Shown one piece after another: positions 1 to 64,000 of a stretch of 64,000 nucleotides of DNA. The number at the start of each line of letters is the position of its first letter. The stretch's first letter is position 1. The stretch is taken from NCBI GenBank assembly GCA_022571845.1, contig JACZXB010000001.1:248001-312000 (forward strand). Reading direction: 5' to 3'. Under the pieces are notes generated by a model. That model was not told the origin of the DNA and did not search any database. It saw only the letters and a program-made list of their open reading frames with translations. The stretch is from Candidatus Zixiibacteriota bacterium. Its GTDB lineage: Bacteria; Zixibacteria; MSB-5A5; GN15; FEB-12. The translations under genes were made by a program, and so were the position numbers.

Positions 1-840
1 TATGCCGGACAGTAGTCTGGTAACAGGAAGCTGGCAAAGTCCTACCAACAAACCATTGGCGGCAAATAGGTAGCCCAACTGAAGCTCACTTAAGCCGACT
101 ATCTGCACAGTATAAACTGAAAACGGTGCAATTAGCTGAGCTACCACTAAAAATAGTATGAAAGTAAGAACAGAATGCGTTAAGAAATTGGGGTCGTCCT
201 TTACTGCAATTATATCTTTGAATTTGAACTTATCGTTAGCGCGTTCATATGGTACTGGTTTCAAAAAGAACAAAAACAGAAGCGACGCAGTCAGTGTAAC
301 TATTGACGCCGCTACAAACAGAGAAGCATACGACTTTGCCGCCATAAGTCCGCCAAGTGCAGGACCTACTGCCCAGCCGAGATTCAGGGCAGAACGGGTT
401 ATGGCGTAGCCGTCGAGTCTTAAATGCTCCGGCAAGATATCCGAGACCATGGCATTGGCGATCGGCTGAAAAACAGCGCCAAATATCGAACTCACTACCA
501 GGAATCCGGCAACAGCCCAGAAACCCCAGTCAAAGCCGATAGCAATTGCTATCATCAGAAGTGCCACAGAGCGTGCGCCCTGAGCAAAAATCAATATCGA
601 GCGCCGATCGATTCTGTCTGATATCTCTCCCCCGATTCCCTGAAAAATAGCGCGCACTATGGCCATCACTCCGAAAAATATGCCTACTTCTGTTATTGAC
701 AGACCGAGCCTGGCATTAAAATAAATTGAGATAAACGGAATTGAAAGAGCAAACCCCAAAGCGCTGACAAACCATCCGGCTGACAGGACCCAGAGATTTT
801 TATCAAATTTTTTGGTAAAATTAAAAAAGCGGGCTATCAT
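1..840 (-). CDS. MFS transporter, C-terminal part outside window
   Basis: Inner-membrane major facilitator superfamily exporter or permease of the DHA1/MdtH type; substrate unknown. The gene starts at ATG 840 and reads open to base 1, giving 280 codons, so about the last third lies beyond the window. Alternating hydrophobic helices are visible, starting at residues 17-41. The MFS loop 2-3 signature is present as G71-x3-D75-R76-x2-R79-R80, and a motif-C-like glycine-rich stretch (LNLGWAVGPALGG) falls where TM5 is expected. The ribosome site is weak (GGGAAG directly before the ATG). It is transcribed away from the FHA-phosphatase gene's 3' end. Family is certain, substrate is not. Confidence 0.85.
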   Translation of the reverse strand, partial: MIARFFNFTKKFDKNLWVLSAGWFVSALGFALSIPFISIYFNARLGLSITEVGIFFGVMAIVRAIFQGIGGEISDRIDRRSILIFAQGARSVALLMIAIAIGFDWGFWAVAGFLVVSSIFGAVFQPIANAMVSDILPEHLRLDGYAITRSALNLGWAVGPALGGLMAAKSYASLFVAASIVTLTASLLFLFFLKPVPYERANDKFKFKDIIAVKDDPNFLTHSVLTFILFLVVAQLIAPFSVYTVQIVGLSELQLGYLFAANGLLVGLCQLPVTRLLSGI

Positions 841-1060
841 CTTCCCACTAATATAAGCTCAACCTTTATAGGGACAAGTTACAAAAGGATTAGGTGAAAT
901 AAGTTCGGTGAATTATAACTACTCAGCTGGTTAATTCTGCTAATTGTTTATGGGCGTCCTTGGGAAGTAGTCAAGTATTCTCTCTTGATTGATTATTCTA
1001 AGCGAAAGCATTTGGCCCCGGATACAAAACTTTGAGCAAATTTGTAACCGACTTCAAACA

Positions 1061-2716
1061 TCAATTTTCTCTCTTTACTATGAGCATGGTAATATCATCT
1101 GCTCTCGGCTCATCTTCGACAAAAACCATTATGTCGTCGAAAAGTTTCCTGGCAATTACTTCCGGCTGGTCGGTTCGGTTTTTAATTATAATATCCTTTA
1201 TACGCTCTTCCCCGTATTGATTATCCTTGCTATCGTTAGCTTCGGATACTCCATCAGTAAATACAAACAGAACATCCCCGGGGTCAAACTTTGTTGCATC
1301 AAGCTGCCAGTCGCTGAAATCGAAGGCGCCTATCATTACTCCCGAAGCTTCAAGAAACTCTGAATCTCCGTTCTTTCTCACCACCAGAGGCGGATTGTGT
1401 CCGGCATTGACGAAATTCAGGGTGTGAGATTCCGGGTCGATAATTCCGGCGAACAAAGTAGCGAAATCCTGGGCGGCAGTATATTTGTGAAGTTGAATCG
1501 AAACCTGCTTAATCGCCGCAGCAAGATCAAATTGAGGATCGCTATACTTAATTCTGAAGGATGCCAGAATGTTTGACATCAAGAGAGCCGCCCCCATCCC
1601 TTTGCCGCTGACATCGGCGACTAAGAAGAACAACTTCCCGTCTGGAAGAAGCGCCAGATCATACAAGTCTCCGCCAACTGCCTGGCACTGCTCTTGAAAA
1701 GGATGAATGGCGTAGCCGGGAAGTTCGGGAATGTCTTTGGTCAGCAGATTTTCCTGAATTTGTGCGGCTCTATCCAGCTCTGCTTCCATTAGTTGTTTTT
1801 CCTGCCGTTCGTTTATGAGCGTATAGTTTAACAGTCTTGAGGCAATGATATTGCCAAAGGTTGCGAACAAGCGCAGGTAATCGTTGCTGTAACAGTGCAT
1901 TGGATTGGCAGTATCTGCGTATAAAATCCCCAGCACCTTGCCTTCATCAAACAGCGGCACTGCCATGGCCGACTTCAGATTTGAAGCTACAATTGACTCC
2001 TGTTTGGCAAAGCGGTCATCGCTGCTTGAGTCGCCTATCAAGACAGAAGTTTTGTTAGTCAAGATTTCATTGATAATCGTTTTGGAAAGAGTAAAAGTGC
2101 CCGGGTCTATGCCTGACGGAAGCAGCAAGGCGTCGGTATAAACAGATTTCATATCTGGCGAAGTTGAGAGCACCGCCAATCTATCTGCCGGTACAACCTT
2201 TAATACTAGTTTTAAAGAACGCTGAAGCATTACTTCTTTTGGCTCCGGAAGGACTAACATTCGCGCCATTTCTGAGAGAGTACTCCATAGCTCGGGTATA
2301 TCAGTGATTTTTGACGGCAGCGGCTGCAGCGCTTCTTTGATATCTAAAACTACCGACTTCTCCGGATCGTATTGAGCAAGTTGAGTTGTTGTCGGTGTCT
2401 TGTTGGCTTGTTTGGCCGGGTCATCGAGTAAGGTTACCCTGAATTCGACTTGACCGAACATGATAGTATCGTTCAGCCTGACTTTCGAACTTCCGGTTAA
2501 TCTGCGGCCATTGATGCAGGTACCGTTGTGACTGCCCAGGTCATGAACAATTATTTCATCGCTGCCGTTGGCAACTTCAATTTCAGCATGACGCCGAGAG
2601 ACAGTTCTGTCAGGCAGAAAAAATTGGCACTCTTCTTTGCGACCTACTATATACTTACCCGGTTCAAGGATCCAGGAGTAATAGCGATTTCCGTCTGTAC
2701 CTACTAATTTTAGCAT
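1061..2716 (-). CDS. FHA-GAF-SpoIIE (PP2C) serine phosphatase
   Basis: Predicted cytoplasmic signalling phosphatase of 551 residues. An N-terminal FHA phosphothreonine-binding domain keeps the key residues Arg26, Ser40, His43 and Asn64 (SHNGT). A GAF-type sensor domain follows (about 165-300), then a helical linker (about 300-330), then an RsbU/SpoIIE-class PP2C domain. The acid motifs GGDLYD, VADVSGKG, VFTDGVSEA and RADDITML look intact, so metal-dependent phosphatase activity is expected. Partner-switching phosphatases of this class normally act on anti-anti-sigma (STAS) proteins, but no rsbV or rsbW homologue lies nearby. The FHA domain suggests it also docks to a phosphorylated partner, perhaps a Ser/Thr kinase substrate. 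Confidence 0.9.
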   Translation of the reverse strand: MLKLVGTDGNRYYSWILEPGKYIVGRKEECQFFLPDRTVSRRHAEIEVANGSDEIIVHDLGSHNGTCINGRRLTGSSKVRLNDTIMFGQVEFRVTLLDDPAKQANKTPTTTQLAQYDPEKSVVLDIKEALQPLPSKITDIPELWSTLSEMARMLVLPEPKEVMLQRSLKLVLKVVPADRLAVLSTSPDMKSVYTDALLLPSGIDPGTFTLSKTIINEILTNKTSVLIGDSSSDDRFAKQESIVASNLKSAMAVPLFDEGKVLGILYADTANPMHCYSNDYLRLFATFGNIIASRLLNYTLINERQEKQLMEAELDRAAQIQENLLTKDIPELPGYAIHPFQEQCQAVGGDLYDLALLPDGKLFFLVADVSGKGMGAALLMSNILASFRIKYSDPQFDLAAAIKQVSIQLHKYTAAQDFATLFAGIIDPESHTLNFVNAGHNPPLVVRKNGDSEFLEASGVMIGAFDFSDWQLDATKFDPGDVLFVFTDGVSEANDSKDNQYGEERIKDIIIKNRTDQPEVIARKLFDDIMVFVEDEPRADDITMLIVKREN

Positions 2717-2745
2717 ATTTATAATATAACTGAATTCTCTATAAT

Positions 2746-3930
2746 TTACGCAATTTGAGCCTGTTTGTTAACCAAAAAGTCGGCTATAGCCTTAAAACCG
2801 GTTATTGACTGCTTTCCCCAGCCAGATTCGGACATCTGCTGCAGTTTCCGGCTCTTTTTCAATTCATTGAGCCTATTGCCGAACTGCCTGGAATCTTTGG
2901 TTGAATACAGACTTTCTGCGACGCCGGATTCAAGCAAAATCTCCCGGTTCAAAGGTGAAAACGGACCGATGGCCGGCTCCAAAATGAACATTGGCAACCC
3001 CAGACCCAGCGCCCAGTTGCTGCGCTCATGGGACGGCGCTACGAAAAAGTCCAGCTTTTCAAATAATCGGCAGGCGAGTTCCGTCTCGGCCTTTCTGTCG
3101 GAACAAAGACAAAGAACGGCGCTTGATCCACTCTCGACTTTTTGAGATTTATCGTCTATTGCTATCAGCTCAATATTTCTTTTTTCAAATTCACGCTTTA
3201 TTAAACTGGCAAGGTTACCGTTTTTCTTGGCAAACAGAATTACGTTGTGACCTTGCTTGACTACCGAAACTGCCGACAGTATTAACTTTTCAATATGCGG
3301 CTTTGGTTCTGCACCTGAACTAAAAAAGCCACCTGTCAGTTTGTATGAACTGTCGAGTCTGGACATTCTAATATTGAACGCCTGCTCGGCCTGCTTTTCT
3401 AAACATGGTTCAATACAAAGTCCTGTTACAATAACATTCGCACTTGAGTAACCACCGCTGATAAACTTCTCAGCTGCTGTTTCTGTCGGAACGAAAATAT
3501 ATTCCGCCCCGCTAACCACTGCCTGTTTTGGGACTGCCAGTTCACCATGTTGATATAACAGGTTTGTCCTGCCAGAAAGTATCCCCACCAAAACCGGATG
3601 AGCTACAATCAACGGTGCGGAATCACCATGGTACTTTTTTTTAATATCCCGTCCCATTATTCTCATTGCCAAACCTTGCCGGTTGAAATCGCTGGAATCG
3701 CGAAGTTTGCTGTACATCCGGCCGACAAAAGAATCCGTCGAGCCTATTTTGTAAAGCGATCTGGCCAGCTGCCAGCTTAGATTCGAAATGTCGCTTGAAG
3801 ATTCGAAGACGTCTGAAATTGACAGCTCGAATGCCTTGCTTTCTCTAGCAAGCTCGACTATGCCGTCCAGATAAAAGGGATGGCCGCGACCGATATTCGT
3901 ATATAGAAAGTTCAGTTTGTTTTTCTTCAT
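2746..3930 (-). CDS. GT-B fold glycosyltransferase-like protein
   Basis: A 394-residue protein resembling MurG/MGDG-synthase-like GT-B glycosyltransferases. The N-terminus carries the glycine-rich phosphate-type loop YTNIGRGHP. The C-terminal half has the donor-site pattern SHERSNWALGLGLP followed by a proline-rich loop (AIGPFSP), typical of nucleotide-sugar enzymes that glycosylate lipids. Start ATG 3930 is chosen because AGGAC sits about six bases upstream; an in-frame TTG at 3981 would add 17 residues without a ribosome site. It lies 30 bp upstream of the FHA-phosphatase gene on the same strand, so they may be co-transcribed. Acceptor and donor cannot be told from sequence. Confidence 0.65.
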   Translation of the reverse strand: MKKNKLNFLYTNIGRGHPFYLDGIVELARESKAFELSISDVFESSSDISNLSWQLARSLYKIGSTDSFVGRMYSKLRDSSDFNRQGLAMRIMGRDIKKKYHGDSAPLIVAHPVLVGILSGRTNLLYQHGELAVPKQAVVSGAEYIFVPTETAAEKFISGGYSSANVIVTGLCIEPCLEKQAEQAFNIRMSRLDSSYKLTGGFFSSGAEPKPHIEKLILSAVSVVKQGHNVILFAKKNGNLASLIKREFEKRNIELIAIDDKSQKVESGSSAVLCLCSDRKAETELACRLFEKLDFFVAPSHERSNWALGLGLPMFILEPAIGPFSPLNREILLESGVAESLYSTKDSRQFGNRLNELKKSRKLQQMSESGWGKQSITGFKAIADFLVNKQAQIA

Positions 3931-4075
3931 ATTTGTCCTGGTTTGAATATGAAAATACAGGATAAAACCTGTCAGACTCAAGCAAAATTGCTCTTATGAA
4001 CTGCTGGCGCGGGGCAGTTATCTGTCTTATCTTAGGGCAGATATCCAGAGATTATACGATAATTGGAGCAATAAA

Positions 4076-5212
4076 ATGAAAGATAAGCGCAACGAAGTTC
4101 TGGCCCGTCAGCTAATCGAATACTCAGTCAAACTCGAGCCCGGCGAAGTTCTCTACCTTGAAATCAAAGGCAAAGAAACTCTGGAGCTGGGCAAACAAAT
4201 TATTCGAATCGCCACCGAAAAAGGCGCCATCCCTTTCTGGTATTACAACGATGAGTCGCTGCTGCGCCAATGGGTCAAAAATGCCGGCGATGACCAGTTC
4301 AAAAAACAGGCCGATCTGCACCTTGAGCTGATGAAACGTGCCGATGCTTATATAGCCCTGCGCGGTTCGGACAACCCCTTCGATATGGCCGATATCCCCG
4401 AAGAACAGATTCAAAAATTCAATTCGCTTTTCTATAAACCTGTTCATTTGGAAGAGCGTGTCAAACGCACAAAATGGGTGGTGCTGCGCTACCCCAACAA
4501 CGCTATGGCCCAACTGGCTGAAACTTCGCAGGAAGCATTTGAAGATTTCTATTATGCTGTCTGCTGCGCCGATTACGCCAAGATGTCCAAAGCTCAGGAC
4601 AAACTTTTTGCGCTGATGGCTGCCACCGACAAAGTTCGCATAGTATCCCCCGGCACCGATTTGACTTTTTCAATCAAAGATATCCCCTGTGTCAAATGCG
4701 ATGGCGAGCGCAATATCCCCGATGGCGAAGTCTATACCGCGCCAGTGCGCGATTCGATAAATGGCACTATCAGATATAACACCCCCTCGCTCTATCAGGG
4801 GAATGTTTACAACAATATCGAGCTGACTTTTGAAAACGGAAAAATTATAAAGTCAACTGCCGATGCTCATACCGATAAAATGGAAAAGATTTTTAACACC
4901 GACGAGGGCGCCCGCTATGTCGGCGAATTTGCTATTGGTGTCAATCCGTTTATTCTGCACCCGATGAAAGATACGCTCTTTGATGAAAAAATTGCCGGCT
5001 CCTTTCATTTGACACCGGGTCAGTGCTATGACGAAGCCCCCAACGGCAATGCTTCTTCGATACACTGGGATATAGTTTTGATTCAGCGTCCGGAATATGG
5101 CGGCGGCGAAATCTGGTTTGACGATAAATTAGTGCGCAAAGACGGCGTCTTCACCGATGCTGAAATGGAGAAATCATTCTCAAAAGAGAATTTGAAGTCG
5201 AAGGATTTATAG
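4076..5212 (+). CDS. M29 family metallo-aminopeptidase
   Basis: Cytoplasmic aminopeptidase of the M29 (AmpS/AmpT/PepS) family, 378 residues, close to the usual family length of about 400. All five expected co-catalytic metal ligands can be placed: Glu218 (in NIPDGEVYTAP), Glu284 (GEFAIG), His311 (SFHLTPG), and His330 and Asp332 (SIHWDIV). These enzymes remove N-terminal residues from peptides with broad specificity using two divalent metals. The gene converges on the EamA transporter gene and their stop codons overlap by six bases. Together with the M20 and M42 peptidases nearby it points to active peptide turnover. Confidence 0.93.
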   Translation: MKDKRNEVLARQLIEYSVKLEPGEVLYLEIKGKETLELGKQIIRIATEKGAIPFWYYNDESLLRQWVKNAGDDQFKKQADLHLELMKRADAYIALRGSDNPFDMADIPEEQIQKFNSLFYKPVHLEERVKRTKWVVLRYPNNAMAQLAETSQEAFEDFYYAVCCADYAKMSKAQDKLFALMAATDKVRIVSPGTDLTFSIKDIPCVKCDGERNIPDGEVYTAPVRDSINGTIRYNTPSLYQGNVYNNIELTFENGKIIKSTADAHTDKMEKIFNTDEGARYVGEFAIGVNPFILHPMKDTLFDEKIAGSFHLTPGQCYDEAPNGNASSIHWDIVLIQRPEYGGGEIWFDDKLVRKDGVFTDAEMEKSFSKENLKSKDL

Positions 5213-6151
5213 TTCCGCTAAAATCACTCCGCCTAAAACTATCACACCGCCGACTATAAATTCTATTCCTAACGGTTCGCCCAGCCAGAAAAAAGCTACA
5301 ACAGTCGCTACTACCGGCTGAATATTATGGAATACTGCCATCCGTGAAGCGTCCATATATTTCAGGGCCCAGTACCATAATCCATAGGCAATAACCGAGG
5401 TCCCGATAGCCATGTACAATACCGCCAGCCAGCCGCCCATGCTGACAGCGGCGTAGTCGAGCTTGCTGGCAAAGTATGCTCCGAACGGCATATATAAAAT
5501 TGTCCCCGACGATAAGGCGTAAGCTGTAATGCGGAGCGCTCCGTATTTGCGGACAAGTTCTTTCCCGAAAATCGTATAAAAAGCCCAGGTCAAAACAGCC
5601 AGTAATATCAGCAAGTCGCCGTATAGATATTCGGTGCCCAGCTCAACTGCCCCGCCGGTCATTAGTACAATCACTCCGATAACAGCTATAACAATTCCAA
5701 TCGCCCTGCGAATAATCAGTTTCTCTTTTAAGATAAACTGAGCAATAAGAAAAATCCAGATTGGCGTAGTGGCAAACAGAATCGCCCCATGCCCCGACGA
5801 TGTCATCGATTGCCCATACAGGTAGGCCAGCTGGTTTAATGGAATAATTAAAATCCCCAGTCCCCAGATTTTCCAGTAATCTTTTTTTTCAATCGGGATT
5901 GAATGATTTATGAATCTGTTTATGGCCAGGAGGACCAGCGATGAAATTATGAAGCGATAAAAGCCAAAAGCGAATGGCTCAATAAGTTTCAAGCCGTATT
6001 TACTAACCGGAAAAGCCAGCGCCGCCATAGTCTGCTGAAAAACCAGAACTCCGACAACAAAACCGGTAGAGATTTTGGCGGCAGAGTTATGTTCTGACTC
6101 AGCGACAGTTAATTTACTTTCGCGCCCGCCTGCGCCGGGCGATTGGCTCAC
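5207..6151 (-). CDS. EamA/DMT family transporter
   Basis: Inner-membrane drug/metabolite transporter of 314 residues with about ten hydrophobic helices forming two EamA repeats. The second repeat ends with the usual QPVVATVVAFFWLGEPLG signature. Members export amino acids or metabolites; the substrate is not predictable here. It starts at GTG 6151, which overlaps the TGA of the upstream M20 dipeptidase gene (GTGA), implying translational coupling. The first 25 or so residues are hydrophilic and unlike most relatives, so a later start cannot be excluded. The pairing with a dipeptidase makes amino-acid export a reasonable but unproven idea. Confidence 0.87.
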   Translation of the reverse strand: MSQSPGAGGRESKLTVAESEHNSAAKISTGFVVGVLVFQQTMAALAFPVSKYGLKLIEPFAFGFYRFIISSLVLLAINRFINHSIPIEKKDYWKIWGLGILIIPLNQLAYLYGQSMTSSGHGAILFATTPIWIFLIAQFILKEKLIIRRAIGIVIAVIGVIVLMTGGAVELGTEYLYGDLLILLAVLTWAFYTIFGKELVRKYGALRITAYALSSGTILYMPFGAYFASKLDYAAVSMGGWLAVLYMAIGTSVIAYGLWYWALKYMDASRMAVFHNIQPVVATVVAFFWLGEPLGIEFIVGGVIVLGGVILAEL

Positions 6152-7515
6152 GCTTTAACCTTGCTCAGTTCTGTCGGAAGAGCAGCGCCGGTCTTGCAGC
6201 CTTTTTCAAAATCTACAATGCGGAAGCGCTCGTTTGGCGAATGAATATTATCATCATGCTGGGCAAAACCGATTAAGAGAGTATCCAGCCCGAGAAGATC
6301 TTTGAAATCAGTTACCACCGGAATCGACCCGCCCTCTTTCATAAACACCGGAGTCTTGCCAAATCCGGCTTTGATAGCGCTTGCCGCCGCCTCAAGCCAG
6401 GGACCATCGGTGGGAACATTGACACCCTTGCCGCCGTGAAACTTGTTGAGTTTAATTCTGACAGATTTCGGCGCAATTTTCTTGAGGAATTTCTCGAGTT
6501 TATTGGCGACATCATCAGGGTCCATATCAGGCACCAGCCGCATAGTGATTTTGCAGGATGCATAGGCCGGTATGATTGTCTTGCTGCCTTCGCCCTGATA
6601 ACCCGAAGTTATCCCGTTTACATCAAGAGTCGGACGAATCCATATGCGCTCTAAGGTCGAGAACCCTTTCTCTCCCGCCAGAGCAGGCACACCCAGCGAT
6701 TTCTGATACTTGGCATCGCTGTGCGGTAATTTTTTAAACTGTTTTCTCTCCCATTTGGGAGCTGGCTTGATATCTTTGTAAAATCCCGGAATGGCAACTT
6801 TGCCGTTTTTATCATGAAGCTGCGCCACCATTTGACACAGGGCATTAGCCGGATTTGTAATAGAGCCGCCAAAAGAGCCTGAATGGACGTCGCGGTTCGG
6901 GCCATAGACAAAAAGTTCTGCCGGAGAGATTCCACGCAGGCCAAACGTAACGGCCGGAGTTGTCTTATTAAACTGAGCGGTGTCAGAGACAACACAGATA
7001 TCAGCATTCAAAAGCTTCTTATTCTTTTTCATAAATGCCGGAAGGTTAGCCGAGGCGATTTCTTCTTCACCTTCAATCATAAACTTTACATTTATTGGCA
7101 GCGTACCGGTTGTCTTGATTATAGCTTCCAGCCCTTTGATATGGGTAAAAGTCTGGCCTTTGTCATCGGTGGCGCCGCGGGCATAAAAATAGCCGTCGCG
7201 AATGTCTGGTTTAAACGGCGGAGTTTTCCAGAGGTCGAGCGGTTCGGGGGGCTGCACGTCGTAGTGACCATAGTACAATACGGTCGGCAGTTTCTTATCT
7301 ACAAAATATTCGGCGAAGACAACCGAGTGCCCTTTGGTCGGGTAAAGTTCGGTCTTAAAACCAATCCTGGTCAGATGAGCTTTCAGCCAGTCGGCGCAAG
7401 CTGCTACATCTTTGTTATGTTTGGATTGAGCCGAGACCGAGGCAAAGCTCAAGAATTGCAGAAGTTCGTCGGTGCGTTGTTTTTCGGTTTTTTTCAAATA
7501 TTCGAAAGCAGTCAT
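6148..7515 (-). CDS. M20 family dipeptidase (carnosinase/ArgE-DapE-like)
   Basis: A 455-residue M20 metallopeptidase, most like the CNDP-type dipeptidases. The dinuclear zinc site is visible in order: His of YYGHYDVQPP, bridging Asp of GATDDKG, catalytic Glu pair in EGEEEI, Asp of VVSDTA and the distal His in AQHDDNIHSPNER. A dimerisation lid domain lies between (about residues 205-330). The likely reaction is hydrolysis of dipeptides or N-acyl amino acids in the cytoplasm. It is translationally coupled to the downstream EamA transporter. An RBS (AAAGGAGC) precedes the ATG. Function is well supported at family level; exact substrate is open. Confidence 0.92.
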   Translation of the reverse strand: MTAFEYLKKTEKQRTDELLQFLSFASVSAQSKHNKDVAACADWLKAHLTRIGFKTELYPTKGHSVVFAEYFVDKKLPTVLYYGHYDVQPPEPLDLWKTPPFKPDIRDGYFYARGATDDKGQTFTHIKGLEAIIKTTGTLPINVKFMIEGEEEIASANLPAFMKKNKKLLNADICVVSDTAQFNKTTPAVTFGLRGISPAELFVYGPNRDVHSGSFGGSITNPANALCQMVAQLHDKNGKVAIPGFYKDIKPAPKWERKQFKKLPHSDAKYQKSLGVPALAGEKGFSTLERIWIRPTLDVNGITSGYQGEGSKTIIPAYASCKITMRLVPDMDPDDVANKLEKFLKKIAPKSVRIKLNKFHGGKGVNVPTDGPWLEAAASAIKAGFGKTPVFMKEGGSIPVVTDFKDLLGLDTLLIGFAQHDDNIHSPNERFRIVDFEKGCKTGAALPTELSKVKA

Positions 7516-7671
7516 AGAATTTGTGCTCCTTTATTTTCGTTTCAGCTTGAGCGAAAAATATAGACGTAATTTTAGCTATTGTAAAGCAGTTGCCGTAGAT
7601 TTTGAATTGACGTGAATTTTGTTTTGTAACAATGCGATAAAGCGAACAGGATTATTAGCCGTGTTTATATT

Positions 7672-7720
7672 CTGCGAGGGTCTTGATTCCCCACATGGTG
7701 GGGGATTGTGACCCCGCAGT
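7672..7720. repeat. Palindromic intergenic repeat, family R5
   Basis: A roughly 49-bp imperfect palindrome of the form CTGCG-GGGTC-GATTCCCC / GGGGGATTGTGACCC-CGCAG. A second copy lies at 53373-53420 with the same stem but a different loop (ACATGGT here, GCTTTGC there). It occupies the gap between the ferritin-like gene and the M20 dipeptidase gene. The rest of 7516-7732 shows no gene. Confidence 0.75.
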
Positions 7721-7732
7721 TGGAGTACAACA

Positions 7733-8254
7733 TTAACCGGGCTTGTGCGATTTAAACCAGTCAGCCGGATTGTCTATGAATTTTATACACGATTTCAAAA
7801 GCCGGGAATGCATCTCTTCTTCTTCGATAAGCCACTTATAGAATTTTTTGACTTTCGGGTTGTCGCTTTCGTTCATCATTTTTTCGTAGAACTCTTCGGC
7901 GCCGTTTTCAAATTTGAGCGCCATACTATAAGCTGAGGTGTCATCTTCGGCAGCAGCTATCTCGTCTTTTAACTCTGCTAATTTATTATTAAAATCGACC
8001 AGCTTCTGGTCGGCATCAGACACACCGGCATCAAGTAAATCTGTGCCATCGGTCCCCTCGACAGACTTGCACATATTTTCAATCTGCTCAATATGGCGGT
8101 CTTCTTCTGCGGCCAAAAACTCAAATGTCTGGCGTGCCAGCCGGCTTTTGGTAGTCGAGGCAGCTTCTAAGAAAAACTGCTTGCCTTCAATCTCTAATTT
8201 GAGCGCGATTCTTAATGGCTCTAAAATTGACTTAATATCTTTTCTGTCGGACAT
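7733..8254 (-). CDS. Ferritin-like (rubrerythrin-type) di-iron protein
   Basis: A 173-residue four-helix-bundle protein of the ferritin-like superfamily. Helix 1 holds LEIEGKQFF, helix 2 has AAEEDRHIEQI (an ExxH-type ligand pair), helix 3 has FENGAEEFYE and helix 4 has EEEEMHSRLL, the expected spacing of carboxylate and histidine ligands for a di-iron site. It lacks the C-terminal rubredoxin domain of classical rubrerythrin. A role in peroxide detoxification or iron handling is inferred. It stands alone, with the ABC-2 transporter downstream on the same strand after about 50 bp. Confidence 0.85.
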   Translation of the reverse strand: MSDRKDIKSILEPLRIALKLEIEGKQFFLEAASTTKSRLARQTFEFLAAEEDRHIEQIENMCKSVEGTDGTDLLDAGVSDADQKLVDFNNKLAELKDEIAAAEDDTSAYSMALKFENGAEEFYEKMMNESDNPKVKKFYKWLIEEEEMHSRLLKSCIKFIDNPADWFKSHKPG

Positions 8255-8309
8255 ACCAAGTTATATTATCGAAAATTTGGTGAAATGGCAATGAAGAATT
8301 TATGGAGTT

Positions 8310-9080
8310 CTAAAAATCGAGGCGCTGAAATCTGCTTTTGCTGGTGAAGATTAGTACCAACAGCAGCACAATCGATGTCATAATAGGCAGCCAGTTGCTG
8401 ACCGCTTCCCCGGTGGCCAATAGCTGTGCCATCTGCCCCATTTCGGTCGTATTCGGCAAAATATAGTAGATGGTATCAAGCAGGTAGCGGCCAAACTGCT
8501 CGCCGGCATTCCAGCCTTCGCGTCCTTTTAAGACCAGTTGTCCGACCCAAACCGCTGCCAGAGAAGCAAAGCAATATGTTACAGACTTTGTCAGCATTCC
8601 CACAAACATTACCACACTCATCCAGATGCCAAATGATATCAGATTTACACCCAGGACATAGCCGAATTGCTCAGGAGTGATTACCCCCAGCCCGATTAGT
8701 TCAATGCCCACCATCAAACTAAGCGCTGTCAATGCTATGGCATAGATTAAATAAATGCTGAACAGCTTACTGAAGAAAAAACTACTTCTAGTAATAGGCT
8801 TGGAAAGATAATATTCTACCTGACCTTTCCGTGAGAGTTTGGTGAAAAGAAATATGGTTGAAACTGCCGCCAACAGCACCATCAGTGAGACAAATGACTG
8901 CAGAGCTCCGACGGCAAATACTGTCACGTTGGCCGCTATCTCCAGATTATTGTCTACCAGTTCAAGTCTTTTTGAGAGTCCTAAATAAATCAATAGCAGA
9001 CCCAAAACTGTTACCGCTATCCCGGCCAGATGCTGTTTTCTGTCAAAAAATTCAAGCAGGGTTTCATTAAATATTCCCAT
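8310..9080 (-). CDS. ABC-2 type transporter permease
   Basis: A 256-residue polytopic membrane protein with about six hydrophobic helices, the size and pattern of ABC-2 type permeases. It starts at ATG 9080 overlapping the TGA of the upstream ATPase gene (ATGA), so the two form one transcript and one transporter. A cytoplasmic stretch (TKLSRKGQVEYYLSKPITRS) resembles the coupling region found in NosY-like permeases. Substrate unknown. Confidence 0.85.
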   Translation of the reverse strand: MGIFNETLLEFFDRKQHLAGIAVTVLGLLLIYLGLSKRLELVDNNLEIAANVTVFAVGALQSFVSLMVLLAAVSTIFLFTKLSRKGQVEYYLSKPITRSSFFFSKLFSIYLIYAIALTALSLMVGIELIGLGVITPEQFGYVLGVNLISFGIWMSVVMFVGMLTKSVTYCFASLAAVWVGQLVLKGREGWNAGEQFGRYLLDTIYYILPNTTEMGQMAQLLATGEAVSNWLPIMTSIVLLLVLIFTSKSRFQRLDF

Positions 9081-10027
9081 CAGACCGTCACCTCTGACTC
9101 CGGTTCTACGGTCGACTTGATATTACGATAGAGCGACTGCTCAAGCTTTGTCTTGAGCGGCTTAATTGACTTGATACTGATGTCCATCTTGCGGATCTGG
9201 TCGATTACATAGTTAATCTTCTCGTCGTCGACCAGCTCTACTACCATGCTGGTGGTGGAGACTCTGAGCTTTATCCCGATCTCCGCTGGTATATCTACCA
9301 CTTTACCACCCATACCGGCCTCGATTTCAAACATGCACTTTTCTTCTTCCCGCAGGACATTAATTTCAATTGTTTGTACGATTCGGCCCTTTTTCATAAT
9401 GCCAATCCTGTCGGCCAGAGATTCTACGTCGGAGCGAAAAGGAGAGCTTATCAGAATAGTCTTGGCTTCTGAGCGAACCTGATCGATAACTTTCATTAGC
9501 TCGGGCTTGTCCTTGTCATCGAGTCCATTAAACGGCTCATCGAGAATCAACAGGTCCGGGTCGGAAATCAAAGCTTGCGCCAAGCCAACTTTTTGAGTCA
9601 ACCCTTTTGAGAATTTTTTGATCTTAAGAGTCGGCCAGTGATGAAGCCCCACCATCTTAAGTAATCCATCAATTCTTTCTCGTAAGTCTCTGTCGTTCAT
9701 ATCGTATAAATTTCCAGTCAGGAGCAGTAATTGTCTGGCTGTAAGATAACCGGGGAATTTCGGGTTTTCCGGAAGGTAGCCGACGTTTGAGCGCGAGAAA
9801 GCACTTGAAGGAATATGTCCGTTGATAAAAATCTCACCGGAGTCCGGTTTGACCAGCCCCAGAAAAGTCTTAAACAGAGTGCTCTTACCAGCACCGTTAT
9901 CCCCCAGCAGGCCGTAGACTTCTCCTTGCGGGACAGCCAGGTCGACCGCGTCCAGGGCGACAATAGCTTTCTTGTGCCTCTTGACAGAAAAGACTTTGGT
10001 AATTCCGTATGCTTCGACAGTAACCAT
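9080..10027 (-). CDS. ABC transporter ATP-binding protein
   Basis: A 315-residue ABC ATPase. Walker A (GDNGAGKST), the Q-loop region, a degenerate signature motif (KFSKGLTQKVGLAQAL in place of LSGG) and Walker B (LLILDEPFNGLD) are in order in the first 210 residues. A C-terminal extension of about 100 residues follows, as in CcmA/NatA/BcrA-type ATPases that pair with ABC-2 permeases. Start ATG 10027. The signature KFSKG rather than LSGGQ is common in this subfamily. It supplies energy to the permease encoded immediately downstream. Confidence 0.92.
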   Translation of the reverse strand: MVTVEAYGITKVFSVKRHKKAIVALDAVDLAVPQGEVYGLLGDNGAGKSTLFKTFLGLVKPDSGEIFINGHIPSSAFSRSNVGYLPENPKFPGYLTARQLLLLTGNLYDMNDRDLRERIDGLLKMVGLHHWPTLKIKKFSKGLTQKVGLAQALISDPDLLILDEPFNGLDDKDKPELMKVIDQVRSEAKTILISSPFRSDVESLADRIGIMKKGRIVQTIEINVLREEEKCMFEIEAGMGGKVVDIPAEIGIKLRVSTTSMVVELVDDEKINYVIDQIRKMDISIKSIKPLKTKLEQSLYRNIKSTVEPESEVTV

Positions 10028-10111
10028 AATAATTTGTGATAAAAAGCCTTATCTATTAGCTTTACGGCAGAATAGGGGGATTTATTTAGGGGTTGGGTTT
10101 CAGGCTATTAT

Positions 10112-10152
10112 GGGGCAGATGAGGACACGCCTTAGGCGGCCGCCCACGAAAT
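10112..10152. repeat. Palindromic intergenic repeat, family R4
   Basis: Sequence GGACACGCC-spacer-GGCGGCCGCCCAC with flanking GGGGCAGAT. The same core recurs at 26097-26128 and 26191-26229 and in a diverged form at 52869-52900. It is part of a repeat-filled spacer from 10028 to 10425 that holds no protein gene. Confidence 0.75.
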
Positions 10153-10156
10153 TATG

Positions 10157-10185
10157 CAGATTGCTTCGCTTCGCCCGCAATGACA
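10157..10185. repeat. Fragment of family R1 repeat, inverted
   Basis: Contains CAGATTGCTTCGCTTCGCCC followed by GCAATGACA, which is a shortened inverted copy of the CATTGCGAG...GCAATCTC element seen at 10292-10340, 10561-10602 and 53918-54010. It abuts the R4 copy at 10112-10152. Confidence 0.6.
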
Positions 10186-10219
10186 AATGAGAGCAAAATG
10201 CTGATATTGAATATAGAAT

Positions 10220-10248
10220 GTAGGGCAGAACCCTTTAGTGGTTCTGCC
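10220..10248. repeat. 29-bp palindromic repeat, exact inverted copy at 39582-39610
   Basis: GTAGGGCAGAACC and GGTTCTGCC arms surround CTTTAGT. The full 29 bases are identical, on the opposite strand, to 39582-39610 almost 30 kb away. The perfect match between distant copies suggests recent spread or gene conversion. Confidence 0.8.
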
Positions 10249-10291
10249 ACTCGAATCTCTGACAGCTCTGCCGCCCACGAAGTCCCAATCC

Positions 10292-10340
10292 GTCATTGCG
10301 AGGAGAGCCCGACTTGTCGGGCACGATGAAGCAATCTCGA
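10292..10340. repeat. Palindromic intergenic repeat, family R1
   Basis: Outer arms GTCATTGCGAGGAG and GCAATCTCG enclose an inner hairpin GCCCGAC-TT-GTCGGGC. Similar elements are at 10561-10602 and 53918-54010, with different inner stems (TCTCGAT/ATCGGGA; TCCCGATT/AATCGGGA). This is a widespread repeat style in uncultivated bacterial genomes. Confidence 0.75.
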
Positions 10341-10372
10341 TTCAGATTTTAGTCCCTCAAGCCTCTCTTTTC

Positions 10373-10401
10373 TTGACAATCCTGCCGAAAAGTTATTGAA
10401 T
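10373..10401 (+). promoter_or_regulatory. Probable promoter of tRNA-Thr
   Basis: TTGACA at 10373-10378 and TTGAAT at 10396-10401 are separated by 17 bases, and the tRNA begins 25 bases further on. The -35 box is a perfect sigma-70 match and the -10 box matches four of six positions. Confidence 0.4.
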
Positions 10402-10425
10402 AGTGACCTGTTAGCATAAATGTCA

Positions 10426-10498
<73 letters not shown>

Positions 10499-10560
10499 CT
10501 TTATATTCCCCTCATATTACCCTCATTATCTTTCCAATGCACAGCTTCAAATCGAATTAG

Positions 10561-10602
10561 TCATTGCGAGTCTCGATATAATCGGGACGTGGCAATCTCA
10601 CA
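10561..10602. repeat. Family R1 palindromic repeat
   Basis: TCATTGCGAG...GGCAATCTCA arms around an inner imperfect hairpin TCTCGAT/ATCGGGA. The spacer from 10499 to 10826 contains this, the element at 10652-10700 and otherwise no gene. Confidence 0.7.
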
Positions 10603-10651
10603 GTAAGTATTTGCAAAAACTTAAATTAGAGACTTGCCGTTATGATCCCAC

Positions 10652-10700
10652 CCCGAGAGTACTCGGGACCATGCAGCAAGCTGTGGGCGACCAGAGCCTG
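10652..10700. repeat. Hairpin plus GGGACC...GACC repeat, related copy at 23537-23571
   Basis: A perfect hairpin CCCGAG-AGTA-CTCGGG (10652-10667) runs into GGGACCATGCAGCAAGC and GGCGACCAGAGCC. The second part matches 23537-23571 (GGGGACCACCAGCAAGC ... GCGACCCAGGTCC) with several differences, so it is a separate short repeat family. Confidence 0.55.
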
Positions 10701-10826
10701 TCAGATGTTGTCGTACTGGGCAGATTCGTAAACGGAATCGATTCGGTCGATTGTTGTTTTGATTCACTTTAGTTGTAGCCTTCGAAAAGGGAGAAGTGAA
10801 ACTATAAGACAGGGAATATTCTGAGG

Positions 10827-11684
10827 CTATTTGTCTTGGTAGAACTTGTACTTGTAATTTACAAAGTCTACACCTTTTGACTCCAAATACTCTATAAGCT
10901 TCCATTTTTCTTCATTTCCTACAGTATCTATCACACTGCTTTCCTCAGCTCTTATTATTTTTAACATCCTCTTATCCACAATGTAATCTTGAATAAATAT
11001 GCTGTCTTTGCTTCGAACAGTTATAGGCTGATAGATATCCACTTCCAAACTATCAATAAAGTAATAGATTATTTCAAATTGGGTTGCTCTGATCGCTGAT
11101 CCAAAAGGGGTCAATTGTTTCGCTCCCTGCTTCCTATAGGGATCAGCACCATACTCAATTAATGTCTTTACCAATTCCAAATTCATGGCCGAAGCTTTCA
11201 TAAGAGGAGAACTTGCCATCACATAACTTCCCCTTTCATTGGTGAAACTGTCTTCTACTACATAATTGGGATCTGCTCCGTATTCCAGTAATAGTTCGGC
11301 ATAGCGATAGTCCTCTCTCCATTCAAATTGAGTTCCAAAATATTTGATTGCATCAATCAAAATACTATATTTATCATAAGAATTGATAGAATTAGGGTCA
11401 GCCCCCAGTTCTAACAGTTTCTTGAATGATTCAAATTGTTCGACGTAAAGGCATAAAGTCAGAACGTTTGATCCACTTACCGTGTTGGTTACGATTAAAA
11501 GTGTAGAATCTTGGCTCACCAACTCTTGGATTTTTTGCAGAGCCCCTCTTTCTACAGCTTTAGCTAACTCATAGGCACGAGTATCTTTGAAAAAAGCAAC
11601 GTTTCTGCTACCCTTTTGTCCACAACTTTCCATGCATAAGTACAAAGGGAGCAATAAAACTATTAATACTTTTAGATTGCTCAT
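10827..11684 (-). CDS. Ankyrin-repeat lipoprotein
   Basis: A 285-residue protein with a hydrophobic N-terminus (residues 4-18) and a cysteine at about residue 21 (LCMESC) that could serve as a lipobox, so export and lipid anchoring are plausible. At least three ankyrin repeats are visible, each with the LLELGADPN / LLLEYGADPN / LIEYGADPY signature. Ankyrin repeats mediate protein binding; no catalytic domain is seen. Codon use is more AT-rich than in the cysS and M42 genes that follow, which may reflect acquisition. Flanked on both sides by palindromic repeats. Function unknown. Confidence 0.8.
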   Translation of the reverse strand: MSNLKVLIVLLLPLYLCMESCGQKGSRNVAFFKDTRAYELAKAVERGALQKIQELVSQDSTLLIVTNTVSGSNVLTLCLYVEQFESFKKLLELGADPNSINSYDKYSILIDAIKYFGTQFEWREDYRYAELLLEYGADPNYVVEDSFTNERGSYVMASSPLMKASAMNLELVKTLIEYGADPYRKQGAKQLTPFGSAIRATQFEIIYYFIDSLEVDIYQPITVRSKDSIFIQDYIVDKRMLKIIRAEESSVIDTVGNEEKWKLIEYLESKGVDFVNYKYKFYQDK

Positions 11685-11729
11685 TTATTTGACTAACATC
11701 CGTTAAACATTCTACTCGTATTAACGACT

Positions 11730-11787
11730 GGATTCCACGTCAAGCCCCTTTCCGCCAAGGCGGACTGGGATTAAAACGTGGAATGAC
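11730..11787. repeat. Palindromic repeat, GGATTCC...GGAATGAC family (R6)
   Basis: GGATTCCACGT and ACGTGGAATGAC arms enclose an inner hairpin TCCGCC-AA-GGCGGA. Related elements are at 39342-39387 and 39429-39464, where the arms read GGATTCCCG/CGGGAATGAC. It fills the gap downstream of cysS and may also act as a terminator-like structure for it. Confidence 0.7.
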
Positions 11788-11792
11788 GTATC

Positions 11793-13190
11793 TTAAACTT
11801 TCTTCTTCCACCGCACGCCCTGGGGGGTGTCTTCGAGAATAATGCCCATTTCAAGTAACTGATCACGGATTTTGTCGGAAGTGGCAAAATCTTTGCTGGC
11901 TCTGGCCTGATTGCGCTCTTCGATTAGTGCTTCCACCTGTTCGTCCAGAGAGCCGCCTGATTCGGTTCTGAAATTCAGGACTGTGTCAAACCTGGCAATA
12001 GTCTCAAGTGCCGAATCGCGCTCTTCGGCAGACAGTTTGTCTTCGGCTTTGAGCCGGTTAATATCCCGAATCAAATCAAAGACCGCTGCCAGCGCCGCCG
12101 ATATATTTAAATCATCGTCGAGAGCATTTTCGAATTCACTTTTTGCCTTTTCAATTATTTCCGAGGCGTTGCCATCGGACTCTCCGCCAGCGAAGTCTTT
12201 GAGATTGGCAATAAAGTCGTTATATCGCTCAAGCGCATTGCCGGCGGCATCAAGCCCCTGAAACGTAAAATTCAACTGCTGGCGGTAGTGGGTGGCCATC
12301 AGTGCATAGCGCACGGCTTTACCGGAGTAGCCCTTATCCAACACATCGCGCAGAGTATAATAATTTCCCAGTGACTTCGACATCTTCTTGCCTTCGACAA
12401 TCAGATACTCGCTGTGCAGCCAGTAGTTGACGAATTTCTGTCCGGTAGCGCCTTCGGATTGAGCAATTTCGTTTTCATGGTGCGGAAACATATTGTCCAC
12501 CCCGCCGGTGTGAATATCGAAATGCTCGCCGAGAATCTCCATCGACATAGCCGAGCACTCCAGATGCCAGCCCGGGCGGCCTTTGCCGATATCTGTCTCC
12601 CAGAAAATGTTGCCGTCTTTTTCGTCCCAGGCTTTCCAGAGTGCAAAATCTGAGACCGATTCTTTGTCGTATTCGTCCGAGGCAACACGCGCACCGGGTT
12701 TAAGACCTTCCATATCAAGATGGGCTAATTTCCCGTAGTCTTTGAATGCTGAGATTTTGAAATAATAGTTACCGTCAACTTCGTATGCTAAGCCGTTATC
12801 CACTAACTTTTTGACAATCTCGACCATCTGCTTGATATAAGCCGTAGCATGCGGATAGTGCTCAACCCGTTCGATTCCGAGTACATTGATATCTTCAAAA
12901 AAAGCTTTGGTGTACGGCTCGGTAAATTCTTTAAGAGCTTTGCTTTCTTTTTGTGAGTCACGGATAATTTTGTCATCGATATCGGTGATATTCATCACCT
13001 GAGTAACCTGGTAGCCTTTATATTTAAGATAGCGCCTGAGCAAGTCTTCGAAAATAAACGTACGGAAATTCCCGATATGGGCAAAGAGATAGACTGTCGG
13101 GCCACAGGTGTACATCCGCACCTTGCCCTCGTCGATTGGCTTAAACTCTTCGACCTGCCTGCTGTAGCTGTTCTTGAATCGTAATGCCAT
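11793..13190 (-). CDS. cysS: Cysteinyl-tRNA synthetase
   Basis: Class I aminoacyl-tRNA synthetase of 465 residues, the normal length. It charges tRNA-Cys with cysteine. Visible are the zinc and active-site start MYTCGPTVY, the HIGH-type motif as AHIGNF, zinc ligands in ECSAMSMEIL and FPHHENE, and GKKMSKSLGN (KMSKS). The C-terminal anticodon-binding segment ends with RWKKK. It sits three bases downstream of the M42 peptidase gene, so the two are likely co-transcribed. Confidence 0.97.
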   Translation of the reverse strand: MALRFKNSYSRQVEEFKPIDEGKVRMYTCGPTVYLFAHIGNFRTFIFEDLLRRYLKYKGYQVTQVMNITDIDDKIIRDSQKESKALKEFTEPYTKAFFEDINVLGIERVEHYPHATAYIKQMVEIVKKLVDNGLAYEVDGNYYFKISAFKDYGKLAHLDMEGLKPGARVASDEYDKESVSDFALWKAWDEKDGNIFWETDIGKGRPGWHLECSAMSMEILGEHFDIHTGGVDNMFPHHENEIAQSEGATGQKFVNYWLHSEYLIVEGKKMSKSLGNYYTLRDVLDKGYSGKAVRYALMATHYRQQLNFTFQGLDAAGNALERYNDFIANLKDFAGGESDGNASEIIEKAKSEFENALDDDLNISAALAAVFDLIRDINRLKAEDKLSAEERDSALETIARFDTVLNFRTESGGSLDEQVEALIEERNQARASKDFATSDKIRDQLLEMGIILEDTPQGVRWKKKV

Positions 13191-13193
13191 AGA

Positions 13194-14270
13194 CTATGCG
13201 TCTGTAAAACTCTTCACTGTTTTCTTGTCAAGTTTCTTAATCACTTCGGTAATCAGTTTGACTGTGTTATCATAATCAGTTCGATTTAAGATGCCGTTAT
13301 GGCTGTGGATATATCTGACCGGCGGGCCAATCACTATCGACGGCACACCGTATCTGGTAATATGCATCCGGCCGGCATCGGTGCCGCCTTTTTCCATAGT
13401 GGTCAGATGATACGGAATCTTTTTTGATTCGGCAGTTTTTATGACCAAATCTCTTAAGCCTAAATTTGGAATCAAAGTAGCGTCATAAACCAGTACCGAG
13501 ACTCCCCCGCCTAATCGTTCGGCTTTGCTGTAACTATTGGGCGGCATGTCAAGCGCTATGCCGGTATCACAGACAAGGCAGACATCGGGATTCCCCAGAT
13601 GCGCCAATGTTGCCGCACCGCGCAGGCCGACTTCTTCCTGAACAGTAGCGCCACCCAGAACTATGTTGGGATGACGCGAAGATTTCAGCTTTTTCATAAC
13701 GTCAATTGCGATCGCACAAGCCACCCGATTGTCAAACGCTTTGGAGAGATACATTTTCTGGTTGCCCATTATAACAAATTCGCTGTCGGGAATTATCGGG
13801 TCACCCACTCTGATACCGAGTTTTTTTCTGACATCGTAACCTTTTTGAGCGCCGACATCTATAAACATATCTTTAATTTCTAAAACTTTTTTGCGCTCCT
13901 CCGGCGGTAGATTATGAGGCGGTACAGAGCCAACAATTCCGATGACTGTTCCTTTTGAGGTTACAATTCGCATTCTCTGAGCCAGGGCCACGTGCCCCCA
14001 CCAGCCGCCCAATGGCAGAAACTTTATAAAGCCATCACTGGTAATCTCTTTGACCATAAAACCGATTTCGTCCATATGCCCGGCCAGCATGACCCGGACA
14101 TCATCCTTTGTCCCTTTCTTGACGCCAACTACAGAGCCAAGCTTATCGGTCAGGATTTCTTTGGTAGTTTTCTTGAGTTCGCGCTTCATGATAGCACGAA
14201 CATCTTTTTCGTAACCGGAGACACCGTTGGCCTCGGTCAGCTCTTTCAGTAGTTTTTCTGTCGCATCCAT
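13194..14270 (-). CDS. M42 family aminopeptidase
   Basis: Metallopeptidase of the M42 (FrvX/PepA glutamyl aminopeptidase) family, 358 residues, expected to form large cytoplasmic tetrahedral assemblies that trim peptides. Metal-site motifs appear in order: AGHMDEIGFMV, SKAFDNRVAC, QEEVGLRGA, VCDTGIA and RYIHSHNGIL. Start ATG 14270 is preferred because GAGGT lies five bases upstream; an in-frame TTG at 14294 lacks such a site. It lies just upstream of cysS. M42 proteins were once annotated as endoglucanases, but aminopeptidase is the better call. Confidence 0.92.
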   Translation of the reverse strand: MDATEKLLKELTEANGVSGYEKDVRAIMKRELKKTTKEILTDKLGSVVGVKKGTKDDVRVMLAGHMDEIGFMVKEITSDGFIKFLPLGGWWGHVALAQRMRIVTSKGTVIGIVGSVPPHNLPPEERKKVLEIKDMFIDVGAQKGYDVRKKLGIRVGDPIIPDSEFVIMGNQKMYLSKAFDNRVACAIAIDVMKKLKSSRHPNIVLGGATVQEEVGLRGAATLAHLGNPDVCLVCDTGIALDMPPNSYSKAERLGGGVSVLVYDATLIPNLGLRDLVIKTAESKKIPYHLTTMEKGGTDAGRMHITRYGVPSIVIGPPVRYIHSHNGILNRTDYDNTVKLITEVIKKLDKKTVKSFTDA

Positions 14271-14359
14271 TTCTACCTCAGTATTACTATGCAATATTCA
14301 TATATGATTTTCTTGCATTTTGAAGGACAAATATAACTTATCAGCCGCGAACTTCCAGC

Positions 14360-15097
14360 TTAAATATCAAGATGATTCTTCAATTCCATCAAAGAGCTGA
14401 TTTGCCTGGTAGCTTGAGGCATTTCTTCAGGGTACTCTCTGCCCTTTATTTTCTTTAGAATAGCAGGCATACCGATTTTTGCCGGACCGGTTATATCTTC
14501 AACATATCTATCACCGATATAGACACATTCGTTCGCTTCAAACCCCGCCAATTCTACAGCTCTGCTGAAAATATCCGGATGAGGTTTACGAAGACCGAAA
14601 GTTGAACTGAAAATTTTATAGTCCAGAAAAGGGGCGATTTTGAATCTGTTTAATTCTTCAACATGTTTTTCTTCGGGGAAAATCGTGTTTGAGATAAGAC
14701 CAATTTTTTCTACCCGCTCTTTTAGCCAGCCTAAGGTTTCAATTGTGTCGTCATAAATGTAAAGCTTTTCCGACATCGCACTATAATAGATATCAAAAAA
14801 TTGTCCGGCCAGGCGGCCGTTATTATCAAGCTTTAATTTCTTAAACAAGTCTTCGACAGCTTCGACTACTGTCCACTCTTGATAAGTTTGTGCTGCCCTG
14901 TCTCTATAAAACTGCTTTACTTCTTCAAGTTGCTTCCAGAATTCCTCAAAGTCTGGCAAACTGTTCCCTGATTCTGGAAATTGTTGATGAGCACATTGGG
15001 TGGCAGCATAACTTACCTCAAACCAGTCATCTGTCAGGTAATCAATCAGGGTTGAGCCGAGATCAAAAATTACAGCTTTAGGCTTTAGCTTTTCCAC
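14360..15097 (-). CDS. HAD-superfamily hydrolase
   Basis: A 245-residue haloacid dehalogenase-like phosphatase. Motif I reads FDLGSTL, so the second Asp of DxD is Gly, a variant seen in several HAD subfamilies. Motif II lies in LISNT, motif III is the Lys of RKPHPD, and motif IV is YIGDRYVEDI. A helical cap domain occupies about residues 20-110. The start GTG 15097 overlaps the TAG stop of ddl (TAGTG), implying coupling. Substrate unknown; loss of the second Asp may weaken phosphatase activity. Confidence 0.83.
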   Translation of the reverse strand: MEKLKPKAVIFDLGSTLIDYLTDDWFEVSYAATQCAHQQFPESGNSLPDFEEFWKQLEEVKQFYRDRAAQTYQEWTVVEAVEDLFKKLKLDNNGRLAGQFFDIYYSAMSEKLYIYDDTIETLGWLKERVEKIGLISNTIFPEEKHVEELNRFKIAPFLDYKIFSSTFGLRKPHPDIFSRAVELAGFEANECVYIGDRYVEDITGPAKIGMPAILKKIKGREYPEEMPQATRQISSLMELKNHLDI

Positions 15098-16125
15098 TAT
15101 TTAGAATGATGAACCAGAGCCGACTCTATCAGCATTTTGATAAGTTCATCAAACTCAATGCCTTCGGCCTTGGCGGCCATGGGAGCTAACGAAAGTTCTG
15201 TCATACCTGGCAGAGTGTTCAACTCTAAGCAATGGTACTTGTTGCCTTTGGCCAATATAAAGTCTATACGGGCAAGTCCCGCTGCACCGAGAATTTCATA
15301 AACCTGTTTTGCTGTCGATTTCATTTTGTCAGATAGTTTGTTGCTAATCTCGGCCGGTACGACGTATTGCGATCTGCCTTTGGTATATTTTGCCTCGTAA
15401 TCATACAGTCCGCTTTCAGGTATTATTTCGATAACAGGAAATGCCCGGTTATCCAAAACCGGAACCGTCAACTCCCGACCGGAGATATATTCTTCGACTA
15501 AAACATTCTTTGATTCTTTAAGCGTCTTTTGAAAGGCATCGGCTAACTCTTCTCTTTTTTCTACTCTGCTAAGTCCAAGTGTCGAGCCCGAATCATTTGG
15601 CTTGACAATGACAGGAAATTCAAAAAAAGAGCTGATTTCGTTTACAATATCACGGCTGATGCCGTTATCTTTTACGCGGAATGTTTTCCATTTTGGCGTA
15701 TTGATTCCTTCGGATTTAAACAATCGCTTCGACATCTCCTTGTGCATCGCCACCGTTGAGCCGGTCATGTCGCTGCCGGTAAAGGGCATTCCGGCTAGCT
15801 CCAGCAAATTTTGAATTGAGCCGTTCTCTCCGGTGCCGCCATGCAGCGCCAGAAATACTACCTTGATATCATCAAAAGCCGACGTCACCAGAGTTTTGGC
15901 CAGAGCCATAGCACCGCGCTGAACCGGGGCTGCTGCAGTAGCTCCGGCTGTTGATGCCCCACTCAGGAATTTTCCGTCGCTGGTCAGAAGAGACTTACCG
16001 CTGGCCGGGTCAATGGCATAAACGGTATGACCAAGACGCCTTAGTGATTCGTAAACCGCGGCTCCTGAGTCGAGCGAGACCTCGCGTTCGCCGGAGTCGC
16101 CGCCTGCCAGTAGCAATACTTTCAT
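15097..16125 (-). CDS. ddl: D-alanine--D-alanine ligase
   Basis: ATP-grasp ligase of 342 residues that makes the D-Ala-D-Ala dipeptide for peptidoglycan. Recognisable parts are the N-terminal GGDSGEREVSL loop, HGGTGENG (substrate loop), the ATP-grasp lysines around VIVKPNDSGSTLG, VEEYISGRELTVPVL, and the metal-binding ARIDFIL plus ELNTLPGMTELS. It overlaps the upstream DedA gene by ATGA and the downstream HAD gene by TAGTG. A run of alanines at about residues 58-66 is an unusual but minor insertion. Confidence 0.95.
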   Translation of the reverse strand: MKVLLLAGGDSGEREVSLDSGAAVYESLRRLGHTVYAIDPASGKSLLTSDGKFLSGASTAGATAAAPVQRGAMALAKTLVTSAFDDIKVVFLALHGGTGENGSIQNLLELAGMPFTGSDMTGSTVAMHKEMSKRLFKSEGINTPKWKTFRVKDNGISRDIVNEISSFFEFPVIVKPNDSGSTLGLSRVEKREELADAFQKTLKESKNVLVEEYISGRELTVPVLDNRAFPVIEIIPESGLYDYEAKYTKGRSQYVVPAEISNKLSDKMKSTAKQVYEILGAAGLARIDFILAKGNKYHCLELNTLPGMTELSLAPMAAKAEGIEFDELIKMLIESALVHHSK

Positions 16126-16751
16126 TCACCCTCTCTTTTGAATTTTAGATATTTTATCAAAATATACGAAGATACCGCGATAATCATCATGGGCCAGACA
16201 ATCAAATTGTACTTTTCAAGAAATGACGTTATTTTATCAAAATTCTCCACAGTTTCGATGGCAAGATACATCAAAACAAAAGTAAATAGAAAATAAGAAA
16301 TGGTAGAATAGAAAAACATGTTAAGTGCCGGATAGCGGCCAACACCGGCCGCAACAGCTACCGCTGACCTGATGCCTACCAAAAAGCGCGAAATAACAAT
16401 TACAAAAGCGCCGTATTTTAAAAGCCGGACTTCCATCAGTTCAATATCTTTTACAGAAAAGTATTTATAGTCTTTTTCTTCAAAATATCTGCGCCCGTAT
16501 CCGGCGCCAAAGTAGTAGAGCAGCATAACTGAACTGATACCCCCGACCAAAATTGTAGCTGCTGTCAGGGTCAGCTCAAGCCGCTGCAAGGCAACCAGCC
16601 CGCCGGCTGCAATAATAAAACTGTCGCCCGGAAAGGGCGGGAATAGATTCTCGATAAAACAGGCCGTAAACAAAACCAGATAGACCCAGAACGTACCATA
16701 GCTGAAAATGCTGTCAAGGAATTCTATTATATAGGCAGGCTGTTCAATCAT
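16122..16751 (-). CDS. DedA family membrane protein
   Basis: A 209-residue inner-membrane protein of the DedA/SNARE-associated family. The re-entrant loop signature FFPPFPGDSFIIAAG is near residue 35-50 and the second signature SRFLVGIRSAVAVAAGVGR is near residue 120-138. DedA proteins include lipid flippases for undecaprenyl phosphate or phosphatidylethanolamine; placement between ispF and ddl, both feeding cell-wall synthesis, fits a C55-P recycling role, but this is inference. It overlaps the 3' end of ispF by eight bases. Confidence 0.9.
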   Translation of the reverse strand: MIEQPAYIIEFLDSIFSYGTFWVYLVLFTACFIENLFPPFPGDSFIIAAGGLVALQRLELTLTAATILVGGISSVMLLYYFGAGYGRRYFEEKDYKYFSVKDIELMEVRLLKYGAFVIVISRFLVGIRSAVAVAAGVGRYPALNMFFYSTISYFLFTFVLMYLAIETVENFDKITSFLEKYNLIVWPMMIIAVSSYILIKYLKFKREGE

Positions 16752-17232
16752 CGTTTTTCAAAAGACAGACAGCCGCCGCTGCTATTCCTTCCTGGCGACC
16801 GACCGCACCCAGCCCTTCGGTAGTGGTTGCTTTAATGTTTACCCGCGACGAATCTATCTCAAGCAGCCTCGCTATTTCTTCTTTCATGAGGGCTTTGAAC
16901 CTGGTCAGCTTCGGTCGTTCAGCCATAATCGTAACGTCAATATTTTCGATTTGACTCCAGCCGCTCTCTTTTACTTTTCTGTGTATCTGTCCTAAGAGTT
17001 CCCTTGAATCGGCATCCTTGTATTTTGGATTATCGGGTGGGAAATGTTCGCCAATATCTCCCAGAGCAGCCGCCCCTAACATGGCCTCGCAAATAGCGTG
17101 AAGAACGACATCGGCATCACTGTGACCGTCGAGTCCTTTTTCAAATTCTATCTCCACTCCACCCAGAATCAACTTGCGCCCCTTGACAAGACGGTGGACA
17201 TCGTAGCCATAACCGATTCTGTAATCAGACAT
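16744..17232 (-). CDS. ispF: 2-C-methyl-D-erythritol 2,4-cyclodiphosphate synthase
   Basis: MEP-pathway enzyme of 162 residues, normal length. It cyclises CDP-methylerythritol 2-phosphate. The zinc ligands are in YGYDVHRL (Asp and His) and the third His in LDGHSDADV; the C-terminal GLGAVGRQEGIAA closes the trimer interface. The start overlaps the 3' end of ispD by eight bases. In many bacteria the two are fused as IspDF; here they are separate but tightly coupled. Confidence 0.96.
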   Translation of the reverse strand: MSDYRIGYGYDVHRLVKGRKLILGGVEIEFEKGLDGHSDADVVLHAICEAMLGAAALGDIGEHFPPDNPKYKDADSRELLGQIHRKVKESGWSQIENIDVTIMAERPKLTRFKALMKEEIARLLEIDSSRVNIKATTTEGLGAVGRQEGIAAAAVCLLKNDD

Positions 17233-17923
17233 GCTCTTTGGCCCCTAAAACAATTCCCACGTATTTTAAATCTGCAGCAGTGGTTACTTTAAGATTCACT
17301 GATGATGGCTCCACAACTTTTACTCCAACCCCCAGAGCTTCGACCAAACTGGCATCATCGGTTGCAATTGTCCCCTTCGGGTTCTCAGCGAATTTGCGGT
17401 GAGCCTCGAGTATCAGCTCATACTCAAAGGCCTGAGGTGTTTGCGCCAGCCAGATCTGGCTGCGGTCCAGGGTTTCCACGATTGAGTGATCCTTAACTTT
17501 TTTCAGAGTGTCCGTTGCCGGCAGAGCCAGCATGGCTGCTTTTTCTGCTAATGCCAGATTAACTACTTTGTCGATATCATCAGGAGATACCAGGGCCCGC
17601 ACTCCGTCGTGAATTGCCACAACCTTGGTAGACTCCGGTAGCACCTCCAGACCTTTTAAAACTGATTCCTGCCTCCTCTGGCCGCCGCTCACGACTTTGA
17701 CTGTTTTTTGGAAGCCATACGGATCTACAATTTTTTGCCTGGTTTTAAGCTGGTAATCTGTGGCAACGACTACTGCTATTTTATCAATCGATGAAGCACG
17801 TTCAAATTTTTCTATTGTCCAGCTCAAGAGCGGCCTCCCGGCTATTTCGTGAAACTGCTTGGGCAGAGGGTCGCCAAATCTCTCGGACTTTCCTGCTGCA
17901 ACTATTAGTGCCCAGTTACTCAT
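17225..17923 (-). CDS. ispD: 2-C-methyl-D-erythritol 4-phosphate cytidylyltransferase
   Basis: A 232-residue nucleotidyltransferase that joins CTP to methylerythritol 4-phosphate. The CTP-binding loop is VAAGKSERFG near the N-terminus, followed by the substrate motifs GGQRRQESVLKGL, VVAIHDGVRALV, and the C-terminal ATDDASLVEALG and NLKVTTAADL. It directly precedes ispF and follows queA by about 57 bp. Complete and ordinary. Confidence 0.96.
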   Translation of the reverse strand: MSNWALIVAAGKSERFGDPLPKQFHEIAGRPLLSWTIEKFERASSIDKIAVVVATDYQLKTRQKIVDPYGFQKTVKVVSGGQRRQESVLKGLEVLPESTKVVAIHDGVRALVSPDDIDKVVNLALAEKAAMLALPATDTLKKVKDHSIVETLDRSQIWLAQTPQAFEYELILEAHRKFAENPKGTIATDDASLVEALGVGVKVVEPSSVNLKVTTAADLKYVGIVLGAKEHV

Positions 17924-17980
17924 TAGGAAATTAAATATGACTTTATCATAATTGAAAACAAGTGAATTTCTGTTTAGGCC

Positions 17981-19045
17981 CTACAAAATCAGCATGGCAT
18001 CGCCGTAACTGTAAAATCTCATCTTGTTCCTGATAGCTTCCTGGTAGGCATTTAAAATTCTTTCACGCCCGGCAAAAGCCGAAACAAGAATCAAAAGTGA
18101 TGATTTTGGCAGATGAAAATTTGTCAGAAGGCAGTCACTGAATTTAAATCTGTAACCCGGCATGATATACAAATCAACATCTTTTGAAAATGGCTCTATT
18201 TTATTATTATTAACCGAAGCCGATTCAAGTGTCCTCATTGAAGTTGTTCCGACTGCAATCAGCCTCTTGCCGTTGGCTTTGACACTGTTCAGGCTTTTGC
18301 AGACATTGGCCGAAAGCGAAGCAAACTCAGCATCAACTACATGTTTGTTTATATCTTTCACTTTGACCGGTTTAAATGTCCCGGGGCCAACGTCGAGAGT
18401 AACTTCTAATGTTTTGACACCCTGCTGTTTTAAATTTTCCAGCATGCTGCGGGTAAAATGCAAACCGGCTGTTGGTGCTGCTACTGCTTTGGCCTTATCT
18501 TTTCTGGCGAAAACTGTCTGGTAACGCTTTGAGTCGCTACTTTCATCCTGCCGCTTGATATATTGCGGCAAGGGCATATGACCAAATTTGCGGATGATAT
18601 TTTGCTCCATCGTTCTTGACGAAAATTCGATAAGCCACTTTCCGTCTCCCAGATTCTCTTTTAAGCAGAGCCTGTGGCGCTCATCAAAAATAATTTCTTC
18701 TCCATCTTTGAGACGCCGCGAAGGCCTCACCAGCCCCTCCCAGGAGCGAAGCCCTTTTAACGATATCAATGCATTAGCATTCCGCAAGAGAGACTTAGTT
18801 AGAAAAACTTCAACTTCAGCACCACTTTGGCGATGTGCCAGTAGTCTGGCTTTGAACACCCGCGCATTATTCATAATCAGAGCGTCCCCCCTGACCAAAT
18901 ATTCAGGCAAGGCGCTGAACGGCCTGATCTCTATCTGGCCGGTCGAGCGTTTTAATATCATTAACCTTGATTGCCCGCGACGTTCTGGTGGATACTGGGC
19001 AATCAGTTCCGACGGAAGATTATAATCGAACAGATTTATATCCAT
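17981..19045 (-). CDS. queA: S-adenosylmethionine:tRNA ribosyltransferase-isomerase
   Basis: QueA, 354 residues, transfers and isomerises the ribosyl part of SAM onto 7-aminomethyl-7-deazaguanine in tRNA during queuosine synthesis. Family markers are the N-terminal FDYNLPSELIAQYPPE, AAPTAGLHFT, the DVGPGTFKPV motif, and NFHLPKSSLLILVSAFAG. It is the downstream neighbour of the ruvCAB run after a small unknown gene, an arrangement (ruvB-queA) common in bacteria. Confidence 0.96.
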   Translation of the reverse strand: MDINLFDYNLPSELIAQYPPERRGQSRLMILKRSTGQIEIRPFSALPEYLVRGDALIMNNARVFKARLLAHRQSGAEVEVFLTKSLLRNANALISLKGLRSWEGLVRPSRRLKDGEEIIFDERHRLCLKENLGDGKWLIEFSSRTMEQNIIRKFGHMPLPQYIKRQDESSDSKRYQTVFARKDKAKAVAAPTAGLHFTRSMLENLKQQGVKTLEVTLDVGPGTFKPVKVKDINKHVVDAEFASLSANVCKSLNSVKANGKRLIAVGTTSMRTLESASVNNNKIEPFSKDVDLYIMPGYRFKFSDCLLTNFHLPKSSLLILVSAFAGRERILNAYQEAIRNKMRFYSYGDAMLIL

Positions 19046-19117
19046 TGAAAAAGATGATAACAGATAGTCGGGATAGATAGAAGCTTAGCCGATTTCTATG
19101 TCTGTAAAAAAGGAAGT

Positions 19118-19402
19118 TTACTTGCTGAAAAGTGTAATCTTGTCTATCCAGATCTGAAGCAGCGAGGTTTGTTCCGAGGTCAATTTCTGGCTCGGTTTCT
19201 TATCCTGAAAGAATTCCTCCAGTGCCTCCAAAGCTATACGAGTATCAGCTACTGTCAGGGTCAGACCATTTTCTTCCAAAAGTTTGTCTCGAAATCTAAG
19301 TGTCTCTTTTGTAAGCGTTCCCAGGATATCTCCGGCATTGTTATCAATTACAATCTGTTCGCCCAGAGACTTTATTAGAAGCTGTATATCATCTTTGCTC
19401 AT
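19118..19402 (-). CDS. Small helical protein of unknown function
   Basis: A 94-residue acidic, mostly helical protein with no signal peptide, membrane segment or cysteine. It starts at ATG 19402 and lies between ruvB (160 bp upstream) and queA (72 bp downstream), on the same strand. I do not recognise the family. Composition (many Leu, Glu, Lys, Asp) and an isolated position with spacing on both sides suggest an independent small cytoplasmic protein. It could be a lineage-specific protein rather than part of Holliday-junction processing. Confidence 0.6.
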   Translation of the reverse strand: MSKDDIQLLIKSLGEQIVIDNNAGDILGTLTKETLRFRDKLLEENGLTLTVADTRIALEALEEFFQDKKPSQKLTSEQTSLLQIWIDKITLFSK

Positions 19403-19561
19403 AATTATTCAACCCCCTGAATTTAGTATTAACCGAATGTTGTATTTCGCTTCAATTATGTATCGGCACCAAACCGCCCAATATCAACCTATATTTTATA
19501 ACTGAAAGGCAACAGGTTACGTGCCCACGCCAACGTAATACTTTAATAATAAATAGCGTTC

Positions 19562-20590
19562 CTAAAACATGCTTTGTTGATTGGATGAGCCGGGCAATTT
19601 GAGTCCCAGATGACGGGCTGCCGAATCGGACGCCATTCTGCCCCGATTGGTCCTCTGTATATAACCAATTTTCAGTAGAAACGGCTCTACCATATCGACT
19701 AAGGTATCGACCTCTTCGTTTAAGGTAGCCCCCAGAGCTTCAATACCAACCGGGCCACCTTTGTAGTATTCAATCACAACCTTGAGCAGTTTGCGGTCCA
19801 GCGGGTCAAGCCCGGCTGAGTCGATGCCTTCGGCCTCAAGAGCCTCACAGGTTATAGCAGTCTCAATAATACCGTTCCCTTTAACAGCGGCATAATCACG
19901 AACTCTTCTTAATAATCGATTGGCCACTCTGGGAGTGCCGCGAGCTCGTCCGGCTATATCTCCGGCCGACTCTGTATCTATTGTAGTTTCAAGTAGTTTT
20001 GAGGAACGTAAAACTATCTGCTTTAATTCTTCCGGCGGATAAAAATCGATGTGATAGTAAAGCCCAAACCTGTCGCGAAGCGGCGCTGAGAGCATTCCGG
20101 CCCGGGTAGTGGCGCCTATCAGCGTAAACCTTTCCAGCGGCACATTTATAACTTTGGCAAAGGCTCCCTTATCGACTACAAAATCAACTTTGAAATCCTC
20201 CATGGCCGGATATAAGAACTCTTCTATTGACGGAGAAAGCCTATGAATCTCATCGATAAACAAAACGTCCCCCTGCTTGAGCGTGGTAAGAATCCCCATA
20301 AGATCGCCGGTGCGATGCAGTGCCGGTCCGGCAGTGGCATAAAGCTTGGAGCCCATCTCGTTGGCTATGATATGCGCCAGAGTCGTCTTACCTAATCCGG
20401 GCGGGCCGTAAAAAAGAATATGCTCGATTGCTTCCTGGCGCTGCCGGGCAGCATCGAGCGCCACTTTAAGCTTTCCCCGTAACTCGTTTTGCCCTATGTA
20501 TTCATCGAGACTCTTGGGGCGCAAAGAGAGCTGTAACGAATCTTCATCCGGTTCGATCTGATTGAGTGTTACGACGCGTTCGCGGCTCAA
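19562..20590 (-). CDS. ruvB: Holliday junction branch migration ATPase RuvB
   Basis: AAA+ motor of 342 residues that drives branch migration with RuvA. Walker A (GPPGLGKTTLAH), Walker B (LFIDEIHRL), sensor 1/arginine-finger region (IGATTRAGML) and the winged-helix C-terminus (GYIQRTNRGRMASD) are all present. It follows ruvA after three bases in the order ruvC-ruvA-ruvB. Normal length and complete. Confidence 0.98.
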   Translation of the reverse strand: MSRERVVTLNQIEPDEDSLQLSLRPKSLDEYIGQNELRGKLKVALDAARQRQEAIEHILFYGPPGLGKTTLAHIIANEMGSKLYATAGPALHRTGDLMGILTTLKQGDVLFIDEIHRLSPSIEEFLYPAMEDFKVDFVVDKGAFAKVINVPLERFTLIGATTRAGMLSAPLRDRFGLYYHIDFYPPEELKQIVLRSSKLLETTIDTESAGDIAGRARGTPRVANRLLRRVRDYAAVKGNGIIETAITCEALEAEGIDSAGLDPLDRKLLKVVIEYYKGGPVGIEALGATLNEEVDTLVDMVEPFLLKIGYIQRTNRGRMASDSAARHLGLKLPGSSNQQSMF

Positions 20591-20593
20591 GTT

Positions 20594-21253
20594 TTAGGCT
20601 CCTTTTCTAAGCGGTTCACTTTTCATTTCGTTTTTGAAAATGAATGAAATTAACTCTTCACTGCTGCTAATATCAGCTTTCACGCTCAAGGCCGAATCAA
20701 TCATCCTCCGGGCTTCGCTCTGATTATACTGCAATTGGAGCAGGACTTCCAGAGCTTCCTCTTCGAAACTTGCAGAAACTTTGTTTCCGGACTTGGCCAG
20801 CGCTTCATCTTCTCTGGATAATGCAAACTTGGCCGTCTTGCCGTGCAGCTGGGCTATTATCTTGTCAGCCAGTCTGCCGCCAACACCGGGAAGGCTGCAG
20901 AGTTTGGTTGAGTCCCGGTTTTCGATCGCCGCGGCAATATCTTTGATAGGTATAATTAATGACCGCAGCGCTTTTTTGACACCCATTCCCTGCACCTGTG
21001 TAAACAGCAGGAAAAATTCGCGGGCAATGGGATCGGTAAAGCCAACTAATCTGGGATAGAGATATGTTTTTCTTTCGCCGGCCTCGATAAAATTTATAGT
21101 TTCAAAAGTAATTGGCTGACCGACTTTACCTGATTCTTTTAAGCGTTCGGCCAGCGCTGAGGGAACTTTTACTTCGTAGAAAACTCCGCCGTTTTCAACT
21201 AAGGCCGAATCTTCGTTAATTTCGGCCAGCTTGCCACGAATTCTGCTAATCAT
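20594..21253 (-). CDS. ruvA: Holliday junction branch migration protein RuvA
   Basis: A 219-residue RuvA with OB-fold N-terminus (MISRIRGKLAEI), tandem helix-hairpin-helix region (VQGMGVKKAL and LPGVGGRLADKI) and the RuvB-binding C-terminal domain. Start ATG 21253 overlaps the stop of ruvC as ATGA; a further-upstream in-frame start would add 14 residues inside ruvC and break alignment with the family. A linker of about 30 residues (about 145-170) is slightly long. Confidence 0.96.
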   Translation of the reverse strand: MISRIRGKLAEINEDSALVENGGVFYEVKVPSALAERLKESGKVGQPITFETINFIEAGERKTYLYPRLVGFTDPIAREFFLLFTQVQGMGVKKALRSLIIPIKDIAAAIENRDSTKLCSLPGVGGRLADKIIAQLHGKTAKFALSREDEALAKSGNKVSASFEEEALEVLLQLQYNQSEARRMIDSALSVKADISSSEELISFIFKNEMKSEPLRKGA

Positions 21254-21747
21254 ACTGTTACTACCTCGGTTCGGTTTATCGCCTGCAGATGACACCAGGC
21301 CACCGCCAGCGCATCGGCCACATCGGGCGGTTCGGGCAGGGATTTCAGTCCCATATTAGTCTGCACCGCCTTTTGCATTTGCTCTTTGGTGGCGCGGCCG
21401 TGGCCGGTCAGACATTTCTTGATACGGGTCGAAGCATATGATACTACCCGAATGCCTGCCTCGGCAGCTTTAAAAATCATCAGCCCGCGGGCGTGCGCCA
21501 TAATTATCGATGTCTTGGGGTGGTTGAAATGCGAGTAGAGTTCTTCAATAGCCATCACATCCGGCTGGAACTGTTTCAGCACAGAATCGAATTCCCGCCC
21601 TATTTCTACCAGGCGATTGTCCATTTCAGCTTTGGCGTTCGTGCGTATAATTCCGGCCTCGATAATGTTCAAATCGTCGTCACCAAGGCTTTCGATAATT
21701 CCGTAGCCGCTGATGTTCAAACCCGGGTCAATGCCTAATACTCGCAT
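21250..21747 (-). CDS. ruvC: Holliday junction endodeoxyribonuclease RuvC
   Basis: A 165-residue RNase H-fold resolvase. The acidic active site is represented by Asp7 (GIDPGL), the Glu of AIEELYS and the Asp pair in PPDVADALAVAWCH. It resolves Holliday junctions delivered by RuvAB. It heads the ruvCAB run. Its usual upstream partner yebC is separated from it by 3.6 kb of accessory genes. Confidence 0.97.
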   Translation of the reverse strand: MRVLGIDPGLNISGYGIIESLGDDDLNIIEAGIIRTNAKAEMDNRLVEIGREFDSVLKQFQPDVMAIEELYSHFNHPKTSIIMAHARGLMIFKAAEAGIRVVSYASTRIKKCLTGHGRATKEQMQKAVQTNMGLKSLPEPPDVADALAVAWCHLQAINRTEVVTV

Positions 21748-21825
21748 AGCCCTATTTAGCTGTGAAAAGCCTTTTATATCAACTAAAACAAGCTTATTTG
21801 TTCAGTATGTGAAAGAGGGAGAATG

Positions 21826-21928
21826 CCGTCACTCTGAACCTGCTTGTCCGGAGGCTAGCCGATGGGTCGAAAGGTGGCGGCCAGTAAATCGGTCAAAAGT
21901 CAGGAGTACAAGACTCCTGACCTACAAA
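21826..21928. repeat. Repeat cluster upstream of ruvC
   Basis: A degraded R2-like element (GTCACTCTGAACC ... GGGTCGAAAGG) is followed by a clear R3 copy at 21899-21928: GTCAGGAGT-ACAAG-ACTCCTGACCTAC. The R3 arms GTCAGGAGT/ACTCCTGAC are perfectly complementary. No gene is seen in 21748-21938. Confidence 0.7.
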
Positions 21929-21938
21929 GCTAATATTC

Positions 21939-22442
21939 CTAGTCTACTTTTTCCCAGTGATCGACAAACTCACCCTCTCGGGATACTGTAAGCTTGTTGC
22001 CATCGAAGACAACTACCACCGTATCAAACGGCATCTGGAACGAAATCTGGCAGCCTTCGCGATTTACGGGCACAGTCTTCGTTTTTTGCTCAAAATCGTA
22101 CTTTACTGGCCCTCCGCTGGCTCCTGCGTTTGTAGCGGTGTAAGTCCGTGTCTCTGTGTAAGTGGAGTCGGTCATGCTGTATTTCGAAATCTCAGAAACA
22201 GAAAACACTTTCCCCGCGGAATCGGTCCACCAGACATTAAGATTCCAGTACTTTGAGGTAATATTGAACATTCCACCTACAAGCGGCGGTACTCGTGTTG
22301 TACCATCCGGAAGATCCTGTGATACCAGTATGTAATCTCCTTCAATGCCAGAGACAGCATTTTCTCCTTCGGCAAAGGCGATACTAATCATGGCGATGAG
22401 CGCCAAGGCCAGGCCGATTGTGATAATAAGTTTTACTTTCAT
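21939..22442 (-). CDS. Exported protein of unknown function
   Basis: A 167-residue protein with a clear Sec signal peptide (KVKLIITIGLALALIAMISIAFA, cleavage likely near residue 24). The mature part is rich in beta-prone residues and aromatic residues and ends with a WEKVD motif like those closing lipocalin-like or DUF-type beta-barrel domains. No cysteine pair or catalytic motif is obvious. A strong Shine-Dalgarno (AGGAGGGA) precedes ATG 22442. It is probably periplasmic. Small-ligand binding is possible but not shown. Confidence 0.75.
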   Translation of the reverse strand: MKVKLIITIGLALALIAMISIAFAEGENAVSGIEGDYILVSQDLPDGTTRVPPLVGGMFNITSKYWNLNVWWTDSAGKVFSVSEISKYSMTDSTYTETRTYTATNAGASGGPVKYDFEQKTKTVPVNREGCQISFQMPFDTVVVVFDGNKLTVSREGEFVDHWEKVD

Positions 22443-22551
22443 AAATCCCTCCTGATTTAGTTAGCATATTGGTCGATGGAATTTAAGAAAGACTCAGGGT
22501 GAGTCAACTGATTATTTGAATTGAATAATGGGAGTGCCGCCGGGCAAAACT

Positions 22552-23277
22552 CTACCGGGAAACAAGAGCATTGTCAAAGTGCGCCGCCGCATTAGACCCA
22601 GAAGCATTCAGATGTAATTGCAAATCAGCCTCAAGCATCGGAACGCCTAAACTAGAAAGCCTTTGTATCCCGTCGCGGAACCATTTGGCTGTGAGATCCG
22701 GGTAGACGACATATCGGAACTCATGAAAACCAGGTGATAAGGCAAGGTTCCATTCTTTGACTTGTTGCCAGGGGTAGCCTCCGGGATAGACGTCATAGCT
22801 GATGTTTACATTGTTCGAACCTACCTGGTATCTGTGAATTGTTACGAGTCCTTGTACACCACGCCCCTGGTCATGAATCGTAATTCTTATGGCGTCGAGA
22901 ATTTTGTCTGCTCTGCCTGGATTATCGATTTGAACTTGTATGCTGAAACTCACCCCGCCGACGTTGCTATACGGCTGTTGCATCTTAACCAGCGACTGGC
23001 CATTAAGTGTGGAGTCGGATTGAATGTACAGCGATGGCGCCGGCTGACCTGTAGTGTTATCTATCCCCACCGAACCCTCCCCGTAAATTGTGGGCGTCCA
23101 GGCGGCAGCGAGAGTAGTGCCCGCAAAATCATCCTGAAAAAGGGTGGTTGTTCCGCCGGGATCAGTCGAAGTTCCACCGTTATTGCTGTCACTACAGCTT
23201 GCCGTAAATGTCAAGACAGCTACTAGTCCACAAAACGGCAGCAAACGATTTAGAATTGTTTCTCTTGAGAATAACAT
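22552..23277 (-). CDS. Lipoprotein with LamG/concanavalin-like domain
   Basis: A 241-residue lipoprotein. The N-terminal hydrophobic segment ends in a lipobox-like TASC at about residues 25-28, followed by a Ser/Gly/Thr-rich tether. The remaining 190 residues look like a jelly-roll (LamG/concanavalin A-like) domain: FQDDFAGTTLAAAWTP near the start and AHFDNALVS at the end are typical of such domains in secreted FCB proteins. It probably binds glycans or sits on the cell surface. A GGAGG ribosome site lies before ATG 23277. No enzymatic residues recognised. Confidence 0.75.
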   Translation of the reverse strand: MLFSRETILNRLLPFCGLVAVLTFTASCSDSNNGGTSTDPGGTTTLFQDDFAGTTLAAAWTPTIYGEGSVGIDNTTGQPAPSLYIQSDSTLNGQSLVKMQQPYSNVGGVSFSIQVQIDNPGRADKILDAIRITIHDQGRGVQGLVTIHRYQVGSNNVNISYDVYPGGYPWQQVKEWNLALSPGFHEFRYVVYPDLTAKWFRDGIQRLSSLGVPMLEADLQLHLNASGSNAAAHFDNALVSR

Positions 23278-23536
23278 AACTTGCCTCCCTGGGTATATGA
23301 TTTTATCGGCAGTACTGCCCTATTTCATTAATGGGCAAGGATTGACCAAAAATGACATCGTCCCGGGCGAACAAAGTCCCGAATAGCCGAGGGGTGGGGC
23401 ACCGAACTGCAAAATTGGGTTCGTTTTGTCATATTTTAACATCTTTTTTTCTCTACTTCTCTATCTGAGAATTTGGTGCGATTCCTACCCAAAGGGCGGG
23501 CGGAAGGATTTTGCGGTGAGACTGCGGTTAATTTGT

Positions 23537-23571
23537 GGGGACCACCAGCAAGCCGTGTGCGACCCAGGTCC
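23537..23571. repeat. GGGACC...GACC repeat
   Basis: GGGGACCACCAGCAAGC followed by GCGACCCAGGTCC, related to 10665-10700. The spacer 23278-23576 contains only this and a T-rich tract (about 23444-23454); no gene is seen. Confidence 0.5.
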
Positions 23572-23576
23572 GAAAT

Positions 23577-23771
23577 TTATTTCAAAGCTTTCTTGATTGC
23601 TGCAATCTTTGCCGGTGGGCAGGGGTGCTTGCGGGTTCCTGATTTGTGCCTATTATGTGCTACTTTGGGGTTCAAACCGGCCAATTCCTTTACATGAGCA
23701 ATCCAGCAAGTCTTTGGGGTAAAACCGCTTGCTTTTCTAACTTTATCCTGAATTTCTTTATAAGTTGACAT
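23577..23771 (-). CDS. Small conserved protein, YKEIQ...PKTCWIAHVKEL type
   Basis: A 64-residue basic protein. From memory, the pattern PKTCWIAHVKEL...AHNRH...PCPPAK recurs in many short hypothetical proteins across bacteria, so the gene is judged real although its role is unknown. Conserved-looking residues are Cys22, the Trp-Ile-Ala-His block and a C-terminal CPP. Basic charge suggests nucleic-acid or ribosome contact, which is inference. AGGAG lies about 11 bases before ATG 23771. Confidence 0.65.
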   Translation of the reverse strand: MSTYKEIQDKVRKASGFTPKTCWIAHVKELAGLNPKVAHNRHKSGTRKHPCPPAKIAAIKKALK

Positions 23772-23856
23772 ATTTTAGCATACTCCTATGATTTAGTTAC
23801 TATTCTTAATGTAAAAAACAATCTTCCTTTGCAAAAGTTTCCATGAACAGAACAAT

Positions 23857-25314
23857 CTACTCTATGGGTTTCTTAGGCACGGATCGTCGTCTAATCCCCA
23901 ACGCAAAGAAGCCGAGAAATAATGCATTCAAAACTGTTTCCAGAAATATTATAAAACTCTGTAAACTTGTAATTGCTGGACGAAGCTCAGAAGTACGAAT
24001 CAGTGTAGAGAGAGAAAGATTTAATAATACCGTTTTCCAATATACAACAGTGAACGGTATGAATGCTGTGTCTTCAAAGCCAATCACAATCGGCATTACG
24101 ATCTCATCAGCGCCATTTTCTAGCTTAATGCCTAGGTGCAACAAAATTATCGGGACAAGAAGCCACATTGCGATCAAGGACCAAAATGGGCGATAAATGG
24201 ACTCACCATAGCGAGAAAAGAGGCTATAGAATTCATCAAATCTTTTCGCAAGCCACTCTCCTCGCTGTAGCTTTCTTTTTAGAATCATAAATCCAACGTA
24301 AAACTCTCTCGCTTGCTGGAACTCAGAGCTCAAATAATATCTCTTATGCAAAAGCTTGTATGCTTTCAGTAATTGTAGATAGCTGAAGGGACTTTTCAAA
24401 TCATATTCATCTGCCAAAACATCTCTACCCGGCGGAAACAATAATTTCTTCTTTGCCCAAGAGCAAGAACGGAACTCAACTGACCTCTTTTCTAACAAAG
24501 GTAGGGTCAGAACACGTAATCCGGATAAATCACAATTGTAAAATGAAAAATCATGCCCGGAAGATACGAATGGATTGAAATAACTCTGACCATTAAAATT
24601 GACTTTTTTGAATTCTTGGACCCCATTTAAAGAACTGATATTAAAATCAGCTTGACCTCTGAAATTCACAACTTCGAAATACAAAGGCTTATTGAAATCA
24701 GTTTGTTCAAAACTTACATCTTCGGAGAAAACTACATCTGTCAATTTTAAGGATTGTCCAAATGTTACTTCCTTAAAATTCGCCTCTCCGTAAAAAACAA
24801 TGTGCTTAAAATGTACGAATATGCCGCATTGACTTAAATGAAAAGATGCTTCATTATGAAACTCGCAGAGTTCAAAGTAGAGCTTCTGAGGTTCCGGTAT
24901 TGAATGTGGCAAGAATACATTTTCGAAGATGAAGTGGTCAAGAAATTTGCAATTTATGAACTCTACTCCATACTTAAACTCACATTTGGTAAATGAACAC
25001 TTGCAATGAAAGTCCAAATTCTTAAAGAGAAAATTCCTATGAAATACTGCTTCGTCAAACCATACTTCTTTTTTAATAGTTCCTGTGATAAAGACTTCAG
25101 GAACGTTGTGGAATTGTGCACCACGTAAGTCAAGTATGTCTGTATCGGAGTCATCAAGTTCATATTTTATTTGTTCATCAAGTAATTGCGTATCCTTCTC
25201 GTCACCTGAATAATGGAGAACACACTGGTCATTCTTAAATAAGCTCCTTTTACAAAGAAAAGGGTCTTTATCACCATTATTGATTCTGAACTTGCAAGCC
25301 CGTTCTGAAGCCAA
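23857..25314 (-). CDS. Pentapeptide-repeat membrane protein with channel-like C-terminus lacking a selectivity filter
   Basis: A 485-residue protein. Residues 7-34 hold a possible zinc knuckle (Cys7, Cys21, Cys31, His34). Residues about 60-290 are a run of F-centred pentapeptide-like repeats (FxxxxF, with C/N/F at fixed spacing), expected to form a right-handed beta-helix. The C-terminal third carries the SRYGESIYRPFWS motif and two hydrophobic helices flanking a short segment, the layout of pentapeptide-linked two-TM ion channels. The expected pore motif TxGYGD is absent; SLSTLIRTSELRP is in its place. It starts at TTG 25314, 15 bp after yebC on the same strand. AT-rich compared with neighbours. 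Confidence 0.72.
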   Translation of the reverse strand: MASERACKFRINNGDKDPFLCKRSLFKNDQCVLHYSGDEKDTQLLDEQIKYELDDSDTDILDLRGAQFHNVPEVFITGTIKKEVWFDEAVFHRNFLFKNLDFHCKCSFTKCEFKYGVEFINCKFLDHFIFENVFLPHSIPEPQKLYFELCEFHNEASFHLSQCGIFVHFKHIVFYGEANFKEVTFGQSLKLTDVVFSEDVSFEQTDFNKPLYFEVVNFRGQADFNISSLNGVQEFKKVNFNGQSYFNPFVSSGHDFSFYNCDLSGLRVLTLPLLEKRSVEFRSCSWAKKKLLFPPGRDVLADEYDLKSPFSYLQLLKAYKLLHKRYYLSSEFQQAREFYVGFMILKRKLQRGEWLAKRFDEFYSLFSRYGESIYRPFWSLIAMWLLVPIILLHLGIKLENGADEIVMPIVIGFEDTAFIPFTVVYWKTVLLNLSLSTLIRTSELRPAITSLQSFIIFLETVLNALFLGFFALGIRRRSVPKKPIE

Positions 25315-25329
25315 GACTTATCTTTCCCC

Positions 25330-26079
25330 CTACGCTATTTTTTCAAGCAGGGACTCTTCGATGTCGAAGTTGGCGTAGACTTTTTGCACGTCGTCTATAT
25401 CTTCCAGCAGTTCGTACATGCGCAGCATAGAGTTGGCCTCTTTTTCGTCTGTCAGGTTGACGGTGTTTTGCGGGCGCATAGTGATTTCGGCTGAGGCCAT
25501 AGTGATGCCTTTTTCTTCGATAGCCTGACGGACGGCATCAAGCGCTTCAGGAGGAGTGATGATTTCGAAAGCGCCGGAATCGGAGAGGATATCTTCAGCG
25601 CCGGCATCGAGGGCGATATCCATCAGGGCATCTTCGGTGGAGGACTCGAAGTCGACCGTGATGATCCCTTTTTTATCGAACATCCAGGCGACACAGCCGT
25701 TGGCGCCCAGATTGCCGCCATATTTTGCCAGCGCGTGGCGGATTTCGGCCACCGAGCGGTTTTTGTTGTCGGTCATTATTTCAAGATAGAGCGCCACTCC
25801 GCCCGGTCCGTAGCCCTCGTAGATGTGTGATTCGAAGACGACGCCGGGGAGGTCGCCGGTGCCCTTTTGGATAGCGCGTTTGATATTATCCGAAGGCATA
25901 TTTTGGGTTTTGGCGCTGACAATAGCGGTGCGCAGGCGGGAGTTGGTTTCGGGGTCGCCGCCGCCCTCTCGTGCGGCCACGGCGATTTCTTTGGTGAGGC
26001 GAGTAAATATTTTGCCGCGCTCGGCATCGGCTTTACCTTTTTTGCGCTTTATAGTCGACCATTTTGAGTGACCTGACAA
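25330..26079 (-). CDS. yebC: YebC/PmpR family transcription or translation factor
   Basis: A 249-residue YebC/PmpR/TACO1-type protein. The N-terminus GHSKWSTIKRKKGKADAERGK is diagnostic, as is MPSDNIKRAIQKGTG and YEGYGPGGVAL. Family members bind DNA as regulators or assist translation of proline-rich stretches. Start TTG 26079 is supported by AGGAG seven bases upstream. In many genomes yebC precedes ruvCAB; here 3.6 kb of accessory genes separates them. Confidence 0.95.
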   Translation of the reverse strand: MSGHSKWSTIKRKKGKADAERGKIFTRLTKEIAVAAREGGGDPETNSRLRTAIVSAKTQNMPSDNIKRAIQKGTGDLPGVVFESHIYEGYGPGGVALYLEIMTDNKNRSVAEIRHALAKYGGNLGANGCVAWMFDKKGIITVDFESSTEDALMDIALDAGAEDILSDSGAFEIITPPEALDAVRQAIEEKGITMASAEITMRPQNTVNLTDEKEANSMLRMYELLEDIDDVQKVYANFDIEESLLEKIA

Positions 26080-26096
26080 ATGCTACTCCTATTTTT

Positions 26097-26260
26097 GGGG
26101 ACACGCCAAGGGCGGCCGCCCACAAATTCAAAGCGTCAGGTCACACCCCCCGACAAGTCGGGGTGCAAGACCAGACGCAACTGCTCAAAAGGGCATATGA
26201 GGACACGCCAACGGCGGCCGCCCACAAATAGTCAGGAAGACGAGCTTCCTGACCTACAAA
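26097..26260. repeat. Cluster of R4 and R3 palindromic repeats
   Basis: Two R4 copies (26097-26128 and 26191-26229; GGACACGCC...GGCGGCCGCCCACAA) flank a CCCCGAC-AA-GTCGGGG hairpin near 26147-26162, and an R3 copy follows at 26231-26260 (GTCAGGAAG-ACGAG-CTTCCTGACCTAC). They fill the gap between divergent yebC and the HIT gene. Confidence 0.75.
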
Positions 26261-26362
26261 GTAAACAAGATGCTACCCTGAATTTAATAGCTGCTTAGAT
26301 GATTGGCAATAGGTCTGATTGTGGTTGCTTTGACAAATTCAACAATCTATACTTGAGCCACT

Positions 26363-26695
26363 ATGGACGACATTTTTGAAAAAATTATCAGGCGGGAGAT
26401 TCCTTCCAAGATTTTCTATGAGGATGATGAAGTCATCGTCATTCAGGATCTCTACCCCAAAGCCCCGGTGCACCTGCTTTTGATTCCGAAGGAGAAATCC
26501 AAAAATTTCTACGAAGCCTCGCTGGAAACGCTGGCCATTTTGGGCCGGACGGTCAAAAAAGTGGCTGAGTTGCTTAAGATTGAAGATCATTTTCAGATTC
26601 AGGTCAATAACGGCTATGGACAGGAAATAGAGCATCTGCACTATCACTTTATGTCTGACCGTGGGGCGGAGAATCTTAAGTTTCTTGACGATTAG
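26363..26695 (+). CDS. HIT family nucleotide hydrolase (Hint-like)
   Basis: A 110-residue histidine-triad protein. The C-terminal active site reads HLHYHFMSD (HxHxHxx), and the N-terminal FEKIIRREIPSKIFYEDD is characteristic of Hint/PKCI-type purine nucleoside phosphoramidases. It starts at ATG 26363 and is followed by a terminator-like hairpin. Single-domain, normal length. Confidence 0.95.
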   Translation: MDDIFEKIIRREIPSKIFYEDDEVIVIQDLYPKAPVHLLLIPKEKSKNFYEASLETLAILGRTVKKVAELLKIEDHFQIQVNNGYGQEIEHLHYHFMSDRGAENLKFLDD

Positions 26696-26701
26696 GTCGA
26701 A

Positions 26702-26724
26702 ATCCGCCCCAGGCGGATGGTTTT
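26702..26724 (+). terminator. Terminator-like hairpin after HIT gene
   Basis: ATCCGCC-CCA-GGCGGAT stem-loop followed by GGTTTTG, seven bases after the HIT gene stop. Short T tract, so intrinsic termination is probable but not certain. Confidence 0.5.
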
Positions 26725-26792
26725 GACAACATTCCAGCCAGAAATATACCGGGGCAAACCCGAAATAAAGAGTTACTTTTCGGCATAAGTCA

Positions 26793-26821
26793 TTGACATT
26801 TTTGAGCTTTTGGACGATATT
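26793..26821 (+). promoter_or_regulatory. Probable promoter of rpsU
   Basis: TTGACA (26793-26798), 17-base spacer and GATATT (26816-26821), about 58 bases before the rpsU start. A good sigma-70-like match located in the only gap between the HIT gene and the rpsU-yqeY run. Confidence 0.45.
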
Positions 26822-26878
26822 GAAAAACTATGAGAGTAAAATTGTATATTAGTATGTGTTGGGAGGGGGTGTATTTAT

Positions 26879-27076
26879 TTGACCGGCGTAAAAGTACGCG
26901 ACGATGAGTCATTCGAAAAAGCCCTTCGGAGATTTAACAAATTTTGCGAAAAAGCAGGAATTTTAAGCGATATAAAGAAAAATCAGCATTACGAAAAGCC
27001 TTCGGAAATCAAAAAGCGCAAAATGGCAGCCGCCAAGCGCAAGGCTCGTAAGTCAATCTATAGACCCAGCGATTAG
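26879..27076 (+). CDS. rpsU: Small ribosomal subunit protein bS21
   Basis: A 65-residue basic S21 protein. The sequence [18 protein letters not shown] and the [14 protein letters not shown] tail are diagnostic. It starts at TTG 26879 with a strong GGAGGGGG purine tract about ten bases upstream. It opens the classic rpsU-yqeY-...-dnaG macromolecular synthesis cluster, although here mutS2 and cvpA are inserted and rpoD is absent. Confidence 0.95.
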
Positions 27077-27082
27077 ACAGTA

Positions 27083-27529
27083 ATGTCAATAATTGAAAAA
27101 ATAGATATTGAATTGATAAAGGCCCTTAAGTCCGGCGAAAAAGAAAAAGTCGTAGTACTGCGGGGCCTTAAATCTGATATCAAATACAAAAAAATCGATA
27201 AAGGAGAGAATCTGACTAACGAAGAAGTCATTGATGTTCTCTCAGTCAACACCAAAAAAATAAGAGATTCGATCGAGCAGTTTGATAAAGGCGGCCGCGA
27301 AGACCTGGTAACTAAAGAAAAGACGGCTTTAGAGATAATTTCCGAATATCTCCCTGAACAGCTTGGTGAAGAAGAACTTAGAGGGATCGTTAAGCAGGCA
27401 GTCGAAGAGTCCGGGGCCGAATCTCCGCAGCAGATGGGGCTGGTTATGAAAATAGTCATGCCCAAAATCAAGGGGCGGGCTGACGGCAAATTGGTCAGCA
27501 AATTAGCTACAGAATTCCTTGCTAATTGA
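27083..27529 (+). CDS. GatB/YqeY domain protein
   Basis: A 148-residue YqeY-like protein, the stand-alone version of the tRNA-binding tail of GatB. Family markers include KSGEKEKVVVLRGLKSDIKYK near the start and EYLPEQLGEEELRGIVKQA. It directly follows rpsU after six bases, a widely conserved pairing. Likely tRNA- or ribosome-associated; precise role unknown. Confidence 0.93.
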   Translation: MSIIEKIDIELIKALKSGEKEKVVVLRGLKSDIKYKKIDKGENLTNEEVIDVLSVNTKKIRDSIEQFDKGGREDLVTKEKTALEIISEYLPEQLGEEELRGIVKQAVEESGAESPQQMGLVMKIVMPKIKGRADGKLVSKLATEFLAN

Positions 27530-27582
27530 TCTAAAAAAACTTTATTATTTCTTCGAGCGTAAAATGCCAAAAGGAGTTCAAT

Positions 27583-28206
27583 ATGAACTGGATTGATGGA
27601 GTTTTGATAATTTTGCTTTTGACTTCGGTTATCGTAGGCGCCAGGAAAGGCTTAATCAGGGAGTTAATGGCTTTTCTGGTCTTTTTCGTAGCAATCATAA
27701 TTTCTGTAAATTACTTAGACCGCTTCGCTGTCTGGGTATATGATAAATCCGGATTTACTCCCCTGCTCTCGGCATTTATCTCTTTTGTCCTGCTGTTAGC
27801 GATAAGCTATGTTGCTTTCAAAGTAGTTGGTCTGGCCTTCTATAAAATTGCTGACATAAAGAGTTCAGGAAAAGCCGACCAGATGGGCGGGGCTTTGATT
27901 GGGTTTTTACGTGGCTGGGTAGCTATTGGATTTTTAACTGTGCTGGTATTCATGCTGCCAATGCCCAACTCTTTTTATAGTTCATTTGAAAACTCATTCC
28001 TTGGTCCGTCGGTGGCCAAGACTATTCCGCTGCTTTATGACAGCACCGCCAAAATCCATCCCAAAAACCCTTCATTCATGGCTCAGATGGAAAAATCTCT
28101 TTTGATTGAAAGCCCCGGCGGACAGCCGAGTGAAGACCGCCAGCAGGTTCAGCAGGTAATATATCAAATGGAGAGATTCTTTAATAGCGATTTCAAGAGG
28201 CATTAA
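27583..28206 (+). CDS. CvpA family membrane protein
   Basis: A 207-residue inner-membrane protein with four hydrophobic helices (first begins at the N-terminus, NWIDGVLIILLLTSVIVGARKG) and the conserved glycine-rich GALIGFLRGW near residue 104-113. CvpA family proteins are linked to colicin V production and envelope homeostasis. The C-terminal 60 residues are hydrophilic. AAAGGAG precedes ATG 27583. It is placed directly ahead of mutS2, as in many bacteria. Confidence 0.87.
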   Translation: MNWIDGVLIILLLTSVIVGARKGLIRELMAFLVFFVAIIISVNYLDRFAVWVYDKSGFTPLLSAFISFVLLLAISYVAFKVVGLAFYKIADIKSSGKADQMGGALIGFLRGWVAIGFLTVLVFMLPMPNSFYSSFENSFLGPSVAKTIPLLYDSTAKIHPKNPSFMAQMEKSLLIESPGGQPSEDRQQVQQVIYQMERFFNSDFKRH

Positions 28207-28242
28207 CGGGCTTTAAAAGTAAATTATAGAAGTTATATTGAA

Positions 28243-28268
28243 GCCGGCCGATTGGCCGGCTTTTCTTA
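28243..28268 (+). terminator. Intrinsic terminator after cvpA-like gene
   Basis: Perfect stem GCCGGCC-GATT-GGCCGGC followed by TTTTCTT, 37 bases after the stop codon and directly before mutS2. The mutS2 start follows at 28280, so some transcription must read through or start here. Confidence 0.8.
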
Positions 28269-28279
28269 TATGAAATGTT

Positions 28280-30637
28280 ATGATAGATAAACACGCCATA
28301 AAAGTTCTGGAATTCGGCAAAGTCTTAAACCTGATAGCCGGGAAAACTCTGACTCCATTGGGCAAAGAGCAGGTCTTACGAATCTGCCCGCTTTTTGATA
28401 GGGCAGAGATTGAACTTAAGATGACCGAGATTTCTCAGATGAAAGATATTCTCAATTTCGGCGATCCCTTTCCCCTGGTGCGAATTGAAGACCCGCGCGA
28501 GATACTCAAAAAAGCAACAGTTGCGGAAATCTTTCTGGAGCCGCCTGAGTTTTTGCTGCTAAAATCTTTTGTTCATGGCGTGGGTGAGCTGCACGGCTTT
28601 TCAAAAGATGAGAGAGAACATTTCCCCGTCATAGACAGTTATTTGACAAAGCTTCGAGCTTTCCCTGAACTGATTAAAGATATAGACAAAACCATAACTG
28701 ACAGCGGGGAAATAAAAGACGGTGCCTCAAAGGAGCTCAGGAAAATACGGAATGAACAGATAGATAAACGGCGCAGCATCCAGAGACTTCTTGATAAAAT
28801 TTTGAGCGGCGGCAAAAAACAAAGCGGCGCACATGACGATGTCATAACCCAGCGCAACGGCCGCTATGTAATTACTATTCCCTCAAATATGTACCGATCC
28901 GATATTGGCATATTGCAGGACCGCAGCCAGAGCGGGGCGACATTGTATGTTGAGCCGAAGGAAGCGGTCGATGTCAATAACCGTATCATTCTTCTGCAGC
29001 AGGAAGAAAGACTTGAGATAATTCGCATTTTAAAAGTGCTCACAAAAGAAGTAGCCGAGCGAAGTTCCGCATTAGCCGAAAACGCCGAACTAATCGGTGC
29101 CATTGACCGCATCCACGCCTGTGCGAATTACTCAAACGAGATAAAGGGAGCTAAACCTGCTGTTGTCGAAGATGCCGAGTTTGAATTCAAAGACGCACGT
29201 CATCCGCTTTTGATTGAGCAGTTTGAAAGGATTGAAGATGTCATCCCTGCTGATATCAGTCTTGATAATTCGCGCCTGGCAATATTAGTAACCGGACCAA
29301 ACACCGGCGGCAAAACGATAATAATAAAGACTGTGGGGCTGCTGCTTTTGATGGCGCAGTCGGGACTTCATATTTCTGCGGCTGATAAATCTACTGCCGG
29401 AATATTTAAGAACATCTTTGTTGATATTGGTGATGAGCAGTCAATTGAGCAGTCGCTATCGACATTTTCATCGCACATAAATAATATTATTCGCGGTTTA
29501 GAAAATGTTTCATCTGACACACTTTATCTGTTTGACGAAATAGGCGCCGGTACCGACCCCAAAGAAGGCGCCGCCCTGGCCGAAGCGATTATTTTGTATG
29601 CCGTAAAATCCGGCGCTAAACTGATAGCAACCACCCATTACTCTCAACTTAAGACATTGCCTCAGCACCACCCGGAAATCGAGAACGCTTCGCTTGAGTT
29701 TAACAAAGAAACGCTTGAGCCAACTTACCGCCTGCAGCTGGGTTTACCCGGTTCATCCTATGCCGTTGAGATTTCCAAAAGATTAGGCATGCCGCAGGAA
29801 ATTTGCAATAAAGCTCTGGGGTTGATTGGTTCCGGCGAGAGGTCTCTGACTGCCTTGATTGGTGAGCTTGAGGCCGATCTGGGGCAGGTTCGGCTGGATA
29901 AAATAGCCTTAGACGAACGCTTAGAGCAGGCGCGCGAGCTTGAAAGTGAATACAAAACCGAGACAAGCAAGCTCAAAAAAGAAACTGACAAAGAAAAAGA
30001 GAAAGCCTTATCAGAAACGGCGGCATTTTTAGACACAATTCGCAGAGATATCGAAAGGCTGGTAGCTGAAATACGCAAGAGTCAGGCTTCAAAAGAGTCG
30101 CTGAAAGAGTTTCACAACAAAATGAAGAAGGCCCAGGAAGAAGTCAAATTGCGATTGGAAAAAATGAGAAAAGAGCCATCTTTGACCGAACTAAAAGCCG
30201 GCGACAGCGTGCATGTTTTGTCGTTTAATAAAGACGGCGAAATTGAGCAGCTTCTGGGAAATGACAAGGCCAAAGTAAGAATTGGCAATATTGTTACCAC
30301 AGTTGAGCTGCGAAATCTGTCCCAGAGCCAAGCAGCTCCTGTTAAAAGTTACAGCAGGAGAGCCAGACCAGCAGTCGAAATTGAGACCACTGTTTCTCCG
30401 GAAATTCACCTGCGGGGAATGACAGTTGAGGAAGCTCTGGAAAAACTTGATAAATATATTGACCAGGCTGTTGTGGCCGGGCTGGGACGGATTTATGTTA
30501 TACACGGCAAAGGTACCGGCAAACTCAGACGTATACTTAGTGATTTTCTGAAGAAACATCCTGAAGTAGATTCAATGCGGCTGGGAGACTGGAACGAAGG
30601 CGGGGCCGGTGTAACGGTGGTGAAACTTAAGGATTAG
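28280..30637 (+). CDS. mutS2: Endonuclease MutS2
   Basis: A 785-residue MutS2 with core and lever domains, an ATPase domain with Walker A GPNTGGKT, Walker B LYLFDEIGAGTDP, and TTHYSQLK, then a coiled coil (about 510-640) and a C-terminal Smr nuclease domain (HLRGMTVEEALEKL ... VIHGKGTGKLR). MutS2 suppresses recombination and, in Bacillus, rescues collided ribosomes. It lacks the mismatch-recognition domain of MutS, as expected. Complete. Confidence 0.96.
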   Translation: MIDKHAIKVLEFGKVLNLIAGKTLTPLGKEQVLRICPLFDRAEIELKMTEISQMKDILNFGDPFPLVRIEDPREILKKATVAEIFLEPPEFLLLKSFVHGVGELHGFSKDEREHFPVIDSYLTKLRAFPELIKDIDKTITDSGEIKDGASKELRKIRNEQIDKRRSIQRLLDKILSGGKKQSGAHDDVITQRNGRYVITIPSNMYRSDIGILQDRSQSGATLYVEPKEAVDVNNRIILLQQEERLEIIRILKVLTKEVAERSSALAENAELIGAIDRIHACANYSNEIKGAKPAVVEDAEFEFKDARHPLLIEQFERIEDVIPADISLDNSRLAILVTGPNTGGKTIIIKTVGLLLLMAQSGLHISAADKSTAGIFKNIFVDIGDEQSIEQSLSTFSSHINNIIRGLENVSSDTLYLFDEIGAGTDPKEGAALAEAIILYAVKSGAKLIATTHYSQLKTLPQHHPEIENASLEFNKETLEPTYRLQLGLPGSSYAVEISKRLGMPQEICNKALGLIGSGERSLTALIGELEADLGQVRLDKIALDERLEQARELESEYKTETSKLKKETDKEKEKALSETAAFLDTIRRDIERLVAEIRKSQASKESLKEFHNKMKKAQEEVKLRLEKMRKEPSLTELKAGDSVHVLSFNKDGEIEQLLGNDKAKVRIGNIVTTVELRNLSQSQAAPVKSYSRRARPAVEIETTVSPEIHLRGMTVEEALEKLDKYIDQAVVAGLGRIYVIHGKGTGKLRRILSDFLKKHPEVDSMRLGDWNEGGAGVTVVKLKD

Positions 30638-30643
30638 CAGAGT

Positions 30644-32383
30644 ATGATTCCACAGGAAACGATAGAGCAGATTCGACAGGCGACTGATATTGTCGATCTG
30701 ATAAGCGGCTTTATCCGTCTCAGAAAACGAGGCCGCAACTATCTCGCCCTCTGCCCTTTTCATACCGAACGGACAGCATCTTTTTCTGTTTCGCCGGACA
30801 AACAAATTTTTCACTGCTTTGGCTGCGGCAAAGGAGGCAATGTCTTTTCATTTCTGATGGAGCATGAAAGGATGTCATTTGTGGAAGCTGTCAAAGAACT
30901 GGCACAAAGAGCGAATATCATAATAAGAGAAGAAAAAGGGAGCGATTTCAAACGTGATTTAATAGAGCGCATCAGCTATGCCAATCAGGTGGCAGTTGAA
31001 TATTTTCAGAAAACCTTAAAGCTGGATAAATTTAAAATTGTATTAGAAGATTATTTGAAAGGCAAAAGAAATATAACTTCTGAATCTATCGAAACTTTCA
31101 GGTTAGGTCTGGCCGGAGATGAATGGGAAGGTCTGCTCAGGCATGCTAAAAGAAAAGATATTTCAGAAGATGAAATGGTCAGAGCCGGACTGGCCATATA
31201 CAACGAAGAAAAGAAATCCCGTTACGACCGCTTTCGCCAGCGGCTGATGATTCCCATTTACAATCTTAGCGGCAAACCGATCGCATTTGGCGGCCGGACA
31301 CTCAAAAAAGATGAACCAGCCAAATATATTAATTCTCCAGAGACTCCGCTCTATCGAAAAGGGTACATTTTATATGGCTTAAGCGAATCAAAAGATCAGA
31401 TCCGCAAGAGCAATTTTGCTTATGTGGTAGAGGGCTACTTTGACTTGATTTCACTCTGGCAGGCTGGAATAAAAAACGTGGTGGCTTCGTCGGGGACGGC
31501 CTTCACTCTTCAGCAGGCACGTCTTTTGGGACGTTTTGCGGAAGAAGTTTACTTATTTTTTGACTCCGACTCGGCCGGGGAAAAAGCAGCTCTTAAATCA
31601 GTTGACGTTCTCTACGATGCCGGGCTGGAGGTTAAGATTATATCTTATCCCAAAGGCGAAGACCCTGACTCACTGGCCAGTAAATATGGGTCTGATAAAA
31701 TTGAAGAGCTGAGAAAAGAAGCGCTGGGCTTTATTCCCTTCAGGCTGAAAAACATTTACGTTACCAAGTCGGGCATAATAGACCGGGAGAAACTAGTAAA
31801 AGAATTTCAACTGATAGGTAATAAGATAGGCGACACCACCAGACGAACGCTCTTTTTTGATGAAGCTGCAGACGAAATGGGTCTAAATCAGGCAATATTT
31901 CAAACACAAATTCAACCTCCAAGAACAGGCACAGACGCAGCAGGGAATTCCCAGACTCAACAGAAGTTTAACCCGGTAGAATCCGGTCTTCTTTCACTAT
32001 TGTTTCATTCTCCGGGTTCAATTGATGAAGTTTTTGAGAAGATATCGTCGGACGATTTTGACTCAAAGGCTCTGGGGCGGCTCTACTCGGCTATGATTGA
32101 CCAGTACCGGGTTGCAGGTAATATTGAGGCTCGCGCCCTGATTGATGCAGCCGGAGACGAAAAACTAAAACAACTTATTGCCAGAATTGCCGCTTTGGAA
32201 TGGCCTGCTGACCAAATTGAGAGCGAAACCGCCGCCCATGCCCGATTAATCATTGAAAATAAGAAAGTAGCCGTCAGAAACCGCCTGCAGCTGCAATTAT
32301 CCCAGGCCGAAGCCAAGGGAGATAGAGAAAAAGCCGATACTATATTAGATGAATTAAAAGGCTACGGAATAGATTACAAATAA
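30644..32383 (+). CDS. dnaG: DNA primase
   Basis: A 579-residue DnaG that synthesises RNA primers for replication. The CHC2 zinc ribbon is near residues 38-62 (CPFHTERTASFSV ... HCFGCGKGG), followed by the TOPRIM core with VVEGYFDLISLWQAG and LFFDSDSAGEKAAL, then the helicase-interaction C-terminus. It begins six bases after mutS2 and its TAA overlaps the ATG of recN (TAATG). rpoD, often next to dnaG, is not in the window. Confidence 0.97.
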   Translation: MIPQETIEQIRQATDIVDLISGFIRLRKRGRNYLALCPFHTERTASFSVSPDKQIFHCFGCGKGGNVFSFLMEHERMSFVEAVKELAQRANIIIREEKGSDFKRDLIERISYANQVAVEYFQKTLKLDKFKIVLEDYLKGKRNITSESIETFRLGLAGDEWEGLLRHAKRKDISEDEMVRAGLAIYNEEKKSRYDRFRQRLMIPIYNLSGKPIAFGGRTLKKDEPAKYINSPETPLYRKGYILYGLSESKDQIRKSNFAYVVEGYFDLISLWQAGIKNVVASSGTAFTLQQARLLGRFAEEVYLFFDSDSAGEKAALKSVDVLYDAGLEVKIISYPKGEDPDSLASKYGSDKIEELRKEALGFIPFRLKNIYVTKSGIIDREKLVKEFQLIGNKIGDTTRRTLFFDEAADEMGLNQAIFQTQIQPPRTGTDAAGNSQTQQKFNPVESGLLSLLFHSPGSIDEVFEKISSDDFDSKALGRLYSAMIDQYRVAGNIEARALIDAAGDEKLKQLIARIAALEWPADQIESETAAHARLIIENKKVAVRNRLQLQLSQAEAKGDREKADTILDELKGYGIDYK

Positions 32384-34047
32384 TGCTAAAAAAACTGATT
32401 GTCGAAAATATCGCCTTGGTTCCTTATACCGAAATCATCTTTGGTAACGGCCTCTCGGTACTTACCGGAGAAACCGGTGCGGGGAAATCTATTATTGTAG
32501 CTGCCCTGTCTTTGGCTTTGGGCGAACGGGCGGATAAAGATAATATCCGTCATAACGAAGATTATGCCAGTGTAACTGCAGTTTTTGATGTCTCCAATAT
32601 GCCGACCTCATACAAACGGCAGCACGAAATATTGATAGAAGATAACAAAATAACTATTGAGCGGATAATCTCCCGTGATTCGTCATCCAAAATTCTGATT
32701 AACGGCAAAAGCTCGACACTTCATCATCTCGAGCAGGTTACCGCCCCTCTGGCAGAAATAATGGGACAGCATTCTAATCAGATGCTGATGAATGAAGAAA
32801 ACCATCTGGATTTCTTAGATGATTTTGGCGGCATCACTCCTCTTCGGGAAACTATTTCAGAGATTTTCTATGACTGGAAAAGGGTCACTGAAGAGCTTAG
32901 AAGAACTCTGGTCAAACATGAAGAACTAGCGCACGAAAGAGACCTTTTGCTGTTTCAAAAAAGTGAAATTGAAAAAGCCAGCATTTCCGTTGGTGAAGAA
33001 GAGAATCTTAACGAAGAAAGACGAATTCTAGATTCTGCCCGCTCGCTTTTGCGATCATCCGCCCTGATAAAAACACTCCTGGATGAGCAGGAAAATTCTG
33101 CTTTAGAGCAGCTTGGCGTTGTTCAAAAAGAGCTGCAGAGGATGTCTGATGTTGATTCGAAACTTGTCAAAAATGTCGAGCAGCTTAAAGACTCGGTAAT
33201 TCAGCTGCAGGATCTATCCCAGTCTATTGAACAGTACGGCTCGGCAATTGCCGATGATCCAGTCCGGCTGGAAAATATAAATCTAAGGCTGGATGAAATT
33301 TATCGGCTTAAGAAAAAATATGGCGGTTCGGAAAAAGCAATTGTAGGGACTCTTGAAGTAATCAACAGCAAACTTAGCGACAGACCGGATATCAACGTTC
33401 TGACCAGTAAACTTGAGGCAGAGAGCAATAGACTTCAAAGGGAGTACCGGGAACAGGCCTTAAAACTTTCTGATACGCGCAAGAAAACAGCCGCCTATCT
33501 GGAAAAATTGGTAGTCAAAGAACTTACTGAGCTGGCAATTAAAAAGCCAAAATTTGAATTTGAGTTTGTCTATACTGATGATCCCGAAGGTGTTGTGGTG
33601 GATGACAAAGCGGTGAAAGCATATCCTGAGGGACTGGAGAAAGGCCGGATAATGTTTTCAGCAAACGAAGGTGAGCCGCTAAAGCCGCTGGTAAAATGTG
33701 CTTCGGGAGGGGAAATATCCAGAATTCTATTAGCTCTCAAATCCGCAGCCAAAAATTCGAACAAGACCAGTCACGCCTTGATGGTTTTTGACGAAGTTGA
33801 TGCCGGAATAGGCGGACAGACTGCGGCAGAAGTCGGCAGCAAACTCAAGAAACTTTCACAGCAGGCACAAGTGCTGGTTATCACGCATCTGCACCAGATA
33901 GCCAGACTGGCCAACCATCATTATCTGGCTGAAAAGACTTCTACATTCGGAAGATCAACCATCGCCGTCAATAAACTGGAAAAGCCCGCCATTGCCGCAG
34001 AACTTGAGCGTATGGTCGCTTTACCGCAAACGTCAAAGTCACTATAA
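32383..34047 (+). CDS. recN: DNA repair protein RecN
   Basis: SMC-like ATPase of 554 residues involved in double-strand break repair. Walker A is GETGAGKSI, the signature is CASGGEISRILLALK, and Walker B is MVFDEVDAGIGG. The central coiled coil spans about residues 160-360. It is coupled to dnaG by a one-base overlap. Its 3' end overlaps the hutH-like gene on the other strand by six bases. Confidence 0.96.
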   Translation: MLKKLIVENIALVPYTEIIFGNGLSVLTGETGAGKSIIVAALSLALGERADKDNIRHNEDYASVTAVFDVSNMPTSYKRQHEILIEDNKITIERIISRDSSSKILINGKSSTLHHLEQVTAPLAEIMGQHSNQMLMNEENHLDFLDDFGGITPLRETISEIFYDWKRVTEELRRTLVKHEELAHERDLLLFQKSEIEKASISVGEEENLNEERRILDSARSLLRSSALIKTLLDEQENSALEQLGVVQKELQRMSDVDSKLVKNVEQLKDSVIQLQDLSQSIEQYGSAIADDPVRLENINLRLDEIYRLKKKYGGSEKAIVGTLEVINSKLSDRPDINVLTSKLEAESNRLQREYREQALKLSDTRKKTAAYLEKLVVKELTELAIKKPKFEFEFVYTDDPEGVVVDDKAVKAYPEGLEKGRIMFSANEGEPLKPLVKCASGGEISRILLALKSAAKNSNKTSHALMVFDEVDAGIGGQTAAEVGSKLKKLSQQAQVLVITHLHQIARLANHHYLAEKTSTFGRSTIAVNKLEKPAIAAELERMVALPQTSKSL

Positions 34048-35574
34048 TTTCAATTCACCAACAGCCTTCTCAACCTCTTCCACAATCGAACCATTGCGCA
34101 CGATTTCGACCATTTTATCTATGTCCGGATAGAGCGGCCGGTCATCAATAAGCCGGTCGACCTCTTTTCTAATGACCGGATAGGCGCTTTCTGTACCTTT
34201 GCCTCCTTTTTGAGGACGGCGGAAATCGAGCGCTTGTGCGGCGCACATCAGTTGAATGGCGACTACTATTTCTGTGTTGCGGACTATTTCTGTAAGTTTT
34301 TTGGCTGTTATCGAACCCATGCAGACATGGTCTTCCTGGTCGGCAGAGACAGAGATAGAGTCAACCACGGCCGGATGAGAGAGGATTTTGTTTTCCGAGA
34401 CGAGTGCCGCTGCTGAGTATTGCGTGACCATCAGACCGGAATTTAGCCCTTTGCCTTCTACCAAAAAATCGGGCAGCCCCGATAAAGTCGGGTTGAGCAG
34501 CCGGTTGGTATGGCGTTCTGAAAGCGAAGCAATTTCTGAAATTCCGATAGCCAGAAAATCCTGAGCCATAGCAGCCGCCTGGCCGTGGAAATTTCCGGCA
34601 GCGACGTAGTCACCATCGTCAGTGAAAAACAGAGGATTGTCACTGACGCCGTTGACTTCACGCAGATGAACATCAGCTGCATATTTAATAGCGTCGAGCG
34701 ACGGACCAAATATCTGCGGCGCGCAGCGGAGCGAGTAGGCATCCTGTACTTTGCCTCTGTTGGCCGGAATCGTTTCGGAACCAGCAACCAAGGTTCGCAG
34801 GTTTTCGGCTGTTACTATTTGACCGCGATGTTTTCGTATTTCGTGAGCGCGTTTATCCAGCCCCGCTATATTGGAACCGACAGTGTCAAGAGTCATGCCT
34901 ATGGCTATCAGCGCATTCTTGGCCAGATTGATGGAGTCAAAAACAGCCAGGGCGCCTACTCCGCTGAAAGCATCGGTACCGTTTATCAGGCCAAGTCCTT
35001 CTTTAAGCGATAACCTGACCGGCCTTATGCCTGCCGCTTTCATAGCTTCGGCTCCGCTCATACGCTGGCCTTGATAGTCGGCGCGGCCCTCCCCCATGAC
35101 AACTTCGGCCATCATCGCCAGAGGTGATAAGTCTCCCGATGTTCCCAGCGAGCCTTTTTCATAGATTACCGGATGCACCTGCTTGTTCAGCATTTCTACC
35201 AGAGTATTAACAAGTTCGATTCGAACTGCCGAATAACCGCTTGAAAGAGTGTTTACGCGAAGCAGCATGGCGACACGTACCTGCGGCTCTATGATCGGGT
35301 CACCGACAGCAGCAGCGTGGGAGTAGACGATTCGCTTCTGAAGCTCTTCCCCCTGCTCCGGAGATATATTGATTCTGGCGAACTCCCCGATACCGGTAGT
35401 TACGCCGTAGATTGGCGTATCAGACTTTATCAGATTCTCCAGCACACCCCGGTTAGCCTTGACTGCTGCCACCGCTGAGTCGGATAATTTCACTATGGCT
35501 TTATGGCGACAGACAGCGTCAATCTGCTCAAATGTGAGCGAATCTCCGTTTATGATAACTTCATTTATGTTCAT
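34042..35574 (-). CDS. hutH: Histidine ammonia-lyase-like aromatic amino-acid lyase with TSG cofactor motif
   Basis: A 510-residue MIO-type lyase/aminomutase. The cofactor tripeptide is Thr145-Ser146-Gly147 (GTSGDLSPLAMMAE), whereas the usual sequence is Ala-Ser-Gly; the Ser and Gly needed for cyclisation are kept. The selectivity pair is Ser85-His86 (VYSHAAAVG), as in histidine ammonia-lyases rather than Tyr/Phe lyases. The catalytic tyrosine motif reads YGVTTGIGEF. Histidine deamination to urocanate is the best guess, but hutU, hutI and hutG are absent here. Start ATG 35574 has AGGGAG upstream. A 35-codon ORF lies 67 bp upstream. Confidence 0.85.
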   Translation of the reverse strand: MNINEVIINGDSLTFEQIDAVCRHKAIVKLSDSAVAAVKANRGVLENLIKSDTPIYGVTTGIGEFARINISPEQGEELQKRIVYSHAAAVGDPIIEPQVRVAMLLRVNTLSSGYSAVRIELVNTLVEMLNKQVHPVIYEKGSLGTSGDLSPLAMMAEVVMGEGRADYQGQRMSGAEAMKAAGIRPVRLSLKEGLGLINGTDAFSGVGALAVFDSINLAKNALIAIGMTLDTVGSNIAGLDKRAHEIRKHRGQIVTAENLRTLVAGSETIPANRGKVQDAYSLRCAPQIFGPSLDAIKYAADVHLREVNGVSDNPLFFTDDGDYVAAGNFHGQAAAMAQDFLAIGISEIASLSERHTNRLLNPTLSGLPDFLVEGKGLNSGLMVTQYSAAALVSENKILSHPAVVDSISVSADQEDHVCMGSITAKKLTEIVRNTEIVVAIQLMCAAQALDFRRPQKGGKGTESAYPVIRKEVDRLIDDRPLYPDIDKMVEIVRNGSIVEEVEKAVGELKL

Positions 35575-35641
35575 CTTAAAAAACTCCCTTTTTGATAATT
35601 GAAAAAATTAAAAATCGGACAGGAAAATATTTAGCAGGCAG

Positions 35642-35749
35642 CTATTCGTCCTGCATGCCGGAGCCGGAATCCGGAGTGTAGCGGGTCATGACAGTTGTGG
35701 CTGTTTTGATGACCGGAGTCAGGATAAGAAAATATTTGGCTGATTTCAT
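35642..35749 (-). CDS. Possible 35-residue peptide upstream of hutH-like gene
   Basis: Reads MKSAKYFLILTPVIKTATTV then a polar tail ending GSGMQDE. It has a good ribosome site (GGTGGAGC, about six bases before the ATG) and a short hydrophobic segment. It lies on the same strand, 67 bases before hutH, in the only gap between divergent hutH and the exonuclease gene. It could be a leader peptide, a small membrane peptide or chance. Nothing else is seen in 35575-35821. Confidence 0.4.
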   Translation of the reverse strand: MKSAKYFLILTPVIKTATTVMTRYTPDSGSGMQDE

Positions 35750-35821
35750 TTAAAGCTCCACCTAAAAGAAACACAGCAGATTATGTTTGTCAATCTCTTG
35801 CCGGCTGTTCATATTTAATTA

Positions 35822-36643
35822 ATGAAATTATCTGAGCAGCAATTTGTGGCATTTGATACAGAAACGACCGGCCTCTGGGCGCCATCCAATAGATTGGTAG
35901 AGATTGGGGCGGTTAAATTTTGCCTCGGCGGAGGTAACAGATCAACATTTCAAGCGCTGATCAATCCTGAGCGGCCAATGCCGGCTGAGGTTATCGCCGT
36001 GCACGGCATTAGTGATGAAATGGTGGCAAACGCGCGAAAAGCTGGCGAAGTAATGCCTGATTTTCTGGAGTTCTGCGGCAAAGACTCTGTTCTGTTAGCT
36101 CATAATGCTCTGTTTGATATTTCATTTCTGGCTTGCGAACTTGATAGAAATGAGCAAAAACGCCCCGAAAACTTAGTGCTCGACACTGTCACGATTTCAA
36201 GGAAAGTCTTCCCCGAAGTACAATCATATTCCTTATTGTCTCTGGCGCAGCATTTTGGGCTGTCACAAGAGCAGCAACACCGGGCGCTTGATGACGCCAT
36301 CTTGGTGCAGAAAATATTTGAGCTGGCCGTAAAAAAACTTAATAATATTTCTACTATTTCTGAAGTGACCAGGAAATTCAAACCGATACGGATAGCTGAC
36401 TGGCAGCAGGAGAAAGTCAGTCTGCCTGCGAAGTTTTCCGGGATAACTAAGGCTCTGGAAAACAATTTAAGAGTGGAAATATCTTATGCCGGCGCTGAGC
36501 AGGTAGTTTCAGTCAGGGTGGTCCGGCCAAAAGCGATTTATTCTCTGAAATCGAGGCTTTATATCAACGCCTATTGTGAACTGGCCGGCGACGAACGGAC
36601 TTTCAGACTGGACAGGATAGAGAGCTATCGTTTGCTGGGGTAG
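35822..36643 (+). CDS. DEDDh 3'-5' exonuclease fused to WYL domain
   Basis: A 273-residue protein. Residues 6-175 form a DnaQ-type exonuclease with all five catalytic residues: Asp12 and Glu14 (FDTETTG), Asp99 (HNALFDISF), His153 and Asp158 (HRALDDA). Residues about 205-273 match a WYL domain: SYAG...VRVVRPKAI ... RLYINAYCEL ... ERTFRLDRIESY. WYL domains sense ligands or nucleic acid in regulators of defence and DNA repair. The fusion suggests a nuclease whose activity is gated by a bound nucleotide or oligonucleotide. No polymerase III gene lies nearby, so it is not the replicative epsilon subunit. Confidence 0.85.
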   Translation: MKLSEQQFVAFDTETTGLWAPSNRLVEIGAVKFCLGGGNRSTFQALINPERPMPAEVIAVHGISDEMVANARKAGEVMPDFLEFCGKDSVLLAHNALFDISFLACELDRNEQKRPENLVLDTVTISRKVFPEVQSYSLLSLAQHFGLSQEQQHRALDDAILVQKIFELAVKKLNNISTISEVTRKFKPIRIADWQQEKVSLPAKFSGITKALENNLRVEISYAGAEQVVSVRVVRPKAIYSLKSRLYINAYCELAGDERTFRLDRIESYRLLG

Positions 36644-36690
36644 GTTGTTCGTATATTTTATATATTGGTTGGAAAATCTCACAAAAAAAG

Positions 36691-36763
36691 TGGAGCCAGG
36701 GGGGTTCGAACCCCCGACCTCTTGACTGCCAGTCAAGCGCTCTCCCAACTGAGCTATGGCCCC
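36691..36763 (-). tRNA. tRNA-Ala (anticodon GGC)
   Basis: A 73-nt cloverleaf on the minus strand. The acceptor stem GGGGCCA pairs with TGGCTCC (one wobble), discriminator A, no encoded CCA. The anticodon stem CTTGA/TCAAG encloses loop CTGGCAG, anticodon GGC; the T-arm is CGGGGGTTCGAACCCCC. A run of seven T follows the 3' end. Confidence 0.97.
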
Positions 36764-36775
36764 ATCTCAAAAGTA

Positions 36776-36813
36776 GTCAGGACCACGCCAAGGAGGCGGG
36801 TCCTGACCTACAA
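36776..36813. repeat. Palindromic repeat, family R3
   Basis: GTCAGGACC-ACGCCAAGGAGGCG-GGTCCTGACCTAC. The arms GTCAGGACC/GGTCCTGAC are perfectly complementary and the loop matches the copies at 52728-52765 and 54077-54114, whose arms are different (GTCGAAACC/GGTTTCGAC). Located just upstream of tRNA-Ala. Confidence 0.85.
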
Positions 36814-36875
36814 GATCTCGAACTTGAGGATACTTCTCTTTTCGGCCTTAGTCAATGATGAATTTAGCGTCCAAT

Positions 36876-39152
36876 CTATAAACAAGGTCCCGGCGGGGGG
36901 CCACCTCTAAATATGAAATCAACCAAGAAAGTCAAATCAAGAATGTTCGGCAGTTTCGATGGCTCTTCTTCTGGGTTATCTCCGTTGGCATCACTTTCAT
37001 TCGGGCAAGGACCAGGATCGCCACTGCCGCGGAAGATGAAATCGACCAGAAAGGTCAAGTCCAATATATTAGCGTTGGTACTGTCACCATTTGCATCACC
37101 CCTGTTGCCGACACAGCAACAGGCATCACCGGCGCCAGTGCTGTCCGTGTTTGCTTGATCGGGATTGAATACCAGCGGACAATTATCCAAGCTATCTAAA
37201 ACTGTATCATTATCGTCGTCATCATCACAGACATTACCTAAAGTGTCCCCGTCTGTGTCTAACTGATCGGGATTGAAAACAAGCGGGCAATTATCCAAGC
37301 TATCTAAAACTGTATCATTATCGTCGTCATCATCACAGACATCACCTATACCGTCGCCATCTGTGTCTAACTGGTCGGCATTGGCTGAGTCAGGGCAGTT
37401 GTCTACTTCACAAATATTCCTGGGGAATCCGGGGTTCCCAAACCCGTCGCCGTCGGTGTCAGTGCAGTCATCGCACAAGTCGCCAAATCCATCGACATCT
37501 TCATCGTTTTGATCCGTGTTGAAAGTGTAGGGGCAGTTGTCAAGCGTGTCTGGGATGCCGTCATCATCAATGTCGCCGCTTAGAATCCAGGCAATAGCTG
37601 AGTCAACGACATCGTCTTGCCCCGCTGCAACTCCGTCAGGAGTTAACCAGACCTCTTCATAACGCACCCAGGGGAACCTGGGACCGGGGAATTGAGCTCG
37701 TGCCAGGTAATTACCCGAATCGTCCGTGAAATAAGCGTTGCCAAGTGTAATCCAGTGAGTCCAACCTGCGAAAAGAAAAGGTCGATTCGGACCTGAAGTA
37801 AAAGCTCCGGCCGTTGGTCTTCCGAAGACTTTTGCCAGCCGGTGCAGCGATATCACCATAGGGAAGACATCACCACCACTTCTGGCGCCGGGACCAGTCA
37901 AAATTGCGATAGGCCTGTCCCAGTATTGACCGTTGTTGCCACTGACAATAGTGAATAAATCAAGGCCTGTATGTCTACAGAGGCGGAAATGATTTCCACA
38001 TCGGCGGTCATAACGGAGGACAGCCATGTTAGTATCGAGCAAGTAGTCAAATACTGGTTTTATGTTCGACTGGGCTCCAAGGAACATTCTCCAATCAATA
38101 ATGAGACCGTCAACATCGTAGAAGTTTTGGAGCGAATCGAGTGCATTTAGCCAGGTAGTTATAGTTATCCCGGCATCTATGGCTCTCATGGAGTTTATAT
38201 AGATGTAGCCGATATTAGTCCCCTCCTTTATTCCCCAGCTTATTCGCTCATTGGCAAGATAGTCGGGTATAGTGACGCCGGGGATATCCATCTGCTCTGT
38301 GCCATACAGCGTCATATTCTGCCCGACCAGGGCGTCAGTAGCCAGGTGCAGGGTATCGCCGGTACTATACTTGACCACGTCTATAGTGTCGAAGAGATCC
38401 CAGTTTCTACCGGCGCTGACGAGAAATGTGTAATCAAATGATACGTCTGAACTGCCCCACCAATTTCCAGACAAGGTGGCAAAAGGTAATTCCGCCGCCA
38501 GCAACTGTGGATAGATATCTTTCCAGGCCACGCCGTCATAGCCAAGCACAATATCTCCCGGTACCAGACCCAGAGGGTGATTGACAACCGCTTTATACAC
38601 CAATAACGAACTATCCAGAGTTACGGTCAGGCCCGCCCCAAAGTGATTGTTTTCAAGCAATGTACCCACTTTCATCAGCGGCACACCCGGCAAAAGTTGG
38701 GTTTCCGAAACGCCGGAGTCATTAGTCAAGCTATGCATTTCTCTCAAAGCCAGGGAGGCGTGACTCATGATGGCCGCCAAACGCCCCGCACTAACTGTGT
38801 CAAGAATCTCCTGATTATAACGATCGAAGACATCCTGCCAGATATTGGTATCAAGCCCATGGAAGGCAGCAAAAATGTTGTCCATATTGTCCCAAAACGT
38901 TTCCCAGATTAGCTTATGGTCAGACCATGACAGTCCCGGTCCCCAGGTTGAGTCTATGGCCGCAGCCCAGTCTATAGTAGAGAACTTCCCAACGGCCTTC
39001 TCTACCCTGTATGGAGGCGGATGTTTGGGCAAAAGTTGATAAGACCAGGGCATTGATTCATCGAGCGTTTCCTGAGTTGGCTGGGAATTTTCGGCATTCG
39101 ATATACCAGTCAGGATTATGGTAGATAAAACCAAACTTATGAAATATTTCAT
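36876..39152 (-). CDS. Secreted S41-like peptidase with thrombospondin type 3 and dockerin-like repeats
   Basis: A 758-residue exported protein with a signal peptide (KYFISLVLSTIILTGISNA). Residues about 150-260 resemble a PDZ-like region (LVPGDIVLGYDGV), and 300-525 a C-terminal-processing-peptidase (S41) fold with a candidate nucleophile Ser425 (GARSGGDVFPM). The following GRPTAGAF lacks the general-base lysine of CtpA-type enzymes, as in tricorn/IRBP-like members. Next come thrombospondin type 3 calcium-binding repeats (DTDGDGIGDVCDDD) and two dockerin-like modules (NILDLTFLVDFIFRG), each led by GDANGD/SDANGD. Probably surface-attached or secreted. GAGGA precedes ATG 39152. Confidence 0.85.
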   Translation of the reverse strand: MKYFISLVLSTIILTGISNAENSQPTQETLDESMPWSYQLLPKHPPPYRVEKAVGKFSTIDWAAAIDSTWGPGLSWSDHKLIWETFWDNMDNIFAAFHGLDTNIWQDVFDRYNQEILDTVSAGRLAAIMSHASLALREMHSLTNDSGVSETQLLPGVPLMKVGTLLENNHFGAGLTVTLDSSLLVYKAVVNHPLGLVPGDIVLGYDGVAWKDIYPQLLAAELPFATLSGNWWGSSDVSFDYTFLVSAGRNWDLFDTIDVVKYSTGDTLHLATDALVGQNMTLYGTEQMDIPGVTIPDYLANERISWGIKEGTNIGYIYINSMRAIDAGITITTWLNALDSLQNFYDVDGLIIDWRMFLGAQSNIKPVFDYLLDTNMAVLRYDRRCGNHFRLCRHTGLDLFTIVSGNNGQYWDRPIAILTGPGARSGGDVFPMVISLHRLAKVFGRPTAGAFTSGPNRPFLFAGWTHWITLGNAYFTDDSGNYLARAQFPGPRFPWVRYEEVWLTPDGVAAGQDDVVDSAIAWILSGDIDDDGIPDTLDNCPYTFNTDQNDEDVDGFGDLCDDCTDTDGDGFGNPGFPRNICEVDNCPDSANADQLDTDGDGIGDVCDDDDDNDTVLDSLDNCPLVFNPDQLDTDGDTLGNVCDDDDDNDTVLDSLDNCPLVFNPDQANTDSTGAGDACCCVGNRGDANGDSTNANILDLTFLVDFIFRGSGDPGPCPNESDANGDNPEEEPSKLPNILDLTFLVDFIFRGGPPPGPCL
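37161..37376 (-). repeat. Two 108-bp tandem repeats inside the secreted peptidase gene
   Basis: Units 37161-37268 and 37269-37376 encode nearly identical 36-residue thrombospondin type 3 repeats. Nucleotide identity is very high, with only scattered changes, suggesting a recent duplication or ongoing slippage within the coding region. Confidence 0.9.
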
Positions 39153-39261
39153 GATTCCATCCTCTGTCGGAGCAAAGGGTTACAAAGAAAATCGAGATGA
39201 TTCCCTTAATTATATAACAACTAAATTTAGACTAAATTGGCTAATTTGTCAAGCTATAATT

Positions 39262-39610
39262 GGCAGACCCACGTCAAGGAGGCGGGTTTTGTCCTTAGGA
39301 TGTTCACCCTTCAGCAAGCTCAGAATGACGATTATAGAAGATGGATTCCCGACTACTCCCCTTATAGGGACTAAAGCGGGAATGACACATTCAAAAGGCG
39401 TCATACTGAGCGGAGTCGAAGTATGACTTGATAAGAGATGGATTCCCGACTGCTCGGGAATGACAAAAAGTGCAAGTATGAGGAGAGAAACGGAAATGAC
39501 AATCTAGTTACTCTCTAACCCTTCGACTCCCTCTAACACTCGGGACCTTGTCCGCTCAGGGTGACTATATTAGCAATTTCCGGCAGAACCACTAAAGGGT
39601 TCTGCCCTAC
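39262..39610. repeat. Dense cluster of palindromic repeats (R2, R3, R6, 29-mer)
   Basis: The 480-bp gap 39153-39635 has no gene. It holds a degenerate R3 copy (39262-39295), R2 elements at 39301-39331, 39399-39426 and 39518-39565 (CCTTCGACT...CTCAGGGTGAC), two R6 elements GGATTCCCGACT...CGGGAATGAC (39342-39387, 39429-39464) and the 29-mer at 39582-39610 that is an exact inverted copy of 10220-10248. Confidence 0.8.
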
Positions 39611-39635
39611 CTATTCTGCCCAATTGGACGCAGGG

Positions 39636-41042
39636 TTATGATTCCATATTAGACCGACTATTGCCTCGTGCTATACAAAACGGCAGGGCTACCAGTGCCA
39701 TAGCAACCGACAGCAGCACCACGTCACGGAAACTCAGCACGAATATCTCGTTGGCAGTTCCGATATCAGCGTGCATCTCCTGAAAGAAAGCAAACATCGC
39801 CGTGGAAATAGCAACACCCATAGCCAGGCCGATATTGCGCGAGGTGGCAACAATCCCCGAAGTAATAGCGCGCTGACCTGAATGGACCGAGCCCATCAAG
39901 GCTGACGAGTTGGGAGTAGAAAAAAGTCCGATGCCGGCGCCGATTACCCCCAAGGCCAGAGCGATATGAAAAAGCGGGCTGGCCTCTTCTACCCTGCCAA
40001 ATAAAATCAAACCGCCAATCAGAACCATAACACCGCTGGTTGTCAGAAAACGGGGACCAATCTTATCGGACAGCTTGCCGGAAAGCGGTGCGAAAATAAA
40101 CATCAGCACCGGAATAATCATCAGGAAAAAAGCGACCTCGTCAGGTTTTAGTCCTTTGACACTCTCCAAAAAGAAGGGCACTAATATCAGCAGCCCTGAT
40201 ATAGAGGCAAAGACCGAAAGCATGGCGACGATTGAAAAAGTGAACTGACGGTTTTTGAAAATATCAAAGCCTATCAGCGCTGTCTTTTCGTTCGATTCAA
40301 GTTTAATGAAAGCGACAAGGGCAAAAAGAGAAACAAGAGCGAGTCCCCAGATTCTAAAATCGGTTATCGGGTAATCTTTAATCATCCGCAGTGCGAACGT
40401 GGCGGTGACAAGAGTCAGCGATACCGCAAGCGGTCCTGCCCAGCGCATTCGCTTTGATTCTTTCTTGACTGGCATCTTTTTGAAATAAATAAGAGCCATC
40501 GTTAGACCGACCAAACCTATCGGGATATTTATAAAAAATATCGATTGCCATGAAAACCAGGACAAAAGCAAGCCTCCGGCAGGTGGACCGATTATGAATC
40601 CGGCCGAGACCGTCATTACAATCATACCTATAGCCTTGCCGCGCTCGTTTTCGGGGAAAATTTCGGTAACCATGCCCAGTCCTACGGCAGCAAACATGGC
40701 CGTACCGGTCGCTTGTAGAATGCGACTCAAGATTAGAGTGTAAATGGAAGTGCTCAAGCCGCACATCAAAGAGCCTAAGATAAAAAATATATATCCAAAC
40801 TTGTACGCAAAGGCATACCCTTTGCTTTCTGTTAAACTGCCGAACAGCATGATGAGAGCAACAAGTGTGAGCGAGTAACTAAGCGCGACCCAGGCCACCA
40901 AATCAACGCTGGCACCCAGCTCTTTGGCTATTGTAGGCAAGGCTACGTTGACCACCGAGCCGTCGAATGTGGCCATGAATGTCCCCACCGCCCCGATAGA
41001 GAATAATTTATACTTGTGAGGTCGTATGACGGAATCGTTCAC
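39636..41042 (-). CDS. MFS multidrug efflux transporter, DHA2 (14-TM) family
   Basis: A 468-residue inner-membrane transporter of the EmrB/QacA type with about 14 helices. The first helix contains MATFDGSVVNVALPTIA, the DHA2 signature with a membrane Asp; motif C-type GFIIGPPAGGLL lies in helix 5. Substrates are usually lipophilic drugs or metabolites. It starts at GTG 41042 with a poor ribosome site, so the start is tentative. Divergent from the ECF sigma gene 168 bp away, which may control it. Confidence 0.9.
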   Translation of the reverse strand: MNDSVIRPHKYKLFSIGAVGTFMATFDGSVVNVALPTIAKELGASVDLVAWVALSYSLTLVALIMLFGSLTESKGYAFAYKFGYIFFILGSLMCGLSTSIYTLILSRILQATGTAMFAAVGLGMVTEIFPENERGKAIGMIVMTVSAGFIIGPPAGGLLLSWFSWQSIFFINIPIGLVGLTMALIYFKKMPVKKESKRMRWAGPLAVSLTLVTATFALRMIKDYPITDFRIWGLALVSLFALVAFIKLESNEKTALIGFDIFKNRQFTFSIVAMLSVFASISGLLILVPFFLESVKGLKPDEVAFFLMIIPVLMFIFAPLSGKLSDKIGPRFLTTSGVMVLIGGLILFGRVEEASPLFHIALALGVIGAGIGLFSTPNSSALMGSVHSGQRAITSGIVATSRNIGLAMGVAISTAMFAFFQEMHADIGTANEIFVLSFRDVVLLSVAMALVALPFCIARGNSRSNMES

Positions 41043-41210
41043 TTGTTTTTCTACAGCTAAGTTGTTGTCTGATGAAGAATTGGCTCATTTAAGAGAGAAC
41101 CATAGGTTATCAGATGAGGACAGTCAACTTTTTTATTTTCTCCAGATTTCGTTAAACAATACGACATTTGGTACGTCATATAAGTGCGACAACCAGACAG
41201 GAGCCGGGAA

Positions 41211-41774
41211 ATGAGTGATCAGATTCCCGAACTGGTCAAAGGCTTTGTCAGCGGTGACGAAGCAGATTTTGCGGAGCTAATTCGTATATTTAGACGAAAA
41301 ATCTACTCGGTAGCCTATAAATTTCTGGGAAATCATCTGGACGCCGACGAGGTTGTGCAAGAAACATTTGTCAGAATTTACCGAAAAAGAAAGGAACTTG
41401 GAAATGTAAAATATTTCTCAACTTTTCTGGTCAGAGTAGCCAGCAACTATTCAATTGACCTCTTGCGAAAACGCAAGGGTCACAGCGGACGGGACGATGA
41501 CACTAACTCGCTGCCCGGAAACGTCCAGCTTGTTTTGTCAAAGAAAGTTCCCACTCCTTCAGAAGAGTATGAGAACAAAAGATTGATGACGGAGATTAAA
41601 TTGGCGCTTGACCAGTTGCCGCCTCGACAAAAACTGACAGCGATACTTCACGATGTAGAAGGCTTTACAAAATCCGAAGTTGCTGATATTCTGGAGTGTC
41701 CTAAAGCCACGGTGCGCTCAAATCTCCACATCGCCCGGTCAAAGTTAAAACGGATTTTAAAAGACCGACTTTAA
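41211..41774 (+). CDS. ECF-type RNA polymerase sigma factor
   Basis: A 187-residue sigma-70 family factor with region 2 (about 20-85, DADEVVQETFVRIYR) and region 4 (about 125-180, LPPRQKLTAILHDVEG then a helix-turn-helix). No sigma 1.1 or 3 region, typical of ECF factors that respond to envelope stress. Start ATG 41211 is chosen for AGGAG eight bases upstream. It is followed 24 bp later by a zinc-finger anti-sigma gene, the usual operon. Confidence 0.93.
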   Translation: MSDQIPELVKGFVSGDEADFAELIRIFRRKIYSVAYKFLGNHLDADEVVQETFVRIYRKRKELGNVKYFSTFLVRVASNYSIDLLRKRKGHSGRDDDTNSLPGNVQLVLSKKVPTPSEEYENKRLMTEIKLALDQLPPRQKLTAILHDVEGFTKSEVADILECPKATVRSNLHIARSKLKRILKDRL

Positions 41775-41798
41775 ATAAATAAAACTTCAGGAGTAAAA

Positions 41799-42056
41799 AT
41801 GACATGCGGGGAGGTCCAACCCTTTATCGAGGATTATGCGGATAATAGTTTGGATGAGCACACAAAAAAACAGGTCAAAGAACATATCGACATCTGCCCG
41901 GACTGCCAGGGCGATTTCGATATTTCTGTTTCGCTAAAAGTGCTCCTAAGGGCTTTTACCACAGAAGAACCCGAATGCGATTATTTCGAAAAGGCTACGT
42001 CTTTGATAATTGCCAAAACCTCGAGTGAGGCAAGTAAATCCGAAGAAGTGCATTAA
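41799..42056 (+). CDS. Short zinc-finger anti-sigma factor
   Basis: An 85-residue protein with the ZAS signature His29-x3-Cys33-x2-Cys36 and an upstream Cys3, as in soluble anti-sigma factors of the RsrA/ChrR class. There is no transmembrane helix, so it acts in the cytoplasm, probably sensing redox or metal state and releasing the sigma factor encoded just upstream. GGAG precedes ATG 41799. Confidence rests on motif and context. Confidence 0.85.
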   Translation: MTCGEVQPFIEDYADNSLDEHTKKQVKEHIDICPDCQGDFDISVSLKVLLRAFTTEEPECDYFEKATSLIIAKTSSEASKSEEVH

Positions 42057-42123
42057 AAAGTAAATTTAATTTCTTTTTTGCTTTTATATTTTCCTGCCAG
42101 CCGGGAGATTATATAATTCATAA

Positions 42124-43299
42124 ATGAAATTCAAAAGGGGCATAATCCTTGTCATCGATGCCTGCGGAGTGGGCGAGCTGCCCGATGCCGCAGACTACGG
42201 AGATACAGGATCAGCGACGATTCCAAATGTAGCCAAAGCAGCAGGCGGACTTAATATGCCCAACTGCCAGAAGCTTGGTCTGGGCAACATTGTAGAAATC
42301 GAAGGTGTCCCCGCCGCCGAAAAGCCTGCGGGCTCTTTCGGCAAAATGGCCGAGCGAGCAGCAGGCAAAGATTCTACCAGCGGTCATTGGGAGATGGCCG
42401 GGGTGGTGATTGAAAATCCGTTGCCGACTTTTCCAGATGGCTTTCCGAAAGATTTAGTTGAGAAATTTGAAAAAGAAGCGAATGTCAAAACGATTGGCAA
42501 TGTTGCAGCCAGCGGCACCGAGATTATCGAGCGTCTGGGAAAAGAGCATCTAGATTCCGGCACTATTATTTTGTACACTTCGGCTGATTCTGTTTTTCAG
42601 CTGGCAGCGCATGAAGATATTATTTCAATCGAGAGACTCTATGAGATTTGCGCCATTGCACGCCAAATGCTATCGGGAAAATATGCTGTCGGTCGGGTGA
42701 TTGCCAGGCCGTTTATAGGAGAGCCGGGGAATTTTGTGCGCACAGCCGGACGCAGAGATTTTTCGCTTGAACCGCCCGACGATACGATACTGGACTTACT
42801 TCATAAATCTAACAGGAAAACCTTGTCAATTGGTAAAATTTATGATTTGTTCGTTGGACGCGGTATCAGTAGAAAAATTAAAACGGCTAATAACAACGAA
42901 GTGATGCAAAATATAATCGAGGCGATAGAAAACAATTCGGAGTATGCTTTGATATTTGCCAACTGTGTTGATTTTGATGAAAAGTGGGGACACAGAAACG
43001 ATGAGAAGAATTTTGCGAATTCACTCGAGGAGTTTGATGTGCAGCTGGGAAAGCTGCTTGGTAAACTCTGTGATTATGACTTACTGATTATCACAGCCGA
43101 CCATGGCTGTGACCCGACTATTAAAACTTCAACCGACCATACCCGTGAATACGTGCCGCTTCTCGTTTATGGCAAGAATGCCAGAACCGGAATTAATCTT
43201 GGCACCAGAGAGACATTTGCGGATATTGCTTGTACTTTGGCAGAGGTTTATGGGTTGGAATATGAGTTTAGGGGAGCTTCTTTTCTTGATGAATTATAA
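42124..43299 (+). CDS. deoB: Phosphopentomutase
   Basis: DeoB, 391 residues, converts (deoxy)ribose 1-phosphate to the 5-phosphate. Alkaline-phosphatase-fold markers are VIDACGVGELPDAA at the start, the phosphorylated Thr/Ser in DSTSGHWEM, and the metal-binding ITADHGCDP and STDHTREYVPLL near the C-terminus. With deoC downstream it forms a deoxyribose catabolic route, producing acetaldehyde and glyceraldehyde 3-phosphate. Confidence 0.95.
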   Translation: MKFKRGIILVIDACGVGELPDAADYGDTGSATIPNVAKAAGGLNMPNCQKLGLGNIVEIEGVPAAEKPAGSFGKMAERAAGKDSTSGHWEMAGVVIENPLPTFPDGFPKDLVEKFEKEANVKTIGNVAASGTEIIERLGKEHLDSGTIILYTSADSVFQLAAHEDIISIERLYEICAIARQMLSGKYAVGRVIARPFIGEPGNFVRTAGRRDFSLEPPDDTILDLLHKSNRKTLSIGKIYDLFVGRGISRKIKTANNNEVMQNIIEAIENNSEYALIFANCVDFDEKWGHRNDEKNFANSLEEFDVQLGKLLGKLCDYDLLIITADHGCDPTIKTSTDHTREYVPLLVYGKNARTGINLGTRETFADIACTLAEVYGLEYEFRGASFLDEL

Positions 43300-43370
43300 T
43301 TCTAACAGCAAAGTGTCGTTTGAGTGCCTTTCGGGACATTGTTAGCGTAATTAAGAATAAGTGCAAATGG

Positions 43371-43562
43371 TGACCCTTCGACTCCGCTCAGGGTGACTCG
43401 GTTAAAGTTAAACAATTAAGACACCATGACTCCTAGGAGTACTTAGTACCTCATAGCAAAGTAGTTCTGAGCTAACTTCCTGCTGAGTCATCCTGAATGA
43501 GCCTTCAGCTTAGTCACTCTGAGCAATCCTACAGCAAAGTCATCCTGAGCCCGTCGAAGGAG
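43371..43562. repeat. R2 repeats between deoB and deoC
   Basis: CCCTTCGACTCCGCTCAGGG (43374-43393) followed by TGAC, then several diverged GTCATCCTGA and GTCACTCTGA units and a final CCTGAGCCCGTCGAAGGAG (to 43562). The 302-bp gap has no gene. AGCAAAGT occurs at least four times in it, giving a loose tandem character. Confidence 0.7.
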
Positions 43563-43601
43563 ACTTTGCTATTTAGCAAATAACCAGATATATTTTCACA
43601 G

Positions 43602-44273
43602 ATGACTGACGCGCCAAAAAACATCAATCAATATTTCGACCACGCTTCGTTAAAACCTGATGCAGACGAACAAGCAATAACTAAACTTTGTAAAGAAGCA
43701 ATCGAGCATAAATTTTTTGCCGTAGCGGTAAACCCTATCTGGGTCAGGACAGCTGCTGAAATTGTTCAGGGCACGAATGTCAAAGTTGTCTCGACCGTCG
43801 CTTTCCCGCTGGGCGCCAATCGAACAGATATTAAAACAGACGAAGCTGCCCGGGCGGTCAGCGACGGCGCTGATGAAATTGACATGGTGGCAAATATCGG
43901 CTGGATAAAATCCGGGGAGTTTACAAAAGTCGAACAAGAAATAAAAAATGTCAGAAAGTCTGTTCCGTTCAATATTTTACTGAAAGTGATAATAGAATGT
44001 TCGCTCTTGACCAAACCTGAGCAAATATCCGCAGCCCTTGCTGTCATAAACGGAGGGGCTCAGTTTGTGAAGACTTCTACGGGCTTTTCGGGAGGCGTCA
44101 CATTAGAGCAGGTCAAAATTCTTTTTGAAGCTGTCAGCGGCCAGATAGAGATCAAGGCATCGGGCGGAATCAAAACAGCCCGGCAGTGCCAGGAGCTGAT
44201 AGAATGCGGAGCCAGCCGCTTAGGCAGCTCATCAAGCGTGGCGATAGTCCAAGAACTGCAACAGCTTACATAG
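43602..44273 (+). CDS. deoC: Deoxyribose-phosphate aldolase
   Basis: A 223-residue class I aldolase cleaving 2-deoxyribose 5-phosphate. The Schiff-base lysine is in FVKTSTGFS, the proton-relay Lys is in IEIKASGGIKT, and DEIDMVANIG carries the conserved Asp. Start ATG 43602. It probably acts with deoB upstream, although a repeat-rich gap of 300 bp separates them. Confidence 0.96.
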   Translation: MTDAPKNINQYFDHASLKPDADEQAITKLCKEAIEHKFFAVAVNPIWVRTAAEIVQGTNVKVVSTVAFPLGANRTDIKTDEAARAVSDGADEIDMVANIGWIKSGEFTKVEQEIKNVRKSVPFNILLKVIIECSLLTKPEQISAALAVINGGAQFVKTSTGFSGGVTLEQVKILFEAVSGQIEIKASGGIKTARQCQELIECGASRLGSSSSVAIVQELQQLT

Positions 44274-44317
44274 AATTTCAGAGTCTCCTTAACAATTAAA
44301 AATCAGCCGGTTGCAAA

Positions 44318-44542
44318 ATGCGGATTATATGTTATCTTGGTTTGGTGCCCGGAGAAAAAGGGAATACAAAACCAAGACGTCCTTTTATTGGCGTTCATTT
44401 TAGATGCTGTAATGTCTATCAGAGGATTCTGCTGAACGTCAAAGGTACCGCATTTGTCGGGTGGTGTCCGAAATGTGCGGGTAAAACAGAGGTTAGAGTC
44501 TCCCCGACCGGCAGCCGGTCACGTTTTTTTAAAGCCGGTTAA
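44318..44542 (+). CDS. Small zinc-ribbon-like protein
   Basis: A 74-residue protein with Cys30-Cys31 and Cys50-x2-Cys53 (WCPKCAGK), a likely single zinc site, and a basic central RRPFIGVHFRCCNVYQRI. From memory, short conserved proteins of this type recur across bacteria, but no function is assigned. It ends 10 bases before the degenerate archaemetzincin gene, with which it probably shares a transcript. No strong ribosome site is visible before ATG 44318. Confidence 0.7.
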   Translation: MRIICYLGLVPGEKGNTKPRRPFIGVHFRCCNVYQRILLNVKGTAFVGWCPKCAGKTEVRVSPTGSRSRFFKAG

Positions 44543-44552
44543 CAGGCAGATT

Positions 44553-45104
44553 ATGGGTTCGTTGGCGTTATTAAAATCTAAGATTGTCGTAGTGCCGATG
44601 GGTGAAGCTGATTTTATGCTGGTCAATCGGTTAGCGGCAGATATTGGCCCTGTTTTTAACCGTTCGGTCGATATTCTAAAAGGCATAAAAATGCCTACCG
44701 AAGCGCACAACCTCATTCGTAATCAATACTACGCCACTGTCATCCTTTCAAAGCTCGAAAGAACCAAAGCCAATAGCCGCGAGAGAGTAATCGCGATATG
44801 TGAAGAAGATCTTTATGTACCGAACAGAGCTTATATTCTGGGACACTCTGATAATCTGGCCGGTACGGCGGTAGTATCGCTTTATCAGATTAGACAGGAA
44901 TTTTACGGCCTTCCTGAAGATGAGGGCAAAGTCTACCCCCGCTTGTTTAAGGAGGCGGTTTTGCAGATGGCTCACATTTTTGAGGTCAGCGCCTGCCGCA
45001 ACCCAAAATGTGTGAACTTCAAAAGCGAATTGATGCTTGACATTGACAGCAAAGGAGAGAAGTTTTGTGACATATGCCGCAGACAGCTAACCGGCATCAG
45101 TTAA
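44553..45104 (+). CDS. Archaemetzincin-like protein with degraded zinc-protease site
   Basis: A 183-residue protein that follows the archaemetzincin (AmzA) family through GTAVVSLYQIRQEFYGL and the C-terminal cysteine block. The catalytic motif HExxHxxGxxHCx4CxM is replaced by L137-Q138-x2-H141-x2-E144-x2-A147-Cys148-x4-Cys153-V-N155. First and third histidines, catalytic Glu, the Gly and the Met turn are gone; the structural zinc cysteines (148, 153, 172, 175) remain. It is predicted not to be a protease. Start ATG 44553 is chosen because an earlier start would overlap the upstream zinc-ribbon gene by 89 bases. Confidence 0.78.
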   Translation: MGSLALLKSKIVVVPMGEADFMLVNRLAADIGPVFNRSVDILKGIKMPTEAHNLIRNQYYATVILSKLERTKANSRERVIAICEEDLYVPNRAYILGHSDNLAGTAVVSLYQIRQEFYGLPEDEGKVYPRLFKEAVLQMAHIFEVSACRNPKCVNFKSELMLDIDSKGEKFCDICRRQLTGIS

Positions 45105-45131
45105 CAAAATTTATGGAGCTAAAATAGACAG

Positions 45132-47408
45132 ATGTCCCTTGAGCAGATTATCGATTTCCTGAGGACCGATCCTGCTATCAGCTCCAATATCTGCCACTGG
45201 AGAACATACCGCCCCAAAGCAGCCCGCTACGCTGATTTCCCCGACAATATAAATCCAAAACTTATTGATATTCTTAAAGATAAGGGCATCAGCCAGCTTT
45301 ACACTCATCAGTCTGAAGCAGTACAGGCCATAATCGACGGAGAAAACGTAGTAATTGTCACTCCGACTGCCTCGGGCAAAACTCTCTGCTATAATCTGCC
45401 GGTCTTAAATAAGATTATGGAAAACGACAGCAGCCGGGCGCTTTATCTTTTTCCAACCAAAGCCCTGGGTCAGGACCAGTTGTCGGAACTTTATAATTTC
45501 ATTCAGAAACTCGAAGTTGATATCAAGACTTTTACTTACGATGGCGACACTCCCCAGGCAGCGAGGCGCGCCATTCGCTCGGCCGGTCATATTGTAATTA
45601 CCAACCCTGATATGCTTCACGCCGGAATTCTGCCGCATCACACCAAATGGATAAAATTATTTGAAAATTTAGAATATGTTGTCATTGATGAGGTGCACCA
45701 CTACCGCGGCGTGTTTGGTTCGCATATGGCTAATGTTATTCGGCGCCTAAAACGAATCTGCAAATTTTATGGCTCTAACCCTAAGTTTATCTGCTGTTCG
45801 GCCACAATTGCTAATCCGCAGGAACTGGCTGAAAAGATTATCGATGAGTCAGCCACACTTATTGATAATAACGGGGCACCATCCGGTGAAAGACATTTTT
45901 TGATTTATAATCCGCCGGTTGTAAATCAGCAGCTGGGGATTCGTAAATCGGTCATCAACGAAGCGGCGGCGTTGGCAGCACTTTTTCTGCGCAACAAAAT
46001 CCAGACAATTGTATTTGCGCATTTCCGGCTTTATGTCGAAGTGCTTTTAACTTATTTGCAAAGAGAACTCAAAGGAAGTTTTGATAAAGGCATAAACATT
46101 GCCGGCTATCGCGGCGGCTATCTTCCGGGTGAACGACGACGAATCGAAAAAGGACTCAGAGACGGCAAAATTACCGGAGTTGTTTCAACCAATGCGCTCG
46201 AGCTGGGGGTTGATATCGGTAATCTTGATGTTTCAATCATCGTCGGTTACCCCGGTACGATTTCGTCTTTGTGGCAGCAGGCCGGACGGGCCGGACGGCG
46301 CTCCAGCACCGCCGTGACTATTATGGTGGCCTCATCGACTGCTATCAATCAATTTTTGTGCTCTGAGCCAAAATATATTTTTGAACGCTCGCCCGAATCA
46401 GGAATCGTTGACCCTGACAACTTGATAATCCGCACCAATCATCTGAAGTGCGCTGCTTTTGAACTTCCGATTGAAACAACCGAAGAATACTCAAGCGACG
46501 GAACTGTAGAAATTATGGACTACTTATCCGAGAGTGATGTCGTACGCAAATCGGCCGACCGCTACTACTGGTCTTCGGAAATTTATCCGGCACAGCAAGT
46601 TTCTTTGCGCTCAGCTTCGCCCGATAATTTTGTAATTTTGAATGAATCCAACAATCATGAAGTCATTGGTGAAGTTGATTATTTTTCGGCGCCGATATTT
46701 CTGCACCCGGAAGCGATCTATCTTCACGGCGCCCGTCAGTTTCAGGTCTTACGGTTGGACTGGGAGGGTAAGAAAGCCTATGTCAAAGAAGATAAGGTCG
46801 ACTACTACACCGACAGCGAATCCAAGTCTGAGTTAAAAGTACTTGAAATTGACCAGTCCAAACGGCTGGGAGAAATTGAAATCTGTTGCGGCGATGTCTC
46901 TGTCACCAGTGTGGTAGTTCTCTTTAAGAAAATAAAATTCCAGACTCATGAAAACGTCGGTTCCGGTGAACTGAAAATGCCAGAGATGGAAATGCACAGT
47001 ACCGCTTTTTGGAATGCCTTCCCTGCCGGTATTGCCAGACAGCTTGAAATCAGCGGTGCGCAGTTTGGCGGCGCACTCAGGGGACTGGCCAACGTGCTGG
47101 GCAAAATCGCGCCGCTGTGGGTAATGTGTGACACCCGTGATTTGCGCTCTATTTCGCAGGTGCGGGCGCCGTTTACTGAGAGACCTACCATTTACATTTA
47201 TGAAAATATCCCCGGCGGAGTGGGGCTTTCGGAAAAGCTTTACAGCGAAGCTGAACATCTTTTTGAAGCTGCTTTCGAGCATGTCAAAAAATGCCCATGC
47301 AAAGCGGGCTGTCCGGTCTGTGTCGGTCCGCCTATGGAAGTTGGCCCGGGCGGCAAAGATGGCGCGATTTTACTGCTTGAGTTTATGCTGGAAATTGAGA
47401 TGGTGTAG
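45132..47408 (+). CDS. MrfA/YprA-like DEAD/DEAH helicase with DUF1998
   Basis: A 758-residue superfamily 2 helicase. Motif I is TPTASGKT, motif II VIDEVHHYRG (DEVH), motif III CSATIANP and motif VI QQAGRAGRR. The C-terminus has a DUF1998-type cysteine cluster (CPCKAGCPVCVG). Length matches Bacillus MrfA/YprA, a 3'-5' helicase for mitomycin-type DNA damage repair independent of nucleotide excision. It lies 27 bp after the archaemetzincin-like gene on the same strand, so an operon is possible. Confidence 0.93.
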   Translation: MSLEQIIDFLRTDPAISSNICHWRTYRPKAARYADFPDNINPKLIDILKDKGISQLYTHQSEAVQAIIDGENVVIVTPTASGKTLCYNLPVLNKIMENDSSRALYLFPTKALGQDQLSELYNFIQKLEVDIKTFTYDGDTPQAARRAIRSAGHIVITNPDMLHAGILPHHTKWIKLFENLEYVVIDEVHHYRGVFGSHMANVIRRLKRICKFYGSNPKFICCSATIANPQELAEKIIDESATLIDNNGAPSGERHFLIYNPPVVNQQLGIRKSVINEAAALAALFLRNKIQTIVFAHFRLYVEVLLTYLQRELKGSFDKGINIAGYRGGYLPGERRRIEKGLRDGKITGVVSTNALELGVDIGNLDVSIIVGYPGTISSLWQQAGRAGRRSSTAVTIMVASSTAINQFLCSEPKYIFERSPESGIVDPDNLIIRTNHLKCAAFELPIETTEEYSSDGTVEIMDYLSESDVVRKSADRYYWSSEIYPAQQVSLRSASPDNFVILNESNNHEVIGEVDYFSAPIFLHPEAIYLHGARQFQVLRLDWEGKKAYVKEDKVDYYTDSESKSELKVLEIDQSKRLGEIEICCGDVSVTSVVVLFKKIKFQTHENVGSGELKMPEMEMHSTAFWNAFPAGIARQLEISGAQFGGALRGLANVLGKIAPLWVMCDTRDLRSISQVRAPFTERPTIYIYENIPGGVGLSEKLYSEAEHLFEAAFEHVKKCPCKAGCPVCVGPPMEVGPGGKDGAILLLEFMLEIEMV

Positions 47409-47417
47409 CTGACATTC

Positions 47418-48248
47418 CTACAGAGTATCTAGCCGAAATATTTTGATACGGTACTGATCAATCCCTAAGTAGTCAATCCTTGGCTGTAAAGCTTTGTCTA
47501 TTCTAACTGGAAGCTTCTTTCTAATCTTGAGAGAAGATATATTTGCGTTTAGTGCTTTTAGCCTCACATAGAACGAATCTATTGTGTTATCTCTGCGTAG
47601 CCTAAATCCTTCACAAAACTCAATAATTTTCTCTATTGATTGTCCCATGCCATATCTTCCACTTATTGAATAGAATTCATTAACGCTGTCAAAGGAACGA
47701 TTGAAGATGAGATCATTCTGTCTATACCAACTGCGCAGATCAGATTTTAAGATTTCAATTTTGCTCAATCTCTCTTGCTCTTGTTGAACTTGCATCAATG
47801 AGTCATTGTGAATGATTGTTTGTGATTGTAAGTCATCTTCGCTAATTCCCAAGAGTCTTTGCATTGGTTGAGTAAATAATGAAGCCAGAAATAGCACGAC
47901 GGGAATACCGAAAGCATACCATAGGGGGTGCGCTTTTAAGTTGTTACGTACTATACCGTATTCTTCAACTCGTTCTATCGCTTTTCGTAAAGTATTTATG
48001 CCGTCTTGTAGCGCTACAGAAGGACTGAAGGAAGATTTTGAGCTGTCTTCCTTGCACTTAAATTCAATGAATCTAATTTCCCTACAAATATCGTCCTCGG
48101 CACCAAATAATTCTTCCAAAATCGATATTGAATTACTGAGCCAAGCAGTAAGGACATCTCTCTTACTTCCCGTTTTCAGAAAGTCTAGCCCTTTGGAAAT
48201 ATTTCTCTGAAGCAGTTTCTTTGCTTTTCTTTTGGAGATCCAATACAT
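47418..48248 (-). CDS. Membrane-anchored protein of unknown function
   Basis: A 276-residue protein with one membrane segment near residues 106-126 (HPLWYAFGIPVVLFLASLF), an N-terminal helical cytoplasmic part with a W...LFG pattern (WLSNSISILEELFG) and a charged, coiled C-terminal half (about 135-276). I do not recognise the family. It starts ten bases after the mlaD-like stop on the same strand, so it is likely co-transcribed with the lipid transport operon, yet its AT-rich codons differ from those genes. It may be an acquired passenger or an accessory subunit. Confidence 0.6.
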   Translation of the reverse strand: MYWISKRKAKKLLQRNISKGLDFLKTGSKRDVLTAWLSNSISILEELFGAEDDICREIRFIEFKCKEDSSKSSFSPSVALQDGINTLRKAIERVEEYGIVRNNLKAHPLWYAFGIPVVLFLASLFTQPMQRLLGISEDDLQSQTIIHNDSLMQVQQEQERLSKIEILKSDLRSWYRQNDLIFNRSFDSVNEFYSISGRYGMGQSIEKIIEFCEGFRLRRDNTIDSFYVRLKALNANISSLKIRKKLPVRIDKALQPRIDYLGIDQYRIKIFRLDTL

Positions 48249-48257
48249 AACAAAAAA

Positions 48258-49193
48258 CTAAAACACGCTAAACTTAAAATACTTCCGCGGGTTCTTTTCG
48301 ATGTCGGCTACTAAGTTGCTCATGCGAGTAATAAGATTCGTTATTTCTACATAAAGCGCGGTGTCGTTGACCAGCATGCCCATACTGCCTTCGGCAGCAT
48401 TTATTTTGTTCATGATAGTATCGAGGCGGGCGGTGGTGGCGTTTAAGTTGTCGTACAACTGCGGGTCGTTGATGATTTTTCCCAGAGTGCCCTCGCTCTT
48501 GTCTACCTTTTCACTTAAAGAGCTCAGCGAGTGGGCTGTAGTTTCTATCGAAGAAATAATTCGTTCCTGATTTTTCTGCAGGTCCGCTGTCAGCGCTGTC
48601 AGGTTTGTTAAAAGCTGTGTCATATGACGATAAAGCTCATCGTCGTTAACCATCTTTCCGATAGTACCTTCGCCCTTGTTGATTCGTTCAAGAAATTCGT
48701 TGAGGTTTGACATGGTAGCGCTGGCTTCGCTCAGAGCATCGCCGCCTTCTTCAAACATTGCGGCCATACCGCCGCTTTCTATAGTAACCAGTTCTCCCCC
48801 GGATTTAATGGGTGGGGCGCCTTTTAAGCCCGGAATAATTTCAACATACTTGTCACCCAAAAATCCTATGGTGCCCAGTTGCACTCTGGCGTCCTTATTT
48901 AAATGAGCCCAGACTGATGTCTTGGTGCGACAGACAACTTTGACCTGACGAAGCGAATCTAGATTTGCAAATTTAATTGATTTGACATTGCCGACCTCAA
49001 CCCCGGACATCCAGACCGGCGAACCGGGCAAGAGTCCGCCTACATTTTTAAAGTAGCAGACGAACAAATCCTTTGAATCAAAAATAGAGGTACCGGTGCC
49101 GCTAAGCGAGGCCCACATCAGCACTGCCGCAGCAGATATTAGGAGGATACCTACTTTTAATGATCCCCAACGCACTCTGATTGAACGATTCAT
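48258..49193 (-). CDS. mlaD: MlaD/MCE domain lipid-binding protein
   Basis: A 311-residue periplasmic protein anchored by an N-terminal helix (residues about 12-30). The MCE domain follows (FKNVGGLLPGSPVWMSGVEVG and LGDKYVEIIPG). Beyond it are three similar segments of about 38-42 residues, each with EGTxGK/EGSMG...NDxxLY, probably helical repeats forming a tunnel or needle. With MlaE and MlaF it should move phospholipids between membranes to maintain outer-membrane asymmetry. MlaA, B and C are not in the window. Confidence 0.9.
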   Translation of the reverse strand: MNRSIRVRWGSLKVGILLISAAAVLMWASLSGTGTSIFDSKDLFVCYFKNVGGLLPGSPVWMSGVEVGNVKSIKFANLDSLRQVKVVCRTKTSVWAHLNKDARVQLGTIGFLGDKYVEIIPGLKGAPPIKSGGELVTIESGGMAAMFEEGGDALSEASATMSNLNEFLERINKGEGTIGKMVNDDELYRHMTQLLTNLTALTADLQKNQERIISSIETTAHSLSSLSEKVDKSEGTLGKIINDPQLYDNLNATTARLDTIMNKINAAEGSMGMLVNDTALYVEITNLITRMSNLVADIEKNPRKYFKFSVF

Positions 49194-49246
49194 AAACTAA
49201 CCTTTTTTCTCCTGTGAGATCCTAATAAACAGAATTCAAATCCTAA

Positions 49247-50017
49247 TCAAACAAATTTCTTTTTGGCTACTCCGTAAAAGGACTCTCTAAATGGAGCCAG
49301 AAATTCTAACACGTCTATCTCTTTGCTTTCTCTTAGCTCCTCCAATGAACCGTCGAACGCTACCCGGCCTTCAATTACAACCACGAATCTGTTTCCGAAC
49401 TGCAGGGCATCGGCAATCTGATGAGTAACCATAACAGAGCAAATATCTTTTTCGTCATGAAGTTTTTGCATCAAATTCAAGACGGTGGCCGCAGACTGAG
49501 GGTCAAGCCCGGTGGTCGGTTCATCGTAAAGCATTATTTTCGGGTCGGTCGAAAGCAGCGCCCGTCCTATGGCAACCCGTCTCTGCATACCGCCTGAGAG
49601 CTGCTCTGGCAGTCTGTCAATTATTTCTTCAGAATCCAATCCGACAAACCCCAGCATGCGCTCGACTCTTTCGGATATTTCATCGAGAGACATCCTGGTA
49701 TGTTCAAAAAGATAATAGCCGACATTTTCGCCTACCGAAAGAGAATCAAACAATGCTCCGTTCTGAAATACCATACCGATATTCTTGCGAATTTCTCTCT
49801 TGTCCTTTTCACGCAGCGTGCAAATGTTCTGTCCATCAATGATTACTTCACCCTGTTGAGGACATTCCAGACCAAGCAGCAGCCTGAGTATCGTAGATTT
49901 GCCCGAACCGGATGGCCCCATAATTACCAGAGCTTCGCCGTAATTAACGTGCAGATTAATAGCGTTGAGCACCGGTTTCTCATCGTATGCAAAATGGACA
50001 TTACGAAGTTCGATCAT
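49247..50017 (-). CDS. mlaF: MlaF-type ABC transporter ATPase
   Basis: A 256-residue ABC ATPase of the phospholipid (Mla/Ttg2) transport class. Walker A GPSGSGKST, Q-loop MVFQNGALFDSLSV (the GALF/DSLSV form is typical of MlaF), signature LSGGMQRR and Walker B IMLYDEPTTGLDP are all intact. Start ATG 50017 overlaps the stop of mlaE (ATGA). Confidence 0.94.
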   Translation of the reverse strand: MIELRNVHFAYDEKPVLNAINLHVNYGEALVIMGPSGSGKSTILRLLLGLECPQQGEVIIDGQNICTLREKDKREIRKNIGMVFQNGALFDSLSVGENVGYYLFEHTRMSLDEISERVERMLGFVGLDSEEIIDRLPEQLSGGMQRRVAIGRALLSTDPKIMLYDEPTTGLDPQSAATVLNLMQKLHDEKDICSVMVTHQIADALQFGNRFVVVIEGRVAFDGSLEELRESKEIDVLEFLAPFRESFYGVAKKKFV

Positions 50018-50778
50018 AGGTAACCTTTAATCAGTTGAAAAACTACTTTAGCCAAAAAGAAGTTTACCACCAGAATCATAATTGATGAAAGCACTACCGA
50101 CTCGGTGGTCGCCCGGCCGACACCTTTGGTGCCGCCTTCGCTGGTAAATCCCTTATAGCAGGAAACCGTTGCTATAATCAATGAAAACGTCATCGGTTTC
50201 AAAATACCTATAAACATATTTCCAAAAGTCAGACGCTCACGAACTGAGGCCCAGTAGAGATTTGAAGATACATGTTCGGCCAGCGAGGCTACTGCCCAGC
50301 CGCCGATAATGGCTATTACATCCATTACAACTGTCAATGCCGGCAGCATTATTACCAGGGCTATTAACCGCGGCACCACTACTTTTTGCATCGGGTCAAT
50401 GCCGAAAGCAACCATGGCATCGAGCTGATCCGAAGCTTTCATCGAGCCAATCTCGGCAGTTATTCCGGCCGATACCCGGGCCGCCACCATCAGACCGGTC
50501 AAAACAGGACCAAGTTCACGGACTATTGAAACTGACATTATTCGCCCGAGATAATTCTTGGCGCCAAACTCCGAGAGCTCCTGAGCAAAGGCCAAAGAAA
50601 AACCCATTCCGGCAAAGATTCCGGTCAAAATGACTAAAAATAGTGACTTGAACCCTATCAAATACAATTGTTCTTTGGTTTCCGTCGCATAAAATGGCAG
50701 GCTAAAAAGTGCCCTGATCATTCTGAAAAAGAAGAAAAACTGATTTTGACTGTGATAAGCCAGATGCTTCAACCACAA
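50014..50778 (-). CDS. mlaE: MlaE-type phospholipid ABC permease
   Basis: A 254-residue inner-membrane permease of the MlaE family. Diagnostic parts are VRELGPVLTGLMVAARVSAG and the long glutamate-containing EIGSMKASDQLDAMVAFGIDP. About five or six helices. The start is taken as TTG 50778; an in-frame ATG at 50721 would shorten it by 19 residues and neither has a good ribosome site. It heads the mlaE-F-D run. Confidence 0.93.
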   Translation of the reverse strand: MWLKHLAYHSQNQFFFFFRMIRALFSLPFYATETKEQLYLIGFKSLFLVILTGIFAGMGFSLAFAQELSEFGAKNYLGRIMSVSIVRELGPVLTGLMVAARVSAGITAEIGSMKASDQLDAMVAFGIDPMQKVVVPRLIALVIMLPALTVVMDVIAIIGGWAVASLAEHVSSNLYWASVRERLTFGNMFIGILKPMTFSLIIATVSCYKGFTSEGGTKGVGRATTESVVLSSIMILVVNFFLAKVVFQLIKGYL

Positions 50779-50966
50779 GGTTGCTATGCCTGGAATCGCT
50801 CTATCCTTTCTATTCGATGGGCTAAGTACAAAATATCAAATTGCCCCAATTTTAGGCCTATTATACATTTCGGTCAAGGTTTCAATTGATTCATATAGTG
50901 CCAATTTGAAATTTTGATTATTAAGTCAAATTCCTTATACTTAATCAGTTAATATAATCAAAACTT

Positions 50967-51998
50967 GTGATGAAAAACGGAAGCAAACAAAAGAAACCTC
51001 ATTGTATAGCGCTCTTTTCGGGCGGGCTGGACTCGGCGCTGGCAATCCTGCTGATGCTCAAACAGGATATTGAGGTCACCGCTCTGACTTTTATGACCCA
51101 TTTTGGATGTGATCTGGGCGATAGGTCTTCTTGCGGCGGTAATCCTTATCCGGCGGCCGAGAAGTTTGGCTTTAACGTCAAGCTGATGCATTTGGGGCAG
51201 AAGTTTGTGGATATTGTAGAAAATCCCCAATATGGCCGCGGCAAAAATATGAATGTCTGTGTCGATTGCCGTATTCTTATGCTGACTGAGGCCAAAGAGT
51301 TTTTGGAACTGACCAACGCTGATTTTATCATCACCGGTGAAGTTATGGGACAGCGGCCGATGTCGCAGGTCAAAAACAAACTTAACCTGACTATAAAAAA
51401 AGCCGGCCTCAAAGGAAAACTGCTCAGGCCGCTTTCGGCAAAACTTCTGCCGCCTACCGAAGCCGAACTTAGCGGCCTGGTTGACCGGGAGCAGCTCGAA
51501 GGGATTTCCGGCCGCGGGCGACACCGCCAGCTGGAAATGGCCAAAGAGTTTGGGCTGGATAATTACCCCTCACCGGCATCGGGCTGCTTACTAACCGACC
51601 GCGGTTATTCCAACCGCCTGCGGGATTTACTGGAGCATACCGGCAAGCTGACTTTTGATGATTTGAATCTGCTCAGGCTGGGGCGGCATTTCCGACTTGA
51701 TGACCAGACCAAACTGATAATCGGGCGCAATGAAAACGAGAACAAACTTCTCGATTTTCACCGGCGCGACCATCATTATCGTATAGAAGCCTTAGACTGC
51801 GGCTCACCGGTCACTCTTCTAATTGGCAACGCCAGCGAAGAAAATCTGAACAAAGCCACCTCGCTGACAGTCCGCTATAGTTCGGCGCGTGATAACGCTT
51901 TGGTGACAGTTTCTGTCACCGGCCCGGACGTTGACAGGACTATAGCCTTTTCGCCGGGTGCGCATGAGCTGAGCGAATCGCTGCAGCCGGTACGGTGA
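50967..51998 (+). CDS. PP-loop ATPase, tRNA-thiolation-like
   Basis: A 343-residue protein with an N-terminal PP-loop SGGLDS (residues 18-23), as in ThiI, MnmA and TtcA, followed by CVDCR and a helical adaptor. The region LRLGRHFRLDDQTKLIIGR resembles the NFACT-R/DUF814 RNA-binding module seen in tRNA sulfurtransferase-like proteins. It is likely to activate tRNA uridine by adenylation for sulfur transfer; the exact modification is unknown. It is divergent from mlaE, with a 188-bp gap that shows no other gene. Confidence 0.8.
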   Translation: MMKNGSKQKKPHCIALFSGGLDSALAILLMLKQDIEVTALTFMTHFGCDLGDRSSCGGNPYPAAEKFGFNVKLMHLGQKFVDIVENPQYGRGKNMNVCVDCRILMLTEAKEFLELTNADFIITGEVMGQRPMSQVKNKLNLTIKKAGLKGKLLRPLSAKLLPPTEAELSGLVDREQLEGISGRGRHRQLEMAKEFGLDNYPSPASGCLLTDRGYSNRLRDLLEHTGKLTFDDLNLLRLGRHFRLDDQTKLIIGRNENENKLLDFHRRDHHYRIEALDCGSPVTLLIGNASEENLNKATSLTVRYSSARDNALVTVSVTGPDVDRTIAFSPGAHELSESLQPVR

Positions 51999-52052
51999 AA
52001 GTGGTTCATCACTCATAGTTATATGCGCCATTTCGAATGGTATGATTCTTCT

Positions 52053-52538
52053 TCACTTAGAGATTAAAGATCGTCTGATCACTTCAGTGAGCCACACCTG
52101 CCGTCCAAATTCATTAGCAAACCAAAGGTCATTAGCTGTTGAGAATGTTCGTCTTTGAGGGCTTGCCCCAAAAAGACTAACTTCTATCGAATCCATTTTC
52201 CAAGCGTCGTCGCCAGCGGTAGTGTTGTTACCTTGTTTCTTGACGTAGACATAATCAATTTCGTCAAGCTCCATTCGAAACCAGGCTGGATCATTTATGT
52301 TGCCAGTTTCTGACCTATATGGTTTTCTTGCACCGCTCAAAAGACTCCCGTCCCAAACGGTGCCAAACCAATACTTTACATCAGAACCCTCTTCAAAATC
52401 ATCAAAACCCCTTACATCTAATGGAAATTCTCTCCCGCCGCCTTTTCCTACAACCCCTATGTATATGTGATCATCAGTTCCTGCATTCGACTGGTTTTTG
52501 GTTCTAAGCCTGACGACAATTCCTCTAATGTGTGACAT
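52053..52538 (-). CDS. PLAT-like domain protein
   Basis: A 161-residue protein without signal peptide. The pattern TKNQSNAGTDDHIYIGVVG...DDFEEGSDVKYWFG resembles PLAT/LH2 beta-sandwich domains (V.i.T.....AGTDD.V.i), which bind lipids or proteins. A C-terminal extension of about 45 residues follows. Good ribosome site (AGGAGG) before ATG 52538. No neighbours suggest a partner. Domain call is moderate. Confidence 0.65.
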   Translation of the reverse strand: MSHIRGIVVRLRTKNQSNAGTDDHIYIGVVGKGGGREFPLDVRGFDDFEEGSDVKYWFGTVWDGSLLSGARKPYRSETGNINDPAWFRMELDEIDYVYVKKQGNNTTAGDDAWKMDSIEVSLFGASPQRRTFSTANDLWFANEFGRQVWLTEVIRRSLISK

Positions 52539-52727
52539 AACTTTCCTCCTACTGAAAACTCCTGCCAGAATGCGGACTTTCAGTATTAAAATATTTAAGT
52601 AAAATATATGAGCCCTAAATAAATCTATGGAAAGAAACTGACAGGATATGTCAGTTTATATTGACTATTCGGACGTAGCTCCCTGTGGGGTTTCTTCTCC
52701 ACATGCGCTCCTCACAATGACCGGACT

Positions 52728-52765
52728 GTCGAAACCGCACCAAGGAGGCGGGTTTCGACCTACTC
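52728..52765. repeat. Palindromic repeat, family R3
   Basis: GTCGAAACC-GCACCAAGGAGGC-GGGTTTCGACCTACTC. Arms differ from the 36776 copy but remain complementary. The gap 52539-52931 also holds an R2-like copy near 52797-52840 and the R4 copy at 52869-52915; no gene is seen. Confidence 0.85.
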
Positions 52766-52868
52766 GGACTGATTCAAGACTCCCCATGATCGTCATGCTG
52801 AGCGGACACAGTCCCGTGTACTCGAGGGAATTGAAGCATAGTTTTCACACCCTGATTGTACTGCTATA

Positions 52869-52915
52869 GGGGCAGACGGGGACGTCTGCCGCCCACAGTA
52901 ATTTCGACCTACTCA
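52869..52915. repeat. Palindromic repeat, R4/R3 hybrid
   Basis: GGGGCAGAC-GGGGAC-GTCTGCCGCCCACAG followed by TTTCGACCTACTC, the tail typical of R3. The element joins the head of R4 to the tail of R3, suggesting recombination or a shared origin of the two families. Confidence 0.7.
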
Positions 52916-52931
52916 AAAGCTTTAAAATAGT

Positions 52932-52962
52932 GAAAGGTCCCGATTAAAAATCAGGACCTTTC
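52932..52962. terminator. Strong hairpin, possible bidirectional terminator
   Basis: GAAAGGTCC-(C)-GATT-AAA-AATC-(A)-GGACCTTTC, a near-perfect 13-bp stem. On the minus strand it is followed by ACTATTTTAAA, on the plus strand by TTTCTCC. It lies at the downstream end of the structured block 52963-53260 on the minus strand. Confidence 0.6.
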
Positions 52963-52969
52963 TTTCTCC

Positions 52970-53188
52970 TCACCATGCCGGGACTAATCCCAGCAATTTC
53001 ACCGCCATAAAATTGCTGTAATCTCCGAGCTTTAAGTCGGCAAACAGCAACCCGCTCACGCGAGCTTGTAAAAACATCTTTACAAACGCCAACTCTCGGT
53101 TCGGCCTCCCGGCTTCCTCGCAAAGTCGTTTAGTATCAAATTTTATGCCAAGACTGCTCTGAAAAAAGTGTTGTTGATAGACAACGAG
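52970..53188 (-). other. Start-less open frame of 72 codons, gene remnant or RNA by-product
   Basis: Read on the minus strand from 53188 to the TGA at 52970, this frame gives a protein-like sequence with stretches KRLCEEAGRPNRELAFVKMF and ADLKLGDYSNFMAVKLLGLV. No ATG, GTG or TTG occurs before codon 33. A second frame of about 41 codons, open from 53268 to a TAA at 53143 and also with no start until its internal ATG, overlaps it at a run of six T. The two frames could be one gene broken by a one-base slip, or both could be by-products of a conserved RNA. Confidence 0.3.
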
Positions 53189-53267
53189 TTAAGACGCATT
53201 GCGACAGGATTGCTGGCGTTAAAAGCGCAGAGTTTGATGGCTTGCGGCGCATTTGCTGCCTGTTTGT

Positions 53268-53360
53268 CATCCTTCGACTCCGCTCAGGATGACAGGATGA
53301 ACCACTCAGGATGACAGGATGAGCCGCTCAGGATAACAGGATGAACCGCTCAGGATCACG
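53268..53360. repeat. Tandem 22-bp repeats derived from R2
   Basis: After CATCCTTCGACT the unit CCGCTCAGGATGACAGGATG plus two bases repeats about 3.7 times (53280-53301, 53302-53323, 53324-53345, 53346-53360) with single-base differences. It is a minisatellite grown from the end of an R2 element. Confidence 0.85.
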
Positions 53361-53372
53361 ACTATTTAAGTT

Positions 53373-53420
53373 CTGCAGGGTCTTGATTCCCCGCTTTGCG
53401 GGGGATTGTGACCCTGCGGT
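53373..53420. repeat. Palindromic repeat, family R5
   Basis: Second copy of the 7672-7720 element, same arms GGGTCTTGATTCCCC / GGGGGATTGTGACCC, loop changed. A partial third copy (GCAGGGTCACATCCC) follows at about 53435-53449. Confidence 0.75.
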
Positions 53421-53498
53421 TCAGGTGCCCATGTGCAGGGTCACATCCCGACAAAAGTCTAGACAAGATCCTGCACAATCAGTTAGCACATAGCCTGG

Positions 53499-53527
53499 TT
53501 GACAATTATGGGGCTGCTCCGTTTATT
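53499..53527 (+). promoter_or_regulatory. Probable promoter of DUF4242 gene
   Basis: TTGACA (53499-53504), 17-base spacer, TTTATT (53522-53527), about 45 bases before ATG 53572. Good sigma-70-like match right after the repeat cluster. Confidence 0.5.
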
Positions 53528-53571
53528 CATCTAAACAGTTTCAAAGCATCAAAATCAAAAAGGAAGCTGCA

Positions 53572-53844
53572 ATGCCAAAATTTGTAATCGAACGGAATAT
53601 GCCTGGTGTCGGAAATCTGTCCGCCGGAGAGTTAAAAGGCGCGGCCCTGAAGTCCTGTAGTGTACTTAAGGAGCTTGGCAGTGACATTCAGTGGCTGCAT
53701 AGCTATGTGACCGGCGACAAAATCTACTGCGTCTATATTGCTCCGAGTGAAGTGCTGATAAAAGAGCACGCCGAGAAAGCAGGATTCCCGGCAGATAGCG
53801 TTTCTGAGATCAAGACGATTATTGACCCGACTACTTCTGAGTGA
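53572..53844 (+). CDS. DUF4242 family protein
   Basis: A 90-residue protein matching the DUF4242 (SCO4226 nickel-binding-like) family: KFVIERNMPGVGNLSAGEL at the start, VLKELGSDIQWLHSYVTGDK in the middle and AGFPADSVSEIKTIIDPTT at the end. Ferredoxin-like fold expected; possible metal binding but function unknown. AGGAAG precedes ATG 53572. Isolated gene in a repeat-rich area. Confidence 0.88.
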   Translation: MPKFVIERNMPGVGNLSAGELKGAALKSCSVLKELGSDIQWLHSYVTGDKIYCVYIAPSEVLIKEHAEKAGFPADSVSEIKTIIDPTTSE

Positions 53845-53857
53845 ATGTTTTAGTCAC

Positions 53858-54010
53858 ACCCTTCGACTCCCTCGACTGCGCTTAGGGACTTAGTCCGCTC
53901 AGGATGACGACTCTGATTGTCATTGCGAGGAGTCCCGATTTTAATCGGGATGACGCGGCAATCTAAAGACGAGATTGCTTCGTCCCGGAAGATTCGTGAC
54001 TTGCAATGAC
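53858..54010. repeat. R2 and R1 repeat cluster
   Basis: An R2 element with a long insert (CCCTTCGACTCCC ... GTCCGCTCAGGATGACGA, 53858-53910) is followed by R1 (GTCATTGCGAGGAGTCCCGATT/AATCGGGATGACGCGGCAATC) and an inverted R1 end (GAGATTGCTTCGTC ... TTGCAATGAC) to 54010. The gap 53845-54263 has no gene. Confidence 0.75.
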
Positions 54011-54076
54011 GGCTTCCCGTGTCTGCTTTAGAACATAATCAAGATAAAGATAATTGAAGTAGGCCTAAATGACATT

Positions 54077-54114
54077 GTCGAAACCACACCCAGGTGGCGG
54101 GTTTCGACCTACTC
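54077..54114. repeat. Palindromic repeat, family R3
   Basis: TGTCGAAACC-ACACCCAGGTGGC-GGGTTTCGACCTAC. Loop differs from 52728-52765 at CAAGGAG/CCAGGTG but the inner pairing is kept (CACC/GGTG), further evidence for conserved structure. Confidence 0.85.
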
Positions 54115-54146
54115 AATATGCTGAATTCGACTGAACCAGACAAAAT

Positions 54147-54182
54147 AAAGCCCCTGCGTGACCCATCAAGCAAGGGCTTTTT
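54147..54182. terminator. Bidirectional intrinsic terminator
   Basis: AAAGCCC(C)TGC ... GCA(A)GGGCTTT followed by TT on the plus strand and TATTTTG on the minus strand. It lies downstream of both the DUF4242 gene (plus) and the sorting-domain protein gene (minus). Confidence 0.75.
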
Positions 54183-54263
54183 AACGGTATTTACCAACAC
54201 TAAAGGACTATACCTGTTCCTTCAGTTAACAAGCTAATTTTTAACCAATCAAGAAAGCTTCTC

Positions 54264-55091
54264 TTATTTCAAGACCATCATCTTATTCGTCTTTACGAAC
54301 TTATCATTGTCCGCAATCAGACGATAAAAATAGACACCACTTGAATAACTACTGGCTTCCCAGGTGACCGTGTGGTTACCTGCATCCATGTTCTCATCGA
54401 CCAGTGTTTCCACTTCCTGTCCCAGGACATTGTAGATAATAAGTGAAACACGACCCGCTGTCGGCAACGCGAAAGAAATTTCGGTTGTCGGGTTAAACGG
54501 GTTTGGATAGTTCTGGTCAAGCGCAAAAACTGTCGGAAGAAGACTTTCAATAGGATCGCTGCCTACTACGACATCGGCAAAGGCCGGGTACTCAGCACGA
54601 ATACCGGCAATACTACCGTCAACATTGTAGTCATGATACACAAACATCAGTTTGTGATATGGATCAGTCATCTCTATTGCCTCGATGGTTACTTCGGTTA
54701 CCGAAGGATCATCAATCTCGAACACAAGATTTGCCACAACACCGCTGCCTGCTTCCAGGTCGGCTTTTGCCCTATAAGACATCTGAGGCATAGCACCGAT
54801 AATAACGGTATTGTTTTCATTGTCTATGTTCGTGATTTTGAAGTCAAAATATTCGATACGCGTATCGGTAAAATCGACTTCCTTAAGAGTCACACCTTCC
54901 GAAAATTTGAGCGGGATATCCAGCGCCACCAAGTTGTCCAGATTGGAAATTTCCAACGGTACAACAATAATGGTTGCACTTTTTGCTATGGCCTTGCCTA
55001 CACCAAACTGGTGGTATTCAGCCGCAAAAAGAGTGGACGGCACCGCTAGCAAAGCCATGACTACTGTTACAACAAGTAAGCGTTTAATCAA
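54264..55091 (-). CDS. Secreted cohesin-like protein with C-terminal sorting domain
   Basis: A 275-residue exported protein. A signal peptide spans about residues 1-23. Residues about 30-140 look like a cohesin-type beta sandwich (IIVVPLEISNLDNLVALDIPLKF style and GSGVVANLVFEIDD). The C-terminal part has LDQNYPNPFNPTTEISFALP, YNVLGQEVETLVD and GVYFYRLIA, the FlgD-like/type IX-type sorting domain common in FCB bacteria. Start TTG 55091 has a strong AGGAGGTG upstream. Possible partner of the dockerin-like modules of the 36876-39152 protein; this is inference. Confidence 0.85.
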   Translation of the reverse strand: MIKRLLVVTVVMALLAVPSTLFAAEYHQFGVGKAIAKSATIIVVPLEISNLDNLVALDIPLKFSEGVTLKEVDFTDTRIEYFDFKITNIDNENNTVIIGAMPQMSYRAKADLEAGSGVVANLVFEIDDPSVTEVTIEAIEMTDPYHKLMFVYHDYNVDGSIAGIRAEYPAFADVVVGSDPIESLLPTVFALDQNYPNPFNPTTEISFALPTAGRVSLIIYNVLGQEVETLVDENMDAGNHTVTWEASSYSSGVYFYRLIADNDKFVKTNKMMVLK

Positions 55092-55601
55092 GATTCACCT
55101 CCTAAATGAGTCCGGTTAAAAATTCGTTCGCTGTCAAATACTTACTCCTTAGCATTTACAGCTACTTCTTATTTTGTCCGTAAAAGCGATTATTTTTTTC
55201 ATTAAGCCCTCACTAACTTTTGAGTGAGCGGTACTATGGGCAATCGGATAAAGCCTAAATTCCCACTCTAATTATGCATTTTTATTCAGCCTTGTCAACC
55301 CTTTTTACAAATTTATGTTTCTGCCCGAAGTTCAGTTGTTTGTCTAAACCGAACAAAGTCTGACAGTTACGCCCCTCTTTAGGGGTTTAGCCGTATCTGT
55401 CTGATATTACTGTATTTACGTTAACTTTGCTGCTTATTATACAAACAAAAAGCCTGCCTGAATTCATAATGTCAGTACTAATTAGCGCAGCAACTGCGGA
55501 CAAGCAGCACTATCATCACAAATTTCTATTTACTTGACTGAAACCGGCTTTGGACTAAGTTTACACAACTTCAGATTTTTCCAACCCGACCAGGAGGTAT
55601 T
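55092..55601. other. 510-bp intergenic region between divergent genes
   Basis: No gene or repeat family found. Two small hairpins are visible: CTCACT-AACTTTTG-AGTGAG (55209-55228) and CCCCT-CTTT-AGGGG (55372-55385). The region must carry the promoters for the divergent secreted protein and OPT genes. Long for this gene-dense window; an AT-rich tract lies around 55270-55320. Confidence 0.5.
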
Positions 55602-57575
55602 GTGGCAGATAACGGACCTAATAAGCAGACTTTTATACCAGCAGTTCCGGCCAATACTACTATGGCCGAAGTTACCTGGAGAGCTATAATTCTCGGTGCG
55701 ATAATCTCAGTAGTTTTTGGAATTGCCAACGCCTATATGGGGCTGAAATTTGGAATGACAGTATCATCTTCAATTCCGGCAGCTGTAATCTCAATGGCGG
55801 TTCTCAGGTTGATGATGAAAAAAGCTACCATCCTGGAAAACAATATCGTCCAGACTGTGGGTTCTGCCGGGGAATCATTAGCGGCCGGAATCATTTTTAC
55901 AGTACCGGCATTTTTCATCTGGTCGGCCAATCAGGAATTGGCAGATGCCGGATATTTTCACGAAATATCCAAGACTCAAATTTTCTGGCTGTCAATGCTG
56001 GGCGGTTCGCTGGGTATCCTGCTAATGATACCACTTCGTAAATATCTTGTTGAAAAAGAACACGGCAATCTACGCTTTCCCGAAGGCACCGCCTGCGCCG
56101 AGATAATAGTCGCCGGTGACAAAGGCGGTAATAAGGCCAAGCTGGTCTTTACCGGCATCGGGCTGGGCGCTCTTTACAAAATTGGTTATAACTTGCTCAA
56201 AGGCTGGTCGGAATCTGTCAACTATGACTTTCAGAAATTTCTCAAAGGCGGCACAGTCGGCATAGATGCAACACCTGCTCTTTTGGGTGTCGGCTATATT
56301 ATCGGTCCGAGAATTGCCGCACTAATGTTGAGTGGCGCGGTGCTTGGTTACCTGGGTATCGCACCGCTTCTGGCTTATATTGGTGAACAGATTCCAGGCA
56401 TTATTATTGCACCCGGAAAAATGCCTTTAAGTGATATGGACCCCGGAGAACTGAGAAACTCCTATATCAAGTATCTTGGTGTGGGAGCAGTTTCATTGGG
56501 GGGCTTTGTCTCACTTCTAAAATCTTCACCTGTCATCATTACATCTCTTAAAACAGGTTTTAGTCAATTGATGGGCAAGAAAGTTCAAACTGAAGATACT
56601 CCCCGGACCGACCGCGACCTGCCTATGAAGTGGGTACTCCTGGGAATAGTTCTGGTGATAATAGGAATCTGGATGTTGCCGGGTACAAATCTCAATTTAC
56701 TGGGCACTCTGCTGGCCGTAATTTTCGGGTTTTTCTTTGTAGTAGTTGCTGCCAGAATTGTGGGAATTGTCGGTTCATCTTCGTCACCTGTTTCTGGAAT
56801 GACCATTGCAACACTGCTGGTGACTTGCCTGATTCTACTCTATTTTGGAGTCGATGGTACGGCCGGAATGGTCACCGCTATGTCAGTCGGCACGGTTGTC
56901 TGTATTGCAGTTTGTATGTCCGGTGACATAGCCCAGGATTTGAAAACAGGCTATCTTCTTGGGGCGACGCCAAGAAAACAGCAATTAACAGAATTTATAG
57001 GACTGCTCTTCCCGGCCATGGCTATGGGCTTTACACTTTATTTCTTAAACGATGCTTTTGGATTTGTAGAAGGCGCTACTGCCCGCAAACCGCTGCTTGC
57101 TCCGCAGGCAAATATTATGGCGACAATTGTTCAGGGAGTAATGAATGCTAACCTTCCCTGGACACCTATTTTGGTTGGCGGTATGATTGCAGTCGGAGTT
57201 GAGCTATTGGGAGTTTCTTCGCTGCCTTTTGCTATAGGTTTGTATCTGCCGCTGTCACTCTCAACACCAATAATGGCTGGCGCCCTGATTGCTTTCATAG
57301 TCAGGAAAGTTTCATCTGATCAAGAGTATAATCAAAGGAATTTGCAAGGTGTCTTGTTTGCATCGGGGATGGTGGCTGGTGATGCGCTGATCGGAGTACT
57401 GGTTGCGTTTATGATTGGAAGCTGGGCAGGATACGCGGGATACTATGACAGTTACGAAGGTATGATGAATAGTGTTACCGGTCCCTTTGGTCCCTGGCTG
57501 GCGCTGATTCTATTCGGCGGGCTGGCCATCTTCATGTACAGGATGGCTACGAAAGGATTTGGCAGAAACGAATAA
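55602..57575 (+). CDS. OPT family oligopeptide transporter
   Basis: A 657-residue inner-membrane transporter of the oligopeptide transporter family with about 14-16 helices. Start GTG 55602 is backed by a strong AGGAGGT. The N-terminus EVTWRAIILGAIISVVFGIANAYMGLKFG and central KEHGNLRFPEGTACAEII motifs are typical. OPT proteins take up peptides or metal-chelate complexes by proton symport. It fits with the peptidases of the window as a peptide importer. Confidence 0.94.
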   Translation: MADNGPNKQTFIPAVPANTTMAEVTWRAIILGAIISVVFGIANAYMGLKFGMTVSSSIPAAVISMAVLRLMMKKATILENNIVQTVGSAGESLAAGIIFTVPAFFIWSANQELADAGYFHEISKTQIFWLSMLGGSLGILLMIPLRKYLVEKEHGNLRFPEGTACAEIIVAGDKGGNKAKLVFTGIGLGALYKIGYNLLKGWSESVNYDFQKFLKGGTVGIDATPALLGVGYIIGPRIAALMLSGAVLGYLGIAPLLAYIGEQIPGIIIAPGKMPLSDMDPGELRNSYIKYLGVGAVSLGGFVSLLKSSPVIITSLKTGFSQLMGKKVQTEDTPRTDRDLPMKWVLLGIVLVIIGIWMLPGTNLNLLGTLLAVIFGFFFVVVAARIVGIVGSSSSPVSGMTIATLLVTCLILLYFGVDGTAGMVTAMSVGTVVCIAVCMSGDIAQDLKTGYLLGATPRKQQLTEFIGLLFPAMAMGFTLYFLNDAFGFVEGATARKPLLAPQANIMATIVQGVMNANLPWTPILVGGMIAVGVELLGVSSLPFAIGLYLPLSLSTPIMAGALIAFIVRKVSSDQEYNQRNLQGVLFASGMVAGDALIGVLVAFMIGSWAGYAGYYDSYEGMMNSVTGPFGPWLALILFGGLAIFMYRMATKGFGRNE

Positions 57576-57592
57576 GTAAAGCACTGATAAAA

Positions 57593-59755
57593 TTGAAAGA
57601 TTTCTTAGCAAAAAACAGATGGCCGCTGATTATTGCATTGGCGGCCATTGTCGTGCGCGTCTTCTATTTGGTTGAGCTGAGCAATCAGCCCGGTTTCAGC
57701 GTGCCGATGGTTGACGAAAAGTGGCACTGGCTCTGGGCGCAGGAGATTCTTGAAAAATCTTTCTGGGGCGAGGGCTCATATTTTCGCGGTCCTCTGTATC
57801 CCTACTTACTCGCTTTTTTTTATTTCGTAACCGATGCTTCGATATTCTGGGCAAAGTTTCTGCAAATTCTCATTTGCGGATTAACTGCAATTTTCATCTT
57901 CAAAATCGGCCGGAGACTTTTTAATGAAACTGTAGCTATTATTTCCGGCTTCGCTTACGCTTTCTACGGTACTCTCGTTTTTTATGAAGCAATGTTTCTG
58001 ATTCCGGTCTTGTTTCTGTTTTTCTTAGTCTGGGGGATGTGCCGTCTGATAGAGAATCAGGATAGCTCTTCTCTTAAAAGCTGGGCTATTACCGGCCTGA
58101 TATTTGGTCTGGCTGCAATTACCAGACCCAATATTATTCTGGTCGTGCCCTTTTTGGCTCTATGGCTGTATTACAGACACAAGCAGCCGTCTCTGGATTG
58201 GAAGATAGCGATTCGCCCTGCCCTGGTCATGGTTGCCGGAATGTTTTTGGCAATAGCTCCGGTAACAATCCGCAATTATATTGTAACCGGGGATCTCATT
58301 CTCATTTCATCACAAGGGGGAATAAATCTTTATCTGGGCAACAATGAAGTAGCCGACGGACTGACAATGATAATGCCGGAGGTAGAACTCGGTCAGAGTA
58401 TTACCTGGAAGATGTTCATCCCGGTAACATCGGCAGTTGCAGAAAAAGAGATGGGACGCGAATTGTCTGACGCTGAAGTTTCTGGCTTCTGGACAGGCAA
58501 GGCTGTTAGTTTCGTGGTCAATAACCCGACTGAATTTTTGGGGTTAGTCTGGAAAAAATCAGTTTATCTCTTGAGTGGCTTTGAAAATAGTGACGCTTCG
58601 GATATTTATTATCAAAGAAGAAAGTCCAGTCTTTACTCTCTTTTATTATGGGACAATATCATCTCGTTTCCTTTTGGATTGCTGCTTCCCTTAGTATGCT
58701 TGGGCCTCATCGTATTAAGGCATGACTTCAAAAAACTTTTGCCTCTATATATTTTCATATTGGCTTACATACCGTCAATAGTTCTCTTTTTGGTCACTGC
58801 CCGGCACAGACTTCCATTAGTCCCGTTTTTAATCGTAATCGCAGCGGCAGGGGTATATACGCTGCTTAAGTCAGCCAGGAAATTAACAAAGCCGAATCTT
58901 GCACTTGCCCTGACTATTTTTGCCGCTGCCGCCATAATATTTAATATGAAATTTTACGATTTGGGCGTTCCCAATCCGTTTCAGATTCACTTCAACGGCG
59001 GCCTGACTTACTACCGTCTCGGAGATTATAAAGAAGCCGAACAAGAATACCTGTTGGCAGATAAAGCTTTTCCGTATTCTTCAGCATTGCTGGTAAATCT
59101 GGCCGAAGTTCAGATGAAACTTGATAAGATTGATAATGCCGATAGAACTTTATCTCGCGCCTTGTTGCTCAGCCCGCAGCTGGCAATGGCGCATAATAGT
59201 CTGGGTATCCTGGTTCAAACAAGAGGAAACCTCGACTCAGCCCGGACACTTTATCGAAACGCAATTTCTTTTTATAACGAAGATCAATCACGCCTCAACG
59301 AAATCGGCGAATACTATGTAAATCTTGCCGGCGTAATGGAAAAAAGAAGCCTCATTGATTCTGCGGCCTGGGCTTTCAAGCAGGCGATGCTCAGTTCACC
59401 TCTGTATCCTCGAGCTTTTCTACAGGCAGGCGCATTCTTTGCCAGAAATGGAATGCATGAACTGGCCGATTCTACTTATATCGATGCCATGCGTGTTCAG
59501 CCGCTTGGCGCTGTTGACTTTTATAACTGGGGATTATCATATATTGAACGGCAGATGTACAACGAGGGCCTGCAACTGATGCGACGGGCTCTCAAGAGAG
59601 ATCAAAAGCTTCACCACGCCTACTATGTAATCGCTGCTGTTTACCGTAACGTTTATGAACCGAAAGACAGCATTAGCTTCTATTTACAAAAGTGTCTGGA
59701 TATCGAACCGGACTACCAGCCGGCGCTGAGTCTGATGAAAGAGCTGGAAAGCTAA
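57593..59755 (+). CDS. GT39-like membrane glycosyltransferase with TPR domain
   Basis: A 720-residue protein. The first two thirds hold about ten membrane helices with a GT-C/ArnT-PMT (GT39) layout: an early acidic loop (PMVDEKWHW) and YFRGPLYPYLLAFFYFV. The C-terminal 260 residues carry five to six TPR repeats (for instance YYRLGDYKEAEQEYLLADKA and LGILVQTRGNLDSARTLY), likely periplasmic. Polyprenyl-phosphate-sugar-dependent glycosylation is inferred. It starts at TTG 57593, 18 bp after the OPT gene, with no strong ribosome site. Confidence 0.85.
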   Translation: MKDFLAKNRWPLIIALAAIVVRVFYLVELSNQPGFSVPMVDEKWHWLWAQEILEKSFWGEGSYFRGPLYPYLLAFFYFVTDASIFWAKFLQILICGLTAIFIFKIGRRLFNETVAIISGFAYAFYGTLVFYEAMFLIPVLFLFFLVWGMCRLIENQDSSSLKSWAITGLIFGLAAITRPNIILVVPFLALWLYYRHKQPSLDWKIAIRPALVMVAGMFLAIAPVTIRNYIVTGDLILISSQGGINLYLGNNEVADGLTMIMPEVELGQSITWKMFIPVTSAVAEKEMGRELSDAEVSGFWTGKAVSFVVNNPTEFLGLVWKKSVYLLSGFENSDASDIYYQRRKSSLYSLLLWDNIISFPFGLLLPLVCLGLIVLRHDFKKLLPLYIFILAYIPSIVLFLVTARHRLPLVPFLIVIAAAGVYTLLKSARKLTKPNLALALTIFAAAAIIFNMKFYDLGVPNPFQIHFNGGLTYYRLGDYKEAEQEYLLADKAFPYSSALLVNLAEVQMKLDKIDNADRTLSRALLLSPQLAMAHNSLGILVQTRGNLDSARTLYRNAISFYNEDQSRLNEIGEYYVNLAGVMEKRSLIDSAAWAFKQAMLSSPLYPRAFLQAGAFFARNGMHELADSTYIDAMRVQPLGAVDFYNWGLSYIERQMYNEGLQLMRRALKRDQKLHHAYYVIAAVYRNVYEPKDSISFYLQKCLDIEPDYQPALSLMKELES

Positions 59756-59762
59756 TTTTATC

Positions 59763-60761
59763 TTAGTATTTGCTGCGACGTTCAACCATAAAATTGCTGC
59801 CATCTTTGTCCTTGGTAATCTTTTTCAAGTCCGCCAGCATTTTCGACATTTCGCCGACATGCTTGAACTCCCCGCTCTTATTTATTAAAACAGCAATAGA
59901 CATAGTCAGTATCGGAAAATCTTCTACTTCACCGCGGCGGTTGACTGTAGTAATGTGACCCCGTTCCCTGTCCTTTAGGTCATAGGACAGGGGAATGAGA
60001 GAGTCAAAGGTCTCGAGGATGTTAGAACAAATTTGTTCTACCAGTGAATCCGGGATAATATAAACGAAATCATCACCGGCGACATGTCCCACGAATCCTC
60101 CGCGGCACAAATCGAACACGGCATCTTTGATAATTCGCGCTGTTAGTTTTATGACCCTGTCCCCTGACGAATAGCCGTAGTAATCGTTGTAGGCTTTAAA
60201 ATTATCAAGGTCAGCATAGCAAATTGCGAAGCGTTGTTTTTGTTCCAGCTGCCGGTTGACTTCAATTTCAATCAACGACGGGCCAGGTAGTTTGGTTGAT
60301 GGATTTACCGCTAAGTCACGGCGACTTCTTTCAATGACCCGGCGTATACGAACTTCCACCAGCCGGTCTACCCATTTACCATAGATAAACTCTTCTGCTC
60401 CGTTTTCGAATACGGCTACTATGTCATTGTCCTCAGGCTCCGGATGAACCACAATTACAGGAGTAATTGACAAAAAGACATTGCTCTTAATTGAGCGCAG
60501 TATCTCAATATCGGAATTCATTTTTGAGCGGCTGGCCAGGAAAATCAAGTCTATCGGAAATCTCTGGCAAATTATCACCAATTCATCAAAAGAGCGGAAA
60601 TAATGAAAAATTGTTTCCTGGTCTTTGAAATACTGCTCCAGATGAAAATCGAGGTTTACCTCGCTTTGCCGCAGGGCAAAGTGGTATATTGGCCTCTGCC
60701 GCCCTTCATTTGGGACCGCTACCGGCCAGCTCTCGAGGATGGTATTTTCTGTGTTCCGCAA
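59763..60761 (-). CDS. Degenerate GGDEF protein with receiver-like N-terminus
   Basis: A 332-residue signalling protein. Residues about 25-140 resemble a receiver or pseudo-receiver fold, and 165-325 a GGDEF domain with YADLDNFKAYNDYYGYSSGD. The signature is Ala228-Gly229-Asp230-Asp231-Phe232 rather than Gly-Gly-Asp/Glu-Glu-Phe, so cyclic-di-GMP synthesis is doubtful. The start TTG 60761 lies inside the 3' end of the xer gene, overlapping it by 56 bases; AGGGA is nine bases upstream. Probably an effector or sensor. Confidence 0.8.
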   Translation of the reverse strand: MRNTENTILESWPVAVPNEGRQRPIYHFALRQSEVNLDFHLEQYFKDQETIFHYFRSFDELVIICQRFPIDLIFLASRSKMNSDIEILRSIKSNVFLSITPVIVVHPEPEDNDIVAVFENGAEEFIYGKWVDRLVEVRIRRVIERSRRDLAVNPSTKLPGPSLIEIEVNRQLEQKQRFAICYADLDNFKAYNDYYGYSSGDRVIKLTARIIKDAVFDLCRGGFVGHVAGDDFVYIIPDSLVEQICSNILETFDSLIPLSYDLKDRERGHITTVNRRGEVEDFPILTMSIAVLINKSGEFKHVGEMSKMLADLKKITKDKDGSNFMVERRSKY

Positions 60762-61626
60762 TCAAATAATCCCTGTCTACAGAGGTATATATCTGTGTCG
60801 TAGATATATCGGCATGACCGAGCATTTCTTGTACAACCCTTAAATCAGCGCCGCCTTCCAGCAGATGAGTAGCAAAAGAGTGCCTGAAGGTATGAGGTGA
60901 GACTCTCTTTGAAATACCGGCCAAAGCAACTCTCTTGCGGATCATCTTCCATAAGCCCGTTCTGGACAAAGGCTTACCAGATCTGTTGTGAAACAGGGTC
61001 CGAGCAGACCCAATTGTCGCTTTATCAGACTTAATGTTCATATATGAATTTATTGCATCTTGGGAAAACTTTCCGACCGGCACCAGCCGCTGCTTGTTGC
61101 CTTTGCCTGTGACCCGAATAAAGTTTGATTCAAGTTCAAGATCGCCGGGTTTGAGGTTGGCAAGTTCTGAAATTCGCAGGCCGGAACCATAAAGAAGCTC
61201 AATTATAGCTCTGTCTCTCTTGCCCATCTCATTACTTAAGTCAATAGAGTTAAGAATTTTTTCGATGTCTGCCGGACTTAAATAGTGCGGGTGGTAGCGG
61301 GTAATTTTCGGGGCAAAATAACTTGAGAACGGATTATCAGTAACAATCTTTCTCTTTAAGAGATACTCATAAAACTGTTTTAAGGAAGAAAGTTTCCGGG
61401 CAACGGTCGCCGGTTTTCTACCGGCTTGCTTGAGAGCGCTGACATATATCGAGGCAACCCGGGCTTTGGCTTTCGAGGCATCATTGCAGCCTGTGAGCGC
61501 TCTGAATTCGCTCAAATCCGCAGCATAGGCATTGATTGTATTTGACGAGAGTCCTCTTTCCAGTCTTATAAACTGAAGGAAGTCCTCAGTCTGAGTATCG
61601 ATTCTTTTACTTTTATAAGAGTCCAT
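60706..61626 (-). CDS. Tyrosine recombinase of the XerC/XerD type
   Basis: A 306-residue site-specific recombinase. An N-terminal core-binding domain (FIRLERGLSSNTINAY) is followed by the catalytic domain with Arg in GSGLRISEL, HTFRHSFATHLL, LGHADISTTQIY and the nucleophile Tyr (IYTSVDR). Probably resolves chromosome dimers at dif with FtsK, although phage or integron roles are not excluded. It overlaps ComF upstream by 14 bases and the GGDEF gene downstream by 56. Confidence 0.94.
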   Translation of the reverse strand: MDSYKSKRIDTQTEDFLQFIRLERGLSSNTINAYAADLSEFRALTGCNDASKAKARVASIYVSALKQAGRKPATVARKLSSLKQFYEYLLKRKIVTDNPFSSYFAPKITRYHPHYLSPADIEKILNSIDLSNEMGKRDRAIIELLYGSGLRISELANLKPGDLELESNFIRVTGKGNKQRLVPVGKFSQDAINSYMNIKSDKATIGSARTLFHNRSGKPLSRTGLWKMIRKRVALAGISKRVSPHTFRHSFATHLLEGGADLRVVQEMLGHADISTTQIYTSVDRDYLIAEHRKYHPRELAGSGPK

Positions 61627-62323
61627 GCGTTATTGCCACTATACCTGCTACAGTGTATCCTTTTTTTTCGAGGCACTTTTTGGCTTCCAAAACCGTGGCG
61701 CCGCTGGTTACTACGTCGTCCACAAGTATGATTCGCTTGATTTCATTCTCGCATTCAACTGCGGCAAAAACTCCGGCAACGTTTGCTTTACGTTTTTCAA
61801 GTTTGAGTCTAGACTGAGGGCGCCGGCGCTTGTGACGATACAGGATATTATCGGCTAATTCCAGATTCGTAATAGAGGCCAGCTCCCTGGCCAGTAATTC
61901 AGCTTGATTATAACCTCGATGGTTTTTGCGGGCGGCATGAAGCGGAATCGGAACAATTGCTTGAGCATTCAACTTGGCTAACTGTTTTTCAAATTTAGAT
62001 GCTATCAGCAATGCGAATGTTTTTGCAGGAGATATGATTCCACGAAATTTGAAATTAATGATGATCTCCTTTAATGGAGACCTGTAATCAGCAAAGACAT
62101 AAAGTAATGCAGAATTTTTGATACAAATCGGGCACTGGCTATCGCTGGGGACGATGCTGTCACAGTTCAAGCAGAAAGGATGATCGAACTCTTCTATTTT
62201 CTGAAAGCAGGTCGCGCAGATTGAGTCTTCGCCTTCATAGAATATTCCACAGCCAAGACAAAGCGGCGGGAAGAAAAAATCGAGGAACCCTTTAAGCCAT
62301 TCTTGCTCTGCTATTGCCCGCAT
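61613..62323 (-). CDS. ComF family phosphoribosyltransferase-like protein
   Basis: A 236-residue protein with an N-terminal double zinc finger (CLGCGIFYEGEDSICATC and FCLNCDSIVPSDSQCPIC) and a C-terminal phosphoribosyltransferase fold with IILVDDVVTSGATV. ComF-like proteins are linked to DNA uptake in transformable bacteria, but in many species the function is unknown. The gene overlaps xer by 14 bases and starts three bases after the upstream permease gene, so the three form one transcription unit. Confidence 0.9.
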   Translation of the reverse strand: MRAIAEQEWLKGFLDFFFPPLCLGCGIFYEGEDSICATCFQKIEEFDHPFCLNCDSIVPSDSQCPICIKNSALLYVFADYRSPLKEIIINFKFRGIISPAKTFALLIASKFEKQLAKLNAQAIVPIPLHAARKNHRGYNQAELLARELASITNLELADNILYRHKRRRPQSRLKLEKRKANVAGVFAAVECENEIKRIILVDDVVTSGATVLEAKKCLEKKGYTVAGIVAITHGLL

Positions 62324-62326
62324 AGC

Positions 62327-63439
62327 TCATCGGCTGGATTGGGCCGCAAAATCGACCTTGTTCATTTTACTATTGAACTTGCGCAAAAAAGACCTCAAAG
62401 TATAATATGCCGCCAGAGAAGTAAGCCCTATTGCGGCCGCCAGTGAATACCAGTTTCCTTTTTCGGTTAAATGCTGGTGCGCTGTTTCGGAAGAGCTTAC
62501 AAAAATGAACTGGCCGAACCAGTCTGTGAAAATCCCGCAAAGGACAGAAACACCGACTACAATTAAAAGATATCGAACTACCGACCAGCCGCCAATAATC
62601 CGGGTGACTACTACCAGAGATGCAATATTTGTGGCAGGACCTACCAAAAGAAAAACCAGGACTGCACCGGGTGAAAAGCCAAGTGCCAAAAAGGCAGCTG
62701 CCAGAGGAGTTGACGAGGTAGCACAGATATATAGCGGCAGGCCTAATACAATAGCACCGAAATAACTGCCCCAGCCTTCCCGCAGCCAAACCGGTAAAAT
62801 TGACATATCGCTTCCCATGAAAGTCACGACTATGCCCGATAAAAGGAAACCGAGTAAAAGATATGGCGAGAGGTCTGCCAGCAGCGTGGTGTAAGCATAC
62901 TTTATCCCCTCTAATATTTTGACATAAAATGGTCTGGTGTCTGTGTCACTAGATTCGTCACTGCTGTGACAGCAGCTGGGGCTTGAAGCTGTTTCTTCAG
63001 CTGAGCTTTCAGTTGAGGCCGCGCTTGTGTCATAAAATGATTCCACGATACCAGCCGTCATAGCTGTTATAAATGCTGCCACCGGCCTGATGATGGCCAT
63101 GAAAGGTCCCAGCAAAGTGTAAGTAAGAACTATCGAATCGGCGCCAGTTTCGGGAGTAGACACCAGAAATGAGACTGTGGCACCCTTTCTTACTCCCGAC
63201 TTTCGCAGCATCTGTGCGACAGGCAGAACAGAGCAGGAACAAAGCGGTAAGGGAATGCCGATCATAGTAGCATAGAATACATCACGGAATCTCCCTTTAC
63301 CAAGAAACTTCTTGAGAGTTTTTTCATTAAAGAAGACACTAAGAAGACCGGCCAGAGCTAAACCTGCTGTCAAGGCCGCTGCCGATGCAATGATCATCTG
63401 CCAGGAAGAGAGAATGATTTGTCCCAAATAATCAAACAT
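62327..63439 (-). CDS. Permease of the SO_0444/ArsP-like (DUF318) family
   Basis: A 370-residue integral membrane protein. The two halves each carry the family motif: PLCSCSVLPV in the first and LYICATSSTPLAA in the second, plus STPETGADSI. A hydrophilic loop between them contains SPSCCHSSDE, possibly a metal-binding site. Members are proposed Cu/Zn or organoarsenic exporters. Substrate unknown here. It starts three bases after the TPR protein stop. Confidence 0.88.
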   Translation of the reverse strand: MFDYLGQIILSSWQMIIASAAALTAGLALAGLLSVFFNEKTLKKFLGKGRFRDVFYATMIGIPLPLCSCSVLPVAQMLRKSGVRKGATVSFLVSTPETGADSIVLTYTLLGPFMAIIRPVAAFITAMTAGIVESFYDTSAASTESSAEETASSPSCCHSSDESSDTDTRPFYVKILEGIKYAYTTLLADLSPYLLLGFLLSGIVVTFMGSDMSILPVWLREGWGSYFGAIVLGLPLYICATSSTPLAAAFLALGFSPGAVLVFLLVGPATNIASLVVVTRIIGGWSVVRYLLIVVGVSVLCGIFTDWFGQFIFVSSSETAHQHLTEKGNWYSLAAAIGLTSLAAYYTLRSFLRKFNSKMNKVDFAAQSSR

Positions 63440-63442
63440 CTG

Positions 63443-64000
63443 TTACACACCCATTTCGTCAATCAATTTCCGGGCTCTATCAGCCGCCTTACCTACGGGT
63501 TCCAAATTCAAGTATTCGCCCATGTAATATTTAGCAGAGTCGTTAAGCCCCTGTCCAGAAAAAACAACTCCCATATTAAAAACAGCTATGCTATGTGACG
63601 GATCAATGGCAAACACTCTGCGAAATTCCTCAAGTGCCCGATCGCCGAGTCCCATGCCATACAGGCAGGAACCGAAATCTGAACGTACATTTACAGAGGT
63701 ACTGTCAATATCAAGCGCCCTTTTGTAGCATTCGGCCGCCAGAGGAAAATTGCCGTCGTCCATATAACTGTCGCCAACTGTTACAAGTCCGCCGAAATCT
63801 TCGGGTAGATTTGGAAATGTCATTTCCATACCGTCCGGGCCGTGACCGATCATCTGCTGTGGCTGACTCGCCTCTGGAACCGGTTCCGGCTCAACTATTA
63901 CGAAATAGCCTAACGTAATCAGTGCAACAACTCCAACAGTAATGTACATTTCACGGAAACGAGCAGCTTTGTTCTTTTGCGGCTTATCCGGCTTGCTGTC
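63443..64000 (-). CDS. Membrane-anchored TPR protein, N-terminus outside window
   Basis: The frame is open to the window edge. A basic start (DSKPDKPQKNKAARFRE) precedes a membrane helix MYITVGVVALITLGYFVIV, then three TPR repeats (LVTVGDSYMDDGNFPLAAEC, VRSDFGSCLYGMG, VFNMGVVFSGQG). The basic residues continue past the ATG at 63949, so the true start is probably beyond base 64000. The TPR part should be periplasmic and may assemble with the permease or with a respiratory complex; function unknown. Confidence 0.75.
   Translation of the reverse strand, partial: DSKPDKPQKNKAARFREMYITVGVVALITLGYFVIVEPEPVPEASQPQQMIGHGPDGMEMTFPNLPEDFGGLVTVGDSYMDDGNFPLAAECYKRALDIDSTSVNVRSDFGSCLYGMGLGDRALEEFRRVFAIDPSHSIAVFNMGVVFSGQGLNDSAKYYMGEYLNLEPVGKAADRARKLIDEMGV

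Follow-up and report, generated by a model that had tools for sequence, protein, structure and literature searches.

A probable small-RNA gene with sigma-54-type control elements in Candidatus Zixiibacteriota

The locus and its surroundings

The window, a 64,000-nucleotide stretch of a Candidatus Zixiibacteriota genome, contains a 329-bp block (positions 52932–53260) situated inside a 1-kb spacer. The two halves of this block are unlike. The 3′ half of the minus strand corresponds to an RNA of ~ 200 nt (52926–53125), and the 5′ half (53130–53260) is promoter DNA. BLAST and model searches locate the block only once in its own genome, and by BLAST the full-length block is found only in two congeners, with 83–86% identity. 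Conservation in the congener alignment stops near the block edges and just past the terminal stem. The boundaries proposed in the original prediction agree well with this organization, as a terminator stem ends at 52932 and the distal of two putative enhancer boxes is located just downstream of 53260.

In the family, the RNA is usually embedded in the order OPT transporter, T9SS-sorted secreted protein, RNA and convergent ThiI-like gene. In the window, the transporter gene occupies 55602–57575, the T9SS-sorted protein gene 54264–55091, and the convergent gene, which encodes a ThiI/MnmA-like protein with an NFACT-R_2 RNA-binding domain and is conserved across the order, 50967–51998. The T9SS-protein gene is usually found on the same strand as the RNA and ~ 200 nt upstream, and in about 20 genomes the convergent downstream gene ends 3–45 nt past the terminator. 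The arrangement in the window is modified, as the RNA has a SCO4226-like gene and a PLAT-domain gene inserted at its two sides; both here and in B77T1B8, a near-identical relative, an extra opposite-strand gene is located between the RNA and the upstream gene.

Several repeats occur around the locus. A tandem array at 53280–53356, immediately upstream of the enhancer boxes, comprises 3.5 copies of a 22-bp unit, CCGCTCAGGATGACAGGATGAA, and single-unit relatives, TCATCCTGAGCGGA, are located at 39401, 39551, 43383, 52793 and 53894. A dispersed hairpin element around GGCGGGTTTCGACCTACTC is found at 26690, 52747 and 54096, so placed that two copies flank the RNA locus; it looks like a short intergenic repeat. 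Another dispersed repeat, GTCATTGCGAGGAG, is present at 10292, 52708 and 53919, the last copy being followed by a short inverted repeat.

Fold, homologues and covariation

The original prediction had noted serial hairpins on the minus strand, and structure beyond chance is borne out there for the whole block (z of −3.2 against shuffles). The structure resides in the RNA half (52929–53128 as folded), for which the fold z is −6.14 and none of 200 shuffles is as good, whereas the other half, 53130–53260, has a fold z of 0.02 and is not unusual. The description of the whole block as structured thus applies to the minus-strand 3′ half, and the 5′ 130 bp are promoter and enhancer DNA rather than RNA. 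On the plus strand, too, the whole block folds beyond its shuffles, with an equal z of −3.2, and the strand is therefore not given by folding energy alone.

The predicted transcript starts at about 53124 and ends at the terminator tail. Its outer stem, P1, is probably formed by GCCGGGA (53107–53113) and TCCCGGC (52977–52983), as judged from the minimum-energy fold and from the congeners. The covariance model places the P1 5′ arm of the window RNA elsewhere, nearer 53055, because the variable arm inside P1 (P2, 53025–53105) is greatly enlarged in the window genus. P2 differs in length and sequence between genera, and in the window genus it contains several hairpins, for example at 53065–53086. 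The RNA is ~ 200 nt long in the window, compared with ~ 130–160 nt in most relatives. The nine-pair stem that had been reported at about 52991–53018 is real (52992–53017) and corresponds to a conserved hairpin, P3. Its loop, TGGCGGT (53001–53007; UGGCGGU in the RNA), is invariant in alignments of 28 and 21 sequences. Between P1 and the terminator lies a conserved single-stranded linker, TGGTGAGGAGAAAG (52963–52976), in which GGTGAGGA is invariant in all 21 aligned sequences; in the common plan of the homologues the linker reads TGGTGAGGAGAGA, with the invariant RNA form GUGAGGAG. The strong terminal stem of the original prediction (52932–52962) was recovered by the terminator scan and by folding as a 14-pair intrinsic terminator, GAAAGGTCCTGATTTTTAATCGGGACCTTTC, and it is the conserved element P4. 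At six homologous loci (L021, L022, L024, L027, L031 and L041) the P2 loop carries CCCGCAAC/CCGCAAC, which could pair with the GCGG of the P3 loop. Such a possible P2 loop CCCGC/P3 loop GCGG kissing contact was noted by eye in several genera and is not universal.

Searching related genomes with nucleotide and covariance models, a check proposed along with the original prediction, yielded homologues across the family. A sequence profile built from the window and two congeners (R1) detected many diverged homologues, which share a common plan when placed side by side. A covariance model of 21 diverged sequences, from which the window genus was left out (R2), recovers the window RNA at an E value of about 1e-11 to 1e-12 (match 52929–53055) and finds one copy each in 38 of 54 family genomes. 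A second covariance model of 39 sequences (R3) matches the same interval at an E value of 2e-18 and extends the distribution to 43 of the 54 genomes and, at E < 1e-5, to three genomes from a different family within the order; beyond these genomes it gives weak scores only. About 11 of the 54 genomes have no R3 match. In some of them the locus falls on a broken contig, and others, G010 and G015 among them, possess the syntenic spacer without a recognisable copy. With the convergent gene as a landmark, diverged copies missed by R2 were found at the same locus in other families of the order. These copies have the promoter motif, a GGAGAG-like linker and a terminator, and several also have the GGCGGT hairpin; some genomes searched by this landmark have no copy there. 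In a pattern scan of named genomes, all model-confirmed matches belonged to Zixiibacteriota or to entries labelled only as FCB group or bacterium. Pattern matches in Succinivibrio, Phocaeicola, Stenotrophomonas and others had model scores at chance, as did a match on a second contig of isolate B21T1B10.

The helices vary in a compensatory manner. RNAalifold on three sequences gave no two-sided changes, there being too little variation. In a plain MAFFT alignment of the homologues, two-sided change is seen at 19 of 22 modelled pairs and 89.5% of cells are paired; when the partners were slid by 1–3 columns as a control, 32–56% of cells remained paired. On the model alignment, which leans to structure, the corresponding values are 21 of 22 pairs and 95.3%. 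Covariation occurs at all six modelled pairs of P1 across the family and two-sided change at all seven of P3, and in P4 99% of cells are paired with two-sided change at eight of nine pairs. A model-free swap test that used anchors only gave 17.2 for P1 arms with their own partners and 10.8 ± 0.6 with swapped partners (0 of 2000), and 13.9 compared with 10.1 for P3 (0 of 1000). G-U cells outnumber A-C cells by 89 to 5 on the model alignment and by 54 to 8 on the MAFFT alignment, an excess that identifies the minus-strand transcript as the molecule that folds. Together, these data strongly support a structured non-coding RNA with helices backed by compensatory change.

Promoter and upstream boxes

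Upstream of the RNA, the minus strand contains a −24/−12 element of the sigma-54 type, TTGGCATAAAATTTGA (53136–53151). Its motif, GGCAY-N5-TTG, precedes the RNA in all 39 promoters inspected, 11 of which came from models or scans that did not include the promoter motif, and its spacing is that of sigma-54 −24/−12 elements. Two TGCG boxes, both putative activator sites, lie further upstream on the minus strand. Counted from the leading G of the −24 element, the distal box, aaaTGCGcc (53246–53254), is positioned at −105 and the proximal box, ctcTGCGct (53224–53232), at −83, 22 bp from the distal one. Most relatives have paired boxes, mostly TTCTGCG-like, at about −94 and −116 and likewise 22 bp apart; in the window genus the pair is 11 bp, or one helical turn, closer to the promoter and the 22-bp spacing is kept. 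Sigma-54 activator sites are located ~ 70–150 bp upstream (PMC3844500), and the putative boxes described here fall within this range. An inverted repeat, GTTGTCTATCAACAAC (53170–53185, minus strand), separates the boxes from the promoter, and a similar GTTGT..ACAAC is present in a minority of relatives. A search of the 54 genomes for the composite of two boxes and promoter returned this locus in most genomes that match, with about a dozen other matches that are scattered and patternless.

The promoter is presumably sigma-54 dependent and would be served by an enhancer-binding activator. The sigma factor itself, RpoN, is encoded in the own genome and in 50 of the 54, among them every one of the 29 of high quality. 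The −12 position deviates from the sigma-54 consensus, being A or T rather than C in 38 of 39 promoters, and this, together with a stretch, TTTGWTACTAT, that vaguely resembles an extended −10, might be taken to suggest a promoter of a different kind, such as an extended −10 with a bound activator. Such a reading seems distinctly improbable, given that GGCA and TTG are invariant at the exact sigma-54 spacing, that A occupies the second −10 position in just 17 of 39 promoters, and that the boxes stand at a typical enhancer distance. A consensus scan found no sigma-70-like promoter, and RpoN is universal in the high-quality genomes. The enterobacterial promoters of pspA and pspG share the deviation; in E. 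coli and Salmonella these confirmed sigma-54 promoters read TTGT, likewise without C at −12 (PMC4591121, PMC3844500).

Identity and possible mode of action of the RNA

The sequence comparisons establish a conserved structured RNA together with its strand, its terminator, the conservation of promoter and boxes, its single copy and its synteny. The block as a whole very likely represents a complete minus-strand small-RNA gene with its own sigma-54-type control and terminator, the product of which would act in trans and independently of Hfq. Among the three options offered by the original prediction, a new ncRNA, a multi-copy element or a broken gene, the first is strongly supported: about 43 of the 54 family genomes possess a homologue, every helix shows compensatory change, and the RNA has a terminator and a conserved promoter.

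For a multi-copy element, decayed gene or chance spacer the probability is negligible. The surrounding spacer does contain repeats, namely the tandem array at 53280–53356 and the dispersed hairpins, yet the genome has only one copy of the block itself, and the helices show compensatory changes. No conserved frame supports a broken gene. The ‘all-frame openness’ that had been considered atypical is ordinary: two minus-strand frames are open over at least 40 codons, a number reached in 67% of dinucleotide shuffles, for which the mean is 1.8; the plus strand of the block has three such frames. The three reported open frames do exist mechanically, but they are broken by indels between relatives. 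B77T1B8 (L124) differs by 5 mismatches plus indels over 369 columns, including two separate 1-nt indels that lie within the frames and shift them, and the congeners at 83–86% identity add further 1–2 nt indels. The frames are therefore not maintained, and a coding gene was rejected. A role in cis is also unlikely. Riboswitches commonly consist of a compact junction with a terminator behind it, and the T9SS-protein gene upstream mostly shares the strand of the RNA, features that would suit a leader (riboswitch or attenuator) or the structured 3′ UTR of a neighbouring gene. Nevertheless, in most genomes the next downstream gene is convergent rather than a sense gene, which leaves no target in cis; the RNA is preceded by a conserved promoter and boxes of its own, an opposite-strand gene separates it from the upstream gene in the window and B77T1B8, and the G-U bias excludes structure on the other strand. 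Both forms are thus highly improbable.

The RNA lacks a counterpart among catalogued families. The window and 20 homologous loci have no match at gathering score among the 4227 families of Rfam 15, and permissive thresholds return sub-threshold matches only, which in the homologues fall on the terminator hairpin. GlmY/Z, Qrr, CrcZ, 6S and riboswitch identities were rejected for want of a match to the Rfam 15 covariance models, and tmRNA and RNase P RNA were rejected as both genes are located on other contigs of the same genome. Among the papers searched, no relevant one links Zixibacteria with small or noncoding RNA, or with sigma-54.

In how it would work, the RNA resembles the sigma-54-dependent GlmY/GlmZ and Qrr RNAs of gammaproteobacteria, which are also small intergenic RNAs with their own −24/−12 promoter, upstream activator sites and an intrinsic terminator. 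The glmY and glmZ promoters are among the listed sigma-54 sites in Salmonella (PMC3844500), and PMC10162802 deals with Qrr1 transcription by a pair of enhancer-binding proteins. The RNA described here is not a member of these families, as it has no Rfam match and differs in fold and motifs. Qrr action in Vibrio depends on Hfq. In contrast to the Qrr/GlmZ type, the host family is devoid of detectable Hfq, with no match in 54 of 54 genomes and positive results for the control genomes. A second comparison is with CrcZ/CrcY and CsrB/RsmZ, regulatory RNAs that sequester proteins, CrcZ being controlled by the sigma-54 activator CbrB. The RNA would be similar to these if it binds a protein, but it has one linker and one loop in place of repeated CA-rich (judged by eye) or GGA motifs. 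It is also akin to the candidate structured RNAs reported from comparative genomics by Weinberg and colleagues (PMC2864571, PMC11109978), for which the evidence is likewise compensatory change in intergenic sequence from uncultured bacteria, and is set apart by the lack of a match among the Rfam 15 families.

The organization of the locus suggests the following course of events. An activator of the sigma-54 enhancer-binding type would bind the two TGCG boxes ~ 90–120 bp upstream and open sigma-54 polymerase at the TTGGCAY-N5-TTG promoter. The ~ 200-nt RNA would be made from about 53124, end at the intrinsic terminator at 52932–52962, and fold into a junction, with P1 around the variable P2 and the conserved P3, followed by the single-stranded linker and the terminator. 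It would then presumably act in trans without Hfq, the likeliest means being base pairing by the exposed P3 loop UGGCGGU, the linker GUGAGGAG or both; alternatively, the loop or linker may be offered to a protein. No recurring complement was found in the start regions of neighbouring genes.

Within the small-RNA interpretation, pairing is somewhat favoured over protein binding. An RNA that mainly binds protein, for instance by sequestering CsrA via the unpaired GAGGAG linker rather than pairing with mRNA, would accord with the presence of CsrA in 50 of 54 genomes and of Hfq in none, and with the GGAGAG-like purine stretch before the terminator, which is kept even in the diverged copies from other families of the order. 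GGA is not enriched in the RNAs, at 3.1 per RNA compared with 2.7 in shuffles, while multiple sites are the rule in known CsrA sponges, and a CsrB-type CsrA sponge was rejected on this ground. Protein binding of this kind would also leave the invariant P3 loop, TGGCGGT, which has no GGA, unexplained, and it is considered unlikely, although the linker may contain a single CsrA site. Pairing in trans remains the preferred reading.

Few small RNAs have been assigned in uncultured phyla, and none was found described for Zixiibacteriota in the literature searched. The RNA is absent from catalogues of known RNAs, and its covariance model is a possible basis for a new Rfam family. It poses the question of how a conserved trans-acting RNA works where Hfq is not found but CsrA is present. 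The RNA might represent an ancient Hfq-independent regulatory class, with a dedicated sigma-54 activator that has this RNA as its main or only output throughout a whole order of uncultured bacteria, a possibility that for now is more doubtful than probable. In its favour, the composite of boxes and promoter is practically confined to this locus in the 54 genomes searched, so that one signal pathway may run through one RNA. The complete anatomy, comprising the boxes, the −24/−12 promoter, the fold, the invariant loop and linker, the terminator and the synteny, makes the RNA findable by model, trackable in metatranscriptomes and testable.
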